Positions 1-64,000 of a stretch of DNA of 64,000 nucleotides are shown here, piece after piece (within the stretch, counting starts at the first letter, position 1; the number at the start of each line of letters is the position of its first letter). A program made the position numbers and the translations under genes. Under the pieces are notes generated by a model that was given only the letters and a program-made list of their open reading frames with translations, did no database searches and was not told where the DNA came from. The stretch is from Bacillus sp. ISL-41 (GTDB taxonomy: Bacteria; Bacillota; Bacilli; Bacillales; Cytobacillaceae). Location of the stretch: NCBI RefSeq assembly GCF_018613235.1, contig NZ_JAGGQP010000027.1, positions 62,001 to 126,000 on the forward strand, read 5' to 3'.

Positions 1-575
1 TTTTTCGCTACGACCTTGCTGACTGCCGAATCAAATCCAAGTCCAGCTTCCAGGCTGACCGTCAATAGATCGAGGATATCGGGAAGTTCTTTCAAGGCGC
101 TTTTATTCCTTGCCTTTTTCTTGATGCTTAAATAATAGTGTGGCAGGAAAATGCCGGCTGCGAGACCTATGATCAGGAACAGGAATATCCCCGCATAGCC
201 TGCCTGGAGGAGGGCCCCATATCCGCCTGCCAAAAGCGGGAGCAGAAGCACGAGGGAGATTTGCAGCAGCCTGAAATCAACAGGTGACATTCCAAAAGGA
301 CTTCCGGCCAGCTGAAGCTTCGTCTCGATTTTCGCTTCCTTTTCGCCTGGCATCCTCCGCTTAAAGCTTCTTTTGAAATCATTCATCAATGGCTTTCCGA
401 TTCGCTCAAATAGGGAAGCATTGCTGGCTTTTTCAGTGATATCCGGATTCTCTTCCTTCACGCCGCTGACGAAGGTTGACATACGCTTTTTCAGGTGGGT
501 GGCCTTCTCTGCCCGCATTAAGTACAGTCCATAGATGGCTAATGAAATCGTTAAGAAAAATGTAAAATATAGCAT
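1..575 (-). CDS. tadC: TadC-like type II secretion F-domain protein (partial)
   Basis: Inner-membrane platform protein of a Tad/Flp type IVb pilus machine, cut by the left edge; 191 codons are visible from the ATG at 575. Residues 1-20 form a membrane segment, a basic linker follows, and about 104-147 hold two more hydrophobic helices. The visible end (about residues 163-184, with ELPDILDLL) is the start of the T2SSF cytoplasmic domain. The ATG lies two bases after the stop of the upstream tadB, so the two are probably translationally coupled. TadC and TadB usually work as a pair that couples the TadA ATPase to pilin assembly. The rest of the gene is outside the window. Confidence 0.9.
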   Translation of the reverse strand, partial: MLYFTFFLTISLAIYGLYLMRAEKATHLKKRMSTFVSGVKEENPDITEKASNASLFERIGKPLMNDFKRSFKRRMPGEKEAKIETKLQLAGSPFGMSPVDFRLLQISLVLLLPLLAGGYGALLQAGYAGIFLFLIIGLAAGIFLPHYYLSIKKKARNKSALKELPDILDLLTVSLEAGLGFDSAVSKVVAK

Positions 576-577
576 CC

Positions 578-1546
578 CTACACCTCGACTGCCGTAATTT
601 TGCGAATCAGAACGAAACCAATGATGCCGGAGAAAATGCCGGCGACCGTCAATGCAATTCCTATTGGATGACGGAAAAGCGTTCCGATATATTCAGGTTC
701 GATTAAATAAAGGACGAAAGCCAAAATGATCGGGAGCAAACCAATGACAATTCCCGATAGTCTCCCTTGAGCTGTCAGGGAAGATATCTGCCTGTGGATT
801 TTCGTCCGCTCCCTGATAGTCTGGACAATTTTATCAAGCACTGTCGCGAGATTCCCGCCTACCTGACGCTGAATCAAAATTGCCTGGATCATTAAATCCA
901 AATCTTCGCTGGGCATTCTTTCTTTAAGCTCATTCAAGGAATCCTCCAGGCTGGCTCCATATTGCATCTCTTTGATGACACTGTCCATTTCTTCCTTTAT
1001 CGGTGAACCCGCTTCTTCTATCACTGTTTTCAAAGCCTGCTGAAAACTAAACCCGGCTCTTAAAGAACCGACAATCGTGGAAATCATGTCTGGAAGCCCC
1101 TCGTTGAATTTCACGATTCGTTCCTTGATTTTCTTTTTTACATACCAGCCCGGCAACAAGAATCCTATGAAAAAGCCGACAACCATCAGGAGCATGTTTC
1201 CGGAAACAAGGAGCATTAAAAATCCCGTGACTCCTGCTGCCAGCCATTTGAATAGGATATATTCCTCAGGCTTAAGTGGAAGCCCTGACCTTCTGAGCAT
1301 GGTCTCGAGCTTCGAATTCTTCTCCTTGGTCAGCATGTTTTTCCTGACCTTTTGCTTTGTCATTTGGTAGTAAACCATCAAATCATATTGCTTCCGGTCA
1401 AGCTTCGTCCCTGAACTGGACAGGTATTTTTCAATTCGCTTCTCCAGACGCTTGTCCGAAAGAAAAATCCGATGGAAAATCGAATAGAACAGTAAAAATA
1501 CTGTCATCATGAACAGGGCGGAAAGGATATAGATCATGCTCCCCAC
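578..1546 (-). CDS. tadB: TadB-like type II secretion F-domain protein
   Basis: Full-length (322 aa) integral membrane platform protein of the Tad pilus. It has an N-terminal membrane helix (about 5-25), a hydrophobic pair at about 100-145, a cytoplasmic T2SSF domain (about 150-275, with LPDMISTIVGSLRAGFS and QRQVGGNLATVLD) and two C-terminal membrane helices. The domain order matches TadB rather than GspF or PilC, which have two T2SSF repeats. Its start overlaps the end of tadA by 13 bp and its stop is two bases before tadC, so it sits inside one polycistronic unit. Confidence 0.93.
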   Translation of the reverse strand: MGSMIYILSALFMMTVFLLFYSIFHRIFLSDKRLEKRIEKYLSSSGTKLDRKQYDLMVYYQMTKQKVRKNMLTKEKNSKLETMLRRSGLPLKPEEYILFKWLAAGVTGFLMLLVSGNMLLMVVGFFIGFLLPGWYVKKKIKERIVKFNEGLPDMISTIVGSLRAGFSFQQALKTVIEEAGSPIKEEMDSVIKEMQYGASLEDSLNELKERMPSEDLDLMIQAILIQRQVGGNLATVLDKIVQTIRERTKIHRQISSLTAQGRLSGIVIGLLPIILAFVLYLIEPEYIGTLFRHPIGIALTVAGIFSGIIGFVLIRKITAVEV

Positions 1547-2964
1547 TCCTCGCCTTCGATAAAGACATTTGCTGGAATGTGGATGCCTGATGCTTCAAGG
1601 CGCTCATAGAACTTAGGGCGGACACCAGTAGGAACAAGATGCCCGATGATTTTTCCATCCTCATTTACTCCCTGTTGCTTATATGTAAAAATATCCTGGA
1701 GGACGATGACATCGCCTTCCATTCCCTGCACCTCGGTAATGCTGGTGATTTTCCTGGTGCCATCCTTCAAACGCGATTGCTGAATGATGACGTCAAGCGC
1801 ACCGGCGATTTGTTCACGGATTGCTTTTACCGGAAGCTCAACACCTGCAAGCAGTACCATCGTTTCCAGACGGGCAATCATATCCCTTGCGCTATTGGAG
1901 TGACCGGTTGCCAGAGAACCATCATGTCCGGTATTCATAGCCTGAAGCATATCCAGGGCTTCGGCACCGCGGACCTCACCAATTACGACCCGATCCGGCC
2001 TCATCCGAAGCGAATTCCTCACAAGATCCCTTATTGTGATTGAACCCTTCCCCTCGATATTGGGCGGCCTTGATTCCAGTGAGACGACATGGTCCTGCCC
2101 CAGCTGAAGCTCAGCCGCATCCTCGATTGTGATAATCCTCTCATCATGAGGGATAAAGTTGGACAATACATTGAGTGTGGTCGTTTTTCCGGAGCCCGTT
2201 CCGCCGGAGACGAAAATATTAAGCCTTGCTTTTACACAGGCCTCCAGGAAAATCGCCATTTCATTGCTGAGTGTCCCGAAGTTGACCAAATCTTCAATTT
2301 GAAAGGGGTCCTTCGAGAACTTCCTGATCGTAACTGTCGGCCCATTCAATGCCAGCGGAGGAATGATCGCGTTGACACGTGAACCATCCGGCAGCCGCGC
2401 ATCTACCATCGGCGAGCTTTCATCGATTCTCCTGCCAAGAGGTGCAACGATTTTATCGATGATGCTCATGACATGCTCTTCGTCTCTGAACATGATTGAA
2501 GTCAGCTCAATCTTCCCTTTTCGTTCACAATAGACCTGAGCCGGTCCATTTACCATAACTTCGCTGACATCTTCATCAATCAAAAGCGGATTGATTGGTC
2601 CAAACCCCGTCAAATCATTTCTCAGTTCATCGACGACCTTTTTCCGGTCAATGCTGCCCCTGAATTGTTCATCCTCTTTCATGATTTCGATCGCCATTCC
2701 ATCTAGTTGAGGAATGATGTCTTCTACAGGTGCATCTTTAAAATCCTGAAGAATCTTTTTATGAATGAGGTTTTTAAGCTCCTGATGTTTATCCTGTTTC
2801 CTTTTGACTTCCGGACTGACAGCCTCTTTTTTATGTGGTTCCCTGAACACAGACCGGATATCTACCTTCGGTTGCGAGTCAGCCTGGGCAAAAAATTCGT
2901 CCTGCTGGCTCTCGATTGCTTCGACTTGCTGTGTCCTTTCCTGGATGCGGTTCAGAAGGCTCAT
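1534..2964 (-). CDS. tadA: TadA/CpaF-type pilus assembly ATPase
   Basis: Cytoplasmic secretion ATPase (476 aa) that powers Flp pilus extension, and possibly retraction. Walker A GGTGSGKT is at about residues 254-261, an acidic EDAAEL box at 281-286, Walker B VVIGEVRG at 326-333, and a histidine box around TGHDGSLATGHSNS (345-358). The roughly 100-residue N-terminal extension before the ATPase core is typical of CpaF/TadA. The start overlaps the tadZ stop by one base. Family assignment is firm. That extension and retraction share this one motor is known for Caulobacter CpaF and only inferred here. Confidence 0.96.
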   Translation of the reverse strand: MSLLNRIQERTQQVEAIESQQDEFFAQADSQPKVDIRSVFREPHKKEAVSPEVKRKQDKHQELKNLIHKKILQDFKDAPVEDIIPQLDGMAIEIMKEDEQFRGSIDRKKVVDELRNDLTGFGPINPLLIDEDVSEVMVNGPAQVYCERKGKIELTSIMFRDEEHVMSIIDKIVAPLGRRIDESSPMVDARLPDGSRVNAIIPPLALNGPTVTIRKFSKDPFQIEDLVNFGTLSNEMAIFLEACVKARLNIFVSGGTGSGKTTTLNVLSNFIPHDERIITIEDAAELQLGQDHVVSLESRPPNIEGKGSITIRDLVRNSLRMRPDRVVIGEVRGAEALDMLQAMNTGHDGSLATGHSNSARDMIARLETMVLLAGVELPVKAIREQIAGALDVIIQQSRLKDGTRKITSITEVQGMEGDVIVLQDIFTYKQQGVNEDGKIIGHLVPTGVRPKFYERLEASGIHIPANVFIEGEEWGA

Positions 2965-3827
2965 TATGCTGTTCCTCCCTTCATGCGTTTTCTGCCAATT
3001 AATTTTGATAGGAAAGAAGGTCCTTTCGCTTCCTTGAACAAGGTAATTTCCCGCCTGCTCGAGATTCTTTCAGCCATTTTAAAAATGGCTTTGGCTACAT
3101 CGGTCTTGCCCTGGTTGATGACAAAAGGAATTCCAATATTAAGTGATTGTGAACATGTTTGAAAGTCATTCGGGATATATACAGGATCCTCGTAGCCAAG
3201 AATCCTTGCCGCATCTGCTGCCTGGATGACGCTCTCCATGTTTGCCCGATTCACTACGAGTGTGACTTTATTTTTCAGTTCGAGGATATCGAAGGTCTCG
3301 AGCATCAGCTTCGTATTTTTCAACGCTGTCATCTCGAGATTGGCCATAACCATGATTTGGTCTGCTTTTTCAGCGATATGGACTGTATGATCATTAAGGC
3401 CTACAGACGTATCAACGACCACATAATCATAATTCAGCAGCATAAAGTCGAGGATTTTATCGACGGCTTCTTTCGTGACAAGATCTGCATACTCAGGCCG
3501 GTCCGGAGCCGCCATGACCTTCACACCGCTTTCATGCTTCGACATATAGCCTTCCATAGAATGTTCATCGAGAGTGCTCATCCCCTCAATCACTTCTTTA
3601 ATGGTAAAAGCAGACTTCAAATCCATGGCTAGCCCGATATCACCAAATTGAAAATCCCCATCCAATATCGCTACAGATATATTTTTCTTCACTAAAGCTC
3701 CAGCCAGATTGACCGTGAGGACCGTGCGACCAATCCCGCCTTTTGCACTGCAAACGGCAATAAGCTCGCCACGTTTCATCTTAGCCGGCTTCTTTTCATG
3801 TATTTGCAGTTCATCCGTGTTTTCCAT
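2964..3827 (-). CDS. tadZ: TadZ/CpaE-like MinD/ParA-family ATPase
   Basis: MinD-superfamily protein (287 aa) thought to place the Tad machine at its site in the cell. The Walker A region reads KGGIGRT (about residues 29-35): the signature first lysine is present but the usual second lysine is arginine, as in some atypical TadZ proteins. The switch region ILDGDFQFGD (about 54-63) and VVVDTSVGLND (about 137-147) are kept. There is no separate receiver domain, unlike Caulobacter CpaE. The ribosome binding site GGAGG lies about 10 bases before the ATG. It is coupled to tadA by a one-base overlap. Confidence 0.9.
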   Translation of the reverse strand: MENTDELQIHEKKPAKMKRGELIAVCSAKGGIGRTVLTVNLAGALVKKNISVAILDGDFQFGDIGLAMDLKSAFTIKEVIEGMSTLDEHSMEGYMSKHESGVKVMAAPDRPEYADLVTKEAVDKILDFMLLNYDYVVVDTSVGLNDHTVHIAEKADQIMVMANLEMTALKNTKLMLETFDILELKNKVTLVVNRANMESVIQAADAARILGYEDPVYIPNDFQTCSQSLNIGIPFVINQGKTDVAKAIFKMAERISSRREITLFKEAKGPSFLSKLIGRKRMKGGTA

Positions 3828-3849
3828 GATTGGTCACCCTCCATCTTCT

Positions 3850-4548
3850 TCAATCTTGGTCGCTGTCGCCCGCTTCTTTTTCTGTTATGACTGGCCGCTT
3901 ATGCAGCATGAAATGGATATTGCCTTGTTCAGCCGAATTGACAAGTTTTAAAGCATCCGCCGGCTTAAGTTCTACCGTAACTGAAGTATATTCGGCATAT
4001 GGCTCTTGTGTATCCTCAGGAAGGACCATTTTCCGCCCAACCGCCAGTACCCTTGCTTTTTCCAAGATGATTTTAGACTCAACTTTCCCTTCCTGCCCCG
4101 GCAGCTTTTTAGAGAACATAATGTCGACTTCATCTTCAGGTTCAATCAGGTTTGCAGTTGATTGATTTAAATTTACTCCCACAGAAACAGCACGATAACC
4201 ATCCCTGACTTTTCTTGAAACATAGATATTTTCTGCAGTCTGGGATCCCAGCCGGTGGGAAAGGATTGGCTCGCCTTGTTCAATCTCAGCGTTCGCCAGC
4301 TTCCCCTCAACATCGCCAAAGCTTTTAATGGAGTTGGCGTGCAATGCCTTTTCAGGAACCATGGCAGTTTCCAGTTTTGCAGAAGTGATTTGCTCATTTT
4401 TCTCGATTTTTTCTTTGGCGACAACAATCTCCACCAAATTGCTGTTCATCGCCTTTTCAGCTTTCACTTGATTCATATATTGAAAGAATAAAAACGTCGT
4501 TACTATACCCATTACTAATGCGAGGACCAAAACAAGCTTTGACCGCAT
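3850..4548 (-). CDS. cpaB: CpaB/RcpC-like pilus assembly protein with SAF domain
   Basis: Membrane-anchored periplasm-side (cell-wall-side) Tad protein of 232 aa. Residues 1-25 are a signal anchor, followed by the SAF domain (about 42-105, starting EIVVAKEKIEKNEQIT) and the RcpC/CpaB domain (about 105-215). RcpC in diderms is linked to the outer-membrane secretin; no secretin gene is visible here, as expected for a monoderm, so the partner is unknown. The gene lies between tadZ and the TadG-like gene with short gaps and belongs to the same operon. Confidence 0.88.
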   Translation of the reverse strand: MRSKLVLVLALVMGIVTTFLFFQYMNQVKAEKAMNSNLVEIVVAKEKIEKNEQITSAKLETAMVPEKALHANSIKSFGDVEGKLANAEIEQGEPILSHRLGSQTAENIYVSRKVRDGYRAVSVGVNLNQSTANLIEPEDEVDIMFSKKLPGQEGKVESKIILEKARVLAVGRKMVLPEDTQEPYAEYTSVTVELKPADALKLVNSAEQGNIHFMLHKRPVITEKEAGDSDQD

Positions 4549-4558
4549 ATTTGATCAC

Positions 4559-5467
4559 CTACTCCGTTATTCGAATGCTGTATGCGCCCTTAAAGGCGGC
4601 TGTTTCACCTTCAAAACCCGTTCCTGCGCGTTTGATGAAAATCCCCTTGATTGAAGTGTCATGGCTGTCCATTGGGTCGGTAATATAGAAATAAGCGAAA
4701 CCAGTGATTTTCACTTCTTTTACCTGGTTGACATCCGTGCTGTATGGTTTATAGACAGGGACAAGCAGGATCCTTGAACAGTTCCTTGAATTTATATCCC
4801 TTGGGAGTTCTGGACAAGAATTCACTTTCTCCTTGACCACTTCCCTTGTTTTACCGGCAATATTACCTGTTTGTGTGATGACGATATCCCCTACAGAAAG
4901 CTCGTTTTGATAGCCATTACGGAGGTTTTCTTCATATGGACGGGCTCCTGTATCACCCAGTGCAAGGACTCCAAAGTTGCCATATTCTACTCCGCCAGTA
5001 TCCACTTTCAGCTGGTATTCCTTATTAAACTCCAATGGAATGCTGTCATCGATGCCAAGCGGTGCTGCACCTTCTGCCCGTCCCATCGTTCTTAACTCAG
5101 CAGCAGAATGCGCTTGGACATTGACAGTTTCAAAGCCAAGTAGTTTTGAGAATGCGAGGTCTACCTTTTTGGACAAATCAATACCGACTTTCTTCTCCAT
5201 ATCTATTGAAATATCATCTACATTCGAGCCGTCTTTATGGGCTGCAACGATGCTTCGTACCACCTCTTCAACCTTCGCTTCATTGTTTGTCAGCTCCTGG
5301 GCTCCAGAAAGGACCGCCGCATTAGCTGTTTTCTGAAGCTCCGCCTTCGTCATATATACCATCCCGCCATCAATTGCGAGACCGGCCATACTAAGGATGA
5401 CAAACATCGAAAGGGCAGCCAATAGAATGGTGTTTCCTGATTCCTCCGCTAACCATCTTCGTGCCAT
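4559..5467 (-). CDS. TadG-like pilus assembly protein
   Basis: Protein of 302 aa with one N-terminal membrane helix (about 12-35, SGNTILLAALSMFVILSMAG) preceded by an arginine-rich start, the pseudopilin-like N-terminus of the TadE/TadG group. The rest is probably extracytoplasmic. TadG-related proteins are minor pilus or assembly components with a TadE-like N-terminal segment and a variable body. This body is shorter than in proteobacterial TadG, which often carries a von Willebrand A domain that I do not see here. It directly follows tadE with a 10-base gap. Role assigned from position and N-terminal pattern. Confidence 0.8.
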   Translation of the reverse strand: MARRWLAEESGNTILLAALSMFVILSMAGLAIDGGMVYMTKAELQKTANAAVLSGAQELTNNEAKVEEVVRSIVAAHKDGSNVDDISIDMEKKVGIDLSKKVDLAFSKLLGFETVNVQAHSAAELRTMGRAEGAAPLGIDDSIPLEFNKEYQLKVDTGGVEYGNFGVLALGDTGARPYEENLRNGYQNELSVGDIVITQTGNIAGKTREVVKEKVNSCPELPRDINSRNCSRILLVPVYKPYSTDVNQVKEVKITGFAYFYITDPMDSHDTSIKGIFIKRAGTGFEGETAAFKGAYSIRITE

Positions 5468-5477
5468 ATTTTCCTCC

Positions 5478-5861
5478 TCACTCCACTCTGATCGTTGACT
5501 CCGCCTTAATCGTCAAGGATGAAGAAAACAGGCTGGATATAAACGGAGTGAAAAATTGATAAGGATATTCCAACTTCACAGTTATATAGTCACCAGCAAC
5601 ACGTCCCGCTTCTCCAGGAGAAATAGAGATGGCCAGTTTATCAATTTCATTCAGCTGTACATAATCCCTGGCAAAAGCAGTGACTTCGGAATCACTTTTA
5701 CCGAGACCTCCCACCCTGACGGTTTCCTGGGCTGCCATATGAAGATGGGCATATGAATACATAATCCTTCCGAAATCCAAAATCCCTACCAACAGCAATA
5801 AAAGAACCGGCAGAACGAGGGCCGTCTCAACCAGTGATTGCCCCCTCTCATCACGTCTCAA
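5478..5861 (-). CDS. tadE: TadE-like minor pseudopilin
   Basis: Small TadE-domain protein (127 aa). It starts MRRDERGQSLVETALVLPVLL: the RGQSLVE/A pattern is the pseudopilin-type cleavage and TM segment seen in TadE, processed by the dedicated prepilin peptidase. The rest is a short beta-rich extracytoplasmic domain. The start overlaps the end of the prepilin peptidase gene by four bases (ATGA), so processing enzyme and substrate are co-translated. Confidence 0.88.
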   Translation of the reverse strand: MRRDERGQSLVETALVLPVLLLLLVGILDFGRIMYSYAHLHMAAQETVRVGGLGKSDSEVTAFARDYVQLNEIDKLAISISPGEAGRVAGDYITVKLEYPYQFFTPFISSLFSSSLTIKAESTIRVE

Positions 5862-6379
5862 AGCAATCCTCCTCCAGCTGGAAACACAATGGCAGCCAAA
5901 GCTCCAATCGCGATGGCCACTCCATATGGATAGGTCGTGTTCAAGGCTTCCTTATCCAGTCCAAGCGGGACTTTCATACCGCTGCGCAACCCGCCCAGGA
6001 ACATGCCAATCTGCTTCAGCCTATTCAAGGCACCCTTTCTGAAAAACAGGATGATCATCGCCATAATCCCTCCAGCAAGCGCCATATAAACAGCCGCCGT
6101 CAATACAAATACAACTCCCTTTAAGCCCCCCACCACCGCAAGCAGTTTCACATCCCCAGCTCCCATCCCTCCGAGCAAATAGGGGATCAGCAAAATAGAG
6201 AAACCAACTGCTGTCCCTGCAAGGGCAAAGCCCAGCCCCTGGACTCCATCAATGGCCGAATTCAAAACCAGACCCACCAGTAAAAAAGGAAATAAAACCT
6301 TGTTATAAATCTTCCGTTCTCTCAAATCGGTTATGACACAGATAACTATTAAAGTTATCAATAAAAAATCAACAAACAT
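5858..6379 (-). CDS. A24 prepilin peptidase (TadV/CpaA-like)
   Basis: Integral membrane aspartic peptidase (173 aa) that cleaves Flp prepilin and the TadE/TadG pseudopilins. The two catalytic aspartates are visible: D18 in VITDLRERKIYN and D76 in GMGAGDVKLL. It lacks the N-methylating cysteine domain of PilD, matching the short TadV/CpaA form. About five to six hydrophobic helices fill the protein. It is the first gene after the terminator that follows flp, so it may have lower expression than the pilin or its own promoter. Confidence 0.92.
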   Translation of the reverse strand: MFVDFLLITLIVICVITDLRERKIYNKVLFPFLLVGLVLNSAIDGVQGLGFALAGTAVGFSILLIPYLLGGMGAGDVKLLAVVGGLKGVVFVLTAAVYMALAGGIMAMIILFFRKGALNRLKQIGMFLGGLRSGMKVPLGLDKEALNTTYPYGVAIAIGALAAIVFPAGGGLL

Positions 6380-6407
6380 GAATTTACCTCATTTCAGTGA
6401 GGAGTTT

Positions 6408-6440
6408 TAAAAAAGCCTCACGTTTCTCAACGCGAGGCTG
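6408..6440 (-). terminator. Rho-independent terminator after flp
   Basis: On the minus strand AGCCTC-GCGTT-loop-AACG-GAGGCT is followed by TTTTTT. It lies between the pilin gene and the prepilin peptidase gene, so the short DUF192-flp transcript can end here while some polymerase reads on into the machinery genes. A strong pilin transcript over weaker assembly genes is a usual arrangement in pilus loci. Confidence 0.88.
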
Positions 6441-6505
6441 TTTATTGGTGTACCTCTGACTACAATTTATAAATAAATGAATAAATGCCTTAGTTAATAG
6501 TAAGA

Positions 6506-6697
6506 TTATGGTGTAGTAGGAGTATCATTTCTGCCGGTTACTGCTTTAGTTACCTCTCTAAACATTTCAAGAATCTGTTCACGCAATAAAGCCAACACAC
6601 CAACAACCGCTACCGCAATAACTCCAAGTACCAAACCGTACTCAGTCATACCTTGTCCTTGTTCTTCTGTGAATAGTGCTTTCATTTTTGCTTTCAT
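6506..6697 (-). CDS. flp: Flp family type IVb pilin
   Basis: Major pilin precursor (63 aa). The basic leader MKAKMKALFTEEQG is predicted to be cleaved after G14, giving QGMTEY with the conserved Glu+5 and Tyr+6 of Flp pilins, followed by one hydrophobic helix (about 21-41) and a short tail with a threonine/proline end. It lies 16 bases after the DUF192 gene, so both are on the riboswitch-controlled transcript. A strong terminator follows. Confidence 0.95.
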   Translation of the reverse strand: MKAKMKALFTEEQGQGMTEYGLVLGVIAVAVVGVLALLREQILEMFREVTKAVTGRNDTPTTP

Positions 6698-6713
6698 TGT
6701 TTAAAACCCCTTT

Positions 6714-7058
6714 TCATTTTATTAGTTTGATAGAATGACCGACTTTCGTTCCGCTATTCCGGATCGTGCCTTCTGGAAGCTCGAAGACGGAATATGCACC
6801 TTTGCAGCGCTTTCCCATTTTCGCAGGCTCAAGTTGTTCGTCCGCGCCTACAATTTCATCGTTCTCGTTGATGTAAAGAACATCGATGGAATAGTTCATA
6901 AAAAAGGTATGGATGGACCGGCAGGGTTTTATATAGAGACTGTGTCCTTCTGGCAAGCTTTCTGTCAGCATCAACCCTTTGAATCTGCTGAAAAAGGTAT
7001 CTGCTATTTTTACATCCGCTGCCAATTCTTTGCCGTTCGATTCGTTCACAAGTCTCAT
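6714..7058 (-). CDS. DUF192 family protein
   Basis: Protein of 114 aa when started at the ATG at 7058 (MRLVNES...), which has GGAGGTG nine bases upstream; an open frame continues 23 codons further up but runs into the riboswitch terminator. DUF192 proteins are small beta-rich domains of unknown function; visible family features are FFSRFKGLMLTESLP and HTFFMNYSIDVLYIN. It is the first gene of the c-di-GMP-controlled transcript and lies 16 bases before flp. Position suggests a role in pilus biogenesis, but nothing in the sequence shows one. Confidence 0.88.
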   Translation of the reverse strand: MRLVNESNGKELAADVKIADTFFSRFKGLMLTESLPEGHSLYIKPCRSIHTFFMNYSIDVLYINENDEIVGADEQLEPAKMGKRCKGAYSVFELPEGTIRNSGTKVGHSIKLIK

Positions 7059-7082
7059 TCCGCTTTTCACCTCCGACTGTAC

Positions 7083-7115
7083 AAAAATAACCCCGCCTTT
7101 ACCGAAAGGGGGGTT
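7083..7115 (-). terminator. Terminator of the c-di-GMP riboswitch expression platform
   Basis: On the minus strand AACCCCCCTTT-CGGT-AAAGGCGGGGTT is followed by ATTTTTG: a GC-rich hairpin with one bulged base, then a U tract. It lies about 30 bases after the c-di-GMP aptamer and 25 bases before the DUF192 start codon, the right place to end transcription before the operon depending on ligand state. Confidence 0.87.
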
Positions 7116-7144
7116 CGCTGAATACATATTTCATGTAATTCACC

Positions 7145-7243
7145 CTGATCTTTCGGTAGCTGGCTGGCTTAGCAATGGTTTGCCGTAGCCCCTTTAGCTT
7201 TGCGTCGCTGGTTTTCACCAGGTTTGCCTTTATCGAGAATCAG
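7145..7243 (-). promoter_or_regulatory. Class I cyclic-di-GMP riboswitch (GEMM-I)
   Basis: The minus strand carries the conserved parts of the GEMM-I aptamer in order: GGCAAACC, a P2 helix CTGGT-GAAA-ACCAG with the GAAA tetraloop, the GACGCAAAGC core, a P3 helix (GGGGCT...AGCC) containing AAACCATTGC as in the Vibrio Vc2 aptamer, and a closing TACCGA segment. CTGAT at 7239-7243 pairs with ATCAG at 7145-7149 to close P1. A Rho-independent hairpin follows. It controls the DUF192-flp transcript. I cannot decide from sequence alone whether ligand turns the switch on or off. Confidence 0.88.
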
Positions 7244-7653
7244 TGTATATCCGACTGATCTCTTACCCACATCATAATTTGATTCATTCTTCAACAAAAT
7301 CCATCAAAAATCCTGATTTTTCTAAAAATTTAACCAGGTCTTTTTGCTCAGGAAAAAGAAACTACTTTTCCGATAGATAGGGCTTAAATCATGATTCAGG
7401 TGGTTAACAATTTTCAGATGTGAGTAACTAAGCTGAACAGAGCTTTTATTGTGGATAATTAGGCATGTATCGCGACATGTTTTATAGGTATATTGTTTTA
7501 TTTTCTGTGGATTTTTATGTCTTAGCTAGGTCATAAACCACTGGATTTCTTAAAATAAATATGGATTTTATAATAAATTTGCATTTCTTTTAAAAAACCG
7601 TCATGCTAAAAGAGGAAGCAACAACAATGTAATAGAGCGAGCAGGTGAAAAAA
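7244..7653. other. Intergenic region between riboswitch and SET gene
   Basis: AT-rich divergent spacer. It must hold the promoter of the riboswitch-pilin transcript (minus) and that of the SET gene (plus). I see no convincing -35/-10 pair, repeat or open frame. AGGTGA six bases before the ATG at 7654 is the SET-gene ribosome binding site. Confidence 0.5.
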
Positions 7654-8037
7654 ATGATTGAAGTTAAAACTTCTGAAATTAGCGATGGTGAATTCAATAG
7701 AGGTGTATTCGCAAAGCGTGATATTGCAAAAGGCGAATTGATCCATGAAGCTCCCGTGCTATCCTATCCGAACGACCAGCATGTCCATATCGAGAAAACG
7801 GCGCTGGCGGATTATGCCTTTGAATATGGCATTAATCATTCTGCCATCCTTCTCGGATATGGAATGTTATTCAACCACTCATACGAGCCTAACGCAACGT
7901 ATGAAATCAATTTCGACAATCACACATTTGATTTCTATGCCTATCGTGATATCAGCGCAGGGGAAGAAATTTTCATTAACTATAATGGAGAAGAAGATAA
8001 TAACGATCCATTATGGTTCAACAAAGAAGAGGATTAA
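7654..8037 (+). CDS. SET domain-containing protein
   Basis: Single-domain protein of 127 aa from the ATG at 7654; AGGTGA six bases upstream supports this over the GTG nine bases earlier. It has the two SET hallmarks: FNHSYEPNAT (the NHS pseudoknot motif) and GEEIFINYNG near the C-terminus. SET proteins bind S-adenosylmethionine and many methylate lysines; the target of small stand-alone bacterial ones is unknown. The protein is acidic at its end (EEDNNDPLWFNKEED). It is monocistronic, ending at a strong terminator. Confidence 0.88.
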   Translation: MIEVKTSEISDGEFNRGVFAKRDIAKGELIHEAPVLSYPNDQHVHIEKTALADYAFEYGINHSAILLGYGMLFNHSYEPNATYEINFDNHTFDFYAYRDISAGEEIFINYNGEEDNNDPLWFNKEED

Positions 8038-8042
8038 CAAGA

Positions 8043-8077
8043 AAGCGGCTTCCGATTCAGGAAGCCGCTTTTTTTAT
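8043..8077 (+). terminator. Terminator after SET gene
   Basis: AAGCGGCTTCC-GATTCA-GGAAGCCGCTT followed by a run of seven T. It also separates the SET gene from the convergent histidine kinase gene. Confidence 0.92.
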
Positions 8078-8092
8078 GTTTCTCTCTCTGCC

Positions 8093-9556
8093 CTATGTCT
8101 CCAAACAATCTAGTTCAACAATCACTGTGGTCCCCTTACCCTCTTCACTTATGATCTTCATTGTTCCATCATGCTCCTGGATGATTTTATTGCTGACCGT
8201 CAATCCAAGTCCAATCCCTTTATCTTTTGTCGTATAAAAAGGCGTTCCAAGGTATCGCAGCCGGTCTGATTCGATGCCTGTTCCTTCATCTGAAATGCTT
8301 ATCTGCACCTTACCCGAACCTTTCATCTGAAGGTCAATATGAATTTTTCCGCCTTCGGGCATGGATTCAATCGCATTTTTCAGGAAGTTTAAAAATACCT
8401 GTTTTAGCTGGTGCGGATTGCATGACAGCATCAGATTCTTTTCTGGATAATGAGTGATGATTAGGACATTATGCAACAATGCTTGCGGGTGAATTATTTT
8501 GATAGTGCTGTCCAGGATTGACTTCAGGTCTCCCTTTACAAACTTTACCGCCTGCGGCTTTGCAAGTGACATGAACTCATTGACAATCGTATCAATCCTG
8601 TCGAGTTCATTCATCATGATAGCCAGGTAATCCTCCTGCTTCTCCTTATCGAGACATGTCTGTAATAATTTCGAGAAACCTTTCAATGAAGTAAGCGGAT
8701 TGCGGATTTCATGAGCCACTCCTGCTGCCAGCTGTCCGGTGACCGAAAGCCTGTCCAGATTCCGGATGGTGGCGTCCTGTTTGACACGGTCGGTAATATT
8801 CCGGCCTACACTGACAAAGGACTCTATCTCTTTTTTCTCATTGTAGATCGGTGAAAAATTATATTCTGTATAGACCGTATTTTGATCACAAGTCGTAAAC
8901 TTTTTCCGCAATATCTGCGGCTCACCTGTTTCGAGAATTTCCTGGAGTTTTTTATCAAGAATGACATCCTCTTCAGCCGTCAAAAATTCACACAAGCTTT
9001 TGCCTACAATTTGCTCTGGCTTCAGACTGATTACTTTTTCATGCGATGGTGAAGCGTACACAATCACTTTATCTTTATTAATCACCTTGATCATGTCAGT
9101 CGTATTCTCTGTGATCAATTCGTACAATTCACGTGTTCTATTCAATTCACGCTCCATGTTCACGATTTTGGTGATGTCACGGTAAATCGCTATGATTGCA
9201 ATGATTTTTCCATGCTTATTCCGGAATGGAGAGTAGGAGACCGCAATATCCAGCATTGATCCGTCTTTATGGAATCGCTGGGTTATCATATTTGTAAAAG
9301 CTTCTCCATTCTTAACTTGGGCTATGATTCCTGGAACAAAATCAGGGTTCGAGAACTCATAAAAAGTTCTTCCAATCAAGTCTTCTTCTGTATAGCCGAA
9401 TATTTCGGTGTACTTTTGGTTGATTCTTAAAAATCGATTCTCCATATCGACAATAGCAAATCCGTCAGCTGTGCAATCCAAAAATAAACTTAGCAGTTCA
9501 TTAGGATTATAGATTGTTTCATCATCAGTTCCAAATATTGGAAAACTATTACGCAT
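8093..9556 (-). CDS. PAS-domain sensor histidine kinase (sporulation-kinase-like)
   Basis: Soluble kinase of 487 aa with no membrane segment: PAS domain 1 (about 20-130), PAS domain 2 (about 142-258), HisKA dimerisation domain with phospho-acceptor H282 in VAHEIRNPLTSLKGF, and a HATPase domain with N box NAIESMPEGG and G boxes DEGTGI and GIGLGL. The layout resembles Bacillus KinA/KinE orphan kinases feeding the Spo0A phosphorelay. No response regulator is adjacent, which fits an orphan role, but the partner is inferred. GGAGAG precedes the ATG. Confidence 0.9.
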   Translation of the reverse strand: MRNSFPIFGTDDETIYNPNELLSLFLDCTADGFAIVDMENRFLRINQKYTEIFGYTEEDLIGRTFYEFSNPDFVPGIIAQVKNGEAFTNMITQRFHKDGSMLDIAVSYSPFRNKHGKIIAIIAIYRDITKIVNMERELNRTRELYELITENTTDMIKVINKDKVIVYASPSHEKVISLKPEQIVGKSLCEFLTAEEDVILDKKLQEILETGEPQILRKKFTTCDQNTVYTEYNFSPIYNEKKEIESFVSVGRNITDRVKQDATIRNLDRLSVTGQLAAGVAHEIRNPLTSLKGFSKLLQTCLDKEKQEDYLAIMMNELDRIDTIVNEFMSLAKPQAVKFVKGDLKSILDSTIKIIHPQALLHNVLIITHYPEKNLMLSCNPHQLKQVFLNFLKNAIESMPEGGKIHIDLQMKGSGKVQISISDEGTGIESDRLRYLGTPFYTTKDKGIGLGLTVSNKIIQEHDGTMKIISEEGKGTTVIVELDCLET

Positions 9557-9652
9557 AGAGATCTCTCCAAACTTTTTATGCTTATAGTTCCATTTTACAG
9601 AAGATTTAGATATTAAAAAAGAAATATTTGGCTATCATACTATTAAAACTAA

Positions 9653-9682
9653 AAAACCGCTACCTTTTGAAAGATAGCGGCA
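9653..9682 (-). terminator. Terminator after hemY
   Basis: On the minus strand CCGCTA-loop-TAGCGG followed by TTTTTT, beginning directly after the hemY stop codon. Confidence 0.85.
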
Positions 9683-9686
9683 GATA

Positions 9687-11108
9687 TTACTTTGAAGTCA
9701 GATGGCCGATTGCTTTTGCCACTGCTGATTCCGCCTGGTCGATACAGCCAGGGATGCCCACGCCCTCGAATGACCCGCCGGCAAGGAAGACACCAGGAAG
9801 TTCCCGGCTAAGCTGCTTTTTAACCCGACCAATCCTTTCAAGATGCCCGACCGTATATTGCGGCATCGCTTTTCTCCACCTCGTGACGACATGGAAGAGG
9901 GGTTTTGCGGTAATATTCATTGTCTTATTCAAATCATTTAATACCAGCTCAACAATCTCCTCATCTGACAAATCAACTGCTTCCTGGTCATCCGGTTTAC
10001 CGACATAACAGCGGAGTAATGCCATATCATCAGGAGATGTGCCAGGCCATTTCTTGTGCGTCCAGGTACATGCCGTTATCCTAAAATCACTGTTCCTTGA
10101 AACGAGGAAGCCCGTTCCATCGATATCTTTCTCGATTGCTGATTTTGGAATGGCCATCGCGACATTTGCCACGGAATTGGACGGCATATCTTTAAACTGT
10201 TCCATAAATGCGTATTCGGAAAGCATCCGCTGGGCATGGAAATGATCAGTGGTAATGACGACACTGTCCGCTGCTTCTGCATCTCCAGTTTCGAGCTGGA
10301 CCTGGTAGGTATCGCCTGTTTTCACTACCTTATTTACAGCTGTACCTTTCATGACCGTGCCCTCTTCCAGTCGGCTTTCAACCCGGTGGATCAACTCTTC
10401 AAGGCCCGTTGACAATGAGATGAACATTCCCTTTTTAGAACCAGGCTTTTGGGCCGTTTTCGGAGGCTTTGGCATCGATTTATTCAATCCTATTACCAGG
10501 CTGCGATGATTCTGCTCAATTTCATAGAAGTTTGGGAACAAGGACATCAGGCTCAGTTCATCAATATCGCCCGCATAAATACCTGACAATAGCGGATCGA
10601 TCAAATTGTCGACCACCTCATCACCCAGCCGATGGCGGAAGAAAGCACCAAGTGACTGGTCTGCTTTGGGCGCTCCTTTTGGTAAAATAAAATCCCCCGC
10701 TGCACGAAGCTTTCCCAGCGGTGAGAATAATCCTGATAACGCAAACGGAGTTACCTTCGTCGGAATGCCCATGAAGGAACCCTCGGGCATTGTGTGAAGC
10801 TTGCCTCTAGCGTAAATATACGACTTCCCGGCTGTGTTGGAAATGATTTTATCCTTGAGGCCAACTTCTTCTATCAATCTCATAGCACTCTTCTTTCTCG
10901 CTATGATCGAATCCGGACCTCTTTCAATAACGAATCCATCCCGCTTCTGAGTGCTGATGACACCGCCAAGGCGTTCGCTTGCCTCAATCAATTTCACTTT
11001 AATGGGTAATTGCTTTTCCTTGGCTTCCTTTTGGAGATAATAGGCTGTCGCGAGCCCAGTGATCCCGCCGCCAACAACAATGACCTTCTTTTCTTCCATT
11101 CCGCTCAC
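9687..11108 (-). CDS. hemY: HemY-type protoporphyrinogen/coproporphyrinogen oxidase
   Basis: FAD enzyme of 473 aa. The Rossmann motif VVGGGITGLATAYYLQ is near residues 10-26 and the C-terminal FAD motif GVFLAGGSFEGVGIPGCIDQA is near 440-460. In Firmicutes this family (HemY, also called CgoX) oxidises coproporphyrinogen III to coproporphyrin III in the coproporphyrin-dependent haem pathway. In B. subtilis it follows hemE and hemH; here hemE and hemH are not adjacent, so the gene stands alone with its own terminator. Confidence 0.93.
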   Translation of the reverse strand: MSGMEEKKVIVVGGGITGLATAYYLQKEAKEKQLPIKVKLIEASERLGGVISTQKRDGFVIERGPDSIIARKKSAMRLIEEVGLKDKIISNTAGKSYIYARGKLHTMPEGSFMGIPTKVTPFALSGLFSPLGKLRAAGDFILPKGAPKADQSLGAFFRHRLGDEVVDNLIDPLLSGIYAGDIDELSLMSLFPNFYEIEQNHRSLVIGLNKSMPKPPKTAQKPGSKKGMFISLSTGLEELIHRVESRLEEGTVMKGTAVNKVVKTGDTYQVQLETGDAEAADSVVITTDHFHAQRMLSEYAFMEQFKDMPSNSVANVAMAIPKSAIEKDIDGTGFLVSRNSDFRITACTWTHKKWPGTSPDDMALLRCYVGKPDDQEAVDLSDEEIVELVLNDLNKTMNITAKPLFHVVTRWRKAMPQYTVGHLERIGRVKKQLSRELPGVFLAGGSFEGVGIPGCIDQAESAVAKAIGHLTSK

Positions 11109-11261
11109 CTATTCTTTAGTAATATATTGATTATCCTATAGTTGAATTAACTAGGTATGTGCAGTTTTTAACATATTTAAAGTATAGCACCGGAAATTAA
11201 AAGGAAGATGGGAGTTTTTTTACTAAAATGTGAACGAAGAATTGGAAAAAACCATCGATAA

Positions 11262-11375
11262 TTTCCAGTTCGCGGAATTAGGGGTGGATTTCGCGGAATC
11301 AAGTGTGTTTTTCGCGGAATTAAGTGGGAGTTTCGCGGAATCAGGTGGGTTTTTCGCAGAAATAAGTTTCTCATT
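11262..11375 (+). repeat. 21-bp phased repeat array A (TTCGCGGAAT)
   Basis: Five copies of CGCGGAAT (the last degenerate, CGCAGAAA) start at 11271, 11292, 11313, 11334 and 11355, exactly 21 bp apart. Spacers are GT-rich (AAGTGTG, AAGTGGGAG, AGGTGGG). The array begins with TTTCCAGTTCGC at 11262, a head also seen at arrays B (20163) and D (47048). It lies in the gap between the ABC operon end and the hemY start. The plus-strand orientation follows the head. No coding sense is apparent. Confidence 0.85.
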
Positions 11376-11471
11376 CCCAAAATTTGTATGATTTTACTCT
11401 TACTCAAGTCATAAAAGTGCAGAATTTATTGTCTTGACGGTTAAACACCCGTTTAAAATCTACTCCTCCAT

Positions 11472-11500
11472 AAAAAAATCCCGGATTCACCGGGATTTTA
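11472..11500 (-). terminator. Terminator of ABC exporter operon
   Basis: AATCCCGG-TGAAT-CCGGGATT followed by T7 on the minus strand; the upper arm overlaps the stop codon of the last permease gene. Confidence 0.9.
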
Positions 11501-12295
11501 AACATTCATGTCTCTTTTTCGATAAAAAAGGTAGGTCACAATTGTGAGGCCGGCCAGCAGCAAGAAGGACAACCCAAGATACACTGACTCGAACCCGCCC
11601 TTCTCCAATACCAGCTTCGCATCATAATACTTGAATGGAGTAAGGAATTTCAATCCATCCAGCTTTTCAGTCAAATCAATTGCGATTGACAGAATGAAGA
11701 GGATGAGCAGGATTCCTGTTGCCAATGATGTGGCTTTTTTAGCATTTTTCAAAACAGCGGCAATCGCTGTACCGATGACGAGGAAAATCAATTGAAGGAT
11801 GAGCATTCCAGCCATCAGCAAGGAAATATCCCCGGTCGCGTTCTCACCTTCTGCATATTTCTGGACCATTCCTACAGAGGAAGCGAAGGTCACCGCATTT
11901 AAAATCAGAACATTGACCAAAGCTGCCAATAGCTTGGATGTAATCATCCTCATTCTTGAAAGTGGTTTGACCAGCAGGAACTCTACCGTCTTATCCCGTT
12001 CTTCCTTGGCGATGATATTCGATCCGAGCATCGCTGCATGAATGGCTCCCATCACGGCTAGATACAAGAAAAGGACTCCATAATAACCGATGGGTGTCGA
12101 CAAATCGAGCGAACCTGTACCCATGATTGCCTGGAGCGATTTAGGCATGTCGGCCATCAGTGCATTCATTGATTGCCCGGTCCCTTCCAGGCTGGAAAAC
12201 TTGGCCATGCCCGAAGCGACCATAAAGATGACACCGATGCTCCAAATGATGAGCGACTTGAGATTTGCTTTCATTTCCCTTTTAAAAAGATTCAC
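11498..12295 (-). CDS. ABC transporter permease (ABC-2 type)
   Basis: Integral membrane protein of 265 aa with about six hydrophobic helices and an N-terminal amphipathic start (MNLFKREMKANLKSLIIW). The motif AKEERDKTVEFLLVKPLSR in the cytoplasmic loop after helix 2 is the coupling region seen in ABC-2 exporter permeases. It pairs with the neighbouring permease of identical length (12311-13108), which shares this loop (SKESREKTADFLLTKPVTR), so the exporter is probably a heterodimer that arose by gene duplication. Confidence 0.87.
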   Translation of the reverse strand: MNLFKREMKANLKSLIIWSIGVIFMVASGMAKFSSLEGTGQSMNALMADMPKSLQAIMGTGSLDLSTPIGYYGVLFLYLAVMGAIHAAMLGSNIIAKEERDKTVEFLLVKPLSRMRMITSKLLAALVNVLILNAVTFASSVGMVQKYAEGENATGDISLLMAGMLILQLIFLVIGTAIAAVLKNAKKATSLATGILLILFILSIAIDLTEKLDGLKFLTPFKYYDAKLVLEKGGFESVYLGLSFLLLAGLTIVTYLFYRKRDMNV

Positions 12296-12310
12296 GATTT
12301 TCCCTCCTCC

Positions 12311-13108
12311 CTAAACGGAATGAACATCCTTTTTACTGTACAAATAATAGCTGGCAATGACCGCAGCTATGATAACCAGCGCCCCGGTTACCAGAAAAGA
12401 AGTTTCATAGCCTGCATGCTCCGTGATGTAAGTCGAGTCGAAATAATTGAAGGGTGTTAAGTAACGCAAGGCTTCATCCTCCGTTGTCGAACTAATCATT
12501 CCGAGCATAAAGAACCCGAACACAGTACCGAGTGACACCGAGATCACCGATTTTATTTTAGGAAAAATCACTGAAATCACAATTCCCAACGCCATGAATA
12601 TGAGCTGAAGAAAGAATAGGGATATCGCAATCAGGAATAAGGATTCATTGTTAAAATCGTCCCCAGCCACGATCGATGCCATCATAAATGTTGCCACGAT
12701 AAAAACGATATTGGTAGTGACGAGGGAAACCAGTGCGGCCAGCAGCTTTGAAGTAACGACCTGCGACCTTGTAACTGGTTTTGTCAGCAGGAAGTCCGCT
12801 GTCTTTTCCCGGGATTCCTTGGATAAAATCGTGGTTCCAAGATTCATAGCCTGAATGGCGCCTGCCAGCTTCAGGTACAGGAACGCATACGAGAAAAAAC
12901 CAATCAATGTCGCAATACTGTCCACCGACAATCCGATCGCTTTTCGCAACTCAACCGGGAAACCTTCGAGCAGCTTCTTGAACTCTTCGGCATCCTTCGA
13001 AAAGGAAGGAAACATTGATAAAAACAGCACCACCAGCGCCACCAATGACAGGGTCCATATCAGCGTCGATTTCCGGTATGCCTTCAGTTCATGAAGGAAT
13101 ATATTCAT
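12311..13108 (-). CDS. ABC transporter permease (ABC-2 type)
   Basis: Paralogue (265 aa) of the downstream permease, with the same six-helix plan and the REKTADFLLTKP loop. It starts four bases after the ATPase stop, implying translational coupling. The substrate cannot be read from the sequence. TetR-controlled ABC-2 exporters of this layout in Bacillus often handle antimicrobial or lipophilic compounds, which is only a suggestion here. Confidence 0.87.
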   Translation of the reverse strand: MNIFLHELKAYRKSTLIWTLSLVALVVLFLSMFPSFSKDAEEFKKLLEGFPVELRKAIGLSVDSIATLIGFFSYAFLYLKLAGAIQAMNLGTTILSKESREKTADFLLTKPVTRSQVVTSKLLAALVSLVTTNIVFIVATFMMASIVAGDDFNNESLFLIAISLFFLQLIFMALGIVISVIFPKIKSVISVSLGTVFGFFMLGMISSTTEDEALRYLTPFNYFDSTYITEHAGYETSFLVTGALVIIAAVIASYYLYSKKDVHSV

Positions 13109-13111
13109 GTT

Positions 13112-13996
13112 CTATTCCTCCTTTTCATAGTAATGCATGAAGATCTCTTCAAGGTCAGGCTCCTCCACCCAGAGGTTGGCGATCTCGATTTCCGCGATTT
13201 TTTTCATGATGGAGTTGATATTACCTTTGAAAAGGAAGCTGATCGTTCCGCTGTCCTGCTCAAGCTGGTTCACACCTTCGATATCAAAAAGACTTTTATC
13301 AATTCCGGAATTGGATTCGATTTTGAATTTCTTATATGTGTTTTCTTTTAACGTGCTGATTTTCTCGACAGTGACAATCCGCCCGTGCTTTATGATGGCG
13401 ACCCTGTCACACAGCCTCTGCACCTCGCTGAGAATATGGGACGAAAACAGGATTGTCGCACCTTTCTTGTTTTCTTTTTCAAGAAGATCAAAGAACTTCT
13501 GCTGCATGAGCGGATCAAGCCCGCTCGTCGGTTCGTCAAGGATGATCAGCTTCGGCTCGTGCAGCAGACCCTGGACAATGCCGACTTTTTTCTTGTTTCC
13601 AAGTGAAAGGTCATCGATTTTCTTCGTCAGGTCCAGCTCCATGATGTCAGCAAGCTCCTTGATTCGTTTGGTGCAATCCTTTTTGTAAAAGCTTGCCGAA
13701 TACTTGAGCAGCTCCATGACCTTCATATTGTCATAGTAAAACACTTCAGATGGCAGATAGCCGATATCCTTTTTAATTTCCGGCGCGGCCGTAATGATGT
13801 CCTTGCCGAAGATCGTCGCGCTGCCGCTCGTCGGATAAATCAGCGACAGCAGTGTTCGGATCGTCGTCGATTTCCCCGCGCCATTCGGTCCTATGAACCC
13901 GAAAATCTCTCCCTCTTTTACATCGAAGCTGACATCCTCAATTCCCCTGGCCTTGCCGTACATTTTCGTCAGATTGTTAATCTCAATCACGTTCAT
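13112..13996 (-). CDS. ABC transporter ATP-binding protein
   Basis: Nucleotide-binding subunit of 294 aa. Walker A GPNGAGKST (about 36-44), Q/D-loop region, signature LSLGNKKKVG (about 134-143; a variant of LSGGQ), Walker B KLIILDEPTSGLDP (about 154-167) and the switch histidine in LFSSHIL are all present. The C-terminal about 80 residues form the extension typical of BcrA/DrrA-type exporter ATPases. It lies between tetR and the two permeases in one operon. Confidence 0.93.
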   Translation of the reverse strand: MNVIEINNLTKMYGKARGIEDVSFDVKEGEIFGFIGPNGAGKSTTIRTLLSLIYPTSGSATIFGKDIITAAPEIKKDIGYLPSEVFYYDNMKVMELLKYSASFYKKDCTKRIKELADIMELDLTKKIDDLSLGNKKKVGIVQGLLHEPKLIILDEPTSGLDPLMQQKFFDLLEKENKKGATILFSSHILSEVQRLCDRVAIIKHGRIVTVEKISTLKENTYKKFKIESNSGIDKSLFDIEGVNQLEQDSGTISFLFKGNINSIMKKIAEIEIANLWVEEPDLEEIFMHYYEKEE

Positions 13997-14024
13997 GCCA
14001 GACCCTCCCAGATACTTTTCTATT

Positions 14025-14654
14025 TTATAAACTTTTGTAAAATGCCTTCTTCATCATATCGATATACACTTCTGCTTCTTTGAATGCTTCATCGAAGTTA
14101 GGCTTTACAATGTTCAGTCTTTTAGCTTTTTCCAACTCCTGATTACTGAAGCCCTGGAGCGTCCACATGATGATGTTGATCGCTCTTTGGATGTCGACAC
14201 CGTCCCTGAACCTAGTGATGTCAATATTCTCGAATAGCCGGCTGTAGCTTGCCTGGATTAGTTCGGTATTTGTGTTATTCAATATTTCCTTTACTTCTTC
14301 CGCGGTTTCCATTGAAGCTGCAACCGTGAAGTCGAATACTTCCGGATGCTTCGCCATCAGTTTATTTTTCAGGATCATCAGCGTTTTCATCCGTTCAAAA
14401 ATGTCGGTTTCACTTAGGTTCATTTCATTAAAGAACTCTTCTACCATCACATGTGTAAAGTGATTATAAAGGAACAGATATAATTCTTTCTTGTTTTTAA
14501 AATAATGGAATAGCAGGCCTTTTGATATTCCTGCTGATTTAACAATTTCATTCGTAGAGGCATTTTCGTACCCTTTTTGGGCAAACTCCTTGAGAGCAGC
14601 GTTGAGAATACGTTTTTGTTTTTCAGGATTCAAGCTTAAGAATTTCGAAGACAT
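14025..14654 (-). CDS. TetR/AcrR family repressor of the ABC exporter
   Basis: Repressor of about 210 aa. Start choice: AAGGAGG sits five bases before the second of two adjacent ATG codons (14657 and 14654); the open frame continues further up through the operators but has no good site. The HTH lies at the N-terminus (ILNAALKEFAQKGYENAS, then STNEIVKSAGISKGLLFHYF), with a helical ligand-binding domain after it. Two copies of TTGACC-N5-GGTCAA lie just upstream, so it very likely represses itself and the exporter operon that follows 28 bases downstream. Confidence 0.92.
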   Translation of the reverse strand: MSSKFLSLNPEKQKRILNAALKEFAQKGYENASTNEIVKSAGISKGLLFHYFKNKKELYLFLYNHFTHVMVEEFFNEMNLSETDIFERMKTLMILKNKLMAKHPEVFDFTVAASMETAEEVKEILNNTNTELIQASYSRLFENIDITRFRDGVDIQRAINIIMWTLQGFSNQELEKAKRLNIVKPNFDEAFKEAEVYIDMMKKAFYKSL

Positions 14655-14679
14655 CATGACCTCCTTAAAAACTTCTTTA

Positions 14680-14696
14680 TTGACCGAACTGGTCAA
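14680..14696. promoter_or_regulatory. TetR operator O1
   Basis: 17-bp palindrome TTGACC-GAACT-GGTCAA, 22 bases before the tetR start codon. A second copy with the same arms lies 34 bp upstream. Proximity and repetition make this the probable binding site of the adjacent TetR protein. Confidence 0.8.
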
Positions 14697-14713
14697 TATC
14701 ATTATATTCCTCA

Positions 14714-14730
14714 TTGACCAACCCGGTCAA
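14714..14730. promoter_or_regulatory. TetR operator O2
   Basis: Second palindrome, TTGACC-AACCC-GGTCAA, with arms identical to O1 and a different 5-bp centre. O1 and O2 probably flank or overlap the promoter of the tetR-ABC operon. Confidence 0.8.
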
Positions 14731-14755
14731 TAGCAATCATGGTATATTTTTCGAC

Positions 14756-14787
14756 AAAAAAAGAGCTGCCCAAATCTCGGCAGCCCC
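14756..14787 (-). terminator. Terminator of kyn operon
   Basis: On the minus strand GGGCTGCC-loop-GGGCAGCTC followed by seven T, immediately after the kynB stop codon. Confidence 0.9.
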
Positions 14788-14793
14788 TTCATC

Positions 14794-15420
14794 CTATCCG
14801 ATTTTTCGAACCACAGCTCTCACTGGACTGCCGTCACCCTGTTCTAGCGGCAAAGGCAATGCAGCGAGCTCATATTTTCCTGGTTCAATTTTATCTAGTA
14901 CCAGTCCTTCAAGAATATGAATGCCCTGGTTGTTCAATTCATGATGCGCATTCAGTTCCTTGCTGTCCAATGGATCGACCGATGGCAAATCAAGACCAAG
15001 CAATTGCACACCATGTCCAGCAAGATAAGCAGCCAGTTCCGGCTCGATATGTGGAATTGACTCCGGGAAAAATGTCTTATCCTGCCAAGAGTCGGTCCTG
15101 ATCAACAGACGTTTCACTCCGTTCAGATCCACACCTTGCAGTTCTTTAACTCCGATACTTTCAGGCTTCTCCACATGGATCACAAGAGCAGGTCCAATGT
15201 ATAAGTTGAAATCCAGCTCGATTACCTTTTTGCCATCGTTTTCGAAATGAAATGGCGCATCGATGTGTGTGCCGGTATGCGTACTCATTTTCACCTGACC
15301 GACATTCACGGAGCCGCTTTCTTCCATTCCCCAGCTCACTTCATATTGAAATGGCGTGTCACCCGGCCAAACGGGAATGTTATTATTCAAAACCTGCGAA
15401 ATATCAATCCAATTTCCCAT
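14794..15420 (-). CDS. kynB: Kynurenine formamidase (arylformamidase)
   Basis: Cyclase-family metal-dependent hydrolase of 208 aa that turns N-formylkynurenine into kynurenine plus formate. The metal-binding HTGTHIDAPFHF motif is at about residues 47-58, and DLPSVDP and the later ELNAHH (about 170-180) supply further conserved residues. Third gene of a kynU-kynA-kynB operon, in line with the classic bacterial KynB. Confidence 0.94.
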   Translation of the reverse strand: MGNWIDISQVLNNNIPVWPGDTPFQYEVSWGMEESGSVNVGQVKMSTHTGTHIDAPFHFENDGKKVIELDFNLYIGPALVIHVEKPESIGVKELQGVDLNGVKRLLIRTDSWQDKTFFPESIPHIEPELAAYLAGHGVQLLGLDLPSVDPLDSKELNAHHELNNQGIHILEGLVLDKIEPGKYELAALPLPLEQGDGSPVRAVVRKIG

Positions 15421-15474
15421 GCGGTTACCTTCTTTCTTTTTATAACTTCGTGCTAAGCTCAGGGGATTCCCTTA

Positions 15475-16305
15475 TTATAGCTTCGTCCTCAGGCTCCATA
15501 GCTCAGGGAAGAATCGGTGGTCGACGACCTTTTTCAAATAGGATACACCGGCAGAGCCGCCTGTTCCGGTTTTGTGGCCGATGATCCGTTCAACTGTACT
15601 CATATGATTGAAGCGCCACAACTGCTGCTGGCTGCCGATATCGACAAGCTTTTCAGCAAGCTCATACAGATCCCAATATTGATCCACGTTACGATACACC
15701 GTAAGCCATGCTTCCTCAACACTGGCATTTGGTTCGTACGGAGCAGACCAATCACGATTCAGGGCCGCATCATCTATCGGCAAGCCACGCATCGCCATCG
15801 CACTGATCGCTGCATCATATATCGACCGTTCATGCAGCGCATCCTCCATTTGTTTATACAGTTGTGGATCATGTTGGTAAACGGACAGTACATGTGCGCT
15901 TTTTTGACCAAGAGCAAATTCAATCAATCGGTTCTGATAGGATTGGAATCCTGATGAATGGCCAAGCTTGTCTCGGAACTCCATATATTCAGCCGGAGTC
16001 AGCGTCGACAAGACACTCCATGACTGGATCAGCTGCTGCTGGATCCTCGACACCCTTGAGAGCATCTTGAAGCTCGGCTCCAGGTCATTTTTACGAATGC
16101 AGTCAATCGCCGCGCTCACTTCATGTAAAATCAGCTTCATCCACAGTTCGCTGGCTTGGTGGATGATGATGAACAGCATTTCATCATGGTGATCCGACAG
16201 GCGCTGCTGGCTGGATAAAATTTTATCTAATTGCAAGTAACTGCCATAAGAAAGCTCTTTTGAAAAATCAGTATGAATTTGATGTGTTTTTTGCTCTTCC
16301 TTCAT
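15475..16305 (-). CDS. kynA: Tryptophan 2,3-dioxygenase
   Basis: Haem enzyme of 276 aa opening the indole ring of L-tryptophan to give N-formylkynurenine, the first step of the kynurenine route. Conserved blocks are [15 protein letters not shown] near the N-terminus, [22 protein letters not shown] (substrate pocket), [17 protein letters not shown] and, near the end, [14 protein letters not shown]. Length is typical of bacterial TDO. It lies between kynU and kynB. Confidence 0.96.
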
Positions 16306-16320
16306 TCCCAGTCTCCTCCC

Positions 16321-17607
16321 CTACGCCACAACTCCGCGCTCATTGCTGAATTTCTCGTATAATTTACTATCCATGATTTCTTTTAAAATCTGGACAGCAT
16401 TCCAGACGTCAGTGTAAGAAGTATAAAGCGCTACAGGTGCAAGGCGGACGATGTTCGGAGCGCGGAAATCAGGAATAATCCCATTTTCCTTCAAAGCCTT
16501 GCAAATCCTTGCTGCTTCTTCATGCTCGAGACTGACATGGCCGCCCCGTCTGTAATCTTCTATTGGACTGCCGATTTTGAAGCCGGCAACGCCAAGCTCC
16601 TGCTCAATCAGGTCCATTAGATATTGATTGATCCTCAATGATTTTTCGCGGATATTTTGAATTCCCGCCTCGGCGAACATTTCCAAGGAGCCAAGCAAAG
16701 GGGCAAGACTCAATACATGAGGAGTTCCAATCTGGTAGGCCCCCGCATTCTCAGCAGGAGTCAGCACATGCTCCATATCAAACTGTTTGTCTTTTCTCGA
16801 ACCGAACCAGCCGGCAAGTCCCGGCTTCGCGCCAAAATGCTTAGAATTCACATAAAGACCTGCTACTGCTCCAGGTCCGCCATTCAGATGCTTATAATTG
16901 CACCAGTAGGCAAAGTCGACTCCCCAATCAGAGAAGGCATGCGGAATCGCTCCAATGGAATGACAGCCATCGAAACCGATCAGGATACCACGTTCATGAG
17001 CAGCTCTTGTCAACCGCTCCATATCAAGTATTTGCCCGCTGCGGTACAGAACAGTCGGCAATACGACAAGTGCAATTTCATCCGTCATCGCCTCAATGAT
17101 ATCGTCCTCATCAAGAAACCTTCCGTCCCTGCTCTTCACCCTGACCAAATGCGTATCCGGATCGTAGCCATGGATTCGCAGCTGGCTTTGCAGTGCATAG
17201 ATATCGGAAGGAAAATTCAATTCGTCGGCGAGGATCTTTGTTCTCTTGCCTTCCGGCTTGTAAAAGGTGGTGACCAGCTGATGCAGGTTGACTGTTGTGG
17301 ATCCGCTTACAATAACCTCCTCAGGGGCAGCACCAACAAGCGGAGCAGTCAATTCTCCAAGTTTTTCAGATAAATAGAACCAAGGGTGGCTGCCATCCAT
17401 CCAGCCATCGATGCCAAGCTCACGCCAGTCAGCCAATGATTCAAGCATTGTCTGTTCCGCCCTCTTTGAAAGAAGACCAAGCGAGTTTCCATCAAGATAA
17501 ATACGATCAGGTTTCAGGTAAAATTCATCCCGGTAACGGGCCAGTATATCTTCACGGTCAAGCTGTGCGGCAAATTCCGCATCAGGTTCAAAAGAATAAG
17601 GCTTCAT
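16321..17607 (-). CDS. kynU: Kynureninase
   Basis: PLP enzyme of about 428 aa cleaving kynurenine to anthranilate and alanine. Visible blocks are [10 protein letters not shown] near the N-terminus, [25 protein letters not shown] (PLP phosphate), [11 protein letters not shown] and the lysine-bearing [15 protein letters not shown] that forms the Schiff base. Start: of three consecutive ATG codons the last (17607) is eight bases from GGGAG; an open frame continues upstream with no site. The operon ends at anthranilate, with no downstream 3-hydroxyanthranilate genes, so it could feed tryptophan-derived anthranilate back to biosynthesis or export. Confidence 0.95.
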
Positions 17608-17733
17608 CATCATCTCTCCCATCCCATTTGCAACTAGAGAAATCGTAACAAAGAACAGAAGCAAGCGTCAACAAAAGGTCTGATAATTCCAAGAAATGTG
17701 GAAACGCCGTGGCCAGTTGTTTTATCTGAAAAG

Positions 17734-17762
17734 AAAAAACAGCCTCCATTAAAGGCTGTTTA
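17734..17762 (-). terminator. Terminator after DoxX-like gene
   Basis: On the minus strand AAACAGCCT-TTAATGG-AGGCTGTTT followed by TTTC; it overlaps the stop codon of the DoxX-like gene. Confidence 0.87.
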
Positions 17763-18686
17763 AGCAAAACGATAATAAATCAGCACAAAGGTCGACAGAA
17801 CGAAAATGAAGTTCAAAAAGATAAACACGAACTGGTCGACTCTCGTTTTGTGCAGCTTGATGGGCGGGTTATAGAAGGAAACGCCTTCGATAATGAAGAT
17901 GATCAGGACGATATGGATCATGAAATGGCCGATGATTTCTGTAAAGCCGAATAACATGGTCGTTAAGATAAAGATGACCGTGACAACAGCCCCTAATACG
18001 CGGTTCAAAATACCAACCACCAGCAAGTAGCCGACAACAAATTCAACAAAAGCTGCCATCACGATAAAGGCTGCTGGATCAAACCCGAAAGTAGGTACCT
18101 GATGGTTAGCGACGATATCAAGCGCCATCGTAGGGTATACCCATTTTTCAACAGCGACCCAGCATAGGGAAAGCCCCGTCCCCAAATACAAAAACGGAAA
18201 GCCGACCTTCTCCAGATTCGTTTTGCCAACAAGCAGCACGCCGATGATTGCAACATAAAAACCGTAATCAAGCATATAGAAAATTCCGTGCTTTACAGTC
18301 ACCATAACGAATAATATCAATAATATGGCCGCCCCTATTTTTGTTGCAATATGATGCGGCACAAGAAGCAGGCCAATCGTAACCCACGCTAAAATTGTCA
18401 TCAAGGTGCTGTCCAGGTGGAACTCGGGTGCAAATAAGGTACCGTTTGTAACCTGTATGATCAATGCCAGGGCTGTTCCGTATTTTAATAAGTATCTGGA
18501 ATATTTACGGAAACTTGAAAGGAAATCATCCCACTTTTTGATTAGCGGCCATTGGGCCATTTTGGGGATGATTAACGTCAGTGACGCGAGAACCACAGCC
18601 GCGAGAAGCGCTAGCCCCATAAATAACGGCGATAAAATGTTTTCAATACTTTCTTTCTTAGGCGCCACTTCGGTAAACCATTTCAC
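17760..18686 (-). CDS. DoxX-like integral membrane protein
   Basis: Membrane protein of 308 aa, about eight hydrophobic helices, DoxX/SURF4-like in the C-terminal half (LYLGTGLSLCWVAVEKWVYP then a long hydrophobic region). Only a GTG at 18686 is available in this frame, and it has no ribosome binding site of its own. It overlaps the stop of a 23-codon upstream frame (18683-18754) that encodes a signal peptide and has AGGAGG. One added base at the junction would join them into a signal peptide followed by A-H-V-K-W-F, so this is probably a frameshifted single gene or a coupled pair. A Rex/Fnr-type palindrome lies upstream. Confidence 0.75.
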   Translation of the reverse strand: MKWFTEVAPKKESIENILSPLFMGLALLAAVVLASLTLIIPKMAQWPLIKKWDDFLSSFRKYSRYLLKYGTALALIIQVTNGTLFAPEFHLDSTLMTILAWVTIGLLLVPHHIATKIGAAILLILFVMVTVKHGIFYMLDYGFYVAIIGVLLVGKTNLEKVGFPFLYLGTGLSLCWVAVEKWVYPTMALDIVANHQVPTFGFDPAAFIVMAAFVEFVVGYLLVVGILNRVLGAVVTVIFILTTMLFGFTEIIGHFMIHIVLIIFIIEGVSFYNPPIKLHKTRVDQFVFIFLNFIFVLSTFVLIYYRFA

Positions 18687-18754
18687 ATTGCATTTGTATA
18701 AAAAGGTGTCAGAATAAGTCCGATTATAATAATGATTTGTAATAGTTTTTTCAA
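18683..18754 (-). CDS. 23-codon signal-peptide-like leader frame before DoxX-like gene
   Basis: TTG at 18754 preceded by AGGAGG seven bases upstream. The peptide (starts MKKLLQ, isoleucine-rich core, ends YTNAM) is a textbook Sec signal sequence with a Y-T-N-A cleavage site. Its TGA stop overlaps the GTG start of the downstream DoxX frame (ATGTGA). This suggests the true N-terminus of the downstream protein was separated by a one-base deletion, or that the two are translationally coupled. Confidence 0.6.
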   Translation of the reverse strand: MKKLLQIIIIIGLILTPFYTNAM

Positions 18755-18841
18755 GATAAGACCTCCTGGTAATATAAACACTATTGAGATAGTAATAATA
18801 CTACTGATCCATAAGAATTTAGCATAAGAGTTATGAACATT

Positions 18842-18859
18842 ATGTGAAAAGTTTCACAA
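18842..18859. promoter_or_regulatory. Rex/Fnr-type palindrome
   Basis: A-TGTGAA-AAGT-TTCACA-A, a perfect 6-4-6 inverted repeat. It fits both the Rex consensus (TTGTGAA-N4-TTCACAA, one outer mismatch) and the Bacillus Fnr consensus (TGTGA-N6-TCACA). It lies about 90 bases before the signal-peptide leader of the DoxX-like gene (minus) and about 120 bases before the CAP gene (plus). A second such site precedes another DoxX gene at 60901. Confidence 0.6.
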
Positions 18860-18978
18860 CTGATGAACTTGGATAGTTTTACATACAAAGTTTGCCCTGC
18901 CGCCAAGCTAGTATGCTTTTTTAATCAAGTATTAATGGGTATATTGGTGATAAGGAATAAAAGGATGGTGAAAAAACC

Positions 18979-20106
18979 TTGGGACGATTGTTTTCACTTC
19001 TGATTTTAGGGGGCCTGCTTTATTTTGCATGGCCATTTTTGACGAATGAAAAAGATCTTCAAAATTTAAATAATGAAATAAACAAAATAAAAGAAAGCCC
19101 TGAGCTCAGTAAAGCATTGGAAGCGGTCAACAGCGGAATCAATCAGTTATTATGGAAGCTTGATGAGAAGAAGGAAGAATTAACAAAGGATGAACAAAAT
19201 CTTTTGCCGAAAGTGGCTAAACCGGAGCTGGAGACTCCTTCTGAGAAAACCTTTACCATCCATAATATTGGAATTGGCGAAGCGAAGGGTGAAGTTGAAA
19301 AACAGCTTGGCTCTCCTAAAAGGGTTTCCGTGAACGAGTATGGAACCGAGTGGCATGCCTATCACGAGAATTTCCAGAACTTCCTCATGATTTCCTACAA
19401 CAAAGATGGGGTTGTAAATGCTTTGTATACAAACCAGGATTTAATCGCCGCCAAAAACGGCATCAAGTATGGCGCTTCGAAGGAAACAGTGCGTCAGACG
19501 CTTGGTGAACCACTTGGCGAAATCAGGAAGGGGCTTGTCTATTACCAGTTCCAACAGGACCAGGACTATGATGTCTATCATTTGGACGACAGTTATGTGA
19601 CGGTGTTTTATGATAAACATAGAAATAATAGTGTCGCTGCAATCCAGATTGTCAGCGAAAAATTGGAACAAAGCAAGGCAGGCTTTTATACTGAAGCAAG
19701 TGAGTCATTGAAGGAGGGTTTTGAATATCAGCTCTTCGATTTGACTAATGCTTCGAGGCGTGCTCACGGGTTGGGTGTTCTTGAGTGGGACGATCAGGTT
19801 CGGGTAACTGCCCGCAAGCACAGCGCCGATATGGCGGAAAACTCGTTTTTCAGCCACACGAACCCTGAAGGACAATCGCCTTTTGACAGAATGGAAGAGG
19901 ATGATATTGCGTTTTCCGTCGCCGGAGAGAATCTCGCGTATGGACAATTCAGCAGCATTTTCGCCCACGAAGGCTTGATGAACTCGCTTGGCCACCGCGA
20001 AAATATCCTTAAGTCGGACTTCAAACTGCTCGGAGTCGGTGTCGCTTTCGGCCCGAAGCATGAGCCTTATTTTACCGAGAATTTTTATTCGAAGCGGATC
20101 TTTTAA
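18979..20106 (+). CDS. CAP-domain protein with CAP-associated N-terminal domain
   Basis: Secreted or membrane-anchored protein of 375 aa. Residues 1-19 form a signal anchor, 25-70 a charged linker, about 85-215 the CAP_assoc_N domain with two GxxK/E..LGxP repeats (VEKQLGSPKRVS and VRQTLGEPLGEI), and about 225-370 the CAP/SCP domain (LFDLTNASRRAHGL, HSADMAENSFFSHTNPEG, GENLAYG, SLGHRENIL). B. subtilis YlbC and YtxC-like proteins share this plan; their role is not settled. The start is TTG with a weak AGGATGG, the only usable codon ahead of the signal anchor. Confidence 0.88.
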   Translation: MGRLFSLLILGGLLYFAWPFLTNEKDLQNLNNEINKIKESPELSKALEAVNSGINQLLWKLDEKKEELTKDEQNLLPKVAKPELETPSEKTFTIHNIGIGEAKGEVEKQLGSPKRVSVNEYGTEWHAYHENFQNFLMISYNKDGVVNALYTNQDLIAAKNGIKYGASKETVRQTLGEPLGEIRKGLVYYQFQQDQDYDVYHLDDSYVTVFYDKHRNNSVAAIQIVSEKLEQSKAGFYTEASESLKEGFEYQLFDLTNASRRAHGLGVLEWDDQVRVTARKHSADMAENSFFSHTNPEGQSPFDRMEEDDIAFSVAGENLAYGQFSSIFAHEGLMNSLGHRENILKSDFKLLGVGVAFGPKHEPYFTENFYSKRIF

Positions 20107-20137
20107 ACCGAGTCAGATTGGCTCGGTTTTCTTTTTT
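20107..20137 (+). terminator. Terminator after CAP gene
   Basis: ACCGAG-TCAGATTG-CTCGGT followed by TTTCTTTTTT, one base after the CAP-gene stop codon. Confidence 0.88.
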
Positions 20138-20162
20138 ATTTCCGGAAAAAAATTGGGGATTA

Positions 20163-20325
20163 TTTCCAGTTCGCTATAAAAAGTTTGAAAGTCGCTATAT
20201 AAATTATACACTCGCTTTAAAAATAGAAAAGTCGCTATAAAATCAGAAAATCTCTATCCCAAAGAGAAATTTCACTATATAAAATCAGTATTTTCTCTCT
20301 ATAACTAAAAGTTATGCTATAAAAT
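20163..20325 (+). repeat. About 20.5-bp phased repeat array B (TCGCTATAAA)
   Basis: Motif TCGCTATAAA or close variants start near 20171, 20192, 20212, 20232, 20251, 20272, 20296 and 20314, a mean spacing of about 20.4 bp. The first copy follows TTTCCAGTTCGC at 20163, the same head as arrays A and D. The later copies are degenerate (TCTCTATC, TCACTATA). The array lies in the convergent gap between the CAP gene and the subtilase gene. Confidence 0.75.
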
Positions 20326-20402
20326 CGGCTGCCCCCTTGTTAACAGCATGATTTTTTCAAAAAATGCATCTCATTTCATGCCTTTTTCTTCATAGAAAAA
20401 TT

Positions 20403-20506
20403 TTATTGGCATTTTCACAACTTTATTGGCGATTTCCACTAACTTATTGGCGAAAATCAAATTTTATTGGCGAGTTGGAAATTTCGGACGTTTTTTTCCA
20501 GTTCGT
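20403..20506 (+). repeat. About 20-bp phased repeat array C (TTATTGGC) and second head
   Basis: TTATTGGC starts at 20403, 20423, 20444 and 20464 (spacings 20, 21, 20). About 20 bases after the last copy comes TTTCCAGTTCGT (20495), 11 of 12 bases matching the head of arrays A, B and D. So this gap carries two different phased motifs, each with a neighbouring head-like element. Confidence 0.75.
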
Positions 20507-20566
20507 GCAAGGGCGGACGCAGCTCAATCCTACCGCAGCTGCAGCATCAGACAAGATCAAGTCATG

Positions 20567-20604
20567 AAAAAACCGCTCAATCGTCATCAGACGATCAAGC
20601 GGAT
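20567..20604 (-). terminator. Terminator after subtilase gene
   Basis: On the minus strand CCGCT-T-GATCGTC-TGAT-GACGAT-T-GAGCGG followed by TTTTTT, 13 bases after the subtilase stop. Confidence 0.9.
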
Positions 20605-20616
20605 TTCCACTATTAT

Positions 20617-21858
20617 TTACTTCACACGAGGGAACCCAAAGCCTGATGCATAGTCATCACCAGAAGCTGCTCCTGATCCGCCAAGGATATCATTCGCTTT
20701 TGCGCGGTTTTGAAGTTCCGCACGAAGTTGGGTATGGCTCATGCCTGGATTTTCAGCCCAAATCTTTGCTGCCAATCCGGATACGTGCGGAGTGGCCATA
20801 GATGTTCCGCTGATTGTGTTATAAGAACCGTCATACCATGTGGATTCAATCGCTCTCCCTGGTGCGGATACTTCCACATCGAGCTCACCGATCACATAGT
20901 CACCGTCAGTTAGCGGGTTACCGCGGGATGAGAAGTCTGCGACACGGTATGTACCGTTTTGCTGAACATCCTCTAAAGCGGCAACAGCTACTGCATTTGT
21001 TAAGGCACCTGGATAACCAATTGTATTGGCATTCGGTCCGCTGTTACCAGCAGCTGCAACCACGAGGACACCTTTTCCATAAGCATAGTCAACTGCATCA
21101 GCAATCATTGCGCTCTTGCTGCTTGATCCCAGTGACATAGAAATGACTACCTTCGAGCCTGTACGCGCCGCTTCGTCTGCAGCATGCCTGATTGCTCCGG
21201 CGATATCATCCGAATAGCCTGAGCCTCTGTCATTCAAAACTTTATATGCCCAAAGGTCGGCTTCCGGTGCCACTCCGTAAATTCCCAAACCTGTGCCTCC
21301 ATGAGCAAGGACTGTTCCGGCAACATGGGTTCCGTGGCCATTTTTATCGGAACATGAATTATTGACAATCGGTGATTTACGCTGTGTGAAATCCTTACAT
21401 TGTTCATCGCTGCCAGCTAAATCAGCATGGTTAACATTGACGCCGGTATCGAGGACGGCTACCTTGACGCCAGCTCCGCCAGAAGTGGCCTGAAGATTGT
21501 TATCGTTATAGATTGCTTCCATTCCCCATGGAGTTTGATCAGTTGGTGCTGCCTGTGCGCCAGAACCCGGCTTGGCTTCCAGCTGTACCTGGGAAACTGT
21601 TTCTACTTGTAGATTCTTATTTTTCAATAGTGCCTGGTATTGCTTGGCAGTGACTGTTGTTGTAAAACCTTTCGCTCCAAAATCCCATCTCTTGCCGTAC
21701 TGATCTTTTGCCTTAGCCTTTTCAGCTGCAGGACCCTGGACCAAAACCCGATATGTATCCTGTGCCTCTGGTGCCTGGCCAAATGCCCCAGCCGTAAACA
21801 TAGATAGACCCATTGTCATGCTTAGTAGTGCTGCTCCTAGTGCTTTTCTTTTTTTCAT
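20617..21858 (-). CDS. Secreted subtilisin-like serine protease (S8)
   Basis: Preproenzyme of 413 aa: Sec signal (about 1-28, MKKRKALGAALLSMTM...), inhibitor I9 propeptide (about 35-100), then the catalytic domain. The triad is visible: Asp in VAVLDTGVNVNHADL, His in NGHGTHVAGTV, Ser in SGTSMATPHVSG; the oxyanion Asn is in VVAAAGNSGPN. Two cysteines in the SDEQCKDF...NNSCSDK stretch could form a disulfide, unusual for classical subtilisins. It is followed by its own terminator. Confidence 0.95.
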   Translation of the reverse strand: MKKRKALGAALLSMTMGLSMFTAGAFGQAPEAQDTYRVLVQGPAAEKAKAKDQYGKRWDFGAKGFTTTVTAKQYQALLKNKNLQVETVSQVQLEAKPGSGAQAAPTDQTPWGMEAIYNDNNLQATSGGAGVKVAVLDTGVNVNHADLAGSDEQCKDFTQRKSPIVNNSCSDKNGHGTHVAGTVLAHGGTGLGIYGVAPEADLWAYKVLNDRGSGYSDDIAGAIRHAADEAARTGSKVVISMSLGSSSKSAMIADAVDYAYGKGVLVVAAAGNSGPNANTIGYPGALTNAVAVAALEDVQQNGTYRVADFSSRGNPLTDGDYVIGELDVEVSAPGRAIESTWYDGSYNTISGTSMATPHVSGLAAKIWAENPGMSHTQLRAELQNRAKANDILGGSGAASGDDYASGFGFPRVK

Positions 21859-22046
21859 TCAACCACTCCTCTGCATTTTATGGTGTTGCTGGTTTTACAA
21901 AATCTATTATATTTAAAATATTCTGATAACAGCAATATGCTAATCTGTTCATTTTTAAGTCTTTTGAATCAGGTAATTCTGCACGTTTACACAAAAGTCA
22001 CATGTATATGGATCTATTTTTAAATTTTCCCAATATCGAAAGCACC

Positions 22047-22082
22047 AAAAAGAGTGACCATTTTTTTACAGGTCACTCTTGT
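22047..22082 (-). terminator. Terminator after ZIP transporter gene
   Basis: On the minus strand AAGAGTGACC-TGTAAAAAAAT-GGTCACTCTT followed by TTTGG; symmetric enough to work from both sides. Confidence 0.82.
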
Positions 22083-22117
22083 TGATGGAAAATAATAGTA
22101 TTTTAAGCACTTGTTTT

Positions 22118-22927
22118 TTAAATGAACAGAAGCAAGCTAACTGCCATGACGGCCATACCGGCAACCAATCCATAAATGGCGAGGTGGGATTCGTCATATT
22201 TTTTTGCAGCCGGCAATAATTCATCGAGTGAGATGAACACCATGATACCCGCTACAGCTGCAAATATGACGCCAAACATAATATCATTCAGGAACGGCAT
22301 CAAGAAAAGGTATGCCACAAGTGCGCCAATTGGTTCGGAAAGACCTGAAAGAAATGATAGTTTAAAAGCTTTCTTCCTATCGCCAGTCGCAAAATAAACT
22401 GGTACGGAAACAGCGATTCCCTCTGGAATGTTATGAATGGCGATCGCGATGGCAATTGCCACACCCAAAGCAGGATCCTGAATTGCAGAGGTGAAGGTGG
22501 CGATCCCTTCCGGAAAGTTGTGGATTCCAATCGCCAAGGCAGTAAAGGTGCCCATTTTCAGAAGGGCCGCATCATTGGCAGCTTTTGAAGGTGTATTCAT
22601 GTCCTCGACCTTTTTCAGTTCATGTGGATTTCCTTGCTTTGGTATGAACTTATCGATCAATGCAATCAACACGATTCCGGCGAAAAAACCACCCACGGTT
22701 GCCCAGTTTCCTGATTGCACTCCCAGCGCCGTTACAAGGGAATCCTTCGCTTTTACGAAGATCTCGATCATCGATACATAAATCATGACTCCGGCTGAAA
22801 AACCAAGCGCGAGCGACAGGAACTTTGTATTGGTCCGCGATGTAAAAAAGGCGAGAATACTTCCGATCCCGGTGGCAAGACCTGCGAATAAAGTCAAACC
22901 GAAAGCAAATAAAATCTCCTCTGTCAT
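22118..22927 (-). CDS. ZIP family divalent metal transporter (ZupT-like)
   Basis: Eight-helix metal uptake protein of about 269 aa. Start at the ATG at 22927 (MTEEILFAFGL), which has AAAGGAG; the open frame extends 21 codons further without a site. ZIP metal-site residues lie in helix 4 HNFPEGIATF and helix 5 HNIPEGIAV, the pattern of ZupT, which takes up Zn, Fe and Mn. SLDELLPAA in the later part also matches ZupT. Monocistronic. Confidence 0.93.
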   Translation of the reverse strand: MTEEILFAFGLTLFAGLATGIGSILAFFTSRTNTKFLSLALGFSAGVMIYVSMIEIFVKAKDSLVTALGVQSGNWATVGGFFAGIVLIALIDKFIPKQGNPHELKKVEDMNTPSKAANDAALLKMGTFTALAIGIHNFPEGIATFTSAIQDPALGVAIAIAIAIHNIPEGIAVSVPVYFATGDRKKAFKLSFLSGLSEPIGALVAYLFLMPFLNDIMFGVIFAAVAGIMVFISLDELLPAAKKYDESHLAIYGLVAGMAVMAVSLLLFI

Positions 22928-23312
22928 TTTTATTCTCCTTTGAATATGAATATTTGACCTGACCCGTGTAATTTTCAAGAAGGAAAACAATAATTCTTAG
23001 TCTATGCAACTGCTTGAAAAAGTTTCACATACAGGGATAATCTCCATTTGATGGACTTACTCTAAAATGTTTCCTTAAGTCAACTTTTTGGGTACAGGAG
23101 TCCTTTGTAAAAATAATATATGCGTCTGGGTCAAAAAGTTTCCTATGGTAAACATTTTATCGCATAGGAAACTTGACCTGCAACTAAATTGTTTAAGAAT
23201 TTTTATAATTTGCTGATAGATACTGCACTTATACATAAAATCATCACTTAGATATATACAATGGAATTCTACATGCCCGGATTGAATGCATTCCATTGAC
23301 AGAGGAAGGCAC
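22928..23312. other. Intergenic region between ZIP and prsA-like genes
   Basis: About 385 bp without a gene. It contains the ZIP ribosome binding site and presumably its promoter, and ends at the prsA-like terminator. TTGAAAAAGTTTCACAT near 23014 resembles half of a Rex/Fnr site but is not a full palindrome. I see no repeat or RNA element. Confidence 0.5.
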
Positions 23313-23340
23313 GAGAAAACCCCTGCAAACACTGCAGGGG
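23313..23340 (-). terminator. Terminator after prsA-like gene
   Basis: On the minus strand CCCCTGCA-GTGT-TTGCAGGGG followed by TTTTCTC. Confidence 0.9.
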
Positions 23341-23350
23341 CTTAGGACAA

Positions 23351-24232
23351 CTATAGATAACTTTTAATTTCATATTCTGCTTTTTTTTCCTCCAGCCAGT
23401 TTGTATACTCTGCCTGGATTTTCTGGTCAAATAACAAGTCTTTAATTTCATCCTTATGATCATCAAACTTTGCGGCCTTCGCAGCTTTTTTATCCACAAG
23501 CTTGATGATATGATAGCCAAACTCTGTTTTTACCGGTTCACTAATCGCACCGGTTTCCAACGCGAATGCTGCCTTTTCAAATTCCTCAGCCATTTCTCCT
23601 TTTCCGAAATACCCGAGGTCCCCGCCGTTGTCGGCATTGCTTGTATCCGTTGAATGCTCTTTTGCCAGTTCAGCAAAGTCCTTACCATGATCAAGCTCTT
23701 CCTTGATTTTCTTGGCAGTTGCTTCATCTTCCACTAAGATATGGCTCGCTTTCACCTGCTCCTTTTGGTCAAAAGAGTCTTTATTTTCCTCAAAATACGA
23801 CTTCATTTCTTCTTCGCTCACATCAATGGAAGCACCGATCATTTTTTCCGCAAGCAGATATACTTCGATGTCCTCCCTGATTTTGTCCATTGACACCTGG
23901 TTCTGTTCAAGTGCAGCCGCAAAGGCTTCTTCACCGCCATATGATTCCTGAAGCTTCGTCAACTCTTCATCTATCTCATTGCCGGTCACCTTCACCTTTG
24001 CCTTCGCCGCTTCCATTTCAATCACTTTATTTGTGATCAGCGAATCCAAAATATCAGGGCCATACATTTCGGTCAGTTTAGTATCCAGTTCTTCCTTGGT
24101 GATTTTTTCGCCATTAACGCTTGCCGCTGTTTCTGTTTTTGTAAAAGCTGTCGCAAACATTAAGAGAAGACCTAAAACGATCACTCCAAATATAATCGGC
24201 AGTTTATTATTTTTCATAAAAGCACTCATCAT
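23351..24232 (-). CDS. PrsA-like extracytoplasmic peptidyl-prolyl isomerase
   Basis: Post-translocation foldase of 293 aa: N-terminal membrane anchor (about 10-30), SurA-like N domain (about 38-150), parvulin PPIase domain (about 160-255: KASHILVEDEATAKKI, ADNGGDLGYFGKGEM, FGYHIIKLVDKK). Classical PrsA is a lipoprotein with a lipobox cysteine; this one has none in its first 35 residues, so it is held by an uncleaved helix. Two ATG codons sit at the start; the second (24229) has the better spacing from GGAGG. It lies 9 bases after the HtrA-like gene, so protease and foldase are co-expressed. Confidence 0.9.
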   Translation of the reverse strand: MMSAFMKNNKLPIIFGVIVLGLLLMFATAFTKTETAASVNGEKITKEELDTKLTEMYGPDILDSLITNKVIEMEAAKAKVKVTGNEIDEELTKLQESYGGEEAFAAALEQNQVSMDKIREDIEVYLLAEKMIGASIDVSEEEMKSYFEENKDSFDQKEQVKASHILVEDEATAKKIKEELDHGKDFAELAKEHSTDTSNADNGGDLGYFGKGEMAEEFEKAAFALETGAISEPVKTEFGYHIIKLVDKKAAKAAKFDDHKDEIKDLLFDQKIQAEYTNWLEEKKAEYEIKSYL

Positions 24233-24241
24233 TTTCCTCCA

Positions 24242-25444
24242 TTATTCAGCGCTTGAAGCAGACAAATCAACCTTTAAGGTTTGCTGCTTGCCGTCACGGT
24301 ATATTTTCAATTCGACATTGTCGCTACTTTGAAGTTTCGTATACATGTATCTTCTCAGGTCACTCGCCTGTTCCACGTTTTCATCATTGATCCCAACGAT
24401 GATATCCTGCTCCTGAAGGCCCGCTCTGGCTGCCGCCGAATTAGGGTCTACGTAGGTAACCATCGTACCTGACTCGACACTGTCAGGAAGATTCTCAAGA
24501 TACATATCTGGAATTTGCGCCAGATCAGCAAGGCTTACACCTAAATATGGACGTTCTACTTTTCCCTTTTCTATCAGCTGGTTGACGATCGGCAAAGCCT
24601 CGTTGCTTGGAATCGCAAAGCCTAGGCCTTCCACGCCGTTTTGAGAAATTTTCAAGCTGTTGATTCCTATCACCTTGCCATTCGTATCGATTAACGCACC
24701 GCCGCTGTTGCCCGGGTTGATTGCTGCGTCCGTCTGAATGACGTTCATTTCCCATTCCCCAGCAGAAGTCGGTACTGAGATGGAGCGGTCTACCGCACTG
24801 ACTATTCCCTGAGTTACCGTCCTCGATAAATCAAGGCCAAGCGGGTTTCCAATCGCGAGCACCTGGTCTCCAGCCCTTAAGACAGATGAATCACCAAATT
24901 CGATGATATCCGCTGCTTTGGCTGCATCGATTTTGACAACCGCTAAATCAGTTAATGCGTCTGCTCCTACAACCTCTGCCGCAACCTTTTCCCCATTATA
25001 TAAGCTGACTTCCACCTTGGATGCTCCTTCAATGACATGGTTGTTCGTCACAATGAAAGCACTATTGCCTTCCTTTTTAAAAATTACACCTGACCCAGAT
25101 CCGCTTTCTACATTGCCCTGGCTTTGGGAAAAAGGATTGTTTTCTGACTGGATATTGGTAATGCCCACAATTGATTTTGAAGAAGTTTCGATAATATCAG
25201 CAATTGATCCAGAACTCTTTGTGGAAGTTGGTGTCGTAACGATATTTGAGTTACTTTCTGCGGCTGATTCAGTTTGAGGCTGCTGTTGATTTCCTGCATC
25301 CGCTTCTGTAAAATTCACCGCGGCAAGTGTAATTGCCGAGCCTACTACCCCTGCCATCACAGTCGACATGATACTTTTGAATCTATATGATTTTTTGACT
25401 GGCTCCTGTTCTTGATAACGGGAACGCTGTTCAAATTCATTCAT
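24242..25444 (-). CDS. HtrA-like membrane serine protease
   Basis: Quality-control protease of 400 aa: cytoplasmic tail (1-22), membrane helix (about 24-46), serine/glutamine-rich linker (about 50-90), trypsin-like domain and one C-terminal PDZ domain (about 300-390). The triad is visible: His in VTNNHVIEGA, Asp in DALTDLAVVKID, Ser in NPGNSGGALID. B. subtilis HtrA/HtrB have this plan and are induced by CssRS under secretion stress; no CssR site was identified here. It is followed closely by the PrsA-like foldase. Confidence 0.94.
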   Translation of the reverse strand: MNEFEQRSRYQEQEPVKKSYRFKSIMSTVMAGVVGSAITLAAVNFTEADAGNQQQPQTESAAESNSNIVTTPTSTKSSGSIADIIETSSKSIVGITNIQSENNPFSQSQGNVESGSGSGVIFKKEGNSAFIVTNNHVIEGASKVEVSLYNGEKVAAEVVGADALTDLAVVKIDAAKAADIIEFGDSSVLRAGDQVLAIGNPLGLDLSRTVTQGIVSAVDRSISVPTSAGEWEMNVIQTDAAINPGNSGGALIDTNGKVIGINSLKISQNGVEGLGFAIPSNEALPIVNQLIEKGKVERPYLGVSLADLAQIPDMYLENLPDSVESGTMVTYVDPNSAAARAGLQEQDIIVGINDENVEQASDLRRYMYTKLQSSDNVELKIYRDGKQQTLKVDLSASSAE

Positions 25445-25625
25445 GTTTTTTTCCTCCTCGCTTCTAACTTGTCTTCATCTTAACCAGAAATTATGAACAA
25501 ATTATTAACAAACTGCGGCGAGGATTTTAAAAGATTGGGAAGATTTTGCGTAAAGGGGGAATGTATTTGGGCATCCTTTTTTTTGGGGTACCCGAGGGTC
25601 CATGCGGCGGAGCATTTACCACCAA

Positions 25626-25655
25626 TAAAAAACTGCAGACAATTTTGCCTGCAGC
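25626..25655 (-). terminator. Terminator of riboflavin operon
   Basis: On the minus strand CTGCAG-GCAAAATTGT-CTGCAG followed by TTTTTTA, 15 bases after ribH. Confidence 0.85.
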
Positions 25656-25669
25656 TTCAATATAAGCTC

Positions 25670-26140
25670 TTACATTTCAATATTCTTCATCAAATTAGCC
25701 ATTTCAATTGCGGACATTGCAGCGTCCCAGCCTTTGTTGCCTGCTTTTGTGCCTGCGCGTTCGATTGCCTGCTCGATTGTATCGGTAGTCAGTACTCCGA
25801 AGATGACAGGGACTCCTGAATTCATCGCAGCGGCTGATACACCTTTTGCTGTTTCATTGGAAACATAATCGAAGTGTGGCGTGGATCCGCGGATGACTGT
25901 GCCTAATGTGATGACCGCGTCATACTTATTGCTTTTCGCCATCTTTTGAGCAACCAATGGGATTTCGAAAGCACCTGGAACCCAGGCAACATCGACATTG
26001 CTTTCCTCGACACCGTGCCTTTTCAAAGCGTCCTGTGCGCCGCCCAAAAGCTTGCTTGTGATGAACTCATTAAAGCGCCCGACTACGATTCCGACTTTAA
26101 GACCCGTACCTACTAAATTACCTTCAAACGTTCTGTTCAT
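25670..26140 (-). CDS. ribH: 6,7-dimethyl-8-ribityllumazine synthase
   Basis: Lumazine synthase of 156 aa, condensing ribitylaminopyrimidinedione with dihydroxybutanone phosphate. Family blocks are [47 protein letters not shown] and [17 protein letters not shown]. In Bacillus it forms a 60-subunit capsid that encloses riboflavin synthase. Last gene of the rib operon. Confidence 0.97.
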
Positions 26141-26169
26141 GTCCTATTCCTCCAATTAGATGATTTCAT

Positions 26170-27363
26170 TTAAAAATTAAGTAAATGCCCCAATTTGCTG
26201 TGCTTTGTTTTTAAATAATTTTCGTTTTCTTCTCTTGTTGGCATCTGGATTGGCACCCGGTCGACTACTTCCAGGTCATACCCCTTAAGACCTTTGATTT
26301 TCCTTGGGTTGTTGGTCAGCAATTTAATTTGCTTGATGCCAAGGTCTTTTAAAATCTGGGCTCCAATTCCGTATTCACGCAGATCGGCTCCGAAGCCGAG
26401 TTTTTCGTTGGCCTCAACGGTGTCATAGCCCTCTTCCTGCAGTTTATACGCACGCAGCTTGTTCATCAGGCCGATGCCTCTGCCTTCCTGGCGCATATAA
26501 AGAAGGACACCGCGCCCTTCCTTGTTGATTTGGCTCAATGCTGCATGAAGCTGCGGGCCGCAATCACAGCGGAAGGAACCAAATACATCGCCAGTCAAAC
26601 ATTCAGAGTGGACCCTTACAAGAACCGGTTCATCAGGGTCGATTTCTCCTTTTACAAGAGCGATGTGTTCTTTGTCATCTACTACATTTGAATAACCGAC
26701 TGCCTTAAAGATTCCAAACTCAGTAGGAAGATTGATCTCAACCTCTCTTTTAACCAACTGGTCCTTCCGATTGCGGTATTGAATGAGATCCTTGATTGTA
26801 ATCATTTTCAGCTCAAACTGGTCGGCAATCTTGCGCAGCTCCGGAACCCTGGCCATGGTGCCATCTTCATTCATGATTTCGCAGATGACCCCGGCAGGCT
26901 TGGCGCCGCTCATTTTAGCCAGATCGACAGCCGCCTCTGTATGGCCAGCTCTCCTTAATACTCCGCCTTTTTTGGCTACGAGAGGAAAGACGTGGCCAGG
27001 CCTTTTAAAATCAGCGGCCTTTGACTCTGGGTCCAGCATGCTTAATACAGTGGCCGAACGCTCGAAAGCCGAAATCCCGGTTGTTGAATACTTATGGTCA
27101 ATGCTCACGGTAAAAGCTGTGCCATGAGGGTCGGTATTTCGTGAAACCATCGGCAATAAATCCAGCCTCTGGGCTAATTCCTGTTCAATCGGTACACAAA
27201 TCAATCCCCGGCCGTGTGTTGCCATGAAATTGATGACATCCGGTGTCGCCTTTTCTGCCAGAGCGATGAAGTCTCCTTCATTCTCACGGTCTTCATCGTC
27301 ACAAACAATGACTACATTTCCTTGCATTAGTTCATATATAGCATCTTCAATTGGATCAAACAT
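26170..27363 (-). CDS. ribBA: Bifunctional DHBP synthase / GTP cyclohydrolase II
   Basis: Fusion protein of 397 aa giving both starting units of riboflavin synthesis. The N-terminal RibB part (about 1-200) shows [24 protein letters not shown] and [26 protein letters not shown]. The C-terminal RibA part (about 205-397) has the zinc cysteines in [17 protein letters not shown] and the RQEGRGIGL motif. Third gene of the operon. Confidence 0.97.
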
Positions 27364-27374
27364 TTACATCACCC

Positions 27375-28031
27375 TCACATAAACCCGTTTTCCTCTAAGA
27401 ATTGGGCTGTAATATTGTTGCCACGTTTTGGTGCTGACGGAAGCTGGTTGCTCAAAAAGTGCCCTACATACTTGCCAATCATGTCACATTCGATGTTGAC
27501 GATATCCCCTTTTTCCTTGAACCCTAAGACTGTATCTTGTAAAGTGAGCGGAATGAGCGATAGAGTCAAACTGTCTTCTGATACTCCAAAAACAGTCAGG
27601 CTCGTTCCATCAACAGCGACAGAGCCTTTCATGATGACATATTTCAACAATTCAGGATCCACTTGAATTTCATAGTAAACCGCGTTCTCAATTTGCTTTT
27701 TCCCTTTGATGGTTCCGACACCATCCACGTGGCCGGCGACAAAGTGCCCACCGAACCGGCCTCCCGCTGCCATTGCTCTTTCCAGGTTCACCTTTGAACC
27801 TCGTTTGACGGATTTCAAGCTGGATGCTTTGACCGTTTCAGGCATGACATCTACTGTAAATCTGTTCTCTGTAAAGGAGGTGACGGTCAGGCAGACCCCG
27901 TTAACAGCAATACTGTCTCCAAGGTGGACATCTGTCAGGACTTTCCTTGCGTCAATCGTCAGTACAAATGACTCGCCGCTATGCTGAATATTGGCGACAG
28001 TCCCTATCTCTTCAATTATTCCCGTAAACAT
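27375..28031 (-). CDS. ribE: Riboflavin synthase alpha subunit
   Basis: Riboflavin synthase of 218 aa with its two lumazine-binding repeats. Each repeat begins MFTGIIEEIG-like (residue 1) or GGHFVAGHVDGVG-like (about 95), and each has a VNGVCLTV / VDGTSLTV motif. It dismutates two lumazine molecules into riboflavin. Second gene of the operon, 12 bases after ribD. Confidence 0.96.
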   Translation of the reverse strand: MFTGIIEEIGTVANIQHSGESFVLTIDARKVLTDVHLGDSIAVNGVCLTVTSFTENRFTVDVMPETVKASSLKSVKRGSKVNLERAMAAGGRFGGHFVAGHVDGVGTIKGKKQIENAVYYEIQVDPELLKYVIMKGSVAVDGTSLTVFGVSEDSLTLSLIPLTLQDTVLGFKEKGDIVNIECDMIGKYVGHFLSNQLPSAPKRGNNITAQFLEENGFM

Positions 28032-28043
28032 ATAAACCTCCTT

Positions 28044-29126
28044 TTAAACCGGCTCAGCGATGATCCTGATATCCTGGCCAATTTGTTTAACATCTTTAAT
28101 TTCCAAAGCAACAGTATCCTCGAGCCTGGCAATGCCTGCGCCTCCGTATGCAGCCGGGGCGTTTTTCCCGCCGAGCAGCTTTGGAGCGATATACGCTATG
28201 ACTTGCTGAAAGGCCTTCTCCTTTAAAAAGCTGCCATGAACCTCGGCTCCGCCTTCTACGTAAACAGAAGTGAAACCCCGTTTCCCCAATTTTTTCAGCA
28301 TGTCATCAATCCCGATTTTCTCGGTTTCCAGCTTGATAACCTCAATGCCCAGCTCAGTAAACTGCTTTATCCTTTCAGGCTCTGCCCTTGCTCCTGTCAC
28401 GATAATGGTTTCGGCAGCCCTGTCATTCACGATCCTTGAATCCCGAGGGGTGCGAAGAGTGTTGTCCAGCACGACCCTCACCGGATTCCTCCCTCCAGCC
28501 TCAAGTCTTGTCGTCAGGCTCGGATTGTCTTTTATGACAGTGTTGACGCCAACTAAAATAGCATCATGTGAATGGCGGAACCGGTGGACATCCTTTCTTG
28601 CCTCTTCTCCTGTAATCCACTTGCTCTCTCCGGTCACAGTAGCTATTTTTCCATCAAGGCTGGTGGCTGACTTCAACGTAACATAGGGCAAGCCAGTGCT
28701 TATGTAATGAAAAAACACTTTATTCAGTACTTTTGCTTCTGCCTCCATCAAACCAACCTGGACATCTATGCCCGCCTCAAGCATCTTTTTCACTCCTGCT
28801 CCGCCGACAAGCGGATTCGGATCGACCGAAGCAACAAATACTTTCTTGATGCCTGACTCTATCACCAGATTAGAGCATGGCGGCGTCTTTCCGAAATGGC
28901 TGCATGGCTCAAGGGTCACATACAGCGTTGCGCCTTTGGCCTTCTCACCTGCCATGGCGATTGCGTGCACTTCAGCATGGGGCTCACCCGCCTTCAAATG
29001 AGCGCCCATACCAATGATTTGGCCGTTTTTCACAAGAACAGCACCAACCTGGGGGTTCGGTGATGTCTGGCCTTCAGTCGCACTGGCCAGATTGATGGCC
29101 AATGCCATATAGTCCTGGTCGTTCAC
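28044..29126 (-). CDS. ribD: Bifunctional riboflavin deaminase / reductase
   Basis: Protein of 360 aa with an N-terminal deaminase domain (zinc motif HAEVHAI and PCSHFGKTPPCSNLVI, about 49-85) and a C-terminal 5-amino-6-(5-phosphoribosylamino)uracil reductase domain (about 145-360, with YVTLKSATSLDGKIA and YVEGGAEVHGSF). First gene of the operon and the direct target of the FMN riboswitch upstream. Confidence 0.96.
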   Translation of the reverse strand: MNDQDYMALAINLASATEGQTSPNPQVGAVLVKNGQIIGMGAHLKAGEPHAEVHAIAMAGEKAKGATLYVTLEPCSHFGKTPPCSNLVIESGIKKVFVASVDPNPLVGGAGVKKMLEAGIDVQVGLMEAEAKVLNKVFFHYISTGLPYVTLKSATSLDGKIATVTGESKWITGEEARKDVHRFRHSHDAILVGVNTVIKDNPSLTTRLEAGGRNPVRVVLDNTLRTPRDSRIVNDRAAETIIVTGARAEPERIKQFTELGIEVIKLETEKIGIDDMLKKLGKRGFTSVYVEGGAEVHGSFLKEKAFQQVIAYIAPKLLGGKNAPAAYGGAGIARLEDTVALEIKDVKQIGQDIRIIAEPV

Positions 29127-29352
29127 TTCTATCCCTCCTTTCTAATTTTTCCCTCGGGCAATGTAAAAATAAAAAGCTGTTTTCGTAAAAATTGTTGTTA
29201 AAATCCTAAAACCGCTTTTAACGAAATAAAAGGCCATTTTTAGGTCGGTATTAAGTTTGCATGCTCTTTTCTCACAAAAGAGTCAACTTTTCGAAGGTAA
29301 ATAGGTCCTATTTTGTAATCAATAGCAACAAAGTTTGAGAAAAGAGCCAAAT
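29127..29352 (-). other. Long leader between riboswitch terminator and ribD
   Basis: About 225 bases of AT-rich transcribed leader between the FMN-riboswitch terminator and ribD. No open frame of note. CTCTTTTCTCA and TGAGAAAAGAG at about 29264-29347 form a long-range inverted pair that could fold around the leader. Otherwise I see nothing. Confidence 0.45.
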
Positions 29353-29387
29353 AAAAAGACCCCGAAACAAAATTGCTTCGGGGTCCT
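29353..29387 (-). terminator. Terminator of FMN riboswitch
   Basis: On the minus strand GACCCCGAAGC-loop-TTTCGGGGTC followed by TTTTTA. It lies about 75 bases after the FMN aptamer. GGGGTC in the terminator is also complementary to the GACCCCGAAGG end of the aptamer, giving a plausible antiterminator pairing. Confidence 0.88.
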
Positions 29388-29460
29388 AAAAAAGGCAATG
29401 CTAAACTAGAGGGTTAAAAAAGGGTACACTGCTCCCGTCTTTTTAATCCTCGTTTTTTTC

Positions 29461-29597
29461 CTTCTCCCATCCAGACTTTAACTGTCGGCCCTGGAGTTTC
29501 ACCAGATCCACCGTTTAACAAGTGTTAACCGGGTCACGGACTAAGAAGCACATGCTTCATCACCGCCGGTTGGGAATTTCACCCGACCCCGAAGGAA
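29461..29597 (-). promoter_or_regulatory. FMN riboswitch (RFN element)
   Basis: The minus strand carries the RFN aptamer: CCTTCGGGGTCGGGTGAAATTC-like P1/P2 start, CCGGCGGTGAT, AGTCCGTGACCC, GGTGGATCTGGTGAAACTCC and GCCGACAGTTAAAGTCTGGATGGGAGA at the end. FMN binding should favour the downstream terminator and shut off ribDE(BA)H. This is one of the most conserved riboswitches, and every conserved block is present. Confidence 0.97.
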
Positions 29598-29656
29598 TGT
29601 ATTAAGTTAGTGTCATTATACAGAACTATTAGATAAATGAAAAACAAAACAACCTT

Positions 29657-29998
29657 TTACTTTTTCATCAGTTTCTCAATCGTGGTCAGCAGCTCATCAA
29701 CGACTTCATCGTCGCCTTCTTGAATTCGTTCGACGATGCATGATTTCATATGGCCTTCGAGCAGAAGTTTGGCCACACTGTTCAGGGCCGCCTGTGTTGC
29801 GGAAATTTGCGTGATGACATCATCACAATACGTATCTCTCTCAATCAGGCCTTTAATGCCGCGAATTTGTCCTTCTATCCGATTCAATCTCGTCACGAGA
29901 TTCTTTTTCGTTTTTTCAGAGTGATGGCTCTTTCTTTCTGATGAGCAACAGCTGTCACCACAATCAGATGGGTTCACTTTGGGTTCCAATATGTCCAT
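29657..29998 (-). CDS. csoR: CsoR-family metal-sensing repressor
   Basis: Repressor of about 113 aa from the ATG at 29998, preceded by AAGGGGG; a longer frame lacks a site. The DUF156 core (about 30-113) has the copper ligands of CsoR: Cys in TYCDDV, and His and Cys in EGHMKSC. Presence of the histidine separates it from CstR and other sulfur sensors with only two cysteines. The N-terminal tail has extra cysteines (DCGDSCCSSE) not seen in most CsoR proteins, perhaps a second metal or thiol site. No copA/copZ genes are adjacent, so it acts at a distance. Confidence 0.85.
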   Translation of the reverse strand: MDILEPKVNPSDCGDSCCSSERKSHHSEKTKKNLVTRLNRIEGQIRGIKGLIERDTYCDDVITQISATQAALNSVAKLLLEGHMKSCIVERIQEGDDEVVDELLTTIEKLMKK

Positions 29999-30179
29999 CA
30001 AAAAACCCCCTTTATCTTTTAAGCTTATTTTATCATACCCCCATGATTTACTTAATCGCAAATGCCAGATGTCCCTTGCTTTGTTCTCGTCCCCTGCTTT
30101 GTATATTTTGATATGTCATTTGGAATAACTACTTCTAACAATTAAGGCTTCCATACTTCAATAAAAAAGTGGTGTAGTT

Positions 30180-31673
30180 ATGAAAAAGTTCAGGCTGCCG
30201 AAGAGCTTCCAACAGGCTGCTAAAGACGAAACTATTAACAATAGCATCTACCAAAGTCTTAAATCTGTGTTCGAACATACAGCAGATTTTAAAGAATTGA
30301 AATTTACCAAAGGTGACAAATCCTTTATCTTTTGCTTTCTTGAAACCTTAGTCTCAAAAGAAAATTTCAATGAATATTTATTGGTACCGTTGTTCGAACA
30401 TGGGTCTGATGTCAGCAGGGAAAGTTTAAAATCTTTAAATGGCACGGAAAATCCCGAGTACAAAGAACTTATAGAAGGTATCCTTGATGGTGGATATGTG
30501 TTGTTTCTATGTGGCAGTAGTGAATCCTGGCTATTCCAATTCCCTAAAAGTAATCAGAGGTCGATACAAGAGCCTCAGAATGAAAATGTTGTCCGCGGCT
30601 CTCATGATGGTTTCATTGAAAATCTCGAAGTGAATATCAGCCTATTAAGACAAAAAATTAAAGATCCTGATTTTACTGTTAAATATCATGTGTTAGGTGA
30701 AAAAACTAGAACAAAGCTTGCAGTTGTATATATTAGAGGAATCGCTGACGAGGAGGTTGTCGCCGAAGTAGAAAGAAGACTATCCTACATCTCAACTGAT
30801 ATGGTAATAAGCCCAGGTTATATTGAAGAATTCATTGAAGACGATCCCTTCTCTTTGTTCCCACAAATTATTAATACCGAACGGCCTGACAGAACTATGG
30901 CAAATTTACTGGAAGGGAGGTTAGCATTGATTGGTGAGGGTAGTCCCACTGCTTTGATTCTTCCAGTCACGTTTTTTTCATTTTACCAATCATCCGATGA
31001 TTACAACGGCAGGTGGATACCCGCGACCTTCATCAGGATGCTGCGATATGTAAGCTTTATTATTGCGATTACTTTTCCGGCATTTTATATCTCAATTATT
31101 GCATACCATCTAGAAGTCATTCCTCATGAATTGATTTTGTCATTGAAAGGATCAGTAGAAGGAATACCTTATCCGCCATTGTTGGAGGCCTTCTTCATGG
31201 AGATTACGATTGAACTGATCAGAGAGGCAGGGGTCAGGCTTCCAAAGCCTGTTGGCCAGACAATTGGCATCGTCGGCGGTCTTGTTATCGGAGATGCTGT
31301 AGTCAGTGCAGGGCTCATCTCTAACATAATGATCGTCATTGTGGCTGTAACGGCTATTTCTGCCTTCGTCGTTCCCTCCAATGAAATGAGTACGACAGTT
31401 CGCCTGATCAGGTTTCCTCTTATGGTTGCTGCATCATTCATGGGGTTTGTCGGTTTGATTTTTGGGTTGATTATCATTTTTATCAAGCTTTGTAAACTAG
31501 AGTCATTTGGTGTCCCTTTTTTTTCACCGCTGGCCCCATTGCACCTAAAGGACTTAAAAGATACATTCATCAGGCTGCCGCTTTGGAAAATGGATGAACG
31601 ACCAAAAAACTCCCGTGCAAAAAACACTAAAAGACAGCGGGATACAAGAGGTTGGAAGATAGATGGCCAATAA
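30180..31673 (+). CDS. Spore germinant receptor A subunit (GerA family)
   Basis: GerXA protein of 497 aa: N-terminal hydrophilic domain (about 1-280) with two subdomains, then five or so membrane helices (about 285-465) and a basic tail. Family marks are ALILPVTFFSFYQSSDDYNGRW, PHELILSLKGSVEGIPYPP, FFMEITIELIREAGVRLP and QTIGIVGGLVIGDAVVSAG. It acts in the spore inner membrane with the B and C subunits encoded next. The ligand cannot be read. Expression should be sigma-G dependent; no clear promoter was found. Confidence 0.95.
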   Translation: MKKFRLPKSFQQAAKDETINNSIYQSLKSVFEHTADFKELKFTKGDKSFIFCFLETLVSKENFNEYLLVPLFEHGSDVSRESLKSLNGTENPEYKELIEGILDGGYVLFLCGSSESWLFQFPKSNQRSIQEPQNENVVRGSHDGFIENLEVNISLLRQKIKDPDFTVKYHVLGEKTRTKLAVVYIRGIADEEVVAEVERRLSYISTDMVISPGYIEEFIEDDPFSLFPQIINTERPDRTMANLLEGRLALIGEGSPTALILPVTFFSFYQSSDDYNGRWIPATFIRMLRYVSFIIAITFPAFYISIIAYHLEVIPHELILSLKGSVEGIPYPPLLEAFFMEITIELIREAGVRLPKPVGQTIGIVGGLVIGDAVVSAGLISNIMIVIVAVTAISAFVVPSNEMSTTVRLIRFPLMVAASFMGFVGLIFGLIIIFIKLCKLESFGVPFFSPLAPLHLKDLKDTFIRLPLWKMDERPKNSRAKNTKRQRDTRGWKIDGQ

Positions 31674-32775
31674 TAAAGATATGATCACCTATCAGCAGTA
31701 TTTCTTCCTGCTTATCCATACCCAATCAGGGGTTGGCGTACTTTCACTACCCTATGATATGCATAATTCTGTCCAATCAGATGGATGGCTTTCCATTCTC
31801 ATTGCAGGAGTGGTGGTACAGTGTATACTATTTGCTTACTTGCTTCTTTTTAAGAGATTTGACTCACAAAACCTTCTCGAAATATCATATTTACTGCTTG
31901 GCAAAAAAATAGGGAAAGTAATCTCTCTATTTTACTCTCTCTATTTCATAAGTGTCGGGAGCTTAATTTTAGTTCTTTATATTGGGATTATCGACCGGTG
32001 GATACTTCCTTACACACCTAACTGGATTATTGGTGCATTATTAGTACTGACTGGGATTTATTTATGCGTAGACGGATTAAATATATTAGCTCGTTTTTTC
32101 ACGTTAGTTACACCCCTAATGGTCATTCTCTTTTTGCTGATTTCGTACACATTGAAAGATGCAAACATATACTACATCCTCCCGATCGGCCAGAGTGGTA
32201 TAAAAGATATATTTTTTGGCAGCAAAGATGCATTCCTGTCCATGCTCGGGTTTGAAGCGGTTTTGATGATTTTCCCGTTAGTAATGGGATCAAACAGAAC
32301 CAAATTCAAGGTAATGACTTTTGCGAATTTGTTTATTACGCTTTTATATGCCTATCTAATCCTTGTCAGTTTCATGTATTTCAGTCCGGATGAATTGAAG
32401 ATTATACCAGAACCTCTATTATATATGCTGAAATCTTATACCTTTAAGGTCATAGAGCGTACTGACTTGTTGTTCCTTTCAATATGGATAATAATGGTTT
32501 TCACATCTTTTAGTACTTATCTGTTTTTGGCAGCAAAGTGTGGCAAAAGTTTATTTAAAAAGGCACAACATAAAAAGCTTATTTATTCTGTTGGTTTAAT
32601 TTGTTTTGGAGTATCGTTGATTGCAGAATCAAATATTCTTTTTGCTGAATCGATGAGTGGATATATTACAAAAGCCAGCTTCACCTTTCTTCTTTTCCCT
32701 GTTCTCTTACTGCTTGTCTCATACCTGTTTAAAAAAACAGTGAAAGGAAAGATTCACCATGATCAGGGCAAGTAA
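31663..32775 (+). CDS. Spore germinant receptor B subunit (GerB family)
   Basis: Amino-acid-permease-like receptor subunit of 370 aa with about ten membrane helices, starting MANNKDMITYQQYFFLLIHTQSG. GerXB subunits are thought to bind the germinant. It overlaps the A-subunit gene by 11 bases, so the two are coupled. The SKDAFLSMLGFEAVLMIFPL segment between helices 5 and 6 is typical. Confidence 0.93.
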   Translation: MANNKDMITYQQYFFLLIHTQSGVGVLSLPYDMHNSVQSDGWLSILIAGVVVQCILFAYLLLFKRFDSQNLLEISYLLLGKKIGKVISLFYSLYFISVGSLILVLYIGIIDRWILPYTPNWIIGALLVLTGIYLCVDGLNILARFFTLVTPLMVILFLLISYTLKDANIYYILPIGQSGIKDIFFGSKDAFLSMLGFEAVLMIFPLVMGSNRTKFKVMTFANLFITLLYAYLILVSFMYFSPDELKIIPEPLLYMLKSYTFKVIERTDLLFLSIWIIMVFTSFSTYLFLAAKCGKSLFKKAQHKKLIYSVGLICFGVSLIAESNILFAESMSGYITKASFTFLLFPVLLLLVSYLFKKTVKGKIHHDQGK

Positions 32776-33883
32776 TTTCTTATGCATCGCATTCTTGACA
32801 ATTTTTTTAAGCGCATGTTGGGACCAAAATTTATTGAAGGATGTAAGATTATACTTGGCTGCCAGTTTTGACCTGGATACAGATGGAAAAATAATCGATA
32901 CAGTTTCTTTTCCGATTATAAAAAAGGAGAACCAGGGAGAGGGATCATCAGAAACCTACCAGATTATCACTGGGATTGGAGATACACCTAGAGGAGCAAG
33001 GGGAGCTATAGACAAAAGAGTTTCAAAAACATTTGATGCCTCGAAACTCAGAGTTCTCATTATTGGAAATAAACTAGCAAAAGAAGATATATATCCAGTT
33101 CTTGATTTATTTTATCGAGATCCAAAAAGCTCCCTTAGCGCTAAAGTGGTTATTGCTGAAGGGATGGGGAAGGAAATTCTTCAGCTTAATATTAAGGATC
33201 AAAAAATTAGTGAATATCTATTTGAGTTATTAGAAAGCAAGGAGGATTCATTACTAATACCAGAGGAAAACATCCAATCGATCTGTGCTGAAATGTTTGA
33301 CCCTGGTGAAGACTTTAGTCTCCCTTATATAAGCCAGGATAAAGGTGGGAAATTAGCAAATTTGGTAGGAATCGCATTATTTAATGAGCGAAAATTCACA
33401 GGACATATTTTATCAGGCGATGAGGCGGAAATATTTTTATTGATGGACGGCCAAAATGGGAAGACGCCTTCCTTCACAAAGGAAATCGCAAAGTACAATG
33501 ATTCTGACCTTCGTGACTTTGTTTCTTTCAATGTGAAAAAAGCAAAGCAAAAGTTGGAAGTGAAAATTGAGAATGAAGAAGTAAAAGTTAACATCAATCT
33601 TAACTTAAAAATTACACTTACTGAGTATGCAAGAAATCAGTTGTATAAAGAACAAGAAATCAAGTATCTGAATGATGAGCTTTCTGAGTTAATCTCAAAA
33701 GATGCAGAAACTGCCATAAAGAAACTTCAAGAAGCGAACAGCGACAGTTTAGGCATTGGCCGCCGGCTTATTGCGCTCCATAATGATTATTGGCAGCAAG
33801 TGAATTGGAAAGAAGAATACCCAAACATTTCGATCACACCGAACGTGACTGTAGAAATTATCGGACATGGCATAATAGAATAA
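32759..33883 (+). CDS. Spore germinant receptor C subunit lipoprotein (GerC family)
   Basis: Lipoprotein of 374 aa with signal peptide and lipobox LSAC (Cys about 20) followed by WDQNLLKD, the usual GerXC start. The rest is the three-domain GerC fold (for example FDASKLRVLIIGNKLAKEDIYPVLDLFYRDP and the C-terminal EEYPNISITPNVTVEIIGHG). It overlaps the B-subunit gene by 17 bases. With A and B it completes one GerA-type receptor; there is no D subunit gene beside it. Confidence 0.94.
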   Translation: MIRASNFLCIAFLTIFLSACWDQNLLKDVRLYLAASFDLDTDGKIIDTVSFPIIKKENQGEGSSETYQIITGIGDTPRGARGAIDKRVSKTFDASKLRVLIIGNKLAKEDIYPVLDLFYRDPKSSLSAKVVIAEGMGKEILQLNIKDQKISEYLFELLESKEDSLLIPEENIQSICAEMFDPGEDFSLPYISQDKGGKLANLVGIALFNERKFTGHILSGDEAEIFLLMDGQNGKTPSFTKEIAKYNDSDLRDFVSFNVKKAKQKLEVKIENEEVKVNINLNLKITLTEYARNQLYKEQEIKYLNDELSELISKDAETAIKKLQEANSDSLGIGRRLIALHNDYWQQVNWKEEYPNISITPNVTVEIIGHGIIE

Positions 33884-33934
33884 GCATACCATTCGCAGGT
33901 ATTCTCCAATTTTGCAATGGTTCAATATTAATTC

Positions 33935-33992
33935 AAAAATACTCCCATTGAGCTTCCCATAATTAAAGGAAGTTCAAAAGGAGTATTTTTTA
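33935..33992. terminator. Bidirectional terminator between ger operon and small membrane gene
   Basis: AAAAATACTCC at 33935 pairs with GGAGTATTTTT at 33980-33990; inside, GAGCTTCC pairs with GGAAGTTC. T tracts on both strands allow use by both the ger operon (plus) and the 66-aa gene (minus). Confidence 0.8.
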
Positions 33993-34000
33993 TTTCAGAG

Positions 34001-34201
34001 TTAAATTTGTCTATTCTCACTCCTGGATTGTGAAACTAACAGAAGCTCTCTTGAAATCCCTGCCGTAAACAGGCAGCCCGCGAGAATTGCCAATGCACCG
34101 TACAGAGGATCTGTCACCTTTGAAAAAATCAGTTGGGCATAGAAGTAAAATCCTGCTCCGATGGCTAGAATGAGTAAAGTATTCGAAAAGTATCGGTACA
34201 T
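34001..34201 (-). CDS. Small two-helix membrane protein
   Basis: Protein of 66 aa with AGGAGGG eight bases before the ATG. Two hydrophobic helices (about 7-27 and 33-50) and a charged tail (SQSRSENRQI). Size and plan resemble YrhC-type small membrane proteins of Bacillus, but I do not recognise it with confidence. The good ribosome binding site and dedicated terminator support a real gene. Confidence 0.7.
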   Translation of the reverse strand: MYRYFSNTLLILAIGAGFYFYAQLIFSKVTDPLYGALAILAGCLFTAGISRELLLVSQSRSENRQI

Positions 34202-34294
34202 TTTTTTCCCTCCTGAACCTTATATTATTTAAAACATTATCATAGACTCTACTAGTTGGTAATTGGGAAATTTCCTGTCGAATACAGTTGAGGT

Positions 34295-35797
34295 ATGAAA
34301 GGGATGAACCAAAAATTGAAACAAAAAACTACATTAATCACCATATTTTCATTAGTCATCATCTTAGCCATCATTCCGTTTTTTCATACAGAAGAACCTC
34401 CAGCTGAGGCAGTCCAGCCTAGCGGGGAGCTGTCAGCAGAAATCAACAAACTTTTAACAAGTGAGCCAGTTCTCGATGGAGCTTTGGCTGGTGTCAGCAT
34501 CAGGTCTGCGGAAGATGGAGGGCTGTTATACGAGCATATTGGAAATACCCGGCTGCAGCCAGCTTCGGTATTGAAGATGTTTACTGCTGCAGCGGCGCTT
34601 TCAGTTTTGGGCGAAGATTATCGCTTTACAACGGAAGTTTTGGCACATGGAAGAATTAACGGCGGAACGCTTGAGGGTGACCTATTTTTAAGAGGAATGG
34701 GCGATCCAACCTTGCTTCCGGCAGACTTTGATGAGATGGCTAAGAGACTTAAGAGTAAAGGAATCAATAAGGTCACAGGCGATTTAGTGGCTGATGACAG
34801 CTGGTATGATGATGTCCGTTATTCTGAAGACTTGACCTGGAATGACGAGCATAAATATTACGGTTCCCAGGTTTCCGCCTTAACCGCTTCGCCGAATGAG
34901 GATTATGATGCCGGCACTGTCATTGTCAATATTTTACCACGCAAGAAAGGTAATGGAGCGAATATTTCAGTAGAACCCGATACCGATTTCGTAAAAATTA
35001 TAAATGACACAAAAACGGTAGATTCCGAGGGAGAACATGACATAAAAATTGAACGTGAGCATGGGTCGAATAGCATTATGGTAAGCGGAACGATCCCGGC
35101 CGATGCCCAGAAGGCCAGGGAATGGATTGCCGTTTGGGAACCTGCCCTTTATGCAGGAAGTCTTTTTAAAAAGTCACTAGAAGAACAGGGAATAAAAGTA
35201 GTTGGGAAAATTAAAACGGGCAATGCCTCAGTCACAATGACCAGTCTAATTTCCCATAAATCAATGCCACTTTCCGAGCTGATGATCCCCTTCAAGAAGC
35301 TGAGCAATAATGGGCACGCCGAAGTGCTTGTTAAGGAAATGGGCAGGGTCGTTCATGGTGAAGGCAGCTGGGAAAAGGGACTTGAGGTCATGGATGCAGA
35401 GCTTTCTCGGCTTAGTATTGACACCAACCGGCTTGTATTGCGTGACGGCTCCGGAATCTCTCATGCTAACCTCATACCAGCAAACGAGATTACAAAGCTT
35501 CTTTATATGGCACAAAAGGAGGAATGGTTTCCTGTTTTCCAGCGTTCGCTTCCAGTTGCCGGAGCAAAGGACAGGATGATTGGCGGGACGATGCGGAACA
35601 GGCTGAAGGAAGAGAACCTGAAGGATCGGGTGGCAGCTAAAACGGGCACACTGACAGGCGTAAGCACCCTCGCAGGATACGTTGAAACAAGCAGCGGGGA
35701 AATTCTTATTTTTTCGATTATGCTGAATAACCTGCTGGATGATCGAGAAGGAAGGGAATTTGAGGATCAAATCGTCAGGATCCTTGCAAGATACTGA
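34295..35797 (+). CDS. D-alanyl-D-alanine carboxypeptidase/endopeptidase (PBP4 family)
   Basis: Class C low-molecular-weight penicillin-binding protein (S13) of 500 aa: N-terminal membrane segment (about 12-30), then the catalytic domain with SxxK in QPASVLKMFTAAAA (about 92-95), an SxN motif in KKLSNNGHAEVL and KTG in VAAKTGTLTG, plus the inserted domains of PBP4/PBP4a (for example GDLVADDSWYDDVRYSEDLTWNDEHKYYG). It trims peptide stems of peptidoglycan outside the membrane. B. subtilis PBP4a (dacC) is the nearest known relative. Confidence 0.93.
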   Translation: MKGMNQKLKQKTTLITIFSLVIILAIIPFFHTEEPPAEAVQPSGELSAEINKLLTSEPVLDGALAGVSIRSAEDGGLLYEHIGNTRLQPASVLKMFTAAAALSVLGEDYRFTTEVLAHGRINGGTLEGDLFLRGMGDPTLLPADFDEMAKRLKSKGINKVTGDLVADDSWYDDVRYSEDLTWNDEHKYYGSQVSALTASPNEDYDAGTVIVNILPRKKGNGANISVEPDTDFVKIINDTKTVDSEGEHDIKIEREHGSNSIMVSGTIPADAQKAREWIAVWEPALYAGSLFKKSLEEQGIKVVGKIKTGNASVTMTSLISHKSMPLSELMIPFKKLSNNGHAEVLVKEMGRVVHGEGSWEKGLEVMDAELSRLSIDTNRLVLRDGSGISHANLIPANEITKLLYMAQKEEWFPVFQRSLPVAGAKDRMIGGTMRNRLKEENLKDRVAAKTGTLTGVSTLAGYVETSSGEILIFSIMLNNLLDDREGREFEDQIVRILARY

Positions 35798-35837
35798 AGT
35801 AAGCCCGAAATTTTCCATTATATAAGTGAAATGCGAT

Positions 35838-36920
35838 TCATAAGGGTACATTAAACATCTAAACGCGCCCTTATGCCGGTGAAATGCCTTTTATAAGGGT
35901 GCATTTAAACACGAAACGCGCCCTTATGAAGGTGAAATGCCTTTTATAAGGGTACATTTAAACACGAAACGCTCCCTTATGAAGGTGAAATGCCTTTTAT
36001 AAGGGTACATTTAAACACGAAACGCTCCCTTATGAAGGTGAAATGACCTGCATAAGGGTGCATTTAAACACGAAACGCTCCCTTATGAAGGTGAAATGAC
36101 CTGCATAAGGGTGCATTTAACATCTAAACGCGCCCTTATGAAGGTGAAATGCCTTTTATAAGGGTGCATTTAAACACGAAACGTGCCCTTATGAAGGTGA
36201 AATGACCTGTATAAGGGTGCATTTAAACACGAAACGTGCCCTTATGCCGGTGAAATGTCTTTTATAAGGGTACATTTAAACACGAAACGTGCCCTTATGC
36301 CGGTGAAATGACCTGTATAAGGGTACATTTAAACACGAAACGTGCCCTTATGAAGGTGAAATGCCTTTTATAAGGGTGCATTTAAACACGAAACGCGCCC
36401 TTATGAAGGTGAAATGACCTGCATAAGGGTGCATTTAACCTCTAAACGCGCCCTTATGCCGGTGAAATGCCTTTATAAGGGTACATTTAAACACGAAACG
36501 CGCCCTTATGAAGGCGAAATGACCTGCATAAGGGTGCATTTAACCTCTAAACGCGCCCTTATGAAGGTGAAATGCCTTTTATAAGGGTACATTTAAACAC
36601 GAAACGTGCCCTTATGAAGGTGAAATGACCTGCATAAGGGTGCATTTAAACACGAAACGTGCCCTTATGCCGGTGAAATGCCCTGTATGAGGGTGCATTT
36701 AACCTCGAAACGCGCCCTTATGAAGGTGAAATGACCTGCATAAGGGTGCATTTAACCTCTAAACGTGCCCTTATGCCGGCGAAATGACCTGCATAAGGGT
36801 ACATTTAAACACCAAACGTGCCCTTATGCCGGTGAAATGACTTTTATAAGGGTACATTTAAACACGAAACGCGCCCTTATGAAGGTGAAATGACCTGCAT
36901 AAGGGTGCATTTAACCTCTA
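35838..36920 (+). repeat. 53-bp tandem array, about 21 copies
   Basis: AAGGGT recurs at 35842, 35895, 35948, 36001, 36054, 36107, 36160 and on to 36901: 20 periods in 1,059 bp, all 53 bp except one of 52. Each unit holds ATAAGGG, then about 21 bases, then CCCTTAT (an inverted pair), and AAATG/CATTT arms. Two sub-types alternate irregularly: AAACACGAAACG or AACCTCTAAACG, and GCCTTTTAT or GACCTGCAT. Copies are contiguous, with no unique spacers. The array fills the convergent gap between the PBP4 gene and the NERD gene. Confidence 0.95.
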
Positions 36921-36971
36921 TAGAGACCTTCAAAAGCTAGAATTGTCTTAAGGGAACATTTCTCATGTACT

Positions 36972-37910
36972 TTACTCTATTAGTAGGAAGCCTTCATCAT
37001 TCTCTTTAATTGTATAGTGAGCACCACGGCCACAGCCGCTTAATGTATAGTTATCGAAAATCATATTTCTGATGGCTTTTTTTGTTTTGATTGATTTACA
37101 CCATTCTTGAATTCGGCTGACTGTTAATGCTTCTTCCGGTAAAAGTAATTGGAGTTCTCTAATACTTCTCAGTACTGCGTCATGAATATTCTCCCGTTTC
37201 CCGCAGCTATTGCATATTAATGTTTTTCTGGTAACTATAGTATTCAAAGTATGACAATGGGAACATGATATTCCCTTTTTAAGCACGTCGAAACTATATC
37301 CAGGGAGCCTCTCATACGGTGAATCATGGGAATGCAGGGAAAGAAGCTTGTCCGATAGGTTTGTATGGGTATTTTTTATTGGAGTGATTTGTTTTTGCAG
37401 GTTATGAAGAAGTCTTGGAATCTGGTTGGGAAAGATGATTGGTAAATTTCGCGGAGCTTGATAGAGGTAAAAGTTTGGGTTCACGAAGACTAGAGTTGAT
37501 TCGATATTAATGTTGAATCCAAGGTCTCGTACCATCCTTCGCAGGAGTGACTCTGCTCTTTCCATTTGTTGCAGTGGATTTTTGATTTCTACTCCATTAT
37601 TGGTATACCACCGATTACCTTCGATAAAATAATCGCCTTCGAAATACTTCACTTCGAACAAATGGATGATCTTTGAAATGAATAGAGAATCGATTTGAAA
37701 TTTGGTATTTCCATATTCAAGGAGCAGATCATTCATCACCAGGAAACCTTTTTCAACCTCCTCCATTCATCGGTCAAATATCACTTCTCCTTCATAACCT
37801 TTTTCCAGGTATAGATAATTACTGTACTCTTTCGGAGATAAGTTCATTCGAGCATTCAGCATTCTCAGAATCTGAAGCTCCATTGATTCTACACGAGATT
37901 TAACTATCAA
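36972..37910 (-). pseudogene. NERD-domain protein interrupted by an in-frame TGA
   Basis: A full Bacillus-type NERD protein (about 312 codons) can be read in one frame from a TTG at 37910 (GGAGG eight bases upstream) to 36972, but TGA at 37769-37767 interrupts it after codon 47. The upstream piece (IVKSRVESMELQILRML ... EKGYEGEVIFDR) is the usual N-terminus, and the piece after the stop continues directly with MEEVEKGFLVMND, FEVKYFEGDYF and a C-terminal CxxC...CNSCG zinc finger. An ATG directly follows the TGA, so reinitiation of a 264-aa product lacking the NERD N-terminus is possible. NERD domains are predicted nucleases. Confidence 0.82.
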
Positions 37911-38022
37911 AAAACATTCCTCCATTCATTATGTATTGCAATTAAATAGTATGATTTATATGAATATTTAACAAGCTTTTTCGCTTGATAGTTGTAAGTT
38001 TTATAAAATCCCACCGTAATTG

Positions 38023-38062
38023 AGAAAAAGCCGCGCAGAATGAGAATACGCACGGCTTTTTC
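38023..38062 (-). terminator. Terminator after SleB-like gene
   Basis: On the minus strand AAAAAGCCGTGCG-loop-CGCGGCTTTTT followed by CTC. It lies about 70 bases beyond the stop codon, after duplicated copies of the gene's 3' end. Confidence 0.85.
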
Positions 38063-38067
38063 CAGGT

Positions 38068-38165
38068 TATTTAGCGATTACCGGTTATTACGGTTTACTT
38101 CGCGAATCTATGGTTTCCAGTTGTTACGGTTACTTCGCAAATCTATGATTTCCAATTGTCACGGT
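38068..38165 (-). repeat. 35-bp tandem duplication of the SleB-like gene 3' end
   Basis: The last 35 bases of the hydrolase gene (38130-38164) are repeated directly after its stop (38095-38129) with four substitutions, and a third, more decayed copy lies at about 38068-38094. In the gene this segment encodes the end TVTIGNHRFAK. Thirty-five is not a multiple of three, so the extra copies are out of frame. Confidence 0.75.
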
Positions 38166-38726
38166 CACTTCTCTTGAGAATACCCATTTGCTTACTGCTG
38201 TTTTCGGGTTAAAGAAGAACAGTGAGCCACTGCCTTGTCCTCTGAAAGCAAGAGCTTCTTTTACAGCTTTCTTTGCTTCTGCATCAGTTGGCCTATTGAT
38301 TGCTCCATTTTTTACAGGAGTGAAGGCATAGTACCCGTTTGCCTTTTCATAGACGACTCCTCTTACTGTGTTAGGGAAATCCGGGCTTGCTACTCTATTC
38401 AAGACAACAGTTGCTACTGCTACTTTCCCTGCATATGGCTCGCCTTTTGCTTCAGCATGAACAAGCCTTGCAAGCAAGTCCTGATCCGCTGCAGACACTG
38501 ATACAGCCGGGATTGTCAACTTTTGGCCTGGATATAGTAGAGTGCTAGTTCTATTGTTCACTTTCTTCAATTCTGTCACTGGAACACCATACTTGCTGGC
38601 GATTCCCCACATCGTATCTCCTGTTTTCACTTGATAAGTTGCCGCTTCAGCAGCTGCGCCCATTGAAAATAAAGATAAAGATACAACTGCTGTTAGCGCT
38701 GCCAATGTTTTTTTCATGTTTCTCAT
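38130..38726 (-). CDS. LysM plus SleB-type cell wall hydrolase
   Basis: Secreted protein of 198 aa from the ATG at 38726, chosen because GGGAGGT is seven bases upstream; the frame runs 24 codons further. Signal peptide (about 4-28, ending AAAEAA), one LysM domain (about 29-72: YQVKTGDTMWGIASKYGV ... LYPGQKLTIP) and a SleB/CwlJ Hydrolase_2 domain (about 80-198: LARLVHAEAKGEPYAGKVAVATVVLNRV). In Bacillus such proteins cut cortex or vegetative peptidoglycan; LysM anchors to glycan. Similar to YkvT and YocH-type proteins in plan. Confidence 0.92.
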   Translation of the reverse strand: MRNMKKTLAALTAVVSLSLFSMGAAAEAATYQVKTGDTMWGIASKYGVPVTELKKVNNRTSTLLYPGQKLTIPAVSVSAADQDLLARLVHAEAKGEPYAGKVAVATVVLNRVASPDFPNTVRGVVYEKANGYYAFTPVKNGAINRPTDAEAKKAVKEALAFRGQGSGSLFFFNPKTAVSKWVFSREVTVTIGNHRFAK

Positions 38727-39021
38727 TTTCCATACCTCCCAGTATTGCTGCTCTCTATTTCTACTTATAAGGCTAGCAGTTGTAACATAGTTATTCATTG
38801 TCCAATAAGTACCAATAAGAAGATACCTCTTCTATCCATTGAAACCGCTTGATTCTTTTTAAACCTGGAAATTTATTTCACTCCTGTCCACTTTCCTACT
38901 ATAACCAGACTTGTAAGTTAACGGCTCAAATTTTACATAGTGTTACAGCTTTGTAACTTAAAACTATCAACTAAACTCAGGAAGTGTATTGGGAGTTTTA
39001 TAACTTATATTAATTACTTAT

Positions 39022-39036
39022 TTAAAATTATTATAA
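39022..39036. promoter_or_regulatory. PerR box upstream of katA
   Basis: TTAAAATTATTATAA matches the PerR consensus TTATAATNATTATAA at all but one position. It lies just upstream of the probable katA promoter and 78 bases before the ATG. PerR control of the vegetative catalase is established in B. subtilis. Confidence 0.8.
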
Positions 39037-39043
39037 TTAAGTA

Positions 39044-39071
39044 TTGATTTTTAATTGAAAAGTGTTATCAT
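39044..39071 (+). promoter_or_regulatory. Probable sigma-A promoter of katA
   Basis: TTGATT at 39044 and TATCAT at 39066, spacer 16 bp, located seven bases after the PerR box and 43 bases before the start codon. Confidence 0.6.
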
Positions 39072-39113
39072 TTAGCTATAAACCAAATTCATTAAAAAAG
39101 GCGGGTTGAATAA

Positions 39114-40574
39114 ATGAGCATTGATCAAAAGAATCATCTAACTACAAGCTGGGGAGCGCCGGTTGGGGACAACCAGAACTCCATGACTGCGGGACAAAGA
39201 GGACCTACTTTAATTCAGGACGTCCATTTACTTGAAAAATTGGCGCACTTTAACCGTGAGCGTGTGCCAGAGCGTGTGGTACACGCAAAAGGCGCCGGAG
39301 CACATGGATATTTTGAAGTGACAAATGATGTGACAAAGTATACGAAGGCAGCTTTCCTTTCAGAGGTTGGCAAGAAGACACCTCTTTTTATTCGTTTTTC
39401 TACTGTTGCAGGAGAACTGGGATCAGCAGACACAGTCCGTGACCCGCGCGGTTTCGCGGTGAAGTTTTATACAGAGGAAGGAAACTATGATATCGTCGGG
39501 AATAATACTCCGGTATTCTTCATTCGTGACGCGATCAAGTTCCCTGATTTTATCCATACACAAAAGAGAAACCCACAAACACACTTGAAGGATCCCAATG
39601 CAGTATGGGATTTCTGGTCACTTTCTCCTGAATCGCTGCACCAGGTAACCATCCTGATGTCCGACCGCGGCATTCCGGCTACCCTCCGCCATATGCATGG
39701 CTTTGGCAGCCATACGTTCAAATGGACAAACGCTGAAGGTGACGGTGTCTGGATCAAGTACCACTTCAAGACAGAGCAAGGAGTCAAAAATCTTGCAGCA
39801 GATGCAGCAGCTAAAATTGCAGGAGAAAATCCTGACTACCATACAGAAGATTTGTTCAATGCAATCGAAGCTGGGGACTTCCCTGCATGGAAGCTTTATG
39901 TGCAAATCATGCCTCTAGAGGATGCCAACACATATCGTTTTGATCCATTCGATGTCACAAAGGTTTGGTCACAAAAAGACTATCCACTGATTGAAGTCGG
40001 ACGCATGGTATTGGACCGCAATCCTGAAAATTACTTCGCGGAAGTTGAGCAGGCTACATTCTCTCCTGGAAACCTCGTCCCTGGTGTCGATGTTTCTCCA
40101 GATAAAATGCTTCAGGGCCGCCTGTTTGCTTATTCTGACGCACACCGCTACCGTGTGGGGGCGAACCATAATCACCTGCCGATCAATAGGCCGAAATCAG
40201 AAATGAACTCTTACCAGCGTGACGGCCAGATGCGCTTCGACGGAAATGGCGGCAAAACAGTAAACTATGAGCCTAATAGTTTCGGAGGACCAACAGAGGT
40301 AAATGAACACAAGCAGGCAAGCTTCCCTGTCAGCGGTGTTGCTGAAAATGTGGGCTATGATCACCACGACCATTACACACAAGCTGGTGACCTGTACCGC
40401 CTGATGAGTGAGGAAGAACGCGAGCGCCTTGTCGCTAACATTGTCGCTGCTATGAAGCCAGTTCAGCGCGACGACATCAAACTCCGCCAGATCGGCCATT
40501 TCTACAAGGCAGATCCTGAATACGGAACACGCATTGCTCAGGGATTAGGGCTGCAGGTGCCGCAGGAAGTTTAA
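39114..40574 (+). CDS. katA: Vegetative catalase
   Basis: Monofunctional haem catalase of 486 aa, breaking hydrogen peroxide into water and oxygen in the cytoplasm. The catalytic His is in [16 protein letters not shown], the Asn in [11 protein letters not shown], and the proximal haem Tyr in [14 protein letters not shown]. Size matches clade-3 small-subunit catalases such as B. subtilis KatA. GGCGGG-type weak site before the ATG. A PerR box upstream indicates peroxide induction. Confidence 0.97.
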
Positions 40575-40581
40575 ACAACAC

Positions 40582-40617
40582 AAAAATCGGATGCCAAAAT
40601 TGGCATCCGATTTTTTA
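40582..40617 (+). terminator. Terminator after katA
   Basis: AAAATCGGATGCC-AAAATT-GGCATCCGATTTTTT. Confidence 0.93.
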
Positions 40618-40702
40618 ACATATAAACGAAAGTCCACTAGACAGCTCTATCGGACAATCTCAGGACGATTCCCTGTAAGAGTGTCCGTTAGAAGTGTTCT
40701 AA

Positions 40703-40733
40703 CAAAAGAAGCAGACCTATACCGGCCTGCTTT
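40703..40733 (-). terminator. Terminator after azoR
   Basis: On the minus strand AGCAG-G-CC-GGTATA-GG-T-CTGCT followed by TCTTTTG, 13 bases after the azoR stop. Confidence 0.75.
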
Positions 40734-40746
40734 CATCCATTATTCA

Positions 40747-41382
40747 TTAGAATGTGTGCGCCAAATCCTTAGCACGTGCAATTCCGTTTTCTTTAATTTC
40801 CTGTGCTTTTTCAGGGTTTGCATTGTGGCCTTCCAGGTATAGGCACTCCATTGAAGGTACACCGAAGAAGTTCATCATTGTTTCGATATAGCGATTTCCC
40901 ATCTCCATGTTTGCTGCCGGTCCTTCTGAATAGTAACCGCCGCGAGCCTGGATATGAAGAGCTTTTTTGTCTGTCATTAAACCGACAGGTCCTTCCTGTG
41001 TATATCTGAATGTTTTGCCTGCTACTGCAACTGCATCCAGATATGCCTTCATGACTGGCGGGAATGAGAAGTTCCAAAGCGGTGTCACGAAGATGAATTT
41101 GTCTGCTGCTGTGAACTGTTCAACCAGTTCAGCTAGACGGCCTACTTTTGACTGTTCGTCTGCGGATAGAGCAGAGAACTCAGTTCCTTTTTGCAGCTTG
41201 CCCCAACCGCCTAATACGTCGGCATCGATGTGAGGAATATTTTCCTTAAATAGATCCAAATGAATGATTTCATCATTCTGGTTCTGATTTTTGTACGTAT
41301 CAATGAATGCTTTTCCTGCTGCCAAACTGAAGGATTGTTCTTCTGTCAGCGGGTGTGCTGTGATGTATAAAACTTTAGCCAT
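40747..41382 (-). CDS. azoR: FMN-dependent NADH:quinone oxidoreductase / azoreductase
   Basis: Flavodoxin-fold enzyme of 211 aa reducing quinones (and azo dyes) by two electrons with NADH. Motifs are the N-terminal [42 protein letters not shown] and [13 protein letters not shown]. subtilis AzoR1 and AzoR2 protect thiols from quinones and are repressed by YodB and MhqR. Here a promoter overlapped by an MhqR-like half-site precedes it (41435-41492). Confidence 0.95.
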
Positions 41383-41434
41383 GATGTAATTCCACCTATT
41401 CCTTGTTGATTTTAAAACTATTTCATGAAAATAA

Positions 41435-41492
41435 ATCTCGAATTTAAAATAGCTTACTTCGAGATATTAATCCGTTTTTCATCAAAGGTCAA
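41435..41492 (-). promoter_or_regulatory. azoR promoter with MhqR-like inverted repeat
   Basis: Minus-strand -35 TTGACC (41492-41487) and -10 TAATAT (41469-41464) are separated by 17 bp. Half-sites ATCTCGAA (41435-41442) and TTCGAGAT (41458-41465) face each other; the second overlaps the -10 box. They match the arms of the published MhqR operator (ATCTCGAA-TTCGAGAT type) but are split by 15 bp, so the site may be two adjacent degenerate operators. Position fits repression of azoR. Confidence 0.6.
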
Positions 41493-41509
41493 ACGAAATG
41501 CTCGTCTGC

Positions 41510-41700
41510 CTATCTCAATGATTTCAGTGCGCCGCTTAAGGTCTCGACCTCGTCCAGCATCATATTGACATTGTCGAGGTGCAGAGCCTGCGGCTTGAAA
41601 TCTGTATCGTACTCAAAGTCAGTAAAAAGGATAATGACCGATGTTTGTGGACGTCGGCAATCTTCAATTCTCCAAAGATTCCTCTTTCATGCTCTTTTAA
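41510..41700 (-). pseudogene. Possible decayed gene fragment between azoR and catE-like gene
   Basis: Minus-strand reading gives KLKEHERGIFGELKIADVHKHR, then after a shift of one frame an uninterrupted stretch with SVIILFTDFEYDTDF and HLDNVNMMLDEVETLSGAL ending at TAG (41512-41510). It looks like real protein of about 60 residues but has no start codon with a site and needs a frameshift. I do not recognise the family. It may be a remnant cut off when neighbouring genes rearranged. Confidence 0.35.
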
Positions 41701-41702
41701 TT

Positions 41703-42560
41703 TTACTTAGCTGTTTCCAGCTTGATGCGGTTTCCAGAAGGATCTTGCGTAATATAGATGCCATTTTCCTCTTCGACAGCAGTCCCGATTTCTTTCAGGC
41801 GGTCTGCTGTGTCTTTCATGCTCGCTTCGTCGGGCAGAATGAGAGTATAAGATTCAAGTCCCACGCTATTAGCAGGCGGTTGAGGAGCCCCCACCCCATT
41901 CCATGTATTCAGTCCGATGTGGTGATGGTACTTTCCTGAAGAAATAAAGAGAGCCTGCGGTCCGTATCGGCTTACCACGTCAAAACCAAGTCCTTTTGTA
42001 TAAAACTCTTCTGTTTTTGCTAGTTCTGCGACGTGTAAATGAATATGCCCCATCACAGTGCCTGCAGGAAGCCCGTTCCAGCTTTGCTCCATTCCTTCCG
42101 CAAGTAAGTTTTCTGCATCCAGAGCCTGAGTGGCCATCACCACATGTTGCTCATTCCATTCCCATTCTGACGCTGATCTGTCTGTATAGATCTCAATTCC
42201 ATTTCCATCCGGATCTGCTAAATATAAAGCCTCACTTACAAGATGGTCTGATGCTCCCTGCAATGGATATCCAGTCTGAACGAAATGCTTCAGTACTCTT
42301 GCCAGATCAGCCCGATTAGGCAGCAAAAGGGCGTAATGATACAATCCAGTAGTTCTTCCCTTCTTAGGAATCACATCGGATGGCTGCTCAATGCTTAATA
42401 GCACCGTTTTTCCATCGGCAGTTAACTTGGCGGTTTTATCCGTTTTTTCATATACCTTAAAACCGATTACCTCCTGATAAAAGGCAAGGGAACGTTCCAA
42501 ACTTTGTACCTTTATATTTACTTGGCCTACAAAAGTGACCGGCGGTTGATGAAAACTCAT
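41703..42560 (-). CDS. catE: VOC-family dioxygenase/glyoxalase (CatE-like)
   Basis: Protein of 285 aa with two glyoxalase/extradiol (VOC) modules, about 8-135 and 165-285. Metal-ligand positions are visible in the second module (HIHLHVAELAKTEEFY; YHHHIGLNTWNG) and near ESYTLILPDEASM. B. subtilis CatE is a catechol-2,3-dioxygenase repressed by CatR/YodB; the divergent HxlR-type regulator here supports the same job. A palindrome lies in the shared promoter region. Confidence 0.88.
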   Translation of the reverse strand: MSFHQPPVTFVGQVNIKVQSLERSLAFYQEVIGFKVYEKTDKTAKLTADGKTVLLSIEQPSDVIPKKGRTTGLYHYALLLPNRADLARVLKHFVQTGYPLQGASDHLVSEALYLADPDGNGIEIYTDRSASEWEWNEQHVVMATQALDAENLLAEGMEQSWNGLPAGTVMGHIHLHVAELAKTEEFYTKGLGFDVVSRYGPQALFISSGKYHHHIGLNTWNGVGAPQPPANSVGLESYTLILPDEASMKDTADRLKEIGTAVEEENGIYITQDPSGNRIKLETAK

Positions 42561-42650
42561 AATCTTCCTCCTTTAAGCATTCTTTGATTGAAAAATAACA
42601 TTATCCAGGGCAAAAAGCGATTTGTTTGTAATGTAAATACGGAGTAACTA

Positions 42651-42667
42651 ACTTACTTTATGTAAGT
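42651..42667. promoter_or_regulatory. Palindrome in the catE-hxlR divergent promoter region
   Basis: ACTTAC-TTTAT-GTAAGT, a 6-5-6 inverted repeat about 90 bases before catE and 100 bases before the regulator gene. A related half (AAGTTAC) follows 25 bases on. It is the probable operator of the divergent YodB/CatR-like regulator. Confidence 0.6.
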
Positions 42668-42767
42668 AACTATATTACTGTAAATAAGTTACGTCAAGTA
42701 TACATTTTATAAAAAGTAATTTATTTTTCAGTTGTTATGTTTATAATGTTAGTAAGGAGTGATTGAT

Positions 42768-43076
42768 ATGGATAAGTCGATTTGTCCCAGATTTGAAAAA
42801 GCCATGACAATCCTAAGCCAGCGTTGGACTGGAATGATCATATATCAGCTGTTGTCTGGACCGCAGCGTTTTTGTACGATTGAATCCTCTGTAGGAGTCA
42901 GTGGTAGAGTGCTTTCAGAGCGATTGAAGGATTTGGAAAGCGAAGGGATAGTGAGACGCGAAGTTCATCCTGAAACGCCAGTCCGGATCGAATATTCTTT
43001 GACCGAAAAAGGCAAGGCACTGGAACCTCTTATGAAAGAAATTGAAAAATGGTCACAGAGCTGGCTGGAGGCATAA
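42768..43076 (+). CDS. HxlR/DUF24-family thiol-based repressor (YodB/CatR-like)
   Basis: Winged-helix regulator of 102 aa from the ATG at 42768, which has AAGGAG eight bases upstream (a GTG in frame three codons earlier overlaps that site). The single N-terminal cysteine in DKSICPRFEKAM is at the position of the redox-sensing Cys6 of YodB and Cys7 of CatR. HTH and wing follow (RFCTIESSVGVSGRVLSERLKDLESEGIVRREV). It is divergent from the catE-like gene, so it likely represses it in response to quinones or diamide-like stress. Confidence 0.9.
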   Translation: MDKSICPRFEKAMTILSQRWTGMIIYQLLSGPQRFCTIESSVGVSGRVLSERLKDLESEGIVRREVHPETPVRIEYSLTEKGKALEPLMKEIEKWSQSWLEA

Positions 43077-43106
43077 TAATAGATTCCAAGATGGAATTTT
43101 TCATTT

Positions 43107-43138
43107 AAAGCACCCGTTGAATGGGTGCTTTTTGCTTT
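43107..43138 (+). terminator. Terminator after HxlR regulator
   Basis: AAAGCACCC-GTTGAAT-GGGTGCTTTTT. Confidence 0.88.
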
Positions 43139-43298
43139 TTGAACCTATTACGATTTTTCAACACCCCCCTCGCGTAAAACCCAAACAAGACTTGATAAGG
43201 AACCTTTATTAGACCTTTCGCCTCGGCTTCTTGCTTGAAATATCCATTAAACATCTGCTTCTGCTGATTGCTTGAAATGTGTGTCGTAAAATAGATCT

Positions 43299-43328
43299 AA
43301 AAAAGACGTATGCCGCTGCATACGTCTC
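43299..43328 (-). terminator. Terminator after dps
   Basis: On the minus strand AGACGTATGC-AGCGGC-ATACGTCT followed by TTTTT, 14 bases after the dps stop. Confidence 0.9.
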
Positions 43329-43342
43329 ATTTCTTTCACTTT

Positions 43343-43783
43343 TTATCTCCCAAGGAAAGAGTTCAGCATCCATACATGTTTTTCTAAGCCTGCGTGAATG
43401 GACAGCAGCAGGTCGCTTGTTGTTTCATCATTGACTTCCTCTGCCAGTTCCATGCCCTTCTTTAGCTCTTGGATCATTGTTGAATAGTCTTCTACTATGC
43501 TTGCGACCATATCAGTTGCGCCTTCATTTCCTGATGCTTCTTTTACAGATGCGAGTTCTAGCGCACCGGACATGGTTGCGACTGGTTTGTCACCCATTGC
43601 CAGCAATCTTTCTGCAAGTTCATCGATATGTAAGGCAGCTTCGTTGTAAAGCTCTTCGAATTTTGCATGAAGAGTGAAAAATTCTGGACCTGTCACATAC
43701 CAGTGATAGTTATGCAGCTTAATGTAGAGTACAGTCCAGTTTGCGATTTGCTTGTTGACTGTTTGTGTTAATTCATTTTTCAT
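43343..43783 (-). CDS. dps: Dps/MrgA family DNA-protecting ferritin
   Basis: Ferritin-like mini-cage protein of 146 aa that oxidises and stores iron and protects DNA. Ferroxidase residues are in [43 protein letters not shown] (the His, Asp and Glu ligands of Dps). B. subtilis has MrgA (PerR-controlled) and Dps (sigma-B). A -10 TATAAT lies upstream but no PerR box, so the sigma-B type Dps is as likely. It is near katA and azoR in a redox-stress block. Confidence 0.94.
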
Positions 43784-43989
43784 CTTGAATCCCTCCTGTT
43801 TTTATGTACGGATTCATTATAGTCCAAGATTATCCAATAAAGAGTTTGAGCGTGGATTGTTCACAGGAATGTCAACTTTTTAGACAAGTTATGTGCTAGT
43901 ACCGGGGCAAAAACCAAAATTCTCCATAAACTATACATAATAAAGCAATTATTTCTCCAAACTATGCATAGAACTGGAGGTGTTCATGA

Positions 43990-44202
43990 ATGGGTTTATT
44001 TAATGCGCTCAACCAATGGAGAAATGCCAGATACGAAAACCATCTTTCGAATATGAAGGACCAGAATAAATGCCCGGACTGCCATGGCAGAGGATATTAC
44101 GCTTTTTCCGCGAATGAGTTTGTCTACTATGCAGCTCCATACGAATGTCCTGGCTGCAGCGGCAGTGGATTATATACAGATTGGAATAACAGTACAATAT
44201 AA
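43990..44202 (+). CDS. Small DnaJ-type zinc-knuckle protein
   Basis: Protein of 70 aa with GGAGG nine bases before the ATG. It has two zinc-finger half-motifs of the DnaJ central domain: CPDCHGRG (about 28-35) and CPGCSGSG (about 53-60). With only two CxxCxGxG motifs it can bind one zinc ion. There is no J domain. Small proteins of this kind occur widely in Bacillus with no known role; a chaperone-like or metal role is a guess. Confidence 0.8.
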   Translation: MGLFNALNQWRNARYENHLSNMKDQNKCPDCHGRGYYAFSANEFVYYAAPYECPGCSGSGLYTDWNNSTI

Positions 44203-44234
44203 AATGGCCACTGCTTTTGCAGAGGCCATTTTTC
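44201..44234 (+). terminator. Terminator after zinc-knuckle gene
   Basis: AAAATGGCC-ACTGCTTTTGCAGA-GGCCATTTTT. Confidence 0.88.
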
Positions 44235-44316
44235 TTTCACTGAATGGAGAAGGTATCGTACAATCCTTCATCCCATATGGACTTGATTTCATTCCTGAAA
44301 TCCCGCCTATTTCCAT

Positions 44317-46431
44317 TTAGTAGGTTAATCCGTGACCGAACTCGTATAGCACGCCGCCATTGTAATCTGGAATCGTAACTGGCAGCTTCCCTGCTGGTGC
44401 GAATTCACCAAATAGCACTCCCGCCGCTGCTTCAAACGCCGATGGATGGAAACCGTATTGGGTCATATAAGCGTCAATTTCAGGGTATGCCATAATGTCG
44501 TATGGATTTTGGATGCCGACACCGATGACAGGAGCATCTGACATTTCAATGATTTGTTTGACCAAGGTCATTTGCGTGCTCGATGGCTTCCTTCCTGACA
44601 CATTGTAAGTATATGTGCTGACTATTACCGCGCTGGCGCTCTTAATTTGTTTCAGCTGATTCTCTGTAAGCTTAAAAGTGGAAGCTGCAATGACGATTGT
44701 ATTTCTGTGACGCTTTTTGATCTCATCACCCAGCTGCCTGATAAAAGTGTTTCCCACAACGACGACTTTCTCACTACTATTCATCTTTAAAGGCATTCCT
44801 GCATCTTTTTTTACCAATGTGATTGATTTCTCAGCCGCTTCTTTTTCAATTTGCTTATGCTCGTCAGAACCGACCACCTTCACGGCATTCGCTATCTTGT
44901 CTTGAACTGTAATAGAAGCTTCTTTCTTGATCACGCCTCTTTTTACCTTCAAAGTTAAAATACGTCTGACTGATTCCTCAACCCGTTGCTCGGAAATCTC
45001 TCCAGTTTTCACAGCCTTAAGCAGTCCGGCTGCTACTTTTTCAAGTCCGACCGGCATCAAAACGATATCCGTGCCTGCTTTTACCGCTGAGATGGCTGCA
45101 TCGACAGGACCGAAATGGTCAGCTATCGCTTTCATGTTCATCGCATCTGTTGTGATGACACCTTCATAGCCCATCTCCTCACGCATAAGCTCTGTCAGGA
45201 CCTTGTATGAAAGAGTTGCCGGAATCGCGATTTCTTCTCCTGTTTTCTGCGAGACGGCTTTGGTTCCGTCGATTTCAGGGAAAGTGACGTGCGCCGTCAT
45301 GATCGCGTCAAGCCCCTCTTCCATTCCTTTTTGGAACGGATACAATTCGACTTCCTTCAAACGTTCTTTATCATGTGGAACTTTAGGCAGTCCAAGGTGG
45401 GAATCGACTGCTGTGTCCCCATGGCCGGGGAAGTGTTTGGCTGTCGCCGCGACACCAGCTGCCTGAAGTCCTTTTGTATAAGCTATACCCATGTCTGCCA
45501 CAAGTTCTGGGTCTTCACCAAATGAACGTACGCCGATGACCGGGTTGTCCGGATTGTTATTTACGTCCATAACCGGTGCCAGGTTCATGTTGATACCCAG
45601 TGACGCCAATTCCTCGCCGATTGCGTTGCCTGCGTTATAAGCGACTTCTGGTGACCGTGTTGCTCCTATTGCCATACTTCCTGGCATATCCGTGCCTGAT
45701 TGTAGTCTAGTAATAATTCCGCCTTCCTGGTCAATCGTCAGCAACAGTCCGAATTTTTCAGCCGCCTCCTGGTAATCAGATACTAAGCGTGCACTCTGTT
45801 CTGTTGTAACGACATTCTCACGGAAAAGGATGACTCCACCCAAATGGTATTTTTTCACGAGCCGCTGGATTCCCGGCAGCATTTCCGTTACATTTTTACC
45901 CTTCCAGGTTTTGAAATCCGGCATCAGCATTTGACCTGTTTTTTCCTGAATGGTCATTTTGCTGATCGCTTTGCCAATCAAATCATATCGCTGGCCCTCC
46001 TGTTTGATGACCACCACTTCAGCTTCAGGCTTTCCCTCCGATTTGGAGGATGGCTTCACTTTATAATGTAGTGCAATCTTGTCCTCAAAAGCACCATCTG
46101 TCACTGTAATGAACGCCTTTCCATTCAGCCCTGTGAAATCCACATTTCCATCATGGTCAACTTTTGCGACATTTTCATTTGCCGATTCCCACACAAGGTT
46201 TTCAGCTGTCAGCATAAAATGCCCTTCTGAATACACATGGAGTGCTTTCAATTGTATTTTTCCATCTTTCACTGCTGCTTCCGCTTCAGGCATATTTTCG
46301 TAAATCACCAGATCCTCCACTATGCTCCTTTCCTCGGCACTAGCCTTCTCCAATGTAATGCCAGGCAGCATTTGTGAAAGTGATAGCACGAACACTATAA
46401 AATAGAGCATAAGCTTCCTTATTTTCCTCAT
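44317..46431 (-). CDS. Secreted glycoside hydrolase family 3 (beta-N-acetylglucosaminidase, NagZ-like)
   Basis: Protein of 704 aa: signal peptide (about 1-30), an N-terminal Big-like domain (about 60-130, NENVAKVDHDGNVDFTGLNGKAFITVTDG), GH3 catalytic barrel (about 150-500) and C-terminal GH3 domain (about 520-704). GILV: the KHFPGHGDTAVDSH loop carries the acid/base His-Asp dyad of NagZ-type enzymes and VITTDAMNMKAI the nucleophile Asp. B. subtilis NagZ (YbbD) is a 642-aa secreted muropeptide-recycling enzyme of the same plan. Its usual partner amiE is not adjacent. No terminator could be identified just after the stop. Confidence 0.93.
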   Translation of the reverse strand: MRKIRKLMLYFIVFVLSLSQMLPGITLEKASAEERSIVEDLVIYENMPEAEAAVKDGKIQLKALHVYSEGHFMLTAENLVWESANENVAKVDHDGNVDFTGLNGKAFITVTDGAFEDKIALHYKVKPSSKSEGKPEAEVVVIKQEGQRYDLIGKAISKMTIQEKTGQMLMPDFKTWKGKNVTEMLPGIQRLVKKYHLGGVILFRENVVTTEQSARLVSDYQEAAEKFGLLLTIDQEGGIITRLQSGTDMPGSMAIGATRSPEVAYNAGNAIGEELASLGINMNLAPVMDVNNNPDNPVIGVRSFGEDPELVADMGIAYTKGLQAAGVAATAKHFPGHGDTAVDSHLGLPKVPHDKERLKEVELYPFQKGMEEGLDAIMTAHVTFPEIDGTKAVSQKTGEEIAIPATLSYKVLTELMREEMGYEGVITTDAMNMKAIADHFGPVDAAISAVKAGTDIVLMPVGLEKVAAGLLKAVKTGEISEQRVEESVRRILTLKVKRGVIKKEASITVQDKIANAVKVVGSDEHKQIEKEAAEKSITLVKKDAGMPLKMNSSEKVVVVGNTFIRQLGDEIKKRHRNTIVIAASTFKLTENQLKQIKSASAVIVSTYTYNVSGRKPSSTQMTLVKQIIEMSDAPVIGVGIQNPYDIMAYPEIDAYMTQYGFHPSAFEAAAGVLFGEFAPAGKLPVTIPDYNGGVLYEFGHGLTY

Positions 46432-46500
46432 GAAATCTCCTCCACTTTGCCTATTTTATCCAATCCATTGAAAATTACCAAAGTCAGTCACCCGAACAAA

Positions 46501-46533
46501 GAAAAATCCCGTGACTGTTCTTCACGGGATTTT
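46501..46533 (-). terminator. Terminator after HIT gene
   Basis: On the minus strand AAAATCCCGTGA-AGAACAG-TCACGGGATTTTT, about 65 bases after the HIT stop codon and 70 bases before the GH3 start. Confidence 0.9.
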
Positions 46534-46599
46534 GGAATCTCATATAGTAAAATTATTTAAAAAACTTCACGAAAAATTCCCTACATGGAACTTTCTGAA

Positions 46600-46995
46600 C
46601 TATTTCCGCTTGTTCTCCTTTTGTTTAATCCAATACCTTATTCCCTTGCCTGCAAGAGGCTCATCCTTGAATCGCGGAATCACATGCAAATGAGCATGGA
46701 AAATCGATTGCCCTCCAGCTTTTCCTGTATTCCAGCCCACACTGTAACCGTCTGGAGCATACTTATCGTCAAGAATCTTCTTCGCCCCAAGCAGTAACTC
46801 CCTGGAATCCTTCCACTCCTGTTCTGATAACTCAAAAACATTTTGTTTATGGAGCTTCGGGATAATCAGCCCGCTTCCCTGCAGGACGTGCTGCTCTGAC
46901 TCCTTCTGGATAAAATAACAGGTTTCATTCTCCAAGACGATTTGCTGCTCGTCATCTGCGTTCACATTGCAATATGGGCAATTCTCCTGGTACAT
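46600..46995 (-). CDS. HIT-family nucleotide hydrolase
   Basis: Small protein of 131 aa with the histidine triad HAHLHVIPR (about 99-107; His-x-His-x-His) and an N-terminal CPYCNVNADDEQQI zinc-like motif. HIT proteins hydrolyse AMP-linked nucleotides (AMP-lysine, Ap4A). The CxxC start resembles Hit proteins of the Fhit/HinT group in Bacillus. Monocistronic between two terminators or arrays. Confidence 0.9.
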   Translation of the reverse strand: MYQENCPYCNVNADDEQQIVLENETCYFIQKESEQHVLQGSGLIIPKLHKQNVFELSEQEWKDSRELLLGAKKILDDKYAPDGYSVGWNTGKAGGQSIFHAHLHVIPRFKDEPLAGKGIRYWIKQKENKRK

Positions 46996-47047
46996 ATTTT
47001 AGTGCTCCATTTCCATCACTTTATTAATTAGAAAAAAACACGGATAT

Positions 47048-47110
47048 TTTCCAGTTCGCGGAATCCTGATGAAATTCACGGAATAAGCTGCAGTTTTCGC
47101 GGAATACCAA
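47048..47110 (+). repeat. 20.5-bp phased repeat array D (TTCGCGGAAT)
   Basis: TTCGCGGAAT, TTCACGGAAT and TTCGCGGAAT start their CGC at 47057, 47077 and 47098 (20 and 21 bp apart), right after the head TTTCCAGTTCGC at 47048. Same head, motif and orientation as array A, 36 kb away. It lies between the HIT gene start and the next gene's stop. Confidence 0.82.
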
Positions 47111-47151
47111 GTTGAATAAGATGGTGCAACTTCAATTTACGATAGCACTCT

Positions 47152-47370
47152 TTATCTCTTATCACTTTTTTTATCCAACTTATTTAACCAACTCTCATAA
47201 AACTCATATACCGAGCCTGCAGCGACAAAACCAATCAACAGCATGATGACCGAAAGGGTCTTTTTGATCCACGTGATGTCAATGAAAAGGAATAATGCTC
47301 CAGCTGCCGCAAAAGAAACTAATATAATGATCCATCTTCTGAGAAGCCTTGAATCCTTATCCGTGCTCAT
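47152..47370 (-). CDS. Small two-helix membrane protein
   Basis: Protein of about 72 aa from the ATG at 47370, with AGGTGTG seven bases upstream. A short cytoplasmic start (STDKDSRLLRRW), two hydrophobic helices (about 13-33 and 38-58) and a basic tail (NKLDKKSDKR). I do not recognise a family. The good start and the positive-inside pattern support a real gene. Confidence 0.65.
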   Translation of the reverse strand: MSTDKDSRLLRRWIIILVSFAAAGALFLFIDITWIKKTLSVIMLLIGFVAAGSVYEFYESWLNKLDKKSDKR

Positions 47371-47463
47371 TTCACACACCTGCCTTCCTTATTTAGTAAT
47401 ACGTAATAATGGATAACAGGTTTCAAAAAACAGGGCCCAAAATAGGACCCTGCAAATTTATTA

Positions 47464-47916
47464 CTAGACTAATTTTCTCATCGCATGGATCTGGCCTAGA
47501 TGGTAGGCTTCATGAAATAGGGCCATGTTCGTAAGCTCTCCGAAAGTTTCCAGCCCAAGGAAAGGCTTTTTGAGCTTTTCATCCAGCATTGAAACTGGTA
47601 CTTCCTTGATCCTTCCCAGCTGCGCTTTCAATTGGTCCCGCAAAACATCAACGGAAGGAACATCTCCAGTCCATTCGGATGGTCGGGTACCGTTTCCGAA
47701 TAACTCTATGTAGCTTGCAGGAAGATGACTCGATTTTTTCGGGAACCCCATCATGAATTGTTCTGTAACTGTCAGCACATGTCCGATGTGCCAGTGAATG
47801 TTATTATTGAAGCCCTCTGGCTGGACACTTGCCTGTTCCGCAGTGATGCCTTCAATCGTCTTCAAAAAAGACCCTCTTGTTAATTCAAACTGCTTGAATA
47901 ATAGCTCACTCATCAT
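47464..47916 (-). CDS. DinB-family four-helix protein
   Basis: DinB/YfiT-like protein of 150 aa with the metal histidines: NIHWHIGHVL (about 39-48) and the C-terminal HEAYHLGQIHAMR (about 134-146). DinB proteins bind a divalent metal; some are thiol S-transferases using bacillithiol in Bacillus, which is possible but not shown here. AGGGGAAGG before the ATG. Confidence 0.9.
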   Translation of the reverse strand: MMSELLFKQFELTRGSFLKTIEGITAEQASVQPEGFNNNIHWHIGHVLTVTEQFMMGFPKKSSHLPASYIELFGNGTRPSEWTGDVPSVDVLRDQLKAQLGRIKEVPVSMLDEKLKKPFLGLETFGELTNMALFHEAYHLGQIHAMRKLV

Positions 47917-48169
47917 TACCTTCCCCTTTCCAGCTTGTACTTCTCACTATATTTATTCTATATATTTCCAACATATGCGACAAGGAAAAAGGAAAAATCA
48001 TATAAATACCCCTATATGTATTATATTCCATAAAAGGAAATCAACTGACAAAATTTGTTCAAAACATTATGGCTGATATGTGTCTTCACACTTTTTTCAC
48101 AGATTTCCATAAATTGCTTTGATATCTTATAAATGTAATCATTATAAATTTTGAAGGGAAGCGATTTAG

Positions 48170-48685
48170 ATGTTCGCTAAATGGTTAAGAGAAAACAATA
48201 TTGCTGCTGGCCTGTTGACTGTGATTCGTGTTTGGCTGGGTTACAACTGGATGACTGCTGGATGGGGAAAATTAACTGGTGAAGGATTTGACGCAACTGG
48301 ATATTTGAAAAATGCAGTGGCCAATCCAGTAAAAGGTCCAGACGGAAACGCAGTATATGGTTGGTATGTAAACTTCCTTGAAAGCTTTGCGATCCCGAAT
48401 ATCGAACTTTTCAACTTCATTGTCCCGCTTGGAGAATTCCTTGTTGGTCTTGGTTTGATCCTTGGAACACTGACAACTGCGGCCATGTTCTTCGGCCTTG
48501 TGATGAACTTCAGCTTCTTCCTTGCCGGAACAGTTTCTCACAACCCAACAGACATCTTCTTCGGCTTCATCATCCTGTTTGCTGGTTACAACGCTGGTAA
48601 ATACGGCTTGGACCGCTGGGTGGTTCCTTTCATCCGCAAGACTGTTTTCAAACAAACACCAGAAGCTGCACATAAATCTGCTTAA
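48170..48685 (+). CDS. DoxX-family membrane protein (paralogue 1 of 3)
   Basis: Four-helix DoxX protein of 171 aa (helices about 12-32, 70-95, 98-120, 128-148) with a basic C-terminal tail. It differs from paralogue 2 (60998) at only five residues and from paralogue 3 (61785) at about two dozen. AAGGGAAGCGATT before the ATG is shared by all three. DoxX proteins are linked to quinone-coupled sulfur or thiol oxidation and, in Bacillus, to the quinone stress genes mhqP and catD; substrate here unknown. Ends at a strong terminator. Confidence 0.88.
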   Translation: MFAKWLRENNIAAGLLTVIRVWLGYNWMTAGWGKLTGEGFDATGYLKNAVANPVKGPDGNAVYGWYVNFLESFAIPNIELFNFIVPLGEFLVGLGLILGTLTTAAMFFGLVMNFSFFLAGTVSHNPTDIFFGFIILFAGYNAGKYGLDRWVVPFIRKTVFKQTPEAAHKSA

Positions 48686-48692
48686 CGATATA

Positions 48693-48730
48693 GCAAAAGC
48701 CCTCCGCCGACAAGGCAGAGGGCTTTTTTA
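48693..48730. terminator. Terminator between DoxX paralogue 1 and MazG-like gene
   Basis: AAAAGCCCTC-CGCCGACAAGGCA-GAGGGCTTTTTT; serves the DoxX gene (plus) and can serve the convergent MazG-like gene. Confidence 0.88.
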
Positions 48731-49063
48731 TCAGGATTTTTCCTCAATTGTTTTAAGCATGATTTTTTTCCTGAAGCCGCCGCTGCGATTCTTCTTGAGC
48801 TGGCGCATAAACTCTACTTCCGATTCAGTGATTCCCCTGTGCTCGGCAATCGCATAGACCACCTCAAGCAAATCAACGATTTCACTCAGCAGCCTGTCCG
48901 TTCCAGCATTACGGAACTTCTCGACTTCGTCATTGAACTTCTCCATCAGTTTTTCACTATATTGACTTCCATTCAAAATTTCAAATTCAACATTCTTGCC
49001 TTTTTCCTTCATTAAATCCGGAAAATAGTCTCTAACAAGCTTGTTATATTCCTTTTTCTCCAT
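48731..49063 (-). CDS. MazG-like nucleotide pyrophosphohydrolase
   Basis: Protein of 110 aa, all-alpha. The EIVDLLEVVYAIAEHRG block (about 60-77) with the KFNDEVEKF helix (about 42-50) gives the ExxE...ExxD metal pattern of the MazG/HisE superfamily, and the start YNKLVRDYFPDLMKEKG matches the phosphoribosyl-ATP pyrophosphohydrolase-like group common in Bacillus and phages. A house-cleaning role is likely; the substrate is unknown. GGGGA precedes the ATG. Confidence 0.85.
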   Translation of the reverse strand: MEKKEYNKLVRDYFPDLMKEKGKNVEFEILNGSQYSEKLMEKFNDEVEKFRNAGTDRLLSEIVDLLEVVYAIAEHRGITESEVEFMRQLKKNRSGGFRKKIMLKTIEEKS

Positions 49064-49232
49064 GTCGATTCCCCTTTAGCTGTCCTATTGATAAACATAT
49101 CCTTTATTCGATATGTTCAAACACTTTTTTGAAATATGCTGTAGTACATAGGGTTGTTGTTTGCCGATCAGGCCACTATAAAGCAGAATACATACCAACC
49201 AGGTATTATCCCTCTTCCTAAAATAGAGCAAT

Positions 49233-49265
49233 AGAAAAAGCCTGTGGATCGGTCCACAGGCTTTC
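49233..49265 (-). terminator. Terminator after the c-di-GMP-controlled small gene
   Basis: On the minus strand AAAGCCTGTGGA-CCGA-TCCACAGGCTTTTTC, 16 bases after the stop; shows the riboswitch unit is monocistronic. Confidence 0.93.
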
Positions 49266-49280
49266 ATATTTTAATAGTTT

Positions 49281-49505
49281 CTAAACCACATAATCTTCTG
49301 TTAACTTACTGCAGGCATTCGATAGATTCTGCAAGCATTCCATCCTAAGCTTTTCGTCGCAGATAAAGTCATTAAGCAGCTCTTCTTCAAGCTTAAATTG
49401 AATTTGATTGATTTCTTCCCGTAACCTCTCTCTTTTTTCAACTTCAGATAAATGAAACTCTATCTCCCGTTCAAAGTACTCTACCGTCCCAAATAAAACC
49501 GTCAA
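49281..49505 (-). CDS. Orphan coiled-coil protein under c-di-GMP riboswitch control
   Basis: Small protein of about 74 aa if started at the TTG at 49505, which sits five bases after AAGGTGGAGG; a GTG at 49517 gives 78 aa but would put that site inside the gene. Highly charged and helical, rich in Glu/Lys/Arg with heptad-like leucines (EKRERLREEINQIQFKLEEELL), two cysteines in the C-terminal third, no membrane segment. I recognise no family. It is the only gene between the class I c-di-GMP riboswitch at 49771-49853 and a strong terminator, so c-di-GMP should govern it alone. Confidence 0.7.
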   Translation of the reverse strand: MTVLFGTVEYFEREIEFHLSEVEKRERLREEINQIQFKLEEELLNDFICDEKLRMECLQNLSNACSKLTEDYVV

Positions 49506-49680
49506 CGTTTCCTCCACCTTTCATAAAAAATTGAATATCCTATGTGCTGAAACCAAATCTGCCAAAAGGATCATTTTATTTTGTCCTGTCAAGTAACTTA
49601 AGTATTATTTATCCTATATCGCAAAATACAAACGTGAAATTCGTTTCTTTTTGCAATATGGTGCAGAAAGAGACATTCCA

Positions 49681-49709
49681 AAAAAAAATCCCCCAAAAGG
49701 ACGGCGGAT
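49681..49709 (-). terminator. Terminator of the second c-di-GMP riboswitch
   Basis: On the minus strand AATCCGCC-GTCCTTTT-GGGGGATT followed by T7. Its left arm (49702-49708) is also perfectly complementary over seven bases (GGCGGAT/ATCCGCC) to a segment at 49736-49742 nearer the aptamer, giving a clear terminator/antiterminator choice. Confidence 0.85.
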
Positions 49710-49770
49710 TTAATGTGGCAAACAGTCTTCAAAACCATCCGCCTGTACCTGGTGTTCTCATCCGTTCTTT

Positions 49771-49853
49771 TTTGGCAACCCGACGATCATAGCAGTCATG
49801 CCTTAGACTCGTGGCTTTGCGTCCTCATCTTTCAATGAGTTTGCCTTTTTCAG
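49771..49853 (-). promoter_or_regulatory. Class I cyclic-di-GMP riboswitch (GEMM-I), second copy
   Basis: The minus strand reads AAAGGCAAAC, P2 CTCAT-TGAAAG-ATGAG with the GAAA tetraloop, GGACGCAAAGCC core, ACGAGTCTAAGGC (tetraloop receptor side of P3), GATCGTCGGGTTGCC closing P1 (GGCAA/TTGCC). This is closer to the GEMM-I consensus than the copy at 7145. A terminator with a competing antiterminator follows, then the 74-codon gene. Confidence 0.93.
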
Positions 49854-49976
49854 TTCTAATTAAAATATAAAACTTTAGTACTGTTATTTCAACAATTTTC
49901 GCCATTTTCTTACAAGGATGAGTCTTTTTTCCTACAACTTTGTGAATGCCAGGTGCCATCTCTTGCTTTTGAAGAA

Positions 49977-50008
49977 AAGAGAGACCGTCTCCAGATGAGA
50001 CAGTCTCC
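49977..50008 (-). terminator. Terminator after PQQ-propeller gene
   Basis: On the minus strand GAGACTGTCTC-ATCTG-GAGACGGTCTC followed by TTTTC, just after the stop codon. Confidence 0.82.
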
Positions 50009-50016
50009 TGATTTTG

Positions 50017-51342
50017 CTATGGCAATAGACTCTTCAATGGTTTTGCGTAGACATTATGATCCTGGCTGCCGATGAACAATGTCTCATTAATGATCACAGG
50101 TCCTCCAGGCGATAAAGGCCCCCCTAATTTAACTTTATTCAGCAGTTTGCCATTGCTTGCTTGCAGGACATAAAGATTTCCTTTTACATCCCCTGCATAA
50201 ACCAAGCCATCCTTTACAGCGGGTGCTCCTTTGATGCCTTCACCTGCTTCATGCTCCCAAACCTTTTTTCCAGTCGGAACATGGTAAGCCATGAGTGACT
50301 TGGTATATGGGCTTCCTACAAACGCATACTCCCCTTCAATCGTGACTGCTCCAGATGTATTCGTATGCGGAATTGGCACCTTCTGGTCAGGCCCTGTTCC
50401 CATTAAGTCCTTCCATAGCAGCTTTCCGGTCTTATTATCAAATGCGTAGATAAAATGATAATTTTCTGCATCATCACCATATAGCCTTGTTTCTTTTTGA
50501 GTTATTTCAAATGCCATATTGGGCATGTTCTCGCCATATTTTTCCCATAGCTGCTTCTTATTCAGCTGTAAATTCATTTTCGCTCCGGTCACAATCACTG
50601 TATTCCCCGCTACAGCAGGCGGTACATCTGTTACAGATCCAAGCTTTCCCTGTTTCCAAATAATCTTCTGTCTTTTTAAATCAACGGCAACGAGCTTATC
50701 CAGTGCGCCGACATATAAAATATCGTCTTTAATATGTGGAGATGACATGCTTGCCCAGCCAGGGAGCTTCAATTTCCATTTCAGCTTTCCGATTTTTGCA
50801 TCCAGGGCATAGAGGTGGCTATCCCCTGAGGCAATGTAAACCTCTCCCTTGTAATAAGCAGGTGCCGGCATAACCTCACCCTCTGTCTTATACTCCCACA
50901 CTTTTTCTCCAGTCTGTGCCTGAAATGCTGCTACTCCACTTTCTCCTGTTCCTCTTACTTTTTGCTTGAATGGATCTTTGAATTTTCGATTGCCATATCC
51001 GACATACAAAAGCCCGTCATGATAAACCGTATCGGCATGGATCCAATTTGGCACAGACGACTTCCAATTGATCTCACCTGAAAACAAATCGAATGAGTAA
51101 AGGTCCCCGCTATTGTGGTTGCCGACATACAGACTGTCTCTGACAATCACCGGATTTGACCTTACCTCATCCCCTGTAGAATAGATTTGCTCAATCGAGC
51201 GAGGATCACCATTGGAATAAACGGCGTTATTGGACGTATGGAACCGATATTGCTCCCAGTCATCGGGACCATAATTCAAATCACTTGCATAAGCAAAAGA
51301 CCCAAAACTTAAAACCATCAAGAAACTGATCATTACCTTCAT
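50017..51342 (-). CDS. Secreted PQQ-type beta-propeller protein
   Basis: Protein of about 441 aa from the ATG at 51342, which has GGAGG six bases upstream; the frame runs 12 codons further. Signal peptide (about 1-19, ending AYASD). The rest is seven or so propeller blades, each with a motif such as LYVGNHNSGDLYSFDLFSGEINWK, LLYVGYGN, VYIASGDSHLYALDAKIGKLKWK, LVYAGDVKGNLYVLQASNGKLL and LFIGSQDHNVYA. PQQ-like repeats do not prove PQQ binding or dehydrogenase activity, and BamB-like scaffold roles are as likely. I see no catalytic residue set of a quinoprotein dehydrogenase. Confidence 0.85.
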   Translation of the reverse strand: MKVMISFLMVLSFGSFAYASDLNYGPDDWEQYRFHTSNNAVYSNGDPRSIEQIYSTGDEVRSNPVIVRDSLYVGNHNSGDLYSFDLFSGEINWKSSVPNWIHADTVYHDGLLYVGYGNRKFKDPFKQKVRGTGESGVAAFQAQTGEKVWEYKTEGEVMPAPAYYKGEVYIASGDSHLYALDAKIGKLKWKLKLPGWASMSSPHIKDDILYVGALDKLVAVDLKRQKIIWKQGKLGSVTDVPPAVAGNTVIVTGAKMNLQLNKKQLWEKYGENMPNMAFEITQKETRLYGDDAENYHFIYAFDNKTGKLLWKDLMGTGPDQKVPIPHTNTSGAVTIEGEYAFVGSPYTKSLMAYHVPTGKKVWEHEAGEGIKGAPAVKDGLVYAGDVKGNLYVLQASNGKLLNKVKLGGPLSPGGPVIINETLFIGSQDHNVYAKPLKSLLP

Positions 51343-51556
51343 CCTCTTCCTCCTTTGAAAAAATACCCCAGCGGCCATATATGCTTATAATTCCCAAAAG
51401 GTTTTTAATGAAACCGCTTTCAAGTTATTGCCAATTTAGGTCCGCTCTCTTTATTATTGTTTTCACAATGTAATATCCCAGCAATCTCTATGTAAAATTC
51501 ACTTGCTAGAATAAAAGGAAGAAGCTTTATTACAGGCGAATGGCAGGGGGATCCTT

Positions 51557-51901
51557 ATGGAACAGCATGTTAAGAAGTCGCTAGATGAGTGGAAAGCAGA
51601 AATTGAAGAGATTCTTCAAGAGATTGATGCGGAGTATGAAGAAGTTAAAAACGAGTTAAAAGTGTATACATATAAATTCAACATCACAAAGCAAGTCGTC
51701 CAGTCGACAGTGAATCCAGACTTAAACAGGAAAATCCGCGAACTGTATCATCAGCCATTCGAGGAGAAATTCAATGATTTAAAGGAATATATCAAGGAAT
51801 TGGAAGAGAAAAAGCGAGTCTTTCAAATGTTCACCGATAAAATCGACAAAGTGACGGAAAAAGAAGATACGCCGCAACTCGCAATCGCGCAAACTGAATA
51901 A
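51557..51901 (+). CDS. Coiled-coil protein of unknown function
   Basis: Acidic, helical protein of 114 aa with GGGGGAT about six bases before the ATG. Two coiled-coil stretches (about 10-45 and 70-105) flank a polar middle (STVNPDLNRKIRELYHQ). No membrane segment or known motif. The codon use and ribosome binding site look like those of nearby genes. Followed by a dispersed hairpin repeat. Confidence 0.7.
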   Translation: MEQHVKKSLDEWKAEIEEILQEIDAEYEEVKNELKVYTYKFNITKQVVQSTVNPDLNRKIRELYHQPFEEKFNDLKEYIKELEEKKRVFQMFTDKIDKVTEKEDTPQLAIAQTE

Positions 51902-51904
51902 GAA

Positions 51905-52013
51905 CAAAAAGCGCAAACGACTCGATCAGCCCCGACAAGCGTTGGAGGGCCGACCGGTGAAGTCGTTCTTTGACTTCATTGAAGCGACTCGAGGGGCTAG
52001 GCGCTGGAGCTGG
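51905..52013 (+). repeat. Dispersed GC-rich hairpin element (Bacillaceae-type intergenic repeat)
   Basis: About 109 bp, much more GC-rich than its flanks. Outer arms AGCGC...GGCGCT and inner arms CAGCCCC...GGGGCTAG, plus ACTCGA on both sides and GTCG..CGAC-type pairs in the centre (GTGAAGTCG/TGACTTCA), fold into a long cruciform or hairpin. Elements with CCCCGACAAGCG...CGAGGGGCTAGGCGCTG are, from memory, frequent between genes of many Bacillaceae; no database check was made. This is the only copy I saw here. Confidence 0.7.
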
Positions 52014-52076
52014 ATTATGAAAATCACAAGTAGTTATCCAACAACTAAATAATTTTATAATTTCCTAAGAAACAAG

Positions 52077-52118
52077 AAAAGCCTGGCTGATTGATCGAAA
52101 TCTCAGCCAGGCTTTTTT
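52077..52118. terminator. Terminator after nadE
   Basis: AAAAGCCTGGCTGA-loop-TCAGCCAGGCTTTTTT; nearly symmetric, serves nadE on the minus strand. Confidence 0.92.
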
Positions 52119-52122
52119 ATGC

Positions 52123-52944
52123 TTATCTCTTCCACCATGAATCAAACATCGATGCGGGCATATGACGTTTATGCTCTGAAGCAAGGTATCTGCCTTCAAT
52201 TTTGGCAGCGTCTCCTTCGTCAATCTGCTTTCCTTCAAGATAGTCATCGATTGCTTCATAGCTGACTCCAAGCTCGGTTTCGTCTGACTGTAGCGGCTTG
52301 TTGTCAAGAAGGTCGGCAGTAGGTTCCTTCAGGTACAGTCTCGGTTCTGCGTTCAATGCCTTAAGCAGCTCCCTGCCCTGACGCTTGTTCAGTCCGGATA
52401 GAGGCAGCAAATCGGCACCGCCGTCTCCGTATTTTGTAAAGAATCCGGTTACAGCCTCGGCAGCATGGTCTGTCCCGATTACCAGCAAGCCTTCCTGTCC
52501 AGCGATGGCATACTGTGTGATCATCCTCATCCTTGCCTTTGCATTTCCTTTATTGAAGTCCGTCATATTATCGCCAATACCTTCCTCGAACTGTGTATTG
52601 AACGTATCGACAGCCGGCTGGATATTGAAGGTGATCATCTGGTCAGCCTTAATGAAGTCCAATGCTTTCTGCGCATCTTCCTCATCTTTTTGCACAGCGT
52701 ACGGAAGTCTGACTGCCACGAATTTAGCCTCCTTGCCTTCTGACCGCAATTCCTCCGCTGCCATCTGCGCCAGCCTGCCAGCGAGGGTGGAATCCTGGCC
52801 GCCGCTGATTCCAAGCACGAACCCTTTCGCCCTTGAGGCGAGCAAATATTCTTTTAAAAAATCGATTCTCTTCCTGATTTCCTGCTGGGGATCAATTTGC
52901 GGCTGTACATTCAATGCGTCAATTATCTGCTTTTGCAAGCTCAT
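52123..52944 (-). CDS. nadE: Ammonia-dependent NAD+ synthetase
   Basis: Homodimeric enzyme of about 273 aa adenylating and amidating nicotinic acid adenine dinucleotide. Start at ATG 52944 ([11 protein letters not shown]) with AGGAGG. PP-loop [15 protein letters not shown] (about 46-60), plus [35 protein letters not shown]. Length equals B. subtilis NadE (272 aa), with no glutaminase domain, so free ammonia is the nitrogen source. Confidence 0.97.
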
Positions 52945-53203
52945 AATAAACCTCCTAAACACTTTAAACTGATATTTTTAAGTTGAGAAAGCCTTTGCTA
53001 GAATCTCATTATAAAAGAGCATATCCCTTAAAAAGTTTAAAGTCCAGATTTTGGTCAGGTTATCTAACATTCATTTTACAAACGAAGTTCTCCTGTACTA
53101 TTTTACCCATTCACCTGTTGTTCGTAACATTTTGTACCCCAGGATTTTTTTGCTAGACTATAACTTAGACTATTCATGCTAGATCAAATTGGAGGCATTC
53201 ATA

Positions 53204-54259
53204 ATGGCAACCCATGAAAAATTCAAAGGCTATTTCGGTACATATACAAAAGGAGACAGCGAGGGCATCTACTCTTTCACCCTTGACACGGTAAATGGAA
53301 AAATCCTCGACGTGGAACCAGCGGCAGCCCTGGAAAACCCTACATACCTGACAATCAGTCATGACAATCGCTTTCTTTATGCCGTCGCAAAGGAAGGCGG
53401 TACCGGAGGCGTGGCAGGCTTTGGTATCTTGGAATCCGGAAAGCTGTCATTCATCAATTCCGAGCTTGCTCCAGGAGCGTCACCATGCCATGTGAGCGTG
53501 AACATGGAAAACAACCTTCTTTTATCTGCCAATTACCACAAAGGGTCTGCTGATTCCTATCTGCTGAACTCTGATACAGGCAATATTGAGTCAGCCTTAT
53601 CAAGCGCGGTCCATGAAGGCTCAGGACCGGATGAGCGCCAGGAAAAAGCGCACACCCATTATGCAGGATTCACCCCAGACGGAAATTATGCGGCAGTTGT
53701 CGACCTTGGCATCGACCAGTTGATTACCTATACTCTCGATAACGGCCAGCTAATCGAGAAGAGTGTGCTCCATATTGTACCAGGCAGCGGCCCAAGACAT
53801 CTTGTTTTCCATCCAAACAATACCACCGCTTATTTAATGACCGAATTCAGCTCTGAAGTTCTGGTTTTAAAATACAATTCACAGGACGGCAGCTTTGAAC
53901 AGCTCCAGGCACTCTCCACCCTGCCTGCAGATTTTAGCGAAAACAATCAGGGAAGCGCCATCCATATTTCATCTGATGGAAAATACGTCTACGCTGCCAA
54001 TCGCGGCCATGACAGTATCGCGATTTTCAGGGTGGATCCAGAAAGCTTCCAGCTCGCATTTATCGAGCATACGGCTACGGAAGGAAATTGGCCAAGGGAT
54101 TTTGTGTTAGACCCAAGCCAGAAATTCCTGATTGCGACGAACCAGAATTCCAGCAATGTCGCGCTTTATGCCCGTGACGCAGAAACAGGAAAATTGACTC
54201 TGCTGCAGTCTGATGTGAAGGTTCCGGATCCGGTCTGTGTGAAATTTTTGAATTACTAA
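53204..54259 (+). CDS. Lactonase-family seven-bladed propeller protein (Pgl-like)
   Basis: Protein of 351 aa from the ATG at 53204 with GGAGG eight bases upstream. Seven repeating blades as in the YbhE/YkgB 6-phosphogluconolactonase family; characteristic text includes GTYTKGDSEGIYSF at the start, SPCHVSVNMENNLLLSANY, HTHYAGFTPDGNYAAVVDLGIDQL and GSGPRHLVFHPN. In B. subtilis YkgB has been linked to 6-phosphogluconolactonase activity. Whether this paralogue has that substrate is not shown. Followed by a shared terminator. Confidence 0.9.
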   Translation: MATHEKFKGYFGTYTKGDSEGIYSFTLDTVNGKILDVEPAAALENPTYLTISHDNRFLYAVAKEGGTGGVAGFGILESGKLSFINSELAPGASPCHVSVNMENNLLLSANYHKGSADSYLLNSDTGNIESALSSAVHEGSGPDERQEKAHTHYAGFTPDGNYAAVVDLGIDQLITYTLDNGQLIEKSVLHIVPGSGPRHLVFHPNNTTAYLMTEFSSEVLVLKYNSQDGSFEQLQALSTLPADFSENNQGSAIHISSDGKYVYAANRGHDSIAIFRVDPESFQLAFIEHTATEGNWPRDFVLDPSQKFLIATNQNSSNVALYARDAETGKLTLLQSDVKVPDPVCVKFLNY

Positions 54260-54271
54260 AGGTTGTAAAAC

Positions 54272-54308
54272 AGGGCAGGTGCCGTTAAGCGCACCTGCCC
54301 TTTCTTTT
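54272..54308. terminator. Terminator between lactonase and Gfo/Idh/MocA genes
   Basis: GGGCAGGTGC-CGTTAAGC-GCACCTGCCC then TTTCTTTT, working for the plus-strand gene; the convergent gene ends inside it. Confidence 0.92.
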
Positions 54309-55290
54309 ATCTGTCACTTGGGAACCTGACACCCATTTGCAATCTTGCTTCATCAAGAATCCTCATCGTGATTCTCGAGTTTTCAAGCGAGTTGTTCGTC
54401 GATTCCAATTTACCTTGCTGAATCACTGAAATGAACTCCTCTGCTTCGTAAAACATATTATCTTCCAATTGTTCTCTCGAAATGTCTTCATTTTTCCCAT
54501 CGCGATAGATGATTTCCACTTTTTCCGGTGTACTGATTTTATCAATCCTGATGTTTCCATTCTCGCCGTGTATTTCAGAAGGAAGTGATGAATCAGTGAT
54601 TTTCGAAAACATGATGACCGCATCCATTTCCTCATATTTCATAATCAGGCTGCCTTCCCCATCCACACCTGATTCAAGCAAATAGCCGGTTGCCTGAATA
54701 GACTTTGGCTCTCCAAACAGGACAACGAGAGGATAGAGGCAATAGATGCCGATGTCCATCAGTGAACCTGCCGAAAATTTCGGGTTGAAGGCGTTCAATA
54801 CGGTACCTTCTTTATACTTGTCATAGCGGGACGAATACTGGCAATAGCTGGCGAAGTACCTTCTGATCGTGCCGATTTTATCCAGATTCTCCTGGACGGC
54901 CTTGAAGTTCGGCATCAGGGTCGATTTTAGCGCCTCCATCAAAACAACCTGATGATCCTTTGCCGTCCTGATCATATCGTCCAGCTCGCGGCTGTTAGAC
55001 GCAATTGCTTTTTCGCAGAGAACATGCTTGCCATTTTCCATGAGAGTCTTCGCCTGGCTGGCATGCAGAGAATTGGGACTTGCAATATAGACGGCATCAA
55101 TTAAATTGCTTTTTGCCATCTCTTCCAGGTCTGTAAAAATAGTATCCACTCCGAATTTGCCGGCAAACTCCGCGGCACGGTCCTCAGTACGCGAATAAAC
55201 GGCATTAAGCTGAAAATCCTGATGGTGGCTTGCCCCCTTGATAAATGCTTCTGTAATCCAATTTGTACCTACTACTCCGAAACGCACCAT
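54307..55290 (-). CDS. Gfo/Idh/MocA-family NAD(P)-dependent oxidoreductase
   Basis: Protein of 327 aa: N-terminal Rossmann domain (FGVVGTNWITEAFIKGA; the usual GxGxxA is GTNWIT here) and C-terminal substrate domain. CEKAIASNSRE is the CEKP-like motif with the catalytic Lys, and SAGSLMDIGIYCLYP carries the conserved Asp-x-x-x-Tyr. Members oxidise sugars or inositols; close Bacillus relatives (YrbE, YulF, YteT) differ in substrate. No operon partner is present, so no substrate can be proposed. Confidence 0.92.
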   Translation of the reverse strand: MVRFGVVGTNWITEAFIKGASHHQDFQLNAVYSRTEDRAAEFAGKFGVDTIFTDLEEMAKSNLIDAVYIASPNSLHASQAKTLMENGKHVLCEKAIASNSRELDDMIRTAKDHQVVLMEALKSTLMPNFKAVQENLDKIGTIRRYFASYCQYSSRYDKYKEGTVLNAFNPKFSAGSLMDIGIYCLYPLVVLFGEPKSIQATGYLLESGVDGEGSLIMKYEEMDAVIMFSKITDSSLPSEIHGENGNIRIDKISTPEKVEIIYRDGKNEDISREQLEDNMFYEAEEFISVIQQGKLESTNNSLENSRITMRILDEARLQMGVRFPSDR

Positions 55291-55312
55291 GTTGTTTCAC
55301 CCTTTCAAATAG

Positions 55313-55346
55313 GAAAAGCCGGGGACCATGCCCGCAGCTTCTTTTT
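55313..55346 (-). terminator. Weak terminator after the two-component operon
   Basis: On the minus strand GAAGC-TGCGGGC-ATGGT-CCCCGGCTTTTCC, a moderate stem with a short T tract. Confidence 0.45.
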
Positions 55347-55351
55347 TCATC

Positions 55352-56758
55352 TTATCGAAAAGGGAGTTCGATCACAAACTTTGTCCCTTTTCCATGCTCG
55401 CTTTCCACTGAAATTTTTCCATCATGCATCTGTACCAGCTGTTTGACTATGGACAAACCGAGGCCGAACTCTCCAAACGGGTTGCTCGTTCTCGAGATAT
55501 CGGCTTTGTAAAAGCGATGCCAGATTTTTTCGATTTCAGCCGGTTCGATGCCAATGCCTGTGTCCTCGATTTCAATCACCGTCTTCGCCCCAGCCATCCT
55601 GCCGCGAAGCCAGATGGTCCCATTTTCTGTGAACTGGATGCTGTTTTTCGTAATATTGATCAAAATCTGGACAAGACGGTCATAATCAGCATGGACCATG
55701 GCTGATTCTTCCGTTTGGATCTCAATTGAGTTATTTCGTTCCTCCGCCTGCAGCCCTAGTTGGTCCTGGATGATTTCGAATACCTCAATCAGTTCAATAT
55801 CTTCTTTTAAAAGCAGTACTTGATTCGAGCGGATTTTATCATAATCCAGGTTCTCATTAACCAGCCTGATCAGCCGCTTCGTTTCCTGGCTGACCAGGTT
55901 GATGCCCCGCTCTTTCTCCGCCTCGGGAATCATATTATTCCTGAGCCCCTCAATAATTCCGCTAATGGTCGTAAGCGGCGTCCTCAATTCATGGGAAACA
56001 TCTGACATGAACTGGCGGCGCCGGTTTTCCAGGCTTTCGATTTCTGATTTCGAATCGTTCAGTTTGCTTACCATGCTGTTAAAATCATTCGCCAATTCAC
56101 CGATTTCATCGAAGTCAGAGGATGGAACTTTTACGGTATAATCCCCTGCAGACACGAGCGATGTGGCTTCCTGCAGCTTTTTGATCCTGTTCACATGGAT
56201 GCGTGACAGCACCCAGCTCAGCAGGAACGAAACAGCAAGCGCAATCAGCACAGTATAAAATAAATATTTATTGATTTCTGTAATCATTTCCCGTGTCCCG
56301 CTGATTGGCGAGGTCAGGAGAATGCCGCCGATGAAATTTCCACGATCCACATATGGCAAAACAACCAGGGTCACAGCACGGTCATACCGTTCTAGATCAA
56401 AATTTTTCACAATCGGATTTCCGTTTGTGAGCTGGCTCCACTCTTCTTCCGATAACTCGATCGCCGGCCCTCTCCATCTGATTGGATTCAGCAGCTGGAT
56501 ATTCTCATCAAATACACTGAACTGGATATCCCGGCCAAAAAGAACCCGGGCATACTGATTGATCACCTGATCAGGACGTTCACTGCCTCGATCAAGATCT
56601 CGGAGGATATTTTCCCCGTAGGAAATCAGCTCCTCCGTTTTATTTTTATAAACCAGCGTTTCCACATACTGTGTGAATACGAGGCTCAGGATGAGGAAGG
56701 CAACGATGATAATGCTGATATGGCTCAGAAATTGCTGGTATATATATTTAACCTTCAT
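55352..56758 (-). CDS. Two-component sensor histidine kinase with HAMP domain
   Basis: Membrane kinase of about 468 aa: helix 1 (about 10-30), extracytoplasmic sensor (about 32-160), helix 2 (about 163-185), HAMP (about 186-240), HisKA with VSHELRTPLTTISGI (phospho-His about 255) and HATPase (NITKNSIQF, EDTGIGI, GLGLSIVKQL). The ATG at 56758 or 56764 is used; both lie inside the end of the response regulator gene, so the pair is translationally coupled. The sensory input is unknown. Confidence 0.94.
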   Translation of the reverse strand: MKVKYIYQQFLSHISIIIVAFLILSLVFTQYVETLVYKNKTEELISYGENILRDLDRGSERPDQVINQYARVLFGRDIQFSVFDENIQLLNPIRWRGPAIELSEEEWSQLTNGNPIVKNFDLERYDRAVTLVVLPYVDRGNFIGGILLTSPISGTREMITEINKYLFYTVLIALAVSFLLSWVLSRIHVNRIKKLQEATSLVSAGDYTVKVPSSDFDEIGELANDFNSMVSKLNDSKSEIESLENRRRQFMSDVSHELRTPLTTISGIIEGLRNNMIPEAEKERGINLVSQETKRLIRLVNENLDYDKIRSNQVLLLKEDIELIEVFEIIQDQLGLQAEERNNSIEIQTEESAMVHADYDRLVQILINITKNSIQFTENGTIWLRGRMAGAKTVIEIEDTGIGIEPAEIEKIWHRFYKADISRTSNPFGEFGLGLSIVKQLVQMHDGKISVESEHGKGTKFVIELPFR

Positions 56759-57446
56759 GCCCATCAACCAGTTCATCGAATTTATAGCCTACGCCCCAAA
56801 CCGTATGGAAGAATGGCTGTTCAGCACTGCCAATCTTTTTCCTTAGTCTCTTGATATGGACATCCACCGTACGTTCATCACCGTAAAATTGGTATCCCCA
56901 GACACGCTCAAGAAGCTGCTCCCTCGTGAATACCTGGCGCGGATGCTGGGCGAACAATAGAAGCAGGTCGAATTCTTTTGGCGTCAAATTTGTCACTGGG
57001 CTGCCGTCCAGGCTCACTTCACGAGTTTCTTTGTTGATTTTCAGACGGCTCGTCCCAACCTCGCTGTGCTCACCGGGTTTCTGTTTTTGATATCGCCGGG
57101 CCACAGCCTTGATCCTCGCCATCAAAGCCAGCGGACTGAACGGCTTCGTCACATAATCATCCGCTCCCATCTCCAGTCCAAGAACCTGATCAGATTCACT
57201 GTCCTTGGCCGTCAGCATGATGATCGGCACATCACTGCCATCCTGCCTGATCTTCCTGCAAAGTGTGACACCATCCATACCCGGAAGCATCCAGTCGACA
57301 ATCAGCAAATCCCACTCTGCGCTTTTGTAAGCCTCATAGCCCTGGAGGCCATCATTCACAAACCTGCCTTCTATGCCCTCTTTTAAAAAGAACATCTCAA
57401 TCATCGCACAGACACTTTCATTATCCTCAATCACTAATATTTTCAC
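56748..57446 (-). CDS. OmpR/PhoB-family response regulator
   Basis: Regulator of 232 aa from the GTG at 57446 (VKILVIEDNESVC), which has GAGGGG seven bases upstream; 24 further in-frame codons above it look non-coding. Receiver domain with phospho-Asp in LLIVDWMLPGMDG and Lys in VTKPFSPLAL; C-terminal winged helix (VSLDGSPVTNLTPKEFDLL, EQLLERVWGYQFYGDERTVDVHIKRLRKKI). It is followed by its kinase with an overlap. Targets are not identifiable from the sequence. Confidence 0.95.
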   Translation of the reverse strand: MKILVIEDNESVCAMIEMFFLKEGIEGRFVNDGLQGYEAYKSAEWDLLIVDWMLPGMDGVTLCRKIRQDGSDVPIIMLTAKDSESDQVLGLEMGADDYVTKPFSPLALMARIKAVARRYQKQKPGEHSEVGTSRLKINKETREVSLDGSPVTNLTPKEFDLLLLFAQHPRQVFTREQLLERVWGYQFYGDERTVDVHIKRLRKKIGSAEQPFFHTVWGVGYKFDELVDGHEG

Positions 57447-57614
57447 GGCAATCCCCTCTGTTCCGACATCTGTTATATATAAATTATAGCGCAATGGCGA
57501 GAGAATCAACTGTTTCACCTGCTGTTACAGATTATTTAACATGTTGGTCATAGTTTGTTCATGATTGCAGATGGGGGAATCGTTTAACTGGCTTATTTTT
57601 TTGGGATTAATACA

Positions 57615-57955
57615 CCTTTCAGGGATAGACCGCTCTATTGGTGACCTCTTTTCTCATATTCTTACAATTTAGGGCACCAATACGCTTTATTGGTGACCTC
57701 TTTTCTCAGATTCTTACAATTCAGGGCACCAATACGCTTTATTGGTGACCTCTTTTCTCAGATTCTTACAATTCAGGGCGCCAATACGCTTTATTGGTGA
57801 CCTCTTTTCTCAGATTCTTACAATTCAGGGCGCCAATACGCTTCATTGGTGACCTCTTTTCTCGGATTCTGGCATATTAGGTCACCAATACGCTCTATTG
57901 GTGACCTCTTTTCTATGATTCCGGCATATTAGGTCACCAATACACTCCATTTGCG
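57615..57955. repeat. 52-bp tandem array of CACCAATA hairpins, about 6 to 7 copies
   Basis: CCAA of the conserved core recurs at 57677, 57729, 57781, 57833, 57885 and 57937, exactly 52 bp apart; a first, degenerate copy precedes at about 57630. Each unit contains CACCAATA-CGCTT-TATTGGTG, an 8-bp perfect stem with a 5-base loop, followed by ACCTCTTTTCTCAGATTCTTACAATTC-type spacer. Copies are contiguous and differ by few bases. The array fills the gap between the response-regulator start and the next operon's terminator. Confidence 0.92.
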
Positions 57956-57982
57956 GTCTAATAAGTGCCTATATCCTACTAA

Positions 57983-58012
57983 ATAAAGCCAGCTCAAAAA
58001 CTGAGCTGGCTC
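57983..58012 (-). terminator. Terminator after CstB-like gene
   Basis: On the minus strand GAGCCAGCTCA-GTTTT-TGAGCTGGCTTT, three bases after the stop codon. Confidence 0.88.
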
Positions 58013-58017
58013 TGATA

Positions 58018-59403
58018 TTAATCCTTTTTAACAGGCAATCCTTCTTCTTCCCAGGCGGAGTAGCCGCCTTCGAGGTTGACTACATCCTTGTAGCCATTTT
58101 TCAAAAGCAGGCTTGTTCCGATTGCGGAACGCGCGCCTGATTGGCAATGGGCGATGATTTTCTTGTCTTTTGGCACTTCGTCAAGCTTATCGGTCAGGTT
58201 TCCGAGCATCATGTGATGGGCACCTGGGATATGGCCGCTGTCCCATTCACTCTGATTACGGACGTCGATGACAAAGTAGTTGTCGTCTTCCATCATTTCT
58301 TTTGCCTCGCCGGCGGTGACGGTCTTGTATTCTTCCAGGCTCCCGCCTAGCTCTTTCGGGTCAACATAACCTGTAACCTGGTCAAGTCCGATTGACTGCA
58401 GGGATTTTTCAACGTCAGGCAGTTTTTCCGGATCAGCAATCAATACGATATCCTGGTCATAGCTTAACAACCAGCCTGCCCAGTTCGTGAAGGATTTATT
58501 ATATGGGATATTGATTGTTTCTTCAGCATGCCCCTCGGCGAAGTCATCTGCCGGACGGGTGTCGACAACCACTGCATCCCTCGCGTCAGATAATGACACT
58601 TTAGGAGTTTCCTCTCGTCTGAGCAGTTCAGGGCCAACTTTATTCAGCTTTTTCATCTGAGCGAAGTATTTCGGAGGCTCCGGCTGTCCTGCAAGCAGCT
58701 CCTCAACAAATTTGTCTTCCTCATGAATTTGGAAAGCCCAGTTGAATTTTTTCTCATAGCCTAATGTGGACATTGGCACAGCGCCAAGTGATTTTCCGCA
58801 TGCGCTTCCTGCTCCATGTGCTGGCCATACCTGCAGGAAGTCAGACAGCTTTTCCACTTTGCGAAGCGATTCGAACATCTGGTGTGCACCCGCTTTGGAT
58901 GTATCCTTGATGCCTGCGGCTTTTTCGAGAAGGTCCGGGCGGCCGACATCGCCTACGAACAGGAAGTCTCCTGTGAAGATTCCCATCGGCTCATTGGCGC
59001 CGCCTCCCTTATCCGTCAGCAGGAATGAGATGCTTTCCGGTGTATGGCCCGGCGTGTGGATGACTTCAAAATAGATATTCCCAATATTGAACGTCGAGCC
59101 CTCTGTCAGCAATTCATGCTCATACTGGTCGACATATTGATACTTCCAGTCCTTATCCCCTTCATCGGATACATACAGCTTCGCTCCATGATGGTGGGCA
59201 AGCTCCCTTGCTCCTGACAAATAATCTGCATGAATATGGGTTTCGGTTGCAGCTGATACTTTGAGGGCTTCTTTATTGGCGATGTCCAGATAAGGCTGGA
59301 CATTCCTTGCCGGGTCGATGACAATCGCTTCGCCCGTTCTCTGGCAGCCGATCAAGTACGACATATGTGCAAGCTGGTCATCAAAAAATGACTTGAAATA
59401 CAT
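58018..59403 (-). CDS. Persulfide dioxygenase-rhodanese fusion (CstB-like)
   Basis: Protein of about 461 aa from the ATG at 59403, with GGAGGAG six bases upstream; 27 more in-frame codons above lack a site. N-terminal metallo-beta-lactamase persulfide dioxygenase domain (about 1-240: ETHIHADYLSG, HTPGHTPESISF, FTGDFLFVGDVGRPDL). Then a first rhodanese-like domain without active cysteine (about 265-350, DTRPADDFAEGH) and a second with the active cysteine in AHCQSGARSA (about 425). This MBL-pseudo-rhodanese-rhodanese order is that of Staphylococcus CstB, which removes persulfides. Sulfur detoxification is the likely job. DoxX paralogues lie 1.6-3 kb away. Confidence 0.9.
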   Translation of the reverse strand: MYFKSFFDDQLAHMSYLIGCQRTGEAIVIDPARNVQPYLDIANKEALKVSAATETHIHADYLSGARELAHHHGAKLYVSDEGDKDWKYQYVDQYEHELLTEGSTFNIGNIYFEVIHTPGHTPESISFLLTDKGGGANEPMGIFTGDFLFVGDVGRPDLLEKAAGIKDTSKAGAHQMFESLRKVEKLSDFLQVWPAHGAGSACGKSLGAVPMSTLGYEKKFNWAFQIHEEDKFVEELLAGQPEPPKYFAQMKKLNKVGPELLRREETPKVSLSDARDAVVVDTRPADDFAEGHAEETINIPYNKSFTNWAGWLLSYDQDIVLIADPEKLPDVEKSLQSIGLDQVTGYVDPKELGGSLEEYKTVTAGEAKEMMEDDNYFVIDVRNQSEWDSGHIPGAHHMMLGNLTDKLDEVPKDKKIIAHCQSGARSAIGTSLLLKNGYKDVVNLEGGYSAWEEEGLPVKKD

Positions 59404-59565
59404 ATGAACTCCTCCTTCATTTTTGATAGGCTTATGAAGACTATACTCTCTTATATACCCCGCACCATATCTTTTAAAAGCCAAAAAAACATCAGTGCCG
59501 GGCGCTGCCTGAATTCCAATATACCTATATCTGTATTTTACTCTGTTAAAAAATCTTCTTCAAAT

Positions 59566-59597
59566 AAAAAGAACCTGCTCCAAAATTGGAACAGGTC
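59566..59597 (-). terminator. Terminator after MFS transporter
   Basis: On the minus strand AGACCTGTTCC-AATTTT-GGAGCAGGTTCT then TTTTA, just after the stop codon. Confidence 0.85.
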
Positions 59598-60796
59598 TAT
59601 TTTCCAGCAGGCCGTTTCATCATCAAAATATAGAGAAGAAGCGAAACGGAAACGGAAATGGCGGAAGCGATATAGATGCTGCCATAGCCGAGCCAGTGAC
59701 CGATCTGGCCAAAAGTCATCGCTCCGACACCAACGCCCAAATCGAAAAAGGAGAAGAAGGTAGCGTTAGCCATACCTTTTCGATTCATCGGTGCATCCTG
59801 GACAGCCCATGCCTGAAGTGCCGGCTGGACCGAGCCAAAACCGAATCCGTACAGGCCGGCTGCGATGAACATCACCAGGCTGTTTGGCAGCCAGGCTAAA
59901 AGGATCATGGCGATCATGATTAAAAATGTCCCGGGCAGGAAGACGGCGCCATGTCCTTTTTTGTCATAGAGTTTGCCCGCAAATGACCGGGATAGCATTA
60001 GGGTAATCGCAAAAATAAAAAAGTACCATTCTATCCCTTCAATTCCCTTCTGTGCTGAGTAGAGGGGCAGGAATGAAGCGATTCCTCCGAATGTGGTTGT
60101 AATGAACAATAATAGCAAGGATGGCTGCAGGGCGGACTTTTCGTATACATCCCATCTGCGCTTGACCGCATTCTCTTCCGCTTTTACTTCCGCTTTCTCC
60201 ACCTTTTTATAGGTAATCCTTGATGCCAGCAGGAAGGCAGCAAGACCCAGGATCGCACTGATTAAAAATAACTGCTTAAAGGTGATTGCCGCAGCCAGTG
60301 CAAGACCAAGTGTCGGTCCCATCGCGAGAGCAACGTTCCCGGAGAGACCGAAATAACCCATTCCTTCTCCCCTGCGCCGCGGCGGTATTAAGTCGGTTGC
60401 GATTGTACCAGAAGCTGTCGTGGAAAATCCCCAGCCAATCCCCTGGACAATCCGCATTAAAAACAAGAAGACGATTCCTGAAGCAAATCCGAATGAGCCT
60501 ACAGAGACCACGAAAATTGCCAGGCCTGTCAGATAAATGAACCCCCTGCCTTTCGTTTCCAGCATCCGTCCTGCAAATGGGCGTACAATCAATGCTGAAA
60601 ATGTGAAAATCCCAACGACAAATCCGATTAACTGGTCATTTCCGCCCAGATGCTCCACAAACAGTGGAATGGTAGGCAAGGTCATTTGAAAACCAAGGAA
60701 AATGAAGAAATTCGCCAGGAATATAAACATAAAGTCCCTGCTCCAGATTTTTTCAGTGCCCTGAGGCTGTTGAGCTGCTCCTGTTGATTGATCCAT
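59597..60796 (-). CDS. Major facilitator superfamily transporter
   Basis: Twelve-helix MFS protein of 399 aa. Motif A is split but visible in RPFAGRMLETKGR after helix 2 and again in SRSFAGKLYDKKGHG in the second half. It lacks sugar-porter motifs, so a drug, small-molecule or organic-anion exporter is more likely. The central cytoplasmic loop (about 185-215) has a charged EKAEVKAEENAVKRR stretch. No neighbouring gene indicates the substrate. Confidence 0.9.
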   Translation of the reverse strand: MDQSTGAAQQPQGTEKIWSRDFMFIFLANFFIFLGFQMTLPTIPLFVEHLGGNDQLIGFVVGIFTFSALIVRPFAGRMLETKGRGFIYLTGLAIFVVSVGSFGFASGIVFLFLMRIVQGIGWGFSTTASGTIATDLIPPRRRGEGMGYFGLSGNVALAMGPTLGLALAAAITFKQLFLISAILGLAAFLLASRITYKKVEKAEVKAEENAVKRRWDVYEKSALQPSLLLLFITTTFGGIASFLPLYSAQKGIEGIEWYFFIFAITLMLSRSFAGKLYDKKGHGAVFLPGTFLIMIAMILLAWLPNSLVMFIAAGLYGFGFGSVQPALQAWAVQDAPMNRKGMANATFFSFFDLGVGVGAMTFGQIGHWLGYGSIYIASAISVSVSLLLYILMMKRPAGK

Positions 60797-60900
60797 CTGC
60801 TTTCATCCTTTCTGATTCCATGCTTTGCTTAGGCACTGTTGCCAATCCATCCTTTTAAAAGGATTCACGTTCAATATTCCGTCAATTTGTTGTTGCATTT

Positions 60901-60918
60901 GTGTGAACAACTTCACAA
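60901..60918. promoter_or_regulatory. Rex/Fnr-type palindrome before DoxX paralogue 2
   Basis: G-TGTGAA-CAAC-TTCACA-A, a perfect 6-4-6 palindrome with arms identical to the site at 18842. It fits Rex (TTGTGAA-N4-TTCACAA, one outer mismatch) and Fnr (TGTGA-N6-TCACA). It lies about 80 bases before the ATG and just upstream of a TATATT -10-like element at 60946. Points to control by redox or oxygen level. Confidence 0.6.
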
Positions 60919-60997
60919 CTAACTCATTTTTATTTCGGATTCTGATATATTGTAAGTGTAATCAATAATTACTTATTTTTGAAGGGAAGCGATTTAG

Positions 60998-61513
60998 ATG
61001 TTCGCTAAATGGTTGAGAGAAAACAATATTGCTGCTGGCCTGTTGACTGTCATTAGGGTATGGCTCGGATATAACTGGATGACTGCTGGATGGGGCAAAT
61101 TGACTGGCGAAGGCTTTGACGCAAGCGGATATTTGAAAAACGCCGTTGCAAACCCGGTAAAGGGTCCCGACGGAAATGCAGTTTATGGGTGGTATGTGAA
61201 CTTCCTTGAAAGCTTTGCGATCCCGAATATTGAACTTTTCAACTTTATCGTTCCGCTTGGTGAATTCTTAGTTGGCCTTGGATTAATCCTTGGTACTTTG
61301 ACAACAGCCGCCATGTTCTTCGGACTTGTGATGAACTTCAGTTTCTTCCTTGCCGGAACAGTATCTCACAACCCAACTGACATCTTCTTCGGCTTCATCA
61401 TCCTGTTTGCAGGCTATAACGCTGGCAAGTACGGTTTAGACCGCTGGGTGGTTCCTTTCATCCGCAAGACTGTATTCAAAAGAGAACCTGAAGCTGCCCA
61501 TAAAGCAGTTTAA
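60998..61513 (+). CDS. DoxX-family membrane protein (paralogue 2 of 3)
   Basis: 171 aa, five residues different from paralogue 1 at 48170 (position 43 and four in the last ten), with many silent base changes; this indicates duplication some time ago with the protein held almost constant. Same four-helix plan and same GAAGGGAAGCGATT leader. A Rex/Fnr palindrome lies about 80 bases before the start codon. Confidence 0.88.
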   Translation: MFAKWLRENNIAAGLLTVIRVWLGYNWMTAGWGKLTGEGFDASGYLKNAVANPVKGPDGNAVYGWYVNFLESFAIPNIELFNFIVPLGEFLVGLGLILGTLTTAAMFFGLVMNFSFFLAGTVSHNPTDIFFGFIILFAGYNAGKYGLDRWVVPFIRKTVFKREPEAAHKAV

Positions 61514-61526
61514 CTGAAATCATAAC

Positions 61527-61560
61527 CAGAGAGCTGGGCATTTGCCTGGCTCTTTTTTTA
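61527..61560 (+). terminator. Terminator after DoxX paralogue 2
   Basis: AGAGC-T-GGGCA-TT-TGCC-TGGCTCT followed by T7. Confidence 0.82.
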
Positions 61561-61784
61561 CGTTTCCCCCCAGCTAATTATTAACTTCCCATTAGTTCGT
61601 TTTCCTCCCCGAGTTTTCTCATCTCATTTTTTCCACGTCATTGCCTTTCCAAAGTGTTCAAAATCCTGACAATATGTTTTTGCTAATTTGTGAACAAAGA
61701 CTTCCTGCCCGCATTTTAAAATAGAAGATTAATATATTGTAGTGTAATCAAATAATACTTCATCCTTGAAGGGAAGCGATTGAT

Positions 61785-62288
61785 ATGTTCGCAAATTGGT
61801 TAAGGGAAAACAAGGTTGCCGCTGGCCTGTTGACTGTTTTAAGATTATGGCTCGGTTATAACTGGATGATTGCTGGATGGCATAAAATGACCGGGGAAGG
61901 CTTTGATGCAACTGGATATTTGAAAAATGCCATCGCCAATCCGGTAAAAGGTCCTGATGGAAACATGGTTTATGGCTGGTATGTTTCTTTTCTGGAAAAC
62001 TTCGCGCTGCCAAACATTGAGCTTTTCAACTTTATAGTACCGGTCGGTGAATTCCTCGTCGGTCTGGGTCTCATTCTTGGCTGCCTGACAACTGCCGCAA
62101 TGTTCTTCGGCTTAGTAATGAATTTCAGCTTCTTCCTTGCCGGAACCGTATCCCATAATCCAACAGATATATTCTTCGGTTTCATCATCCTCTTCGCTGG
62201 TTTTAACGCAGGGAAGTATGGGTTGGACTACTGGGTGATCCCATATATCAGAAAAACAATTTTCAAACAGAAAGCAGCCACTAAATGA
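61785..62288 (+). CDS. DoxX-family membrane protein (paralogue 3 of 3)
   Basis: 167 aa, about two dozen substitutions from paralogues 1 and 2 and a shorter tail (KQKAATK). The central helices (TAAMFFGLVMNFSFFLAG and PTDIFFGFIILFAG) are unchanged. The leader TATATTGTAGTGTAATCAAATAAT-like before the ATG resembles that of paralogue 2, so promoter and gene were duplicated together. Tandem with paralogue 2, 270 bases apart. TTTGTGAACAAAGACTTC upstream is only half a Rex-type site. Confidence 0.88.
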   Translation: MFANWLRENKVAAGLLTVLRLWLGYNWMIAGWHKMTGEGFDATGYLKNAIANPVKGPDGNMVYGWYVSFLENFALPNIELFNFIVPVGEFLVGLGLILGCLTTAAMFFGLVMNFSFFLAGTVSHNPTDIFFGFIILFAGFNAGKYGLDYWVIPYIRKTIFKQKAATK

Positions 62289-62293
62289 ACTTT

Positions 62294-62322
62294 CGGCCTC
62301 CTGCGCTCAGGGCAGGAGGCCT
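62294..62322 (+). terminator. Hairpin after DoxX paralogue 3
   Basis: GGCCTCCTGC-GCTCAG-GGCAGGAGGCC, a very strong stem followed by only a weak T-containing tail (TTCGGTATT). A terminator or processing hairpin. Confidence 0.7.
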
Positions 62323-62398
62323 TCGGTATTCCTTGTCCCAACTGGAAAACTTAGCTATAATTTTACATAGAACGCCTATTAGAATAGGAGCGATTGTT

Positions 62399-63175
62399 TT
62401 GTTCAACCTCGGTGCACTAGAAACCCATCAACTCTTAAATAAAATCAATGAAAATATTTTAATTGCTGATCAAGATTACAAAATCGTTTTTATCAATGAT
62501 TCTGCCCTAAAACTATTGGCCAAAATCGGGCCTTATTTAGGGGTTACTGATCCAGAAGAATTCCTTGGCAGGGATTTAGGAGAGTTCCATGGCAGCCGTC
62601 AACAAAAAATCCTGGCTGAAGGAAAGTTTCCCCATTTCGCCAGCATCACTTTGTTCAATAAATTTTCAGCCGAAATTATGGTAGATCGACTTACAAATCA
62701 TGAGGGCAAGGAACGCGGATTTATTCTTACGTGGAAAGATGTCACTGAATTCGAAGAGGCACTGGAGGAAAACAGGAAACAGCTGCAAGTTCTTGATATG
62801 CCTGTCATCCCGCTATCCGTCGACTCAGCTGTCCTGGTTCCGGTCATGGGAAAATTGACTGAAGACCGACTGGTGCTTCTTGGTGACAAAATCCTCTCCC
62901 ACAGCGCCAGGCAGGGAAATCAATTTGTGATTTTTGACTTTACCGGTGTTTCCGATGAAATTGACGCATCCATCGCCTTTCGTCTTCAACAGGTCATCAA
63001 TGCTTTGAAGCTTATGGGTGTTCAATCCATCTATGTAGGGCTCCGTCCCGAAATGGCCAAATCAATCGTGCTGAATGGTTTGCATGTTAATGTTCCAACT
63101 TTTAACACATTTGTCCATGGAATCCGCTATGTGTGGAAAGAAACAGGTTTCGAACTGGTGAAAATTGATGATTAA
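62399..63175 (+). CDS. PAS-STAS protein (RsbR-like)
   Basis: About 258 aa. Start chosen as TTG at 62399, eight bases after AGGAG (62386); in-frame codons upstream to 62285 have no site. An N-terminal PAS domain (about 10-120, ILIADQDYKIVFINDSALKLL ... RGFILTWKDVTEF), a linker helix (about 125-145) and a C-terminal STAS domain (about 145-258: IPLSVDSAVLVPVMGKLTEDR, FVIFDFTGVSDEID). RsbR-type proteins form stressosomes that feed sigma-B, and use a haem or flavin globin/LOV/PAS sensor at the N-terminus; here the ligand is unknown. No rsbS/rsbT beside it. Confidence 0.85.
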   Translation: MFNLGALETHQLLNKINENILIADQDYKIVFINDSALKLLAKIGPYLGVTDPEEFLGRDLGEFHGSRQQKILAEGKFPHFASITLFNKFSAEIMVDRLTNHEGKERGFILTWKDVTEFEEALEENRKQLQVLDMPVIPLSVDSAVLVPVMGKLTEDRLVLLGDKILSHSARQGNQFVIFDFTGVSDEIDASIAFRLQQVINALKLMGVQSIYVGLRPEMAKSIVLNGLHVNVPTFNTFVHGIRYVWKETGFELVKIDD

Positions 63176-63181
63176 CCATAG

Positions 63182-63213
63182 TAAAAGGCTTGGTCACTGA
63201 CCCAGCCTTTTAT
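63182..63213. terminator. Terminator between STAS gene and cupin gene
   Basis: AAAAGGCT-T-GGTCA-CT-GACC-CAGCCTTTT, usable on both strands. Confidence 0.88.
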
Positions 63214-63218
63214 CATAC

Positions 63219-63578
63219 TTATATTGTTGGAAGATCGGAAACCGTTCTTTCATTCATTTCTTCGCCTGTATTTAAGGTTGATTTCGGTTCGAAAAAGATA
63301 ACATGTGCTTCTTCTTCTGCAATAGGTAGGTGCTCAACTCCTTTAGGGACAATCATGAATTCCCCTTCTTTCAGGTGTACATCTCGATCCCTGAATTTAA
63401 GCAAAATCTCACCTTTTACAACAAGGAACATCTCATCCTCATGTTCATGCATATGCCAGATGAACTCACCTTTTAGCTTGGCGAACTTTACATGCATATC
63501 ATTTATTTCTCCTGCGATTTTCGGACTCCAATAATCACTAAAAAGCGAGAACTTTTCGTTGATATTTACCTTCTCCAT
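63219..63578 (-). CDS. Cupin-domain protein
   Basis: About 119 aa from the ATG at 63578 with GGGGGGA nine bases upstream. Cupin motif 1 HMHEHEDEMFLVVKGE (about 46-61) has the two His and Glu metal ligands, and motif 2 LKEGEFMIVPKGVEHLP (about 72-88) the last His. Single-domain metal cupins have many roles; no substrate can be named. It follows the membrane-anchored gene by 14 bases and the two may be one operon. Confidence 0.87.
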   Translation of the reverse strand: MEKVNINEKFSLFSDYWSPKIAGEINDMHVKFAKLKGEFIWHMHEHEDEMFLVVKGEILLKFRDRDVHLKEGEFMIVPKGVEHLPIAEEEAHVIFFEPKSTLNTGEEMNERTVSDLPTI

Positions 63579-63592
63579 AATTGCCAATCCCC

Positions 63593-63961
63593 CTATTGCC
63601 CAAATGGAAACTCCGTATGAATTTCCCAATATTTTGTTATCGTATTTCCGGTTGATAAAATAAATCCTATTTGCACTTTTTCCGTTTCATTTTCAAAAGT
63701 CAAGATACCGACGGGTAAGTAGTCGTATGTAAGTCCGTCATTATACTGGAAGGTCCTCGGGCTTTCATTTATGTCTGAAATGATTTTAGCAATCTCGTCC
63801 TGGTCTTTTATGACCAGGATTGTTGAGCCTTCCATGCCGCTGACTGTCAATTTGTCATAATTACCTGACAGAATATTGTGATGATAAGCCCAATATGCTG
63901 TCAAAAGAACAACACTCACCAGAACAAAAATGACTGTTACAAGCTTCTTCCTTTTACCCAT
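63593..63961 (-). CDS. Small membrane-anchored protein of unknown function
   Basis: About 122 aa from the ATG at 63961, eight bases after GGAGG; seven in-frame codons above lack a site. Residues 1-26 are a basic start plus a membrane helix (VIFVLVSVVLLTAYWAY), and the rest is an extracytoplasmic beta-rich domain (about 30-122) with no cysteines. I do not recognise a family; the region around IIKD..DEIAKIISDINES is reminiscent of DUF-type lipoprotein-like folds in Bacillus. It lies 14 bases before the cupin gene. Confidence 0.7.
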   Translation of the reverse strand: MGKRKKLVTVIFVLVSVVLLTAYWAYHHNILSGNYDKLTVSGMEGSTILVIKDQDEIAKIISDINESPRTFQYNDGLTYDYLPVGILTFENETEKVQIGFILSTGNTITKYWEIHTEFPFGQ

Positions 63962-64000
63962 GCCACTCCCTCCCCTTATCATTTTACCATTTCCTTCAAT

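Follow-up and report, generated by a model that had tools for sequence, protein, structure and literature searches.

According to the part of the source available, Bc2 RNA of Bacillus thuringiensis, a c-di-GMP-I riboswitch acting by transcription termination on the adhesin gene cap, is a proven ON switch (PMC4933901). Bc1 was described as binding c-di-GMP, while the expression of its genes remained unchanged (PMC11218506, in the text accessible), so that an aptamer alone is no proof of control. In B. methanolicus MGA3, the available part of the report mentions c-di-GMP-I coupled to sinI and two riboswitches preceding genes of unknown function (PMC4342826). Concerning small proteins of similar length, B. 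subtilis yvfG is located opposite the end of the eps matrix operon as far as the accessible text tells (PMC5540618), and a function for YvfG was not found in the open-licence literature, which leaves most subscription journals outside.

The locus described here lies on the minus strand of the window, i.e., the whole 64,000-nucleotide stretch of Bacillus sp. ISL-41 DNA that was analysed, and joins a c-di-GMP-I riboswitch to a 74-codon gene (Table 1). It shares the c-di-GMP-I aptamer and the termination principle with Bc2/cap, from which it differs in its target, an adhesin in the case of Bc2, and in that the ON direction is proven for the latter (PMC4933901, in the part available). Compared with the Rfam RF01051 class, it has the same full-length aptamer and a transcription-terminator platform, whereas the target is a small nameless protein family conserved across genera. 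The riboswitch itself belongs to a known class; its target is a nameless, conserved family of proteins, and the known relative of that family is a distant one.

Elements of the locus

The earlier note, made from the sequence alone, had placed a GEMM-I aptamer followed by a terminator on the minus strand, and had named the RF01051 score as a refuting test. The aptamer was recovered far above the gathering cut-off, in an alignment that covers its full length (model positions 1–87), and a compact hairpin with a T run was located 3′ of it, at 49686–49711; this terminator and a conserved alternative pairing adjoin the aptamer, as expected for the expression platform of the class. The claim that the only output is one small gene ending at its own terminator was likewise borne out for the window, where the transcript, as far as it can be read from the DNA, holds a single gene.

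Table 1. Features of the riboswitch locus in the window
Feature	Position	Strand	Details
Promoter-like TTGAAA-17-TATATT 5′ of the aptamer	49864..49892	(−)	Consensus scan, 10/12 matches
c-di-GMP-I (GEMM-I) riboswitch aptamer	49771..49855	(−)	RF01051 86.0 bits, gathering score 35
CGGAT, 3′ next to helix P1, proposed antiterminator strand	49760..49764	(−)	Partner ATCCG 49705–49709
Hairpin between aptamer and terminator	49717..49743	(−)	12 bp, −12.8 kcal/mol
Riboswitch terminator (intrinsic), ending in a T run	49680..49711	(−)	Fold −11.1 kcal/mol
Second conserved non-coding block, terminator–gene interval	49583..49633	(−)	GTTTG-N14-GGATAAATAATACTTAAG...CTTGACAG
Shine-Dalgarno sequence	49511..49520	(−)	AAGGTGGAGG; conserved in genus
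74-codon gene, YvfG-like small protein	49281..49505	(−)	TTG start at 49505
Terminator 3′ of the gene	49237..49264	(−)	12-bp hairpin, −18.8 kcal/mol, then T run

In the 11 aligned leaders, the promoter-like element is largely kept, with invariant TGTTG and TTATATTTT columns, and the 5′ arm of the riboswitch terminator, AATCCGCC, is present in 10. The block between the terminator and the gene contains many invariant columns in the same alignment and could possibly be a second promoter; its GTTTG-N14-GGATAA motif resembles a sigma-B-type promoter.

TTG at 49505 was assigned as the start codon because the GTG at 49517, from which the longer version of the ORF listing starts, sits in the Shine-Dalgarno sequence, and because TTG is kept in 19/20 same-genus genomes (GTG stands in L012). 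Variable columns of 18 same-genus genes fall on codon positions 1, 2, and 3 in a 20/9/66 distribution, and the median dN/dS of 20 genus genes is 0.054 (144 of the 190 pairs were usable with dS > 0.05, and the median was taken over pairs with dS < 3). The coding-type substitution pattern that the earlier note had asked of the homologues is thereby present, indicating that the gene is real and under strong purifying selection. In other genera, extra small ORFs adjoin the gene (L090, L091, L093, L094; L065, L066, L072, L092; L148), namely a 55–60-aa Cys-rich ORF before it, a 76–98-aa ORF after it, or a 103-aa ORF before it; in some of these genera, additional small ORFs apparently form part of the transcript.

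Family distribution and riboswitch linkage

The 74-aa protein was found in 27 of the 61 genomes searched (the window's own counted), including 20/21 of the window's genus, Mesobacillus. In the window's taxonomic family, 72 of 193 genomes and 12 of 25 genera carry a member, and in the order 28 of 397 genomes; the protein family is spread over many genera, patchily. No match was found in phages, and one plasmid record, from Peribacillus asahii, has a family member, for which no gene is listed in the (incomplete) PLSDB table. Being short, often starting with TTG, and in the plasmid copy having no listed gene, the family is easily overlooked. Typical Bacillaceae members also occur in the records titled Chryseobacterium sp. 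ISL-80 (L046) and Pseudomonas sp. ISL-84 (L067), suggesting that these names are probably wrong.

That homologues should also follow the riboswitch was the other check named beforehand, and it came out mostly positive. Rfam detected a c-di-GMP-I aptamer 5′ of the gene in 19 of the 20 loci scanned, 18 of them scoring best as RF01051 and one (L013) as the RF03167 variant; the sole miss was L021, a locus of another genus. The aptamer precedes the gene in all 20 gene-bearing Mesobacillus genomes, window included, and in 5/9 more distant loci. With our own covariance model, built from 17 aptamers (two of the window and 15 of relatives), a same-strand upstream aptamer was located in 37 of the 55 named loci, at a distance of 113 to 939 nt from the start codon and at a chance expectation of about 0.1% per gene; some of the 55 come from genomes that had also supplied training aptamers. 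The riboswitch was missing at the other 18 loci, and Rfam found nothing in the 14 of these that were scanned. Of the remaining four, L074 and L092 offered just 511 and 309 bases of upstream sequence, and an aptamer is present at L027 and L148, whose genes resemble that of L092. Mapped on the family tree (54 rows), the riboswitch label is clustered, with 6 changes against a shuffled mean of 15.2, and 13 of the 18 riboswitch-free rows fell in two clades, of 10 and 3.

Proposed mechanism and direction of the switch

A seven-base antiterminator pairing had been proposed for the window; the complementarity exists, although its coordinates had to be shifted by one base, to 49737–49743 (GGCGGAT) with 49703–49709 (ATCCGCC), and it is complete in just two of the 11 aligned leaders, those of the window and L043. 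GGCGGAT forms the 5′ arm of the hairpin preceding the terminator, for which the terminator strand is the alternative partner. Another strand, CGGAT directly 3′ of P1, pairs with ATCCG of the terminator in 10/11 leaders with all five pairs and without variation. A GTTTGCC element, the potential partner of GGCAAAC in the aptamer, lies in the pre-terminator hairpin only in the window, L043, L046, and L047, and is missing or located elsewhere in the remaining leaders.

The P1-adjacent strand and the 5′ half of the terminator covary across genera, as own combinations paired better than re-paired ones (permutation P 0.003, 12 group representatives). This test included 28 leaders; out of 38, eight had no terminator detected by the script, and L054 and L073 were dropped as doubtful. 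Five of the 12 groups reached 0 or 1 of 300 shuffles, while the window's own pairing was not above shuffles (70/300). These data point to the helix adjoining P1 as the putative antiterminator.

Two leaders, L063 and L065, show an overlap of the strand with the 3′ side of P1 and the 5′ arm of the terminator (11 and 12 bp), which corresponds to the logic of an OFF switch. In the minimum-energy fold of L040 with P1 forced, P1 and the antiterminator coexist, however, and equilibrium folding of 27 leaders (L064, without GGCAAAC, was dropped) revealed no coupling between P1 and the terminator, whose mean probability hardly differed between forced (0.85) and blocked P1 (0.84). Blocking P1 decreased the terminator probability by more than 0.1 in two leaders and increased it in one. 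Because of this coexistence and the P1-independent terminator probability, the assumption that c-di-GMP turns the gene OFF is favoured only weakly.

Relatives, genomic context and proposed role of the 74-aa protein

The statement that the protein belongs to no recognised family stands for Pfam and NCBIfam, where the window protein gave no match, and must be amended by profile comparisons, according to which a distant relative, YvfG, seems to exist. Up to E 10, the window protein showed no match to PF09628 (gathering score 25 bits), its genome contained none either, and no Pfam family, PF08671 (SinI) included, matched the protein. Searching Pfam, NCBIfam, and PHROGs with single proteins and 51 members produced scattered weak matches only, as seen in the best 25 of 31 and the best 25 of 62 families in two listings; a match of 1/51 members to TIGR03826 YvyF (E 7e-5) was taken as chance. 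In a profile search of solved structures, a partial match to an unrelated cyclodipeptide synthase came first (E 0.06), followed in second place by B. subtilis YvfG (2gsv), whose match was co-linear (E 0.074). When the family was aligned with 20 YvfG sequences by hhalign, the probability was 91.1% and the score 35.6 over 66 columns, while none of 60 column shuffles exceeded 18.7 and reversal of the profile gave 11.5, so the profile-level homology to YvfG (PF09628) extends over the full length. With the database size set to 4500, the window-family profile found YvfG proteins with a best E of 1.2e-6, and the YvfG profile found single family members weakly (best E 0.0028). The window protein thus looks like a distant relative of YvfG (PF09628; PDB 2gsv, 2js1), with which it shares its length, the LF...V..YF-type start, and the NL..A...K-type end, and the fold assignment rests on this distant profile match. 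The genomic setting is different: none of 30 YvfG loci (L162–L191) has a riboswitch, and in 27 of them the gene is divergent from sigL (sigma-54), while the window gene is located on contig C20 and sigL on C23. Of 299 genomes of the order, 55 have a YvfG scoring above the cut-off; the window's genome has none. We recognised no paper on the window protein family in the open-licence literature, most subscription journals being outside it. We place the small protein in a nameless, mostly Bacillaceae family distantly related to YvfG.

Three remote matches from the order search were located behind cobalamin riboswitches. Used as seeds on 394 genomes, they yielded 13 matches (seeds counted), 11 of which make up a sister subfamily (L197–L206, L209), while the other two are members of the c-di-GMP branch behind RF01051. 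All 11 sister genes have a cobalamin riboswitch upstream, and in 10 of them, L204 being the exception, a citrate-synthase-type gene lies downstream (Pfam confirmed for three). This 3′ gene looks methylcitrate-synthase-like. In profile comparisons, the three seeds matched the window's family with 97.1% and YvfG with 90.5% probability. A tentative reading, which we regard as rather less than probable, is that YvfG-like proteins of about 75 aa make up a superfamily whose genes came repeatedly under riboswitch control, by c-di-GMP-I in one branch and by cobalamin in another. The members would be ligand-gated protein regulators with an activity in common, and those of the c-di-GMP branch would constitute a missing messenger-effector layer in Bacillaceae.

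The window's genome harbours at least nine RF01051 copies, a count based on scoring 150 of 368 first-look candidates. Directly 3′ of these lie the window gene, a DUF192–Flp pilin–prepilin peptidase locus, genes of a GGDEF protein, a DUF5667 protein, a 450-aa protein followed by a sortase, a Cu_amine_oxidN1 protein, and SinI, and those of 54-aa and 45-aa proteins. One copy is a second c-di-GMP-I riboswitch in the window itself (7152–7238, minus strand, 81.3 bits). It is followed at 5400–7060 by genes for a DUF192 protein, a pilin of the Flp type that stays below the Pfam cut-off, and a prepilin peptidase, which together look like the beginning of a tad-pilus locus. The window also contains an FMN riboswitch (29455–29600, minus strand, 115.7 bits). 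At L156 (~3640–3990, minus strand; C33:199100 of the own genome), sinI (PF08671, E 3e-13) stands directly behind a c-di-GMP-I riboswitch, and the gene beside it looks SinR-like by eye. At L157 (C23:275985 and 276784 of the own genome), two such riboswitches precede the 54-aa and 45-aa proteins; by eye, the 45-aa protein has one probable membrane segment. In B. methanolicus PB1, a family member is located behind the riboswitch (L068). SinI is an antagonist of SinR, its known partner; in the window protein, PF08671 is absent. What the two have in common, in this genome and, by the available part of the report, in B. methanolicus MGA3, is that a single small protein is encoded directly behind c-di-GMP-I (PMC4342826).

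In four of the 55 loci (L082, L085, L086, L087), the nearest upstream neighbour is a GGDEF-EAL-type gene of the same orientation, with a distance of 37 bp in L087, where no riboswitch was found; these genes form one BLAST cluster, with Pfam EAL and GGDEF established for the L087 member. An HD-domain-type gene lies in the vicinity at L087, L094, and L075; these genes belong to a single BLAST cluster, in which Pfam HD was assigned to the L087 member only. A motif search of the neighbouring genes, extending to 5 kb as far as the records reach, flagged few other loci (L055, L061, L088, L089; at motif level) and none in Mesobacillus.

To the aptamer, terminator, coding gene, conserved riboswitch linkage, and distant YvfG match found by computation, we add the following proposal, to which we give about an even chance: by termination, the riboswitch would set the amount of one monocistronic 74-aa protein that acts within the c-di-GMP network by partner binding, either as a small antagonist or as an adaptor. 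c-di-GMP would set the read-through at the terminator, as the RNA family and the comparative pairing suggest, and the small protein would then be made in one lifestyle state. It may bind and modulate a partner protein, as SinI does SinR, a step that we infer from its size, the SinI precedent, and the neighbours; a GGDEF-EAL enzyme or a transcription regulator would be the first guess for this partner. A role as regulator or adaptor is plausible because SinI stands behind another c-di-GMP-I switch and GGDEF-EAL-type neighbours occur in 4/55 loci; motility, pili, or matrix, as suggested in the earlier note, would be a speculative target.

The same neighbours could also be read differently. If the protein bound the GGDEF-EAL or HD-type enzyme and tuned its activity, the riboswitch would close a homeostatic loop; the GGDEF-EAL-type genes, down to the 37-bp spacing in L087, and the HD-domain-type genes of L087, L094, and L075 fit such a feedback factor, but the adjacency spans only about two lineages and the motif search flagged few other loci and none in Mesobacillus, which leaves it an unlikely, minor option. 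The sister subfamily, in turn, invites the idea of an accessory to a metabolic or envelope process, with c-di-GMP control being incidental, in analogy to its position behind a cobalamin riboswitch (11/11) and before the citrate-synthase-type gene (10/11). We consider this quite unlikely, since the window's representative of the c-di-GMP branch is monocistronic, its transcript carrying no enzyme.

Action on sigma-54 (SigL) transcription, as might be the case for the relative YvfG, appears improbable: YvfG is divergent from sigL in 27/30 loci and the window's genome does possess sigL, but the relationship to YvfG is distant, the small gene is not near sigL (C20 vs C23), and with sigL present in 58/61 genomes its co-occurrence is uninformative. 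An ORF that is small, starts with TTG, and comes first after a switch might even be a translated leader, part of the switch and without its own function. This we hold to be extremely improbable, as the ORF is the sole gene of the transcript, is under strong purifying selection (dN/dS 0.054), and persists without a riboswitch in 18 of 55 homologues.

The conserved c-di-GMP riboswitch provides a signal context for the family, and the YvfG link, if right, offers a solved structure as a starting point. The sister branch behind cobalamin riboswitches makes a shared superfamily activity a testable question. To our knowledge, few c-di-GMP effectors are known in Gram-positive soil bacteria, and if the 74-aa protein is a protein-binding regulator, it would give a direct handle on c-di-GMP action in these organisms.
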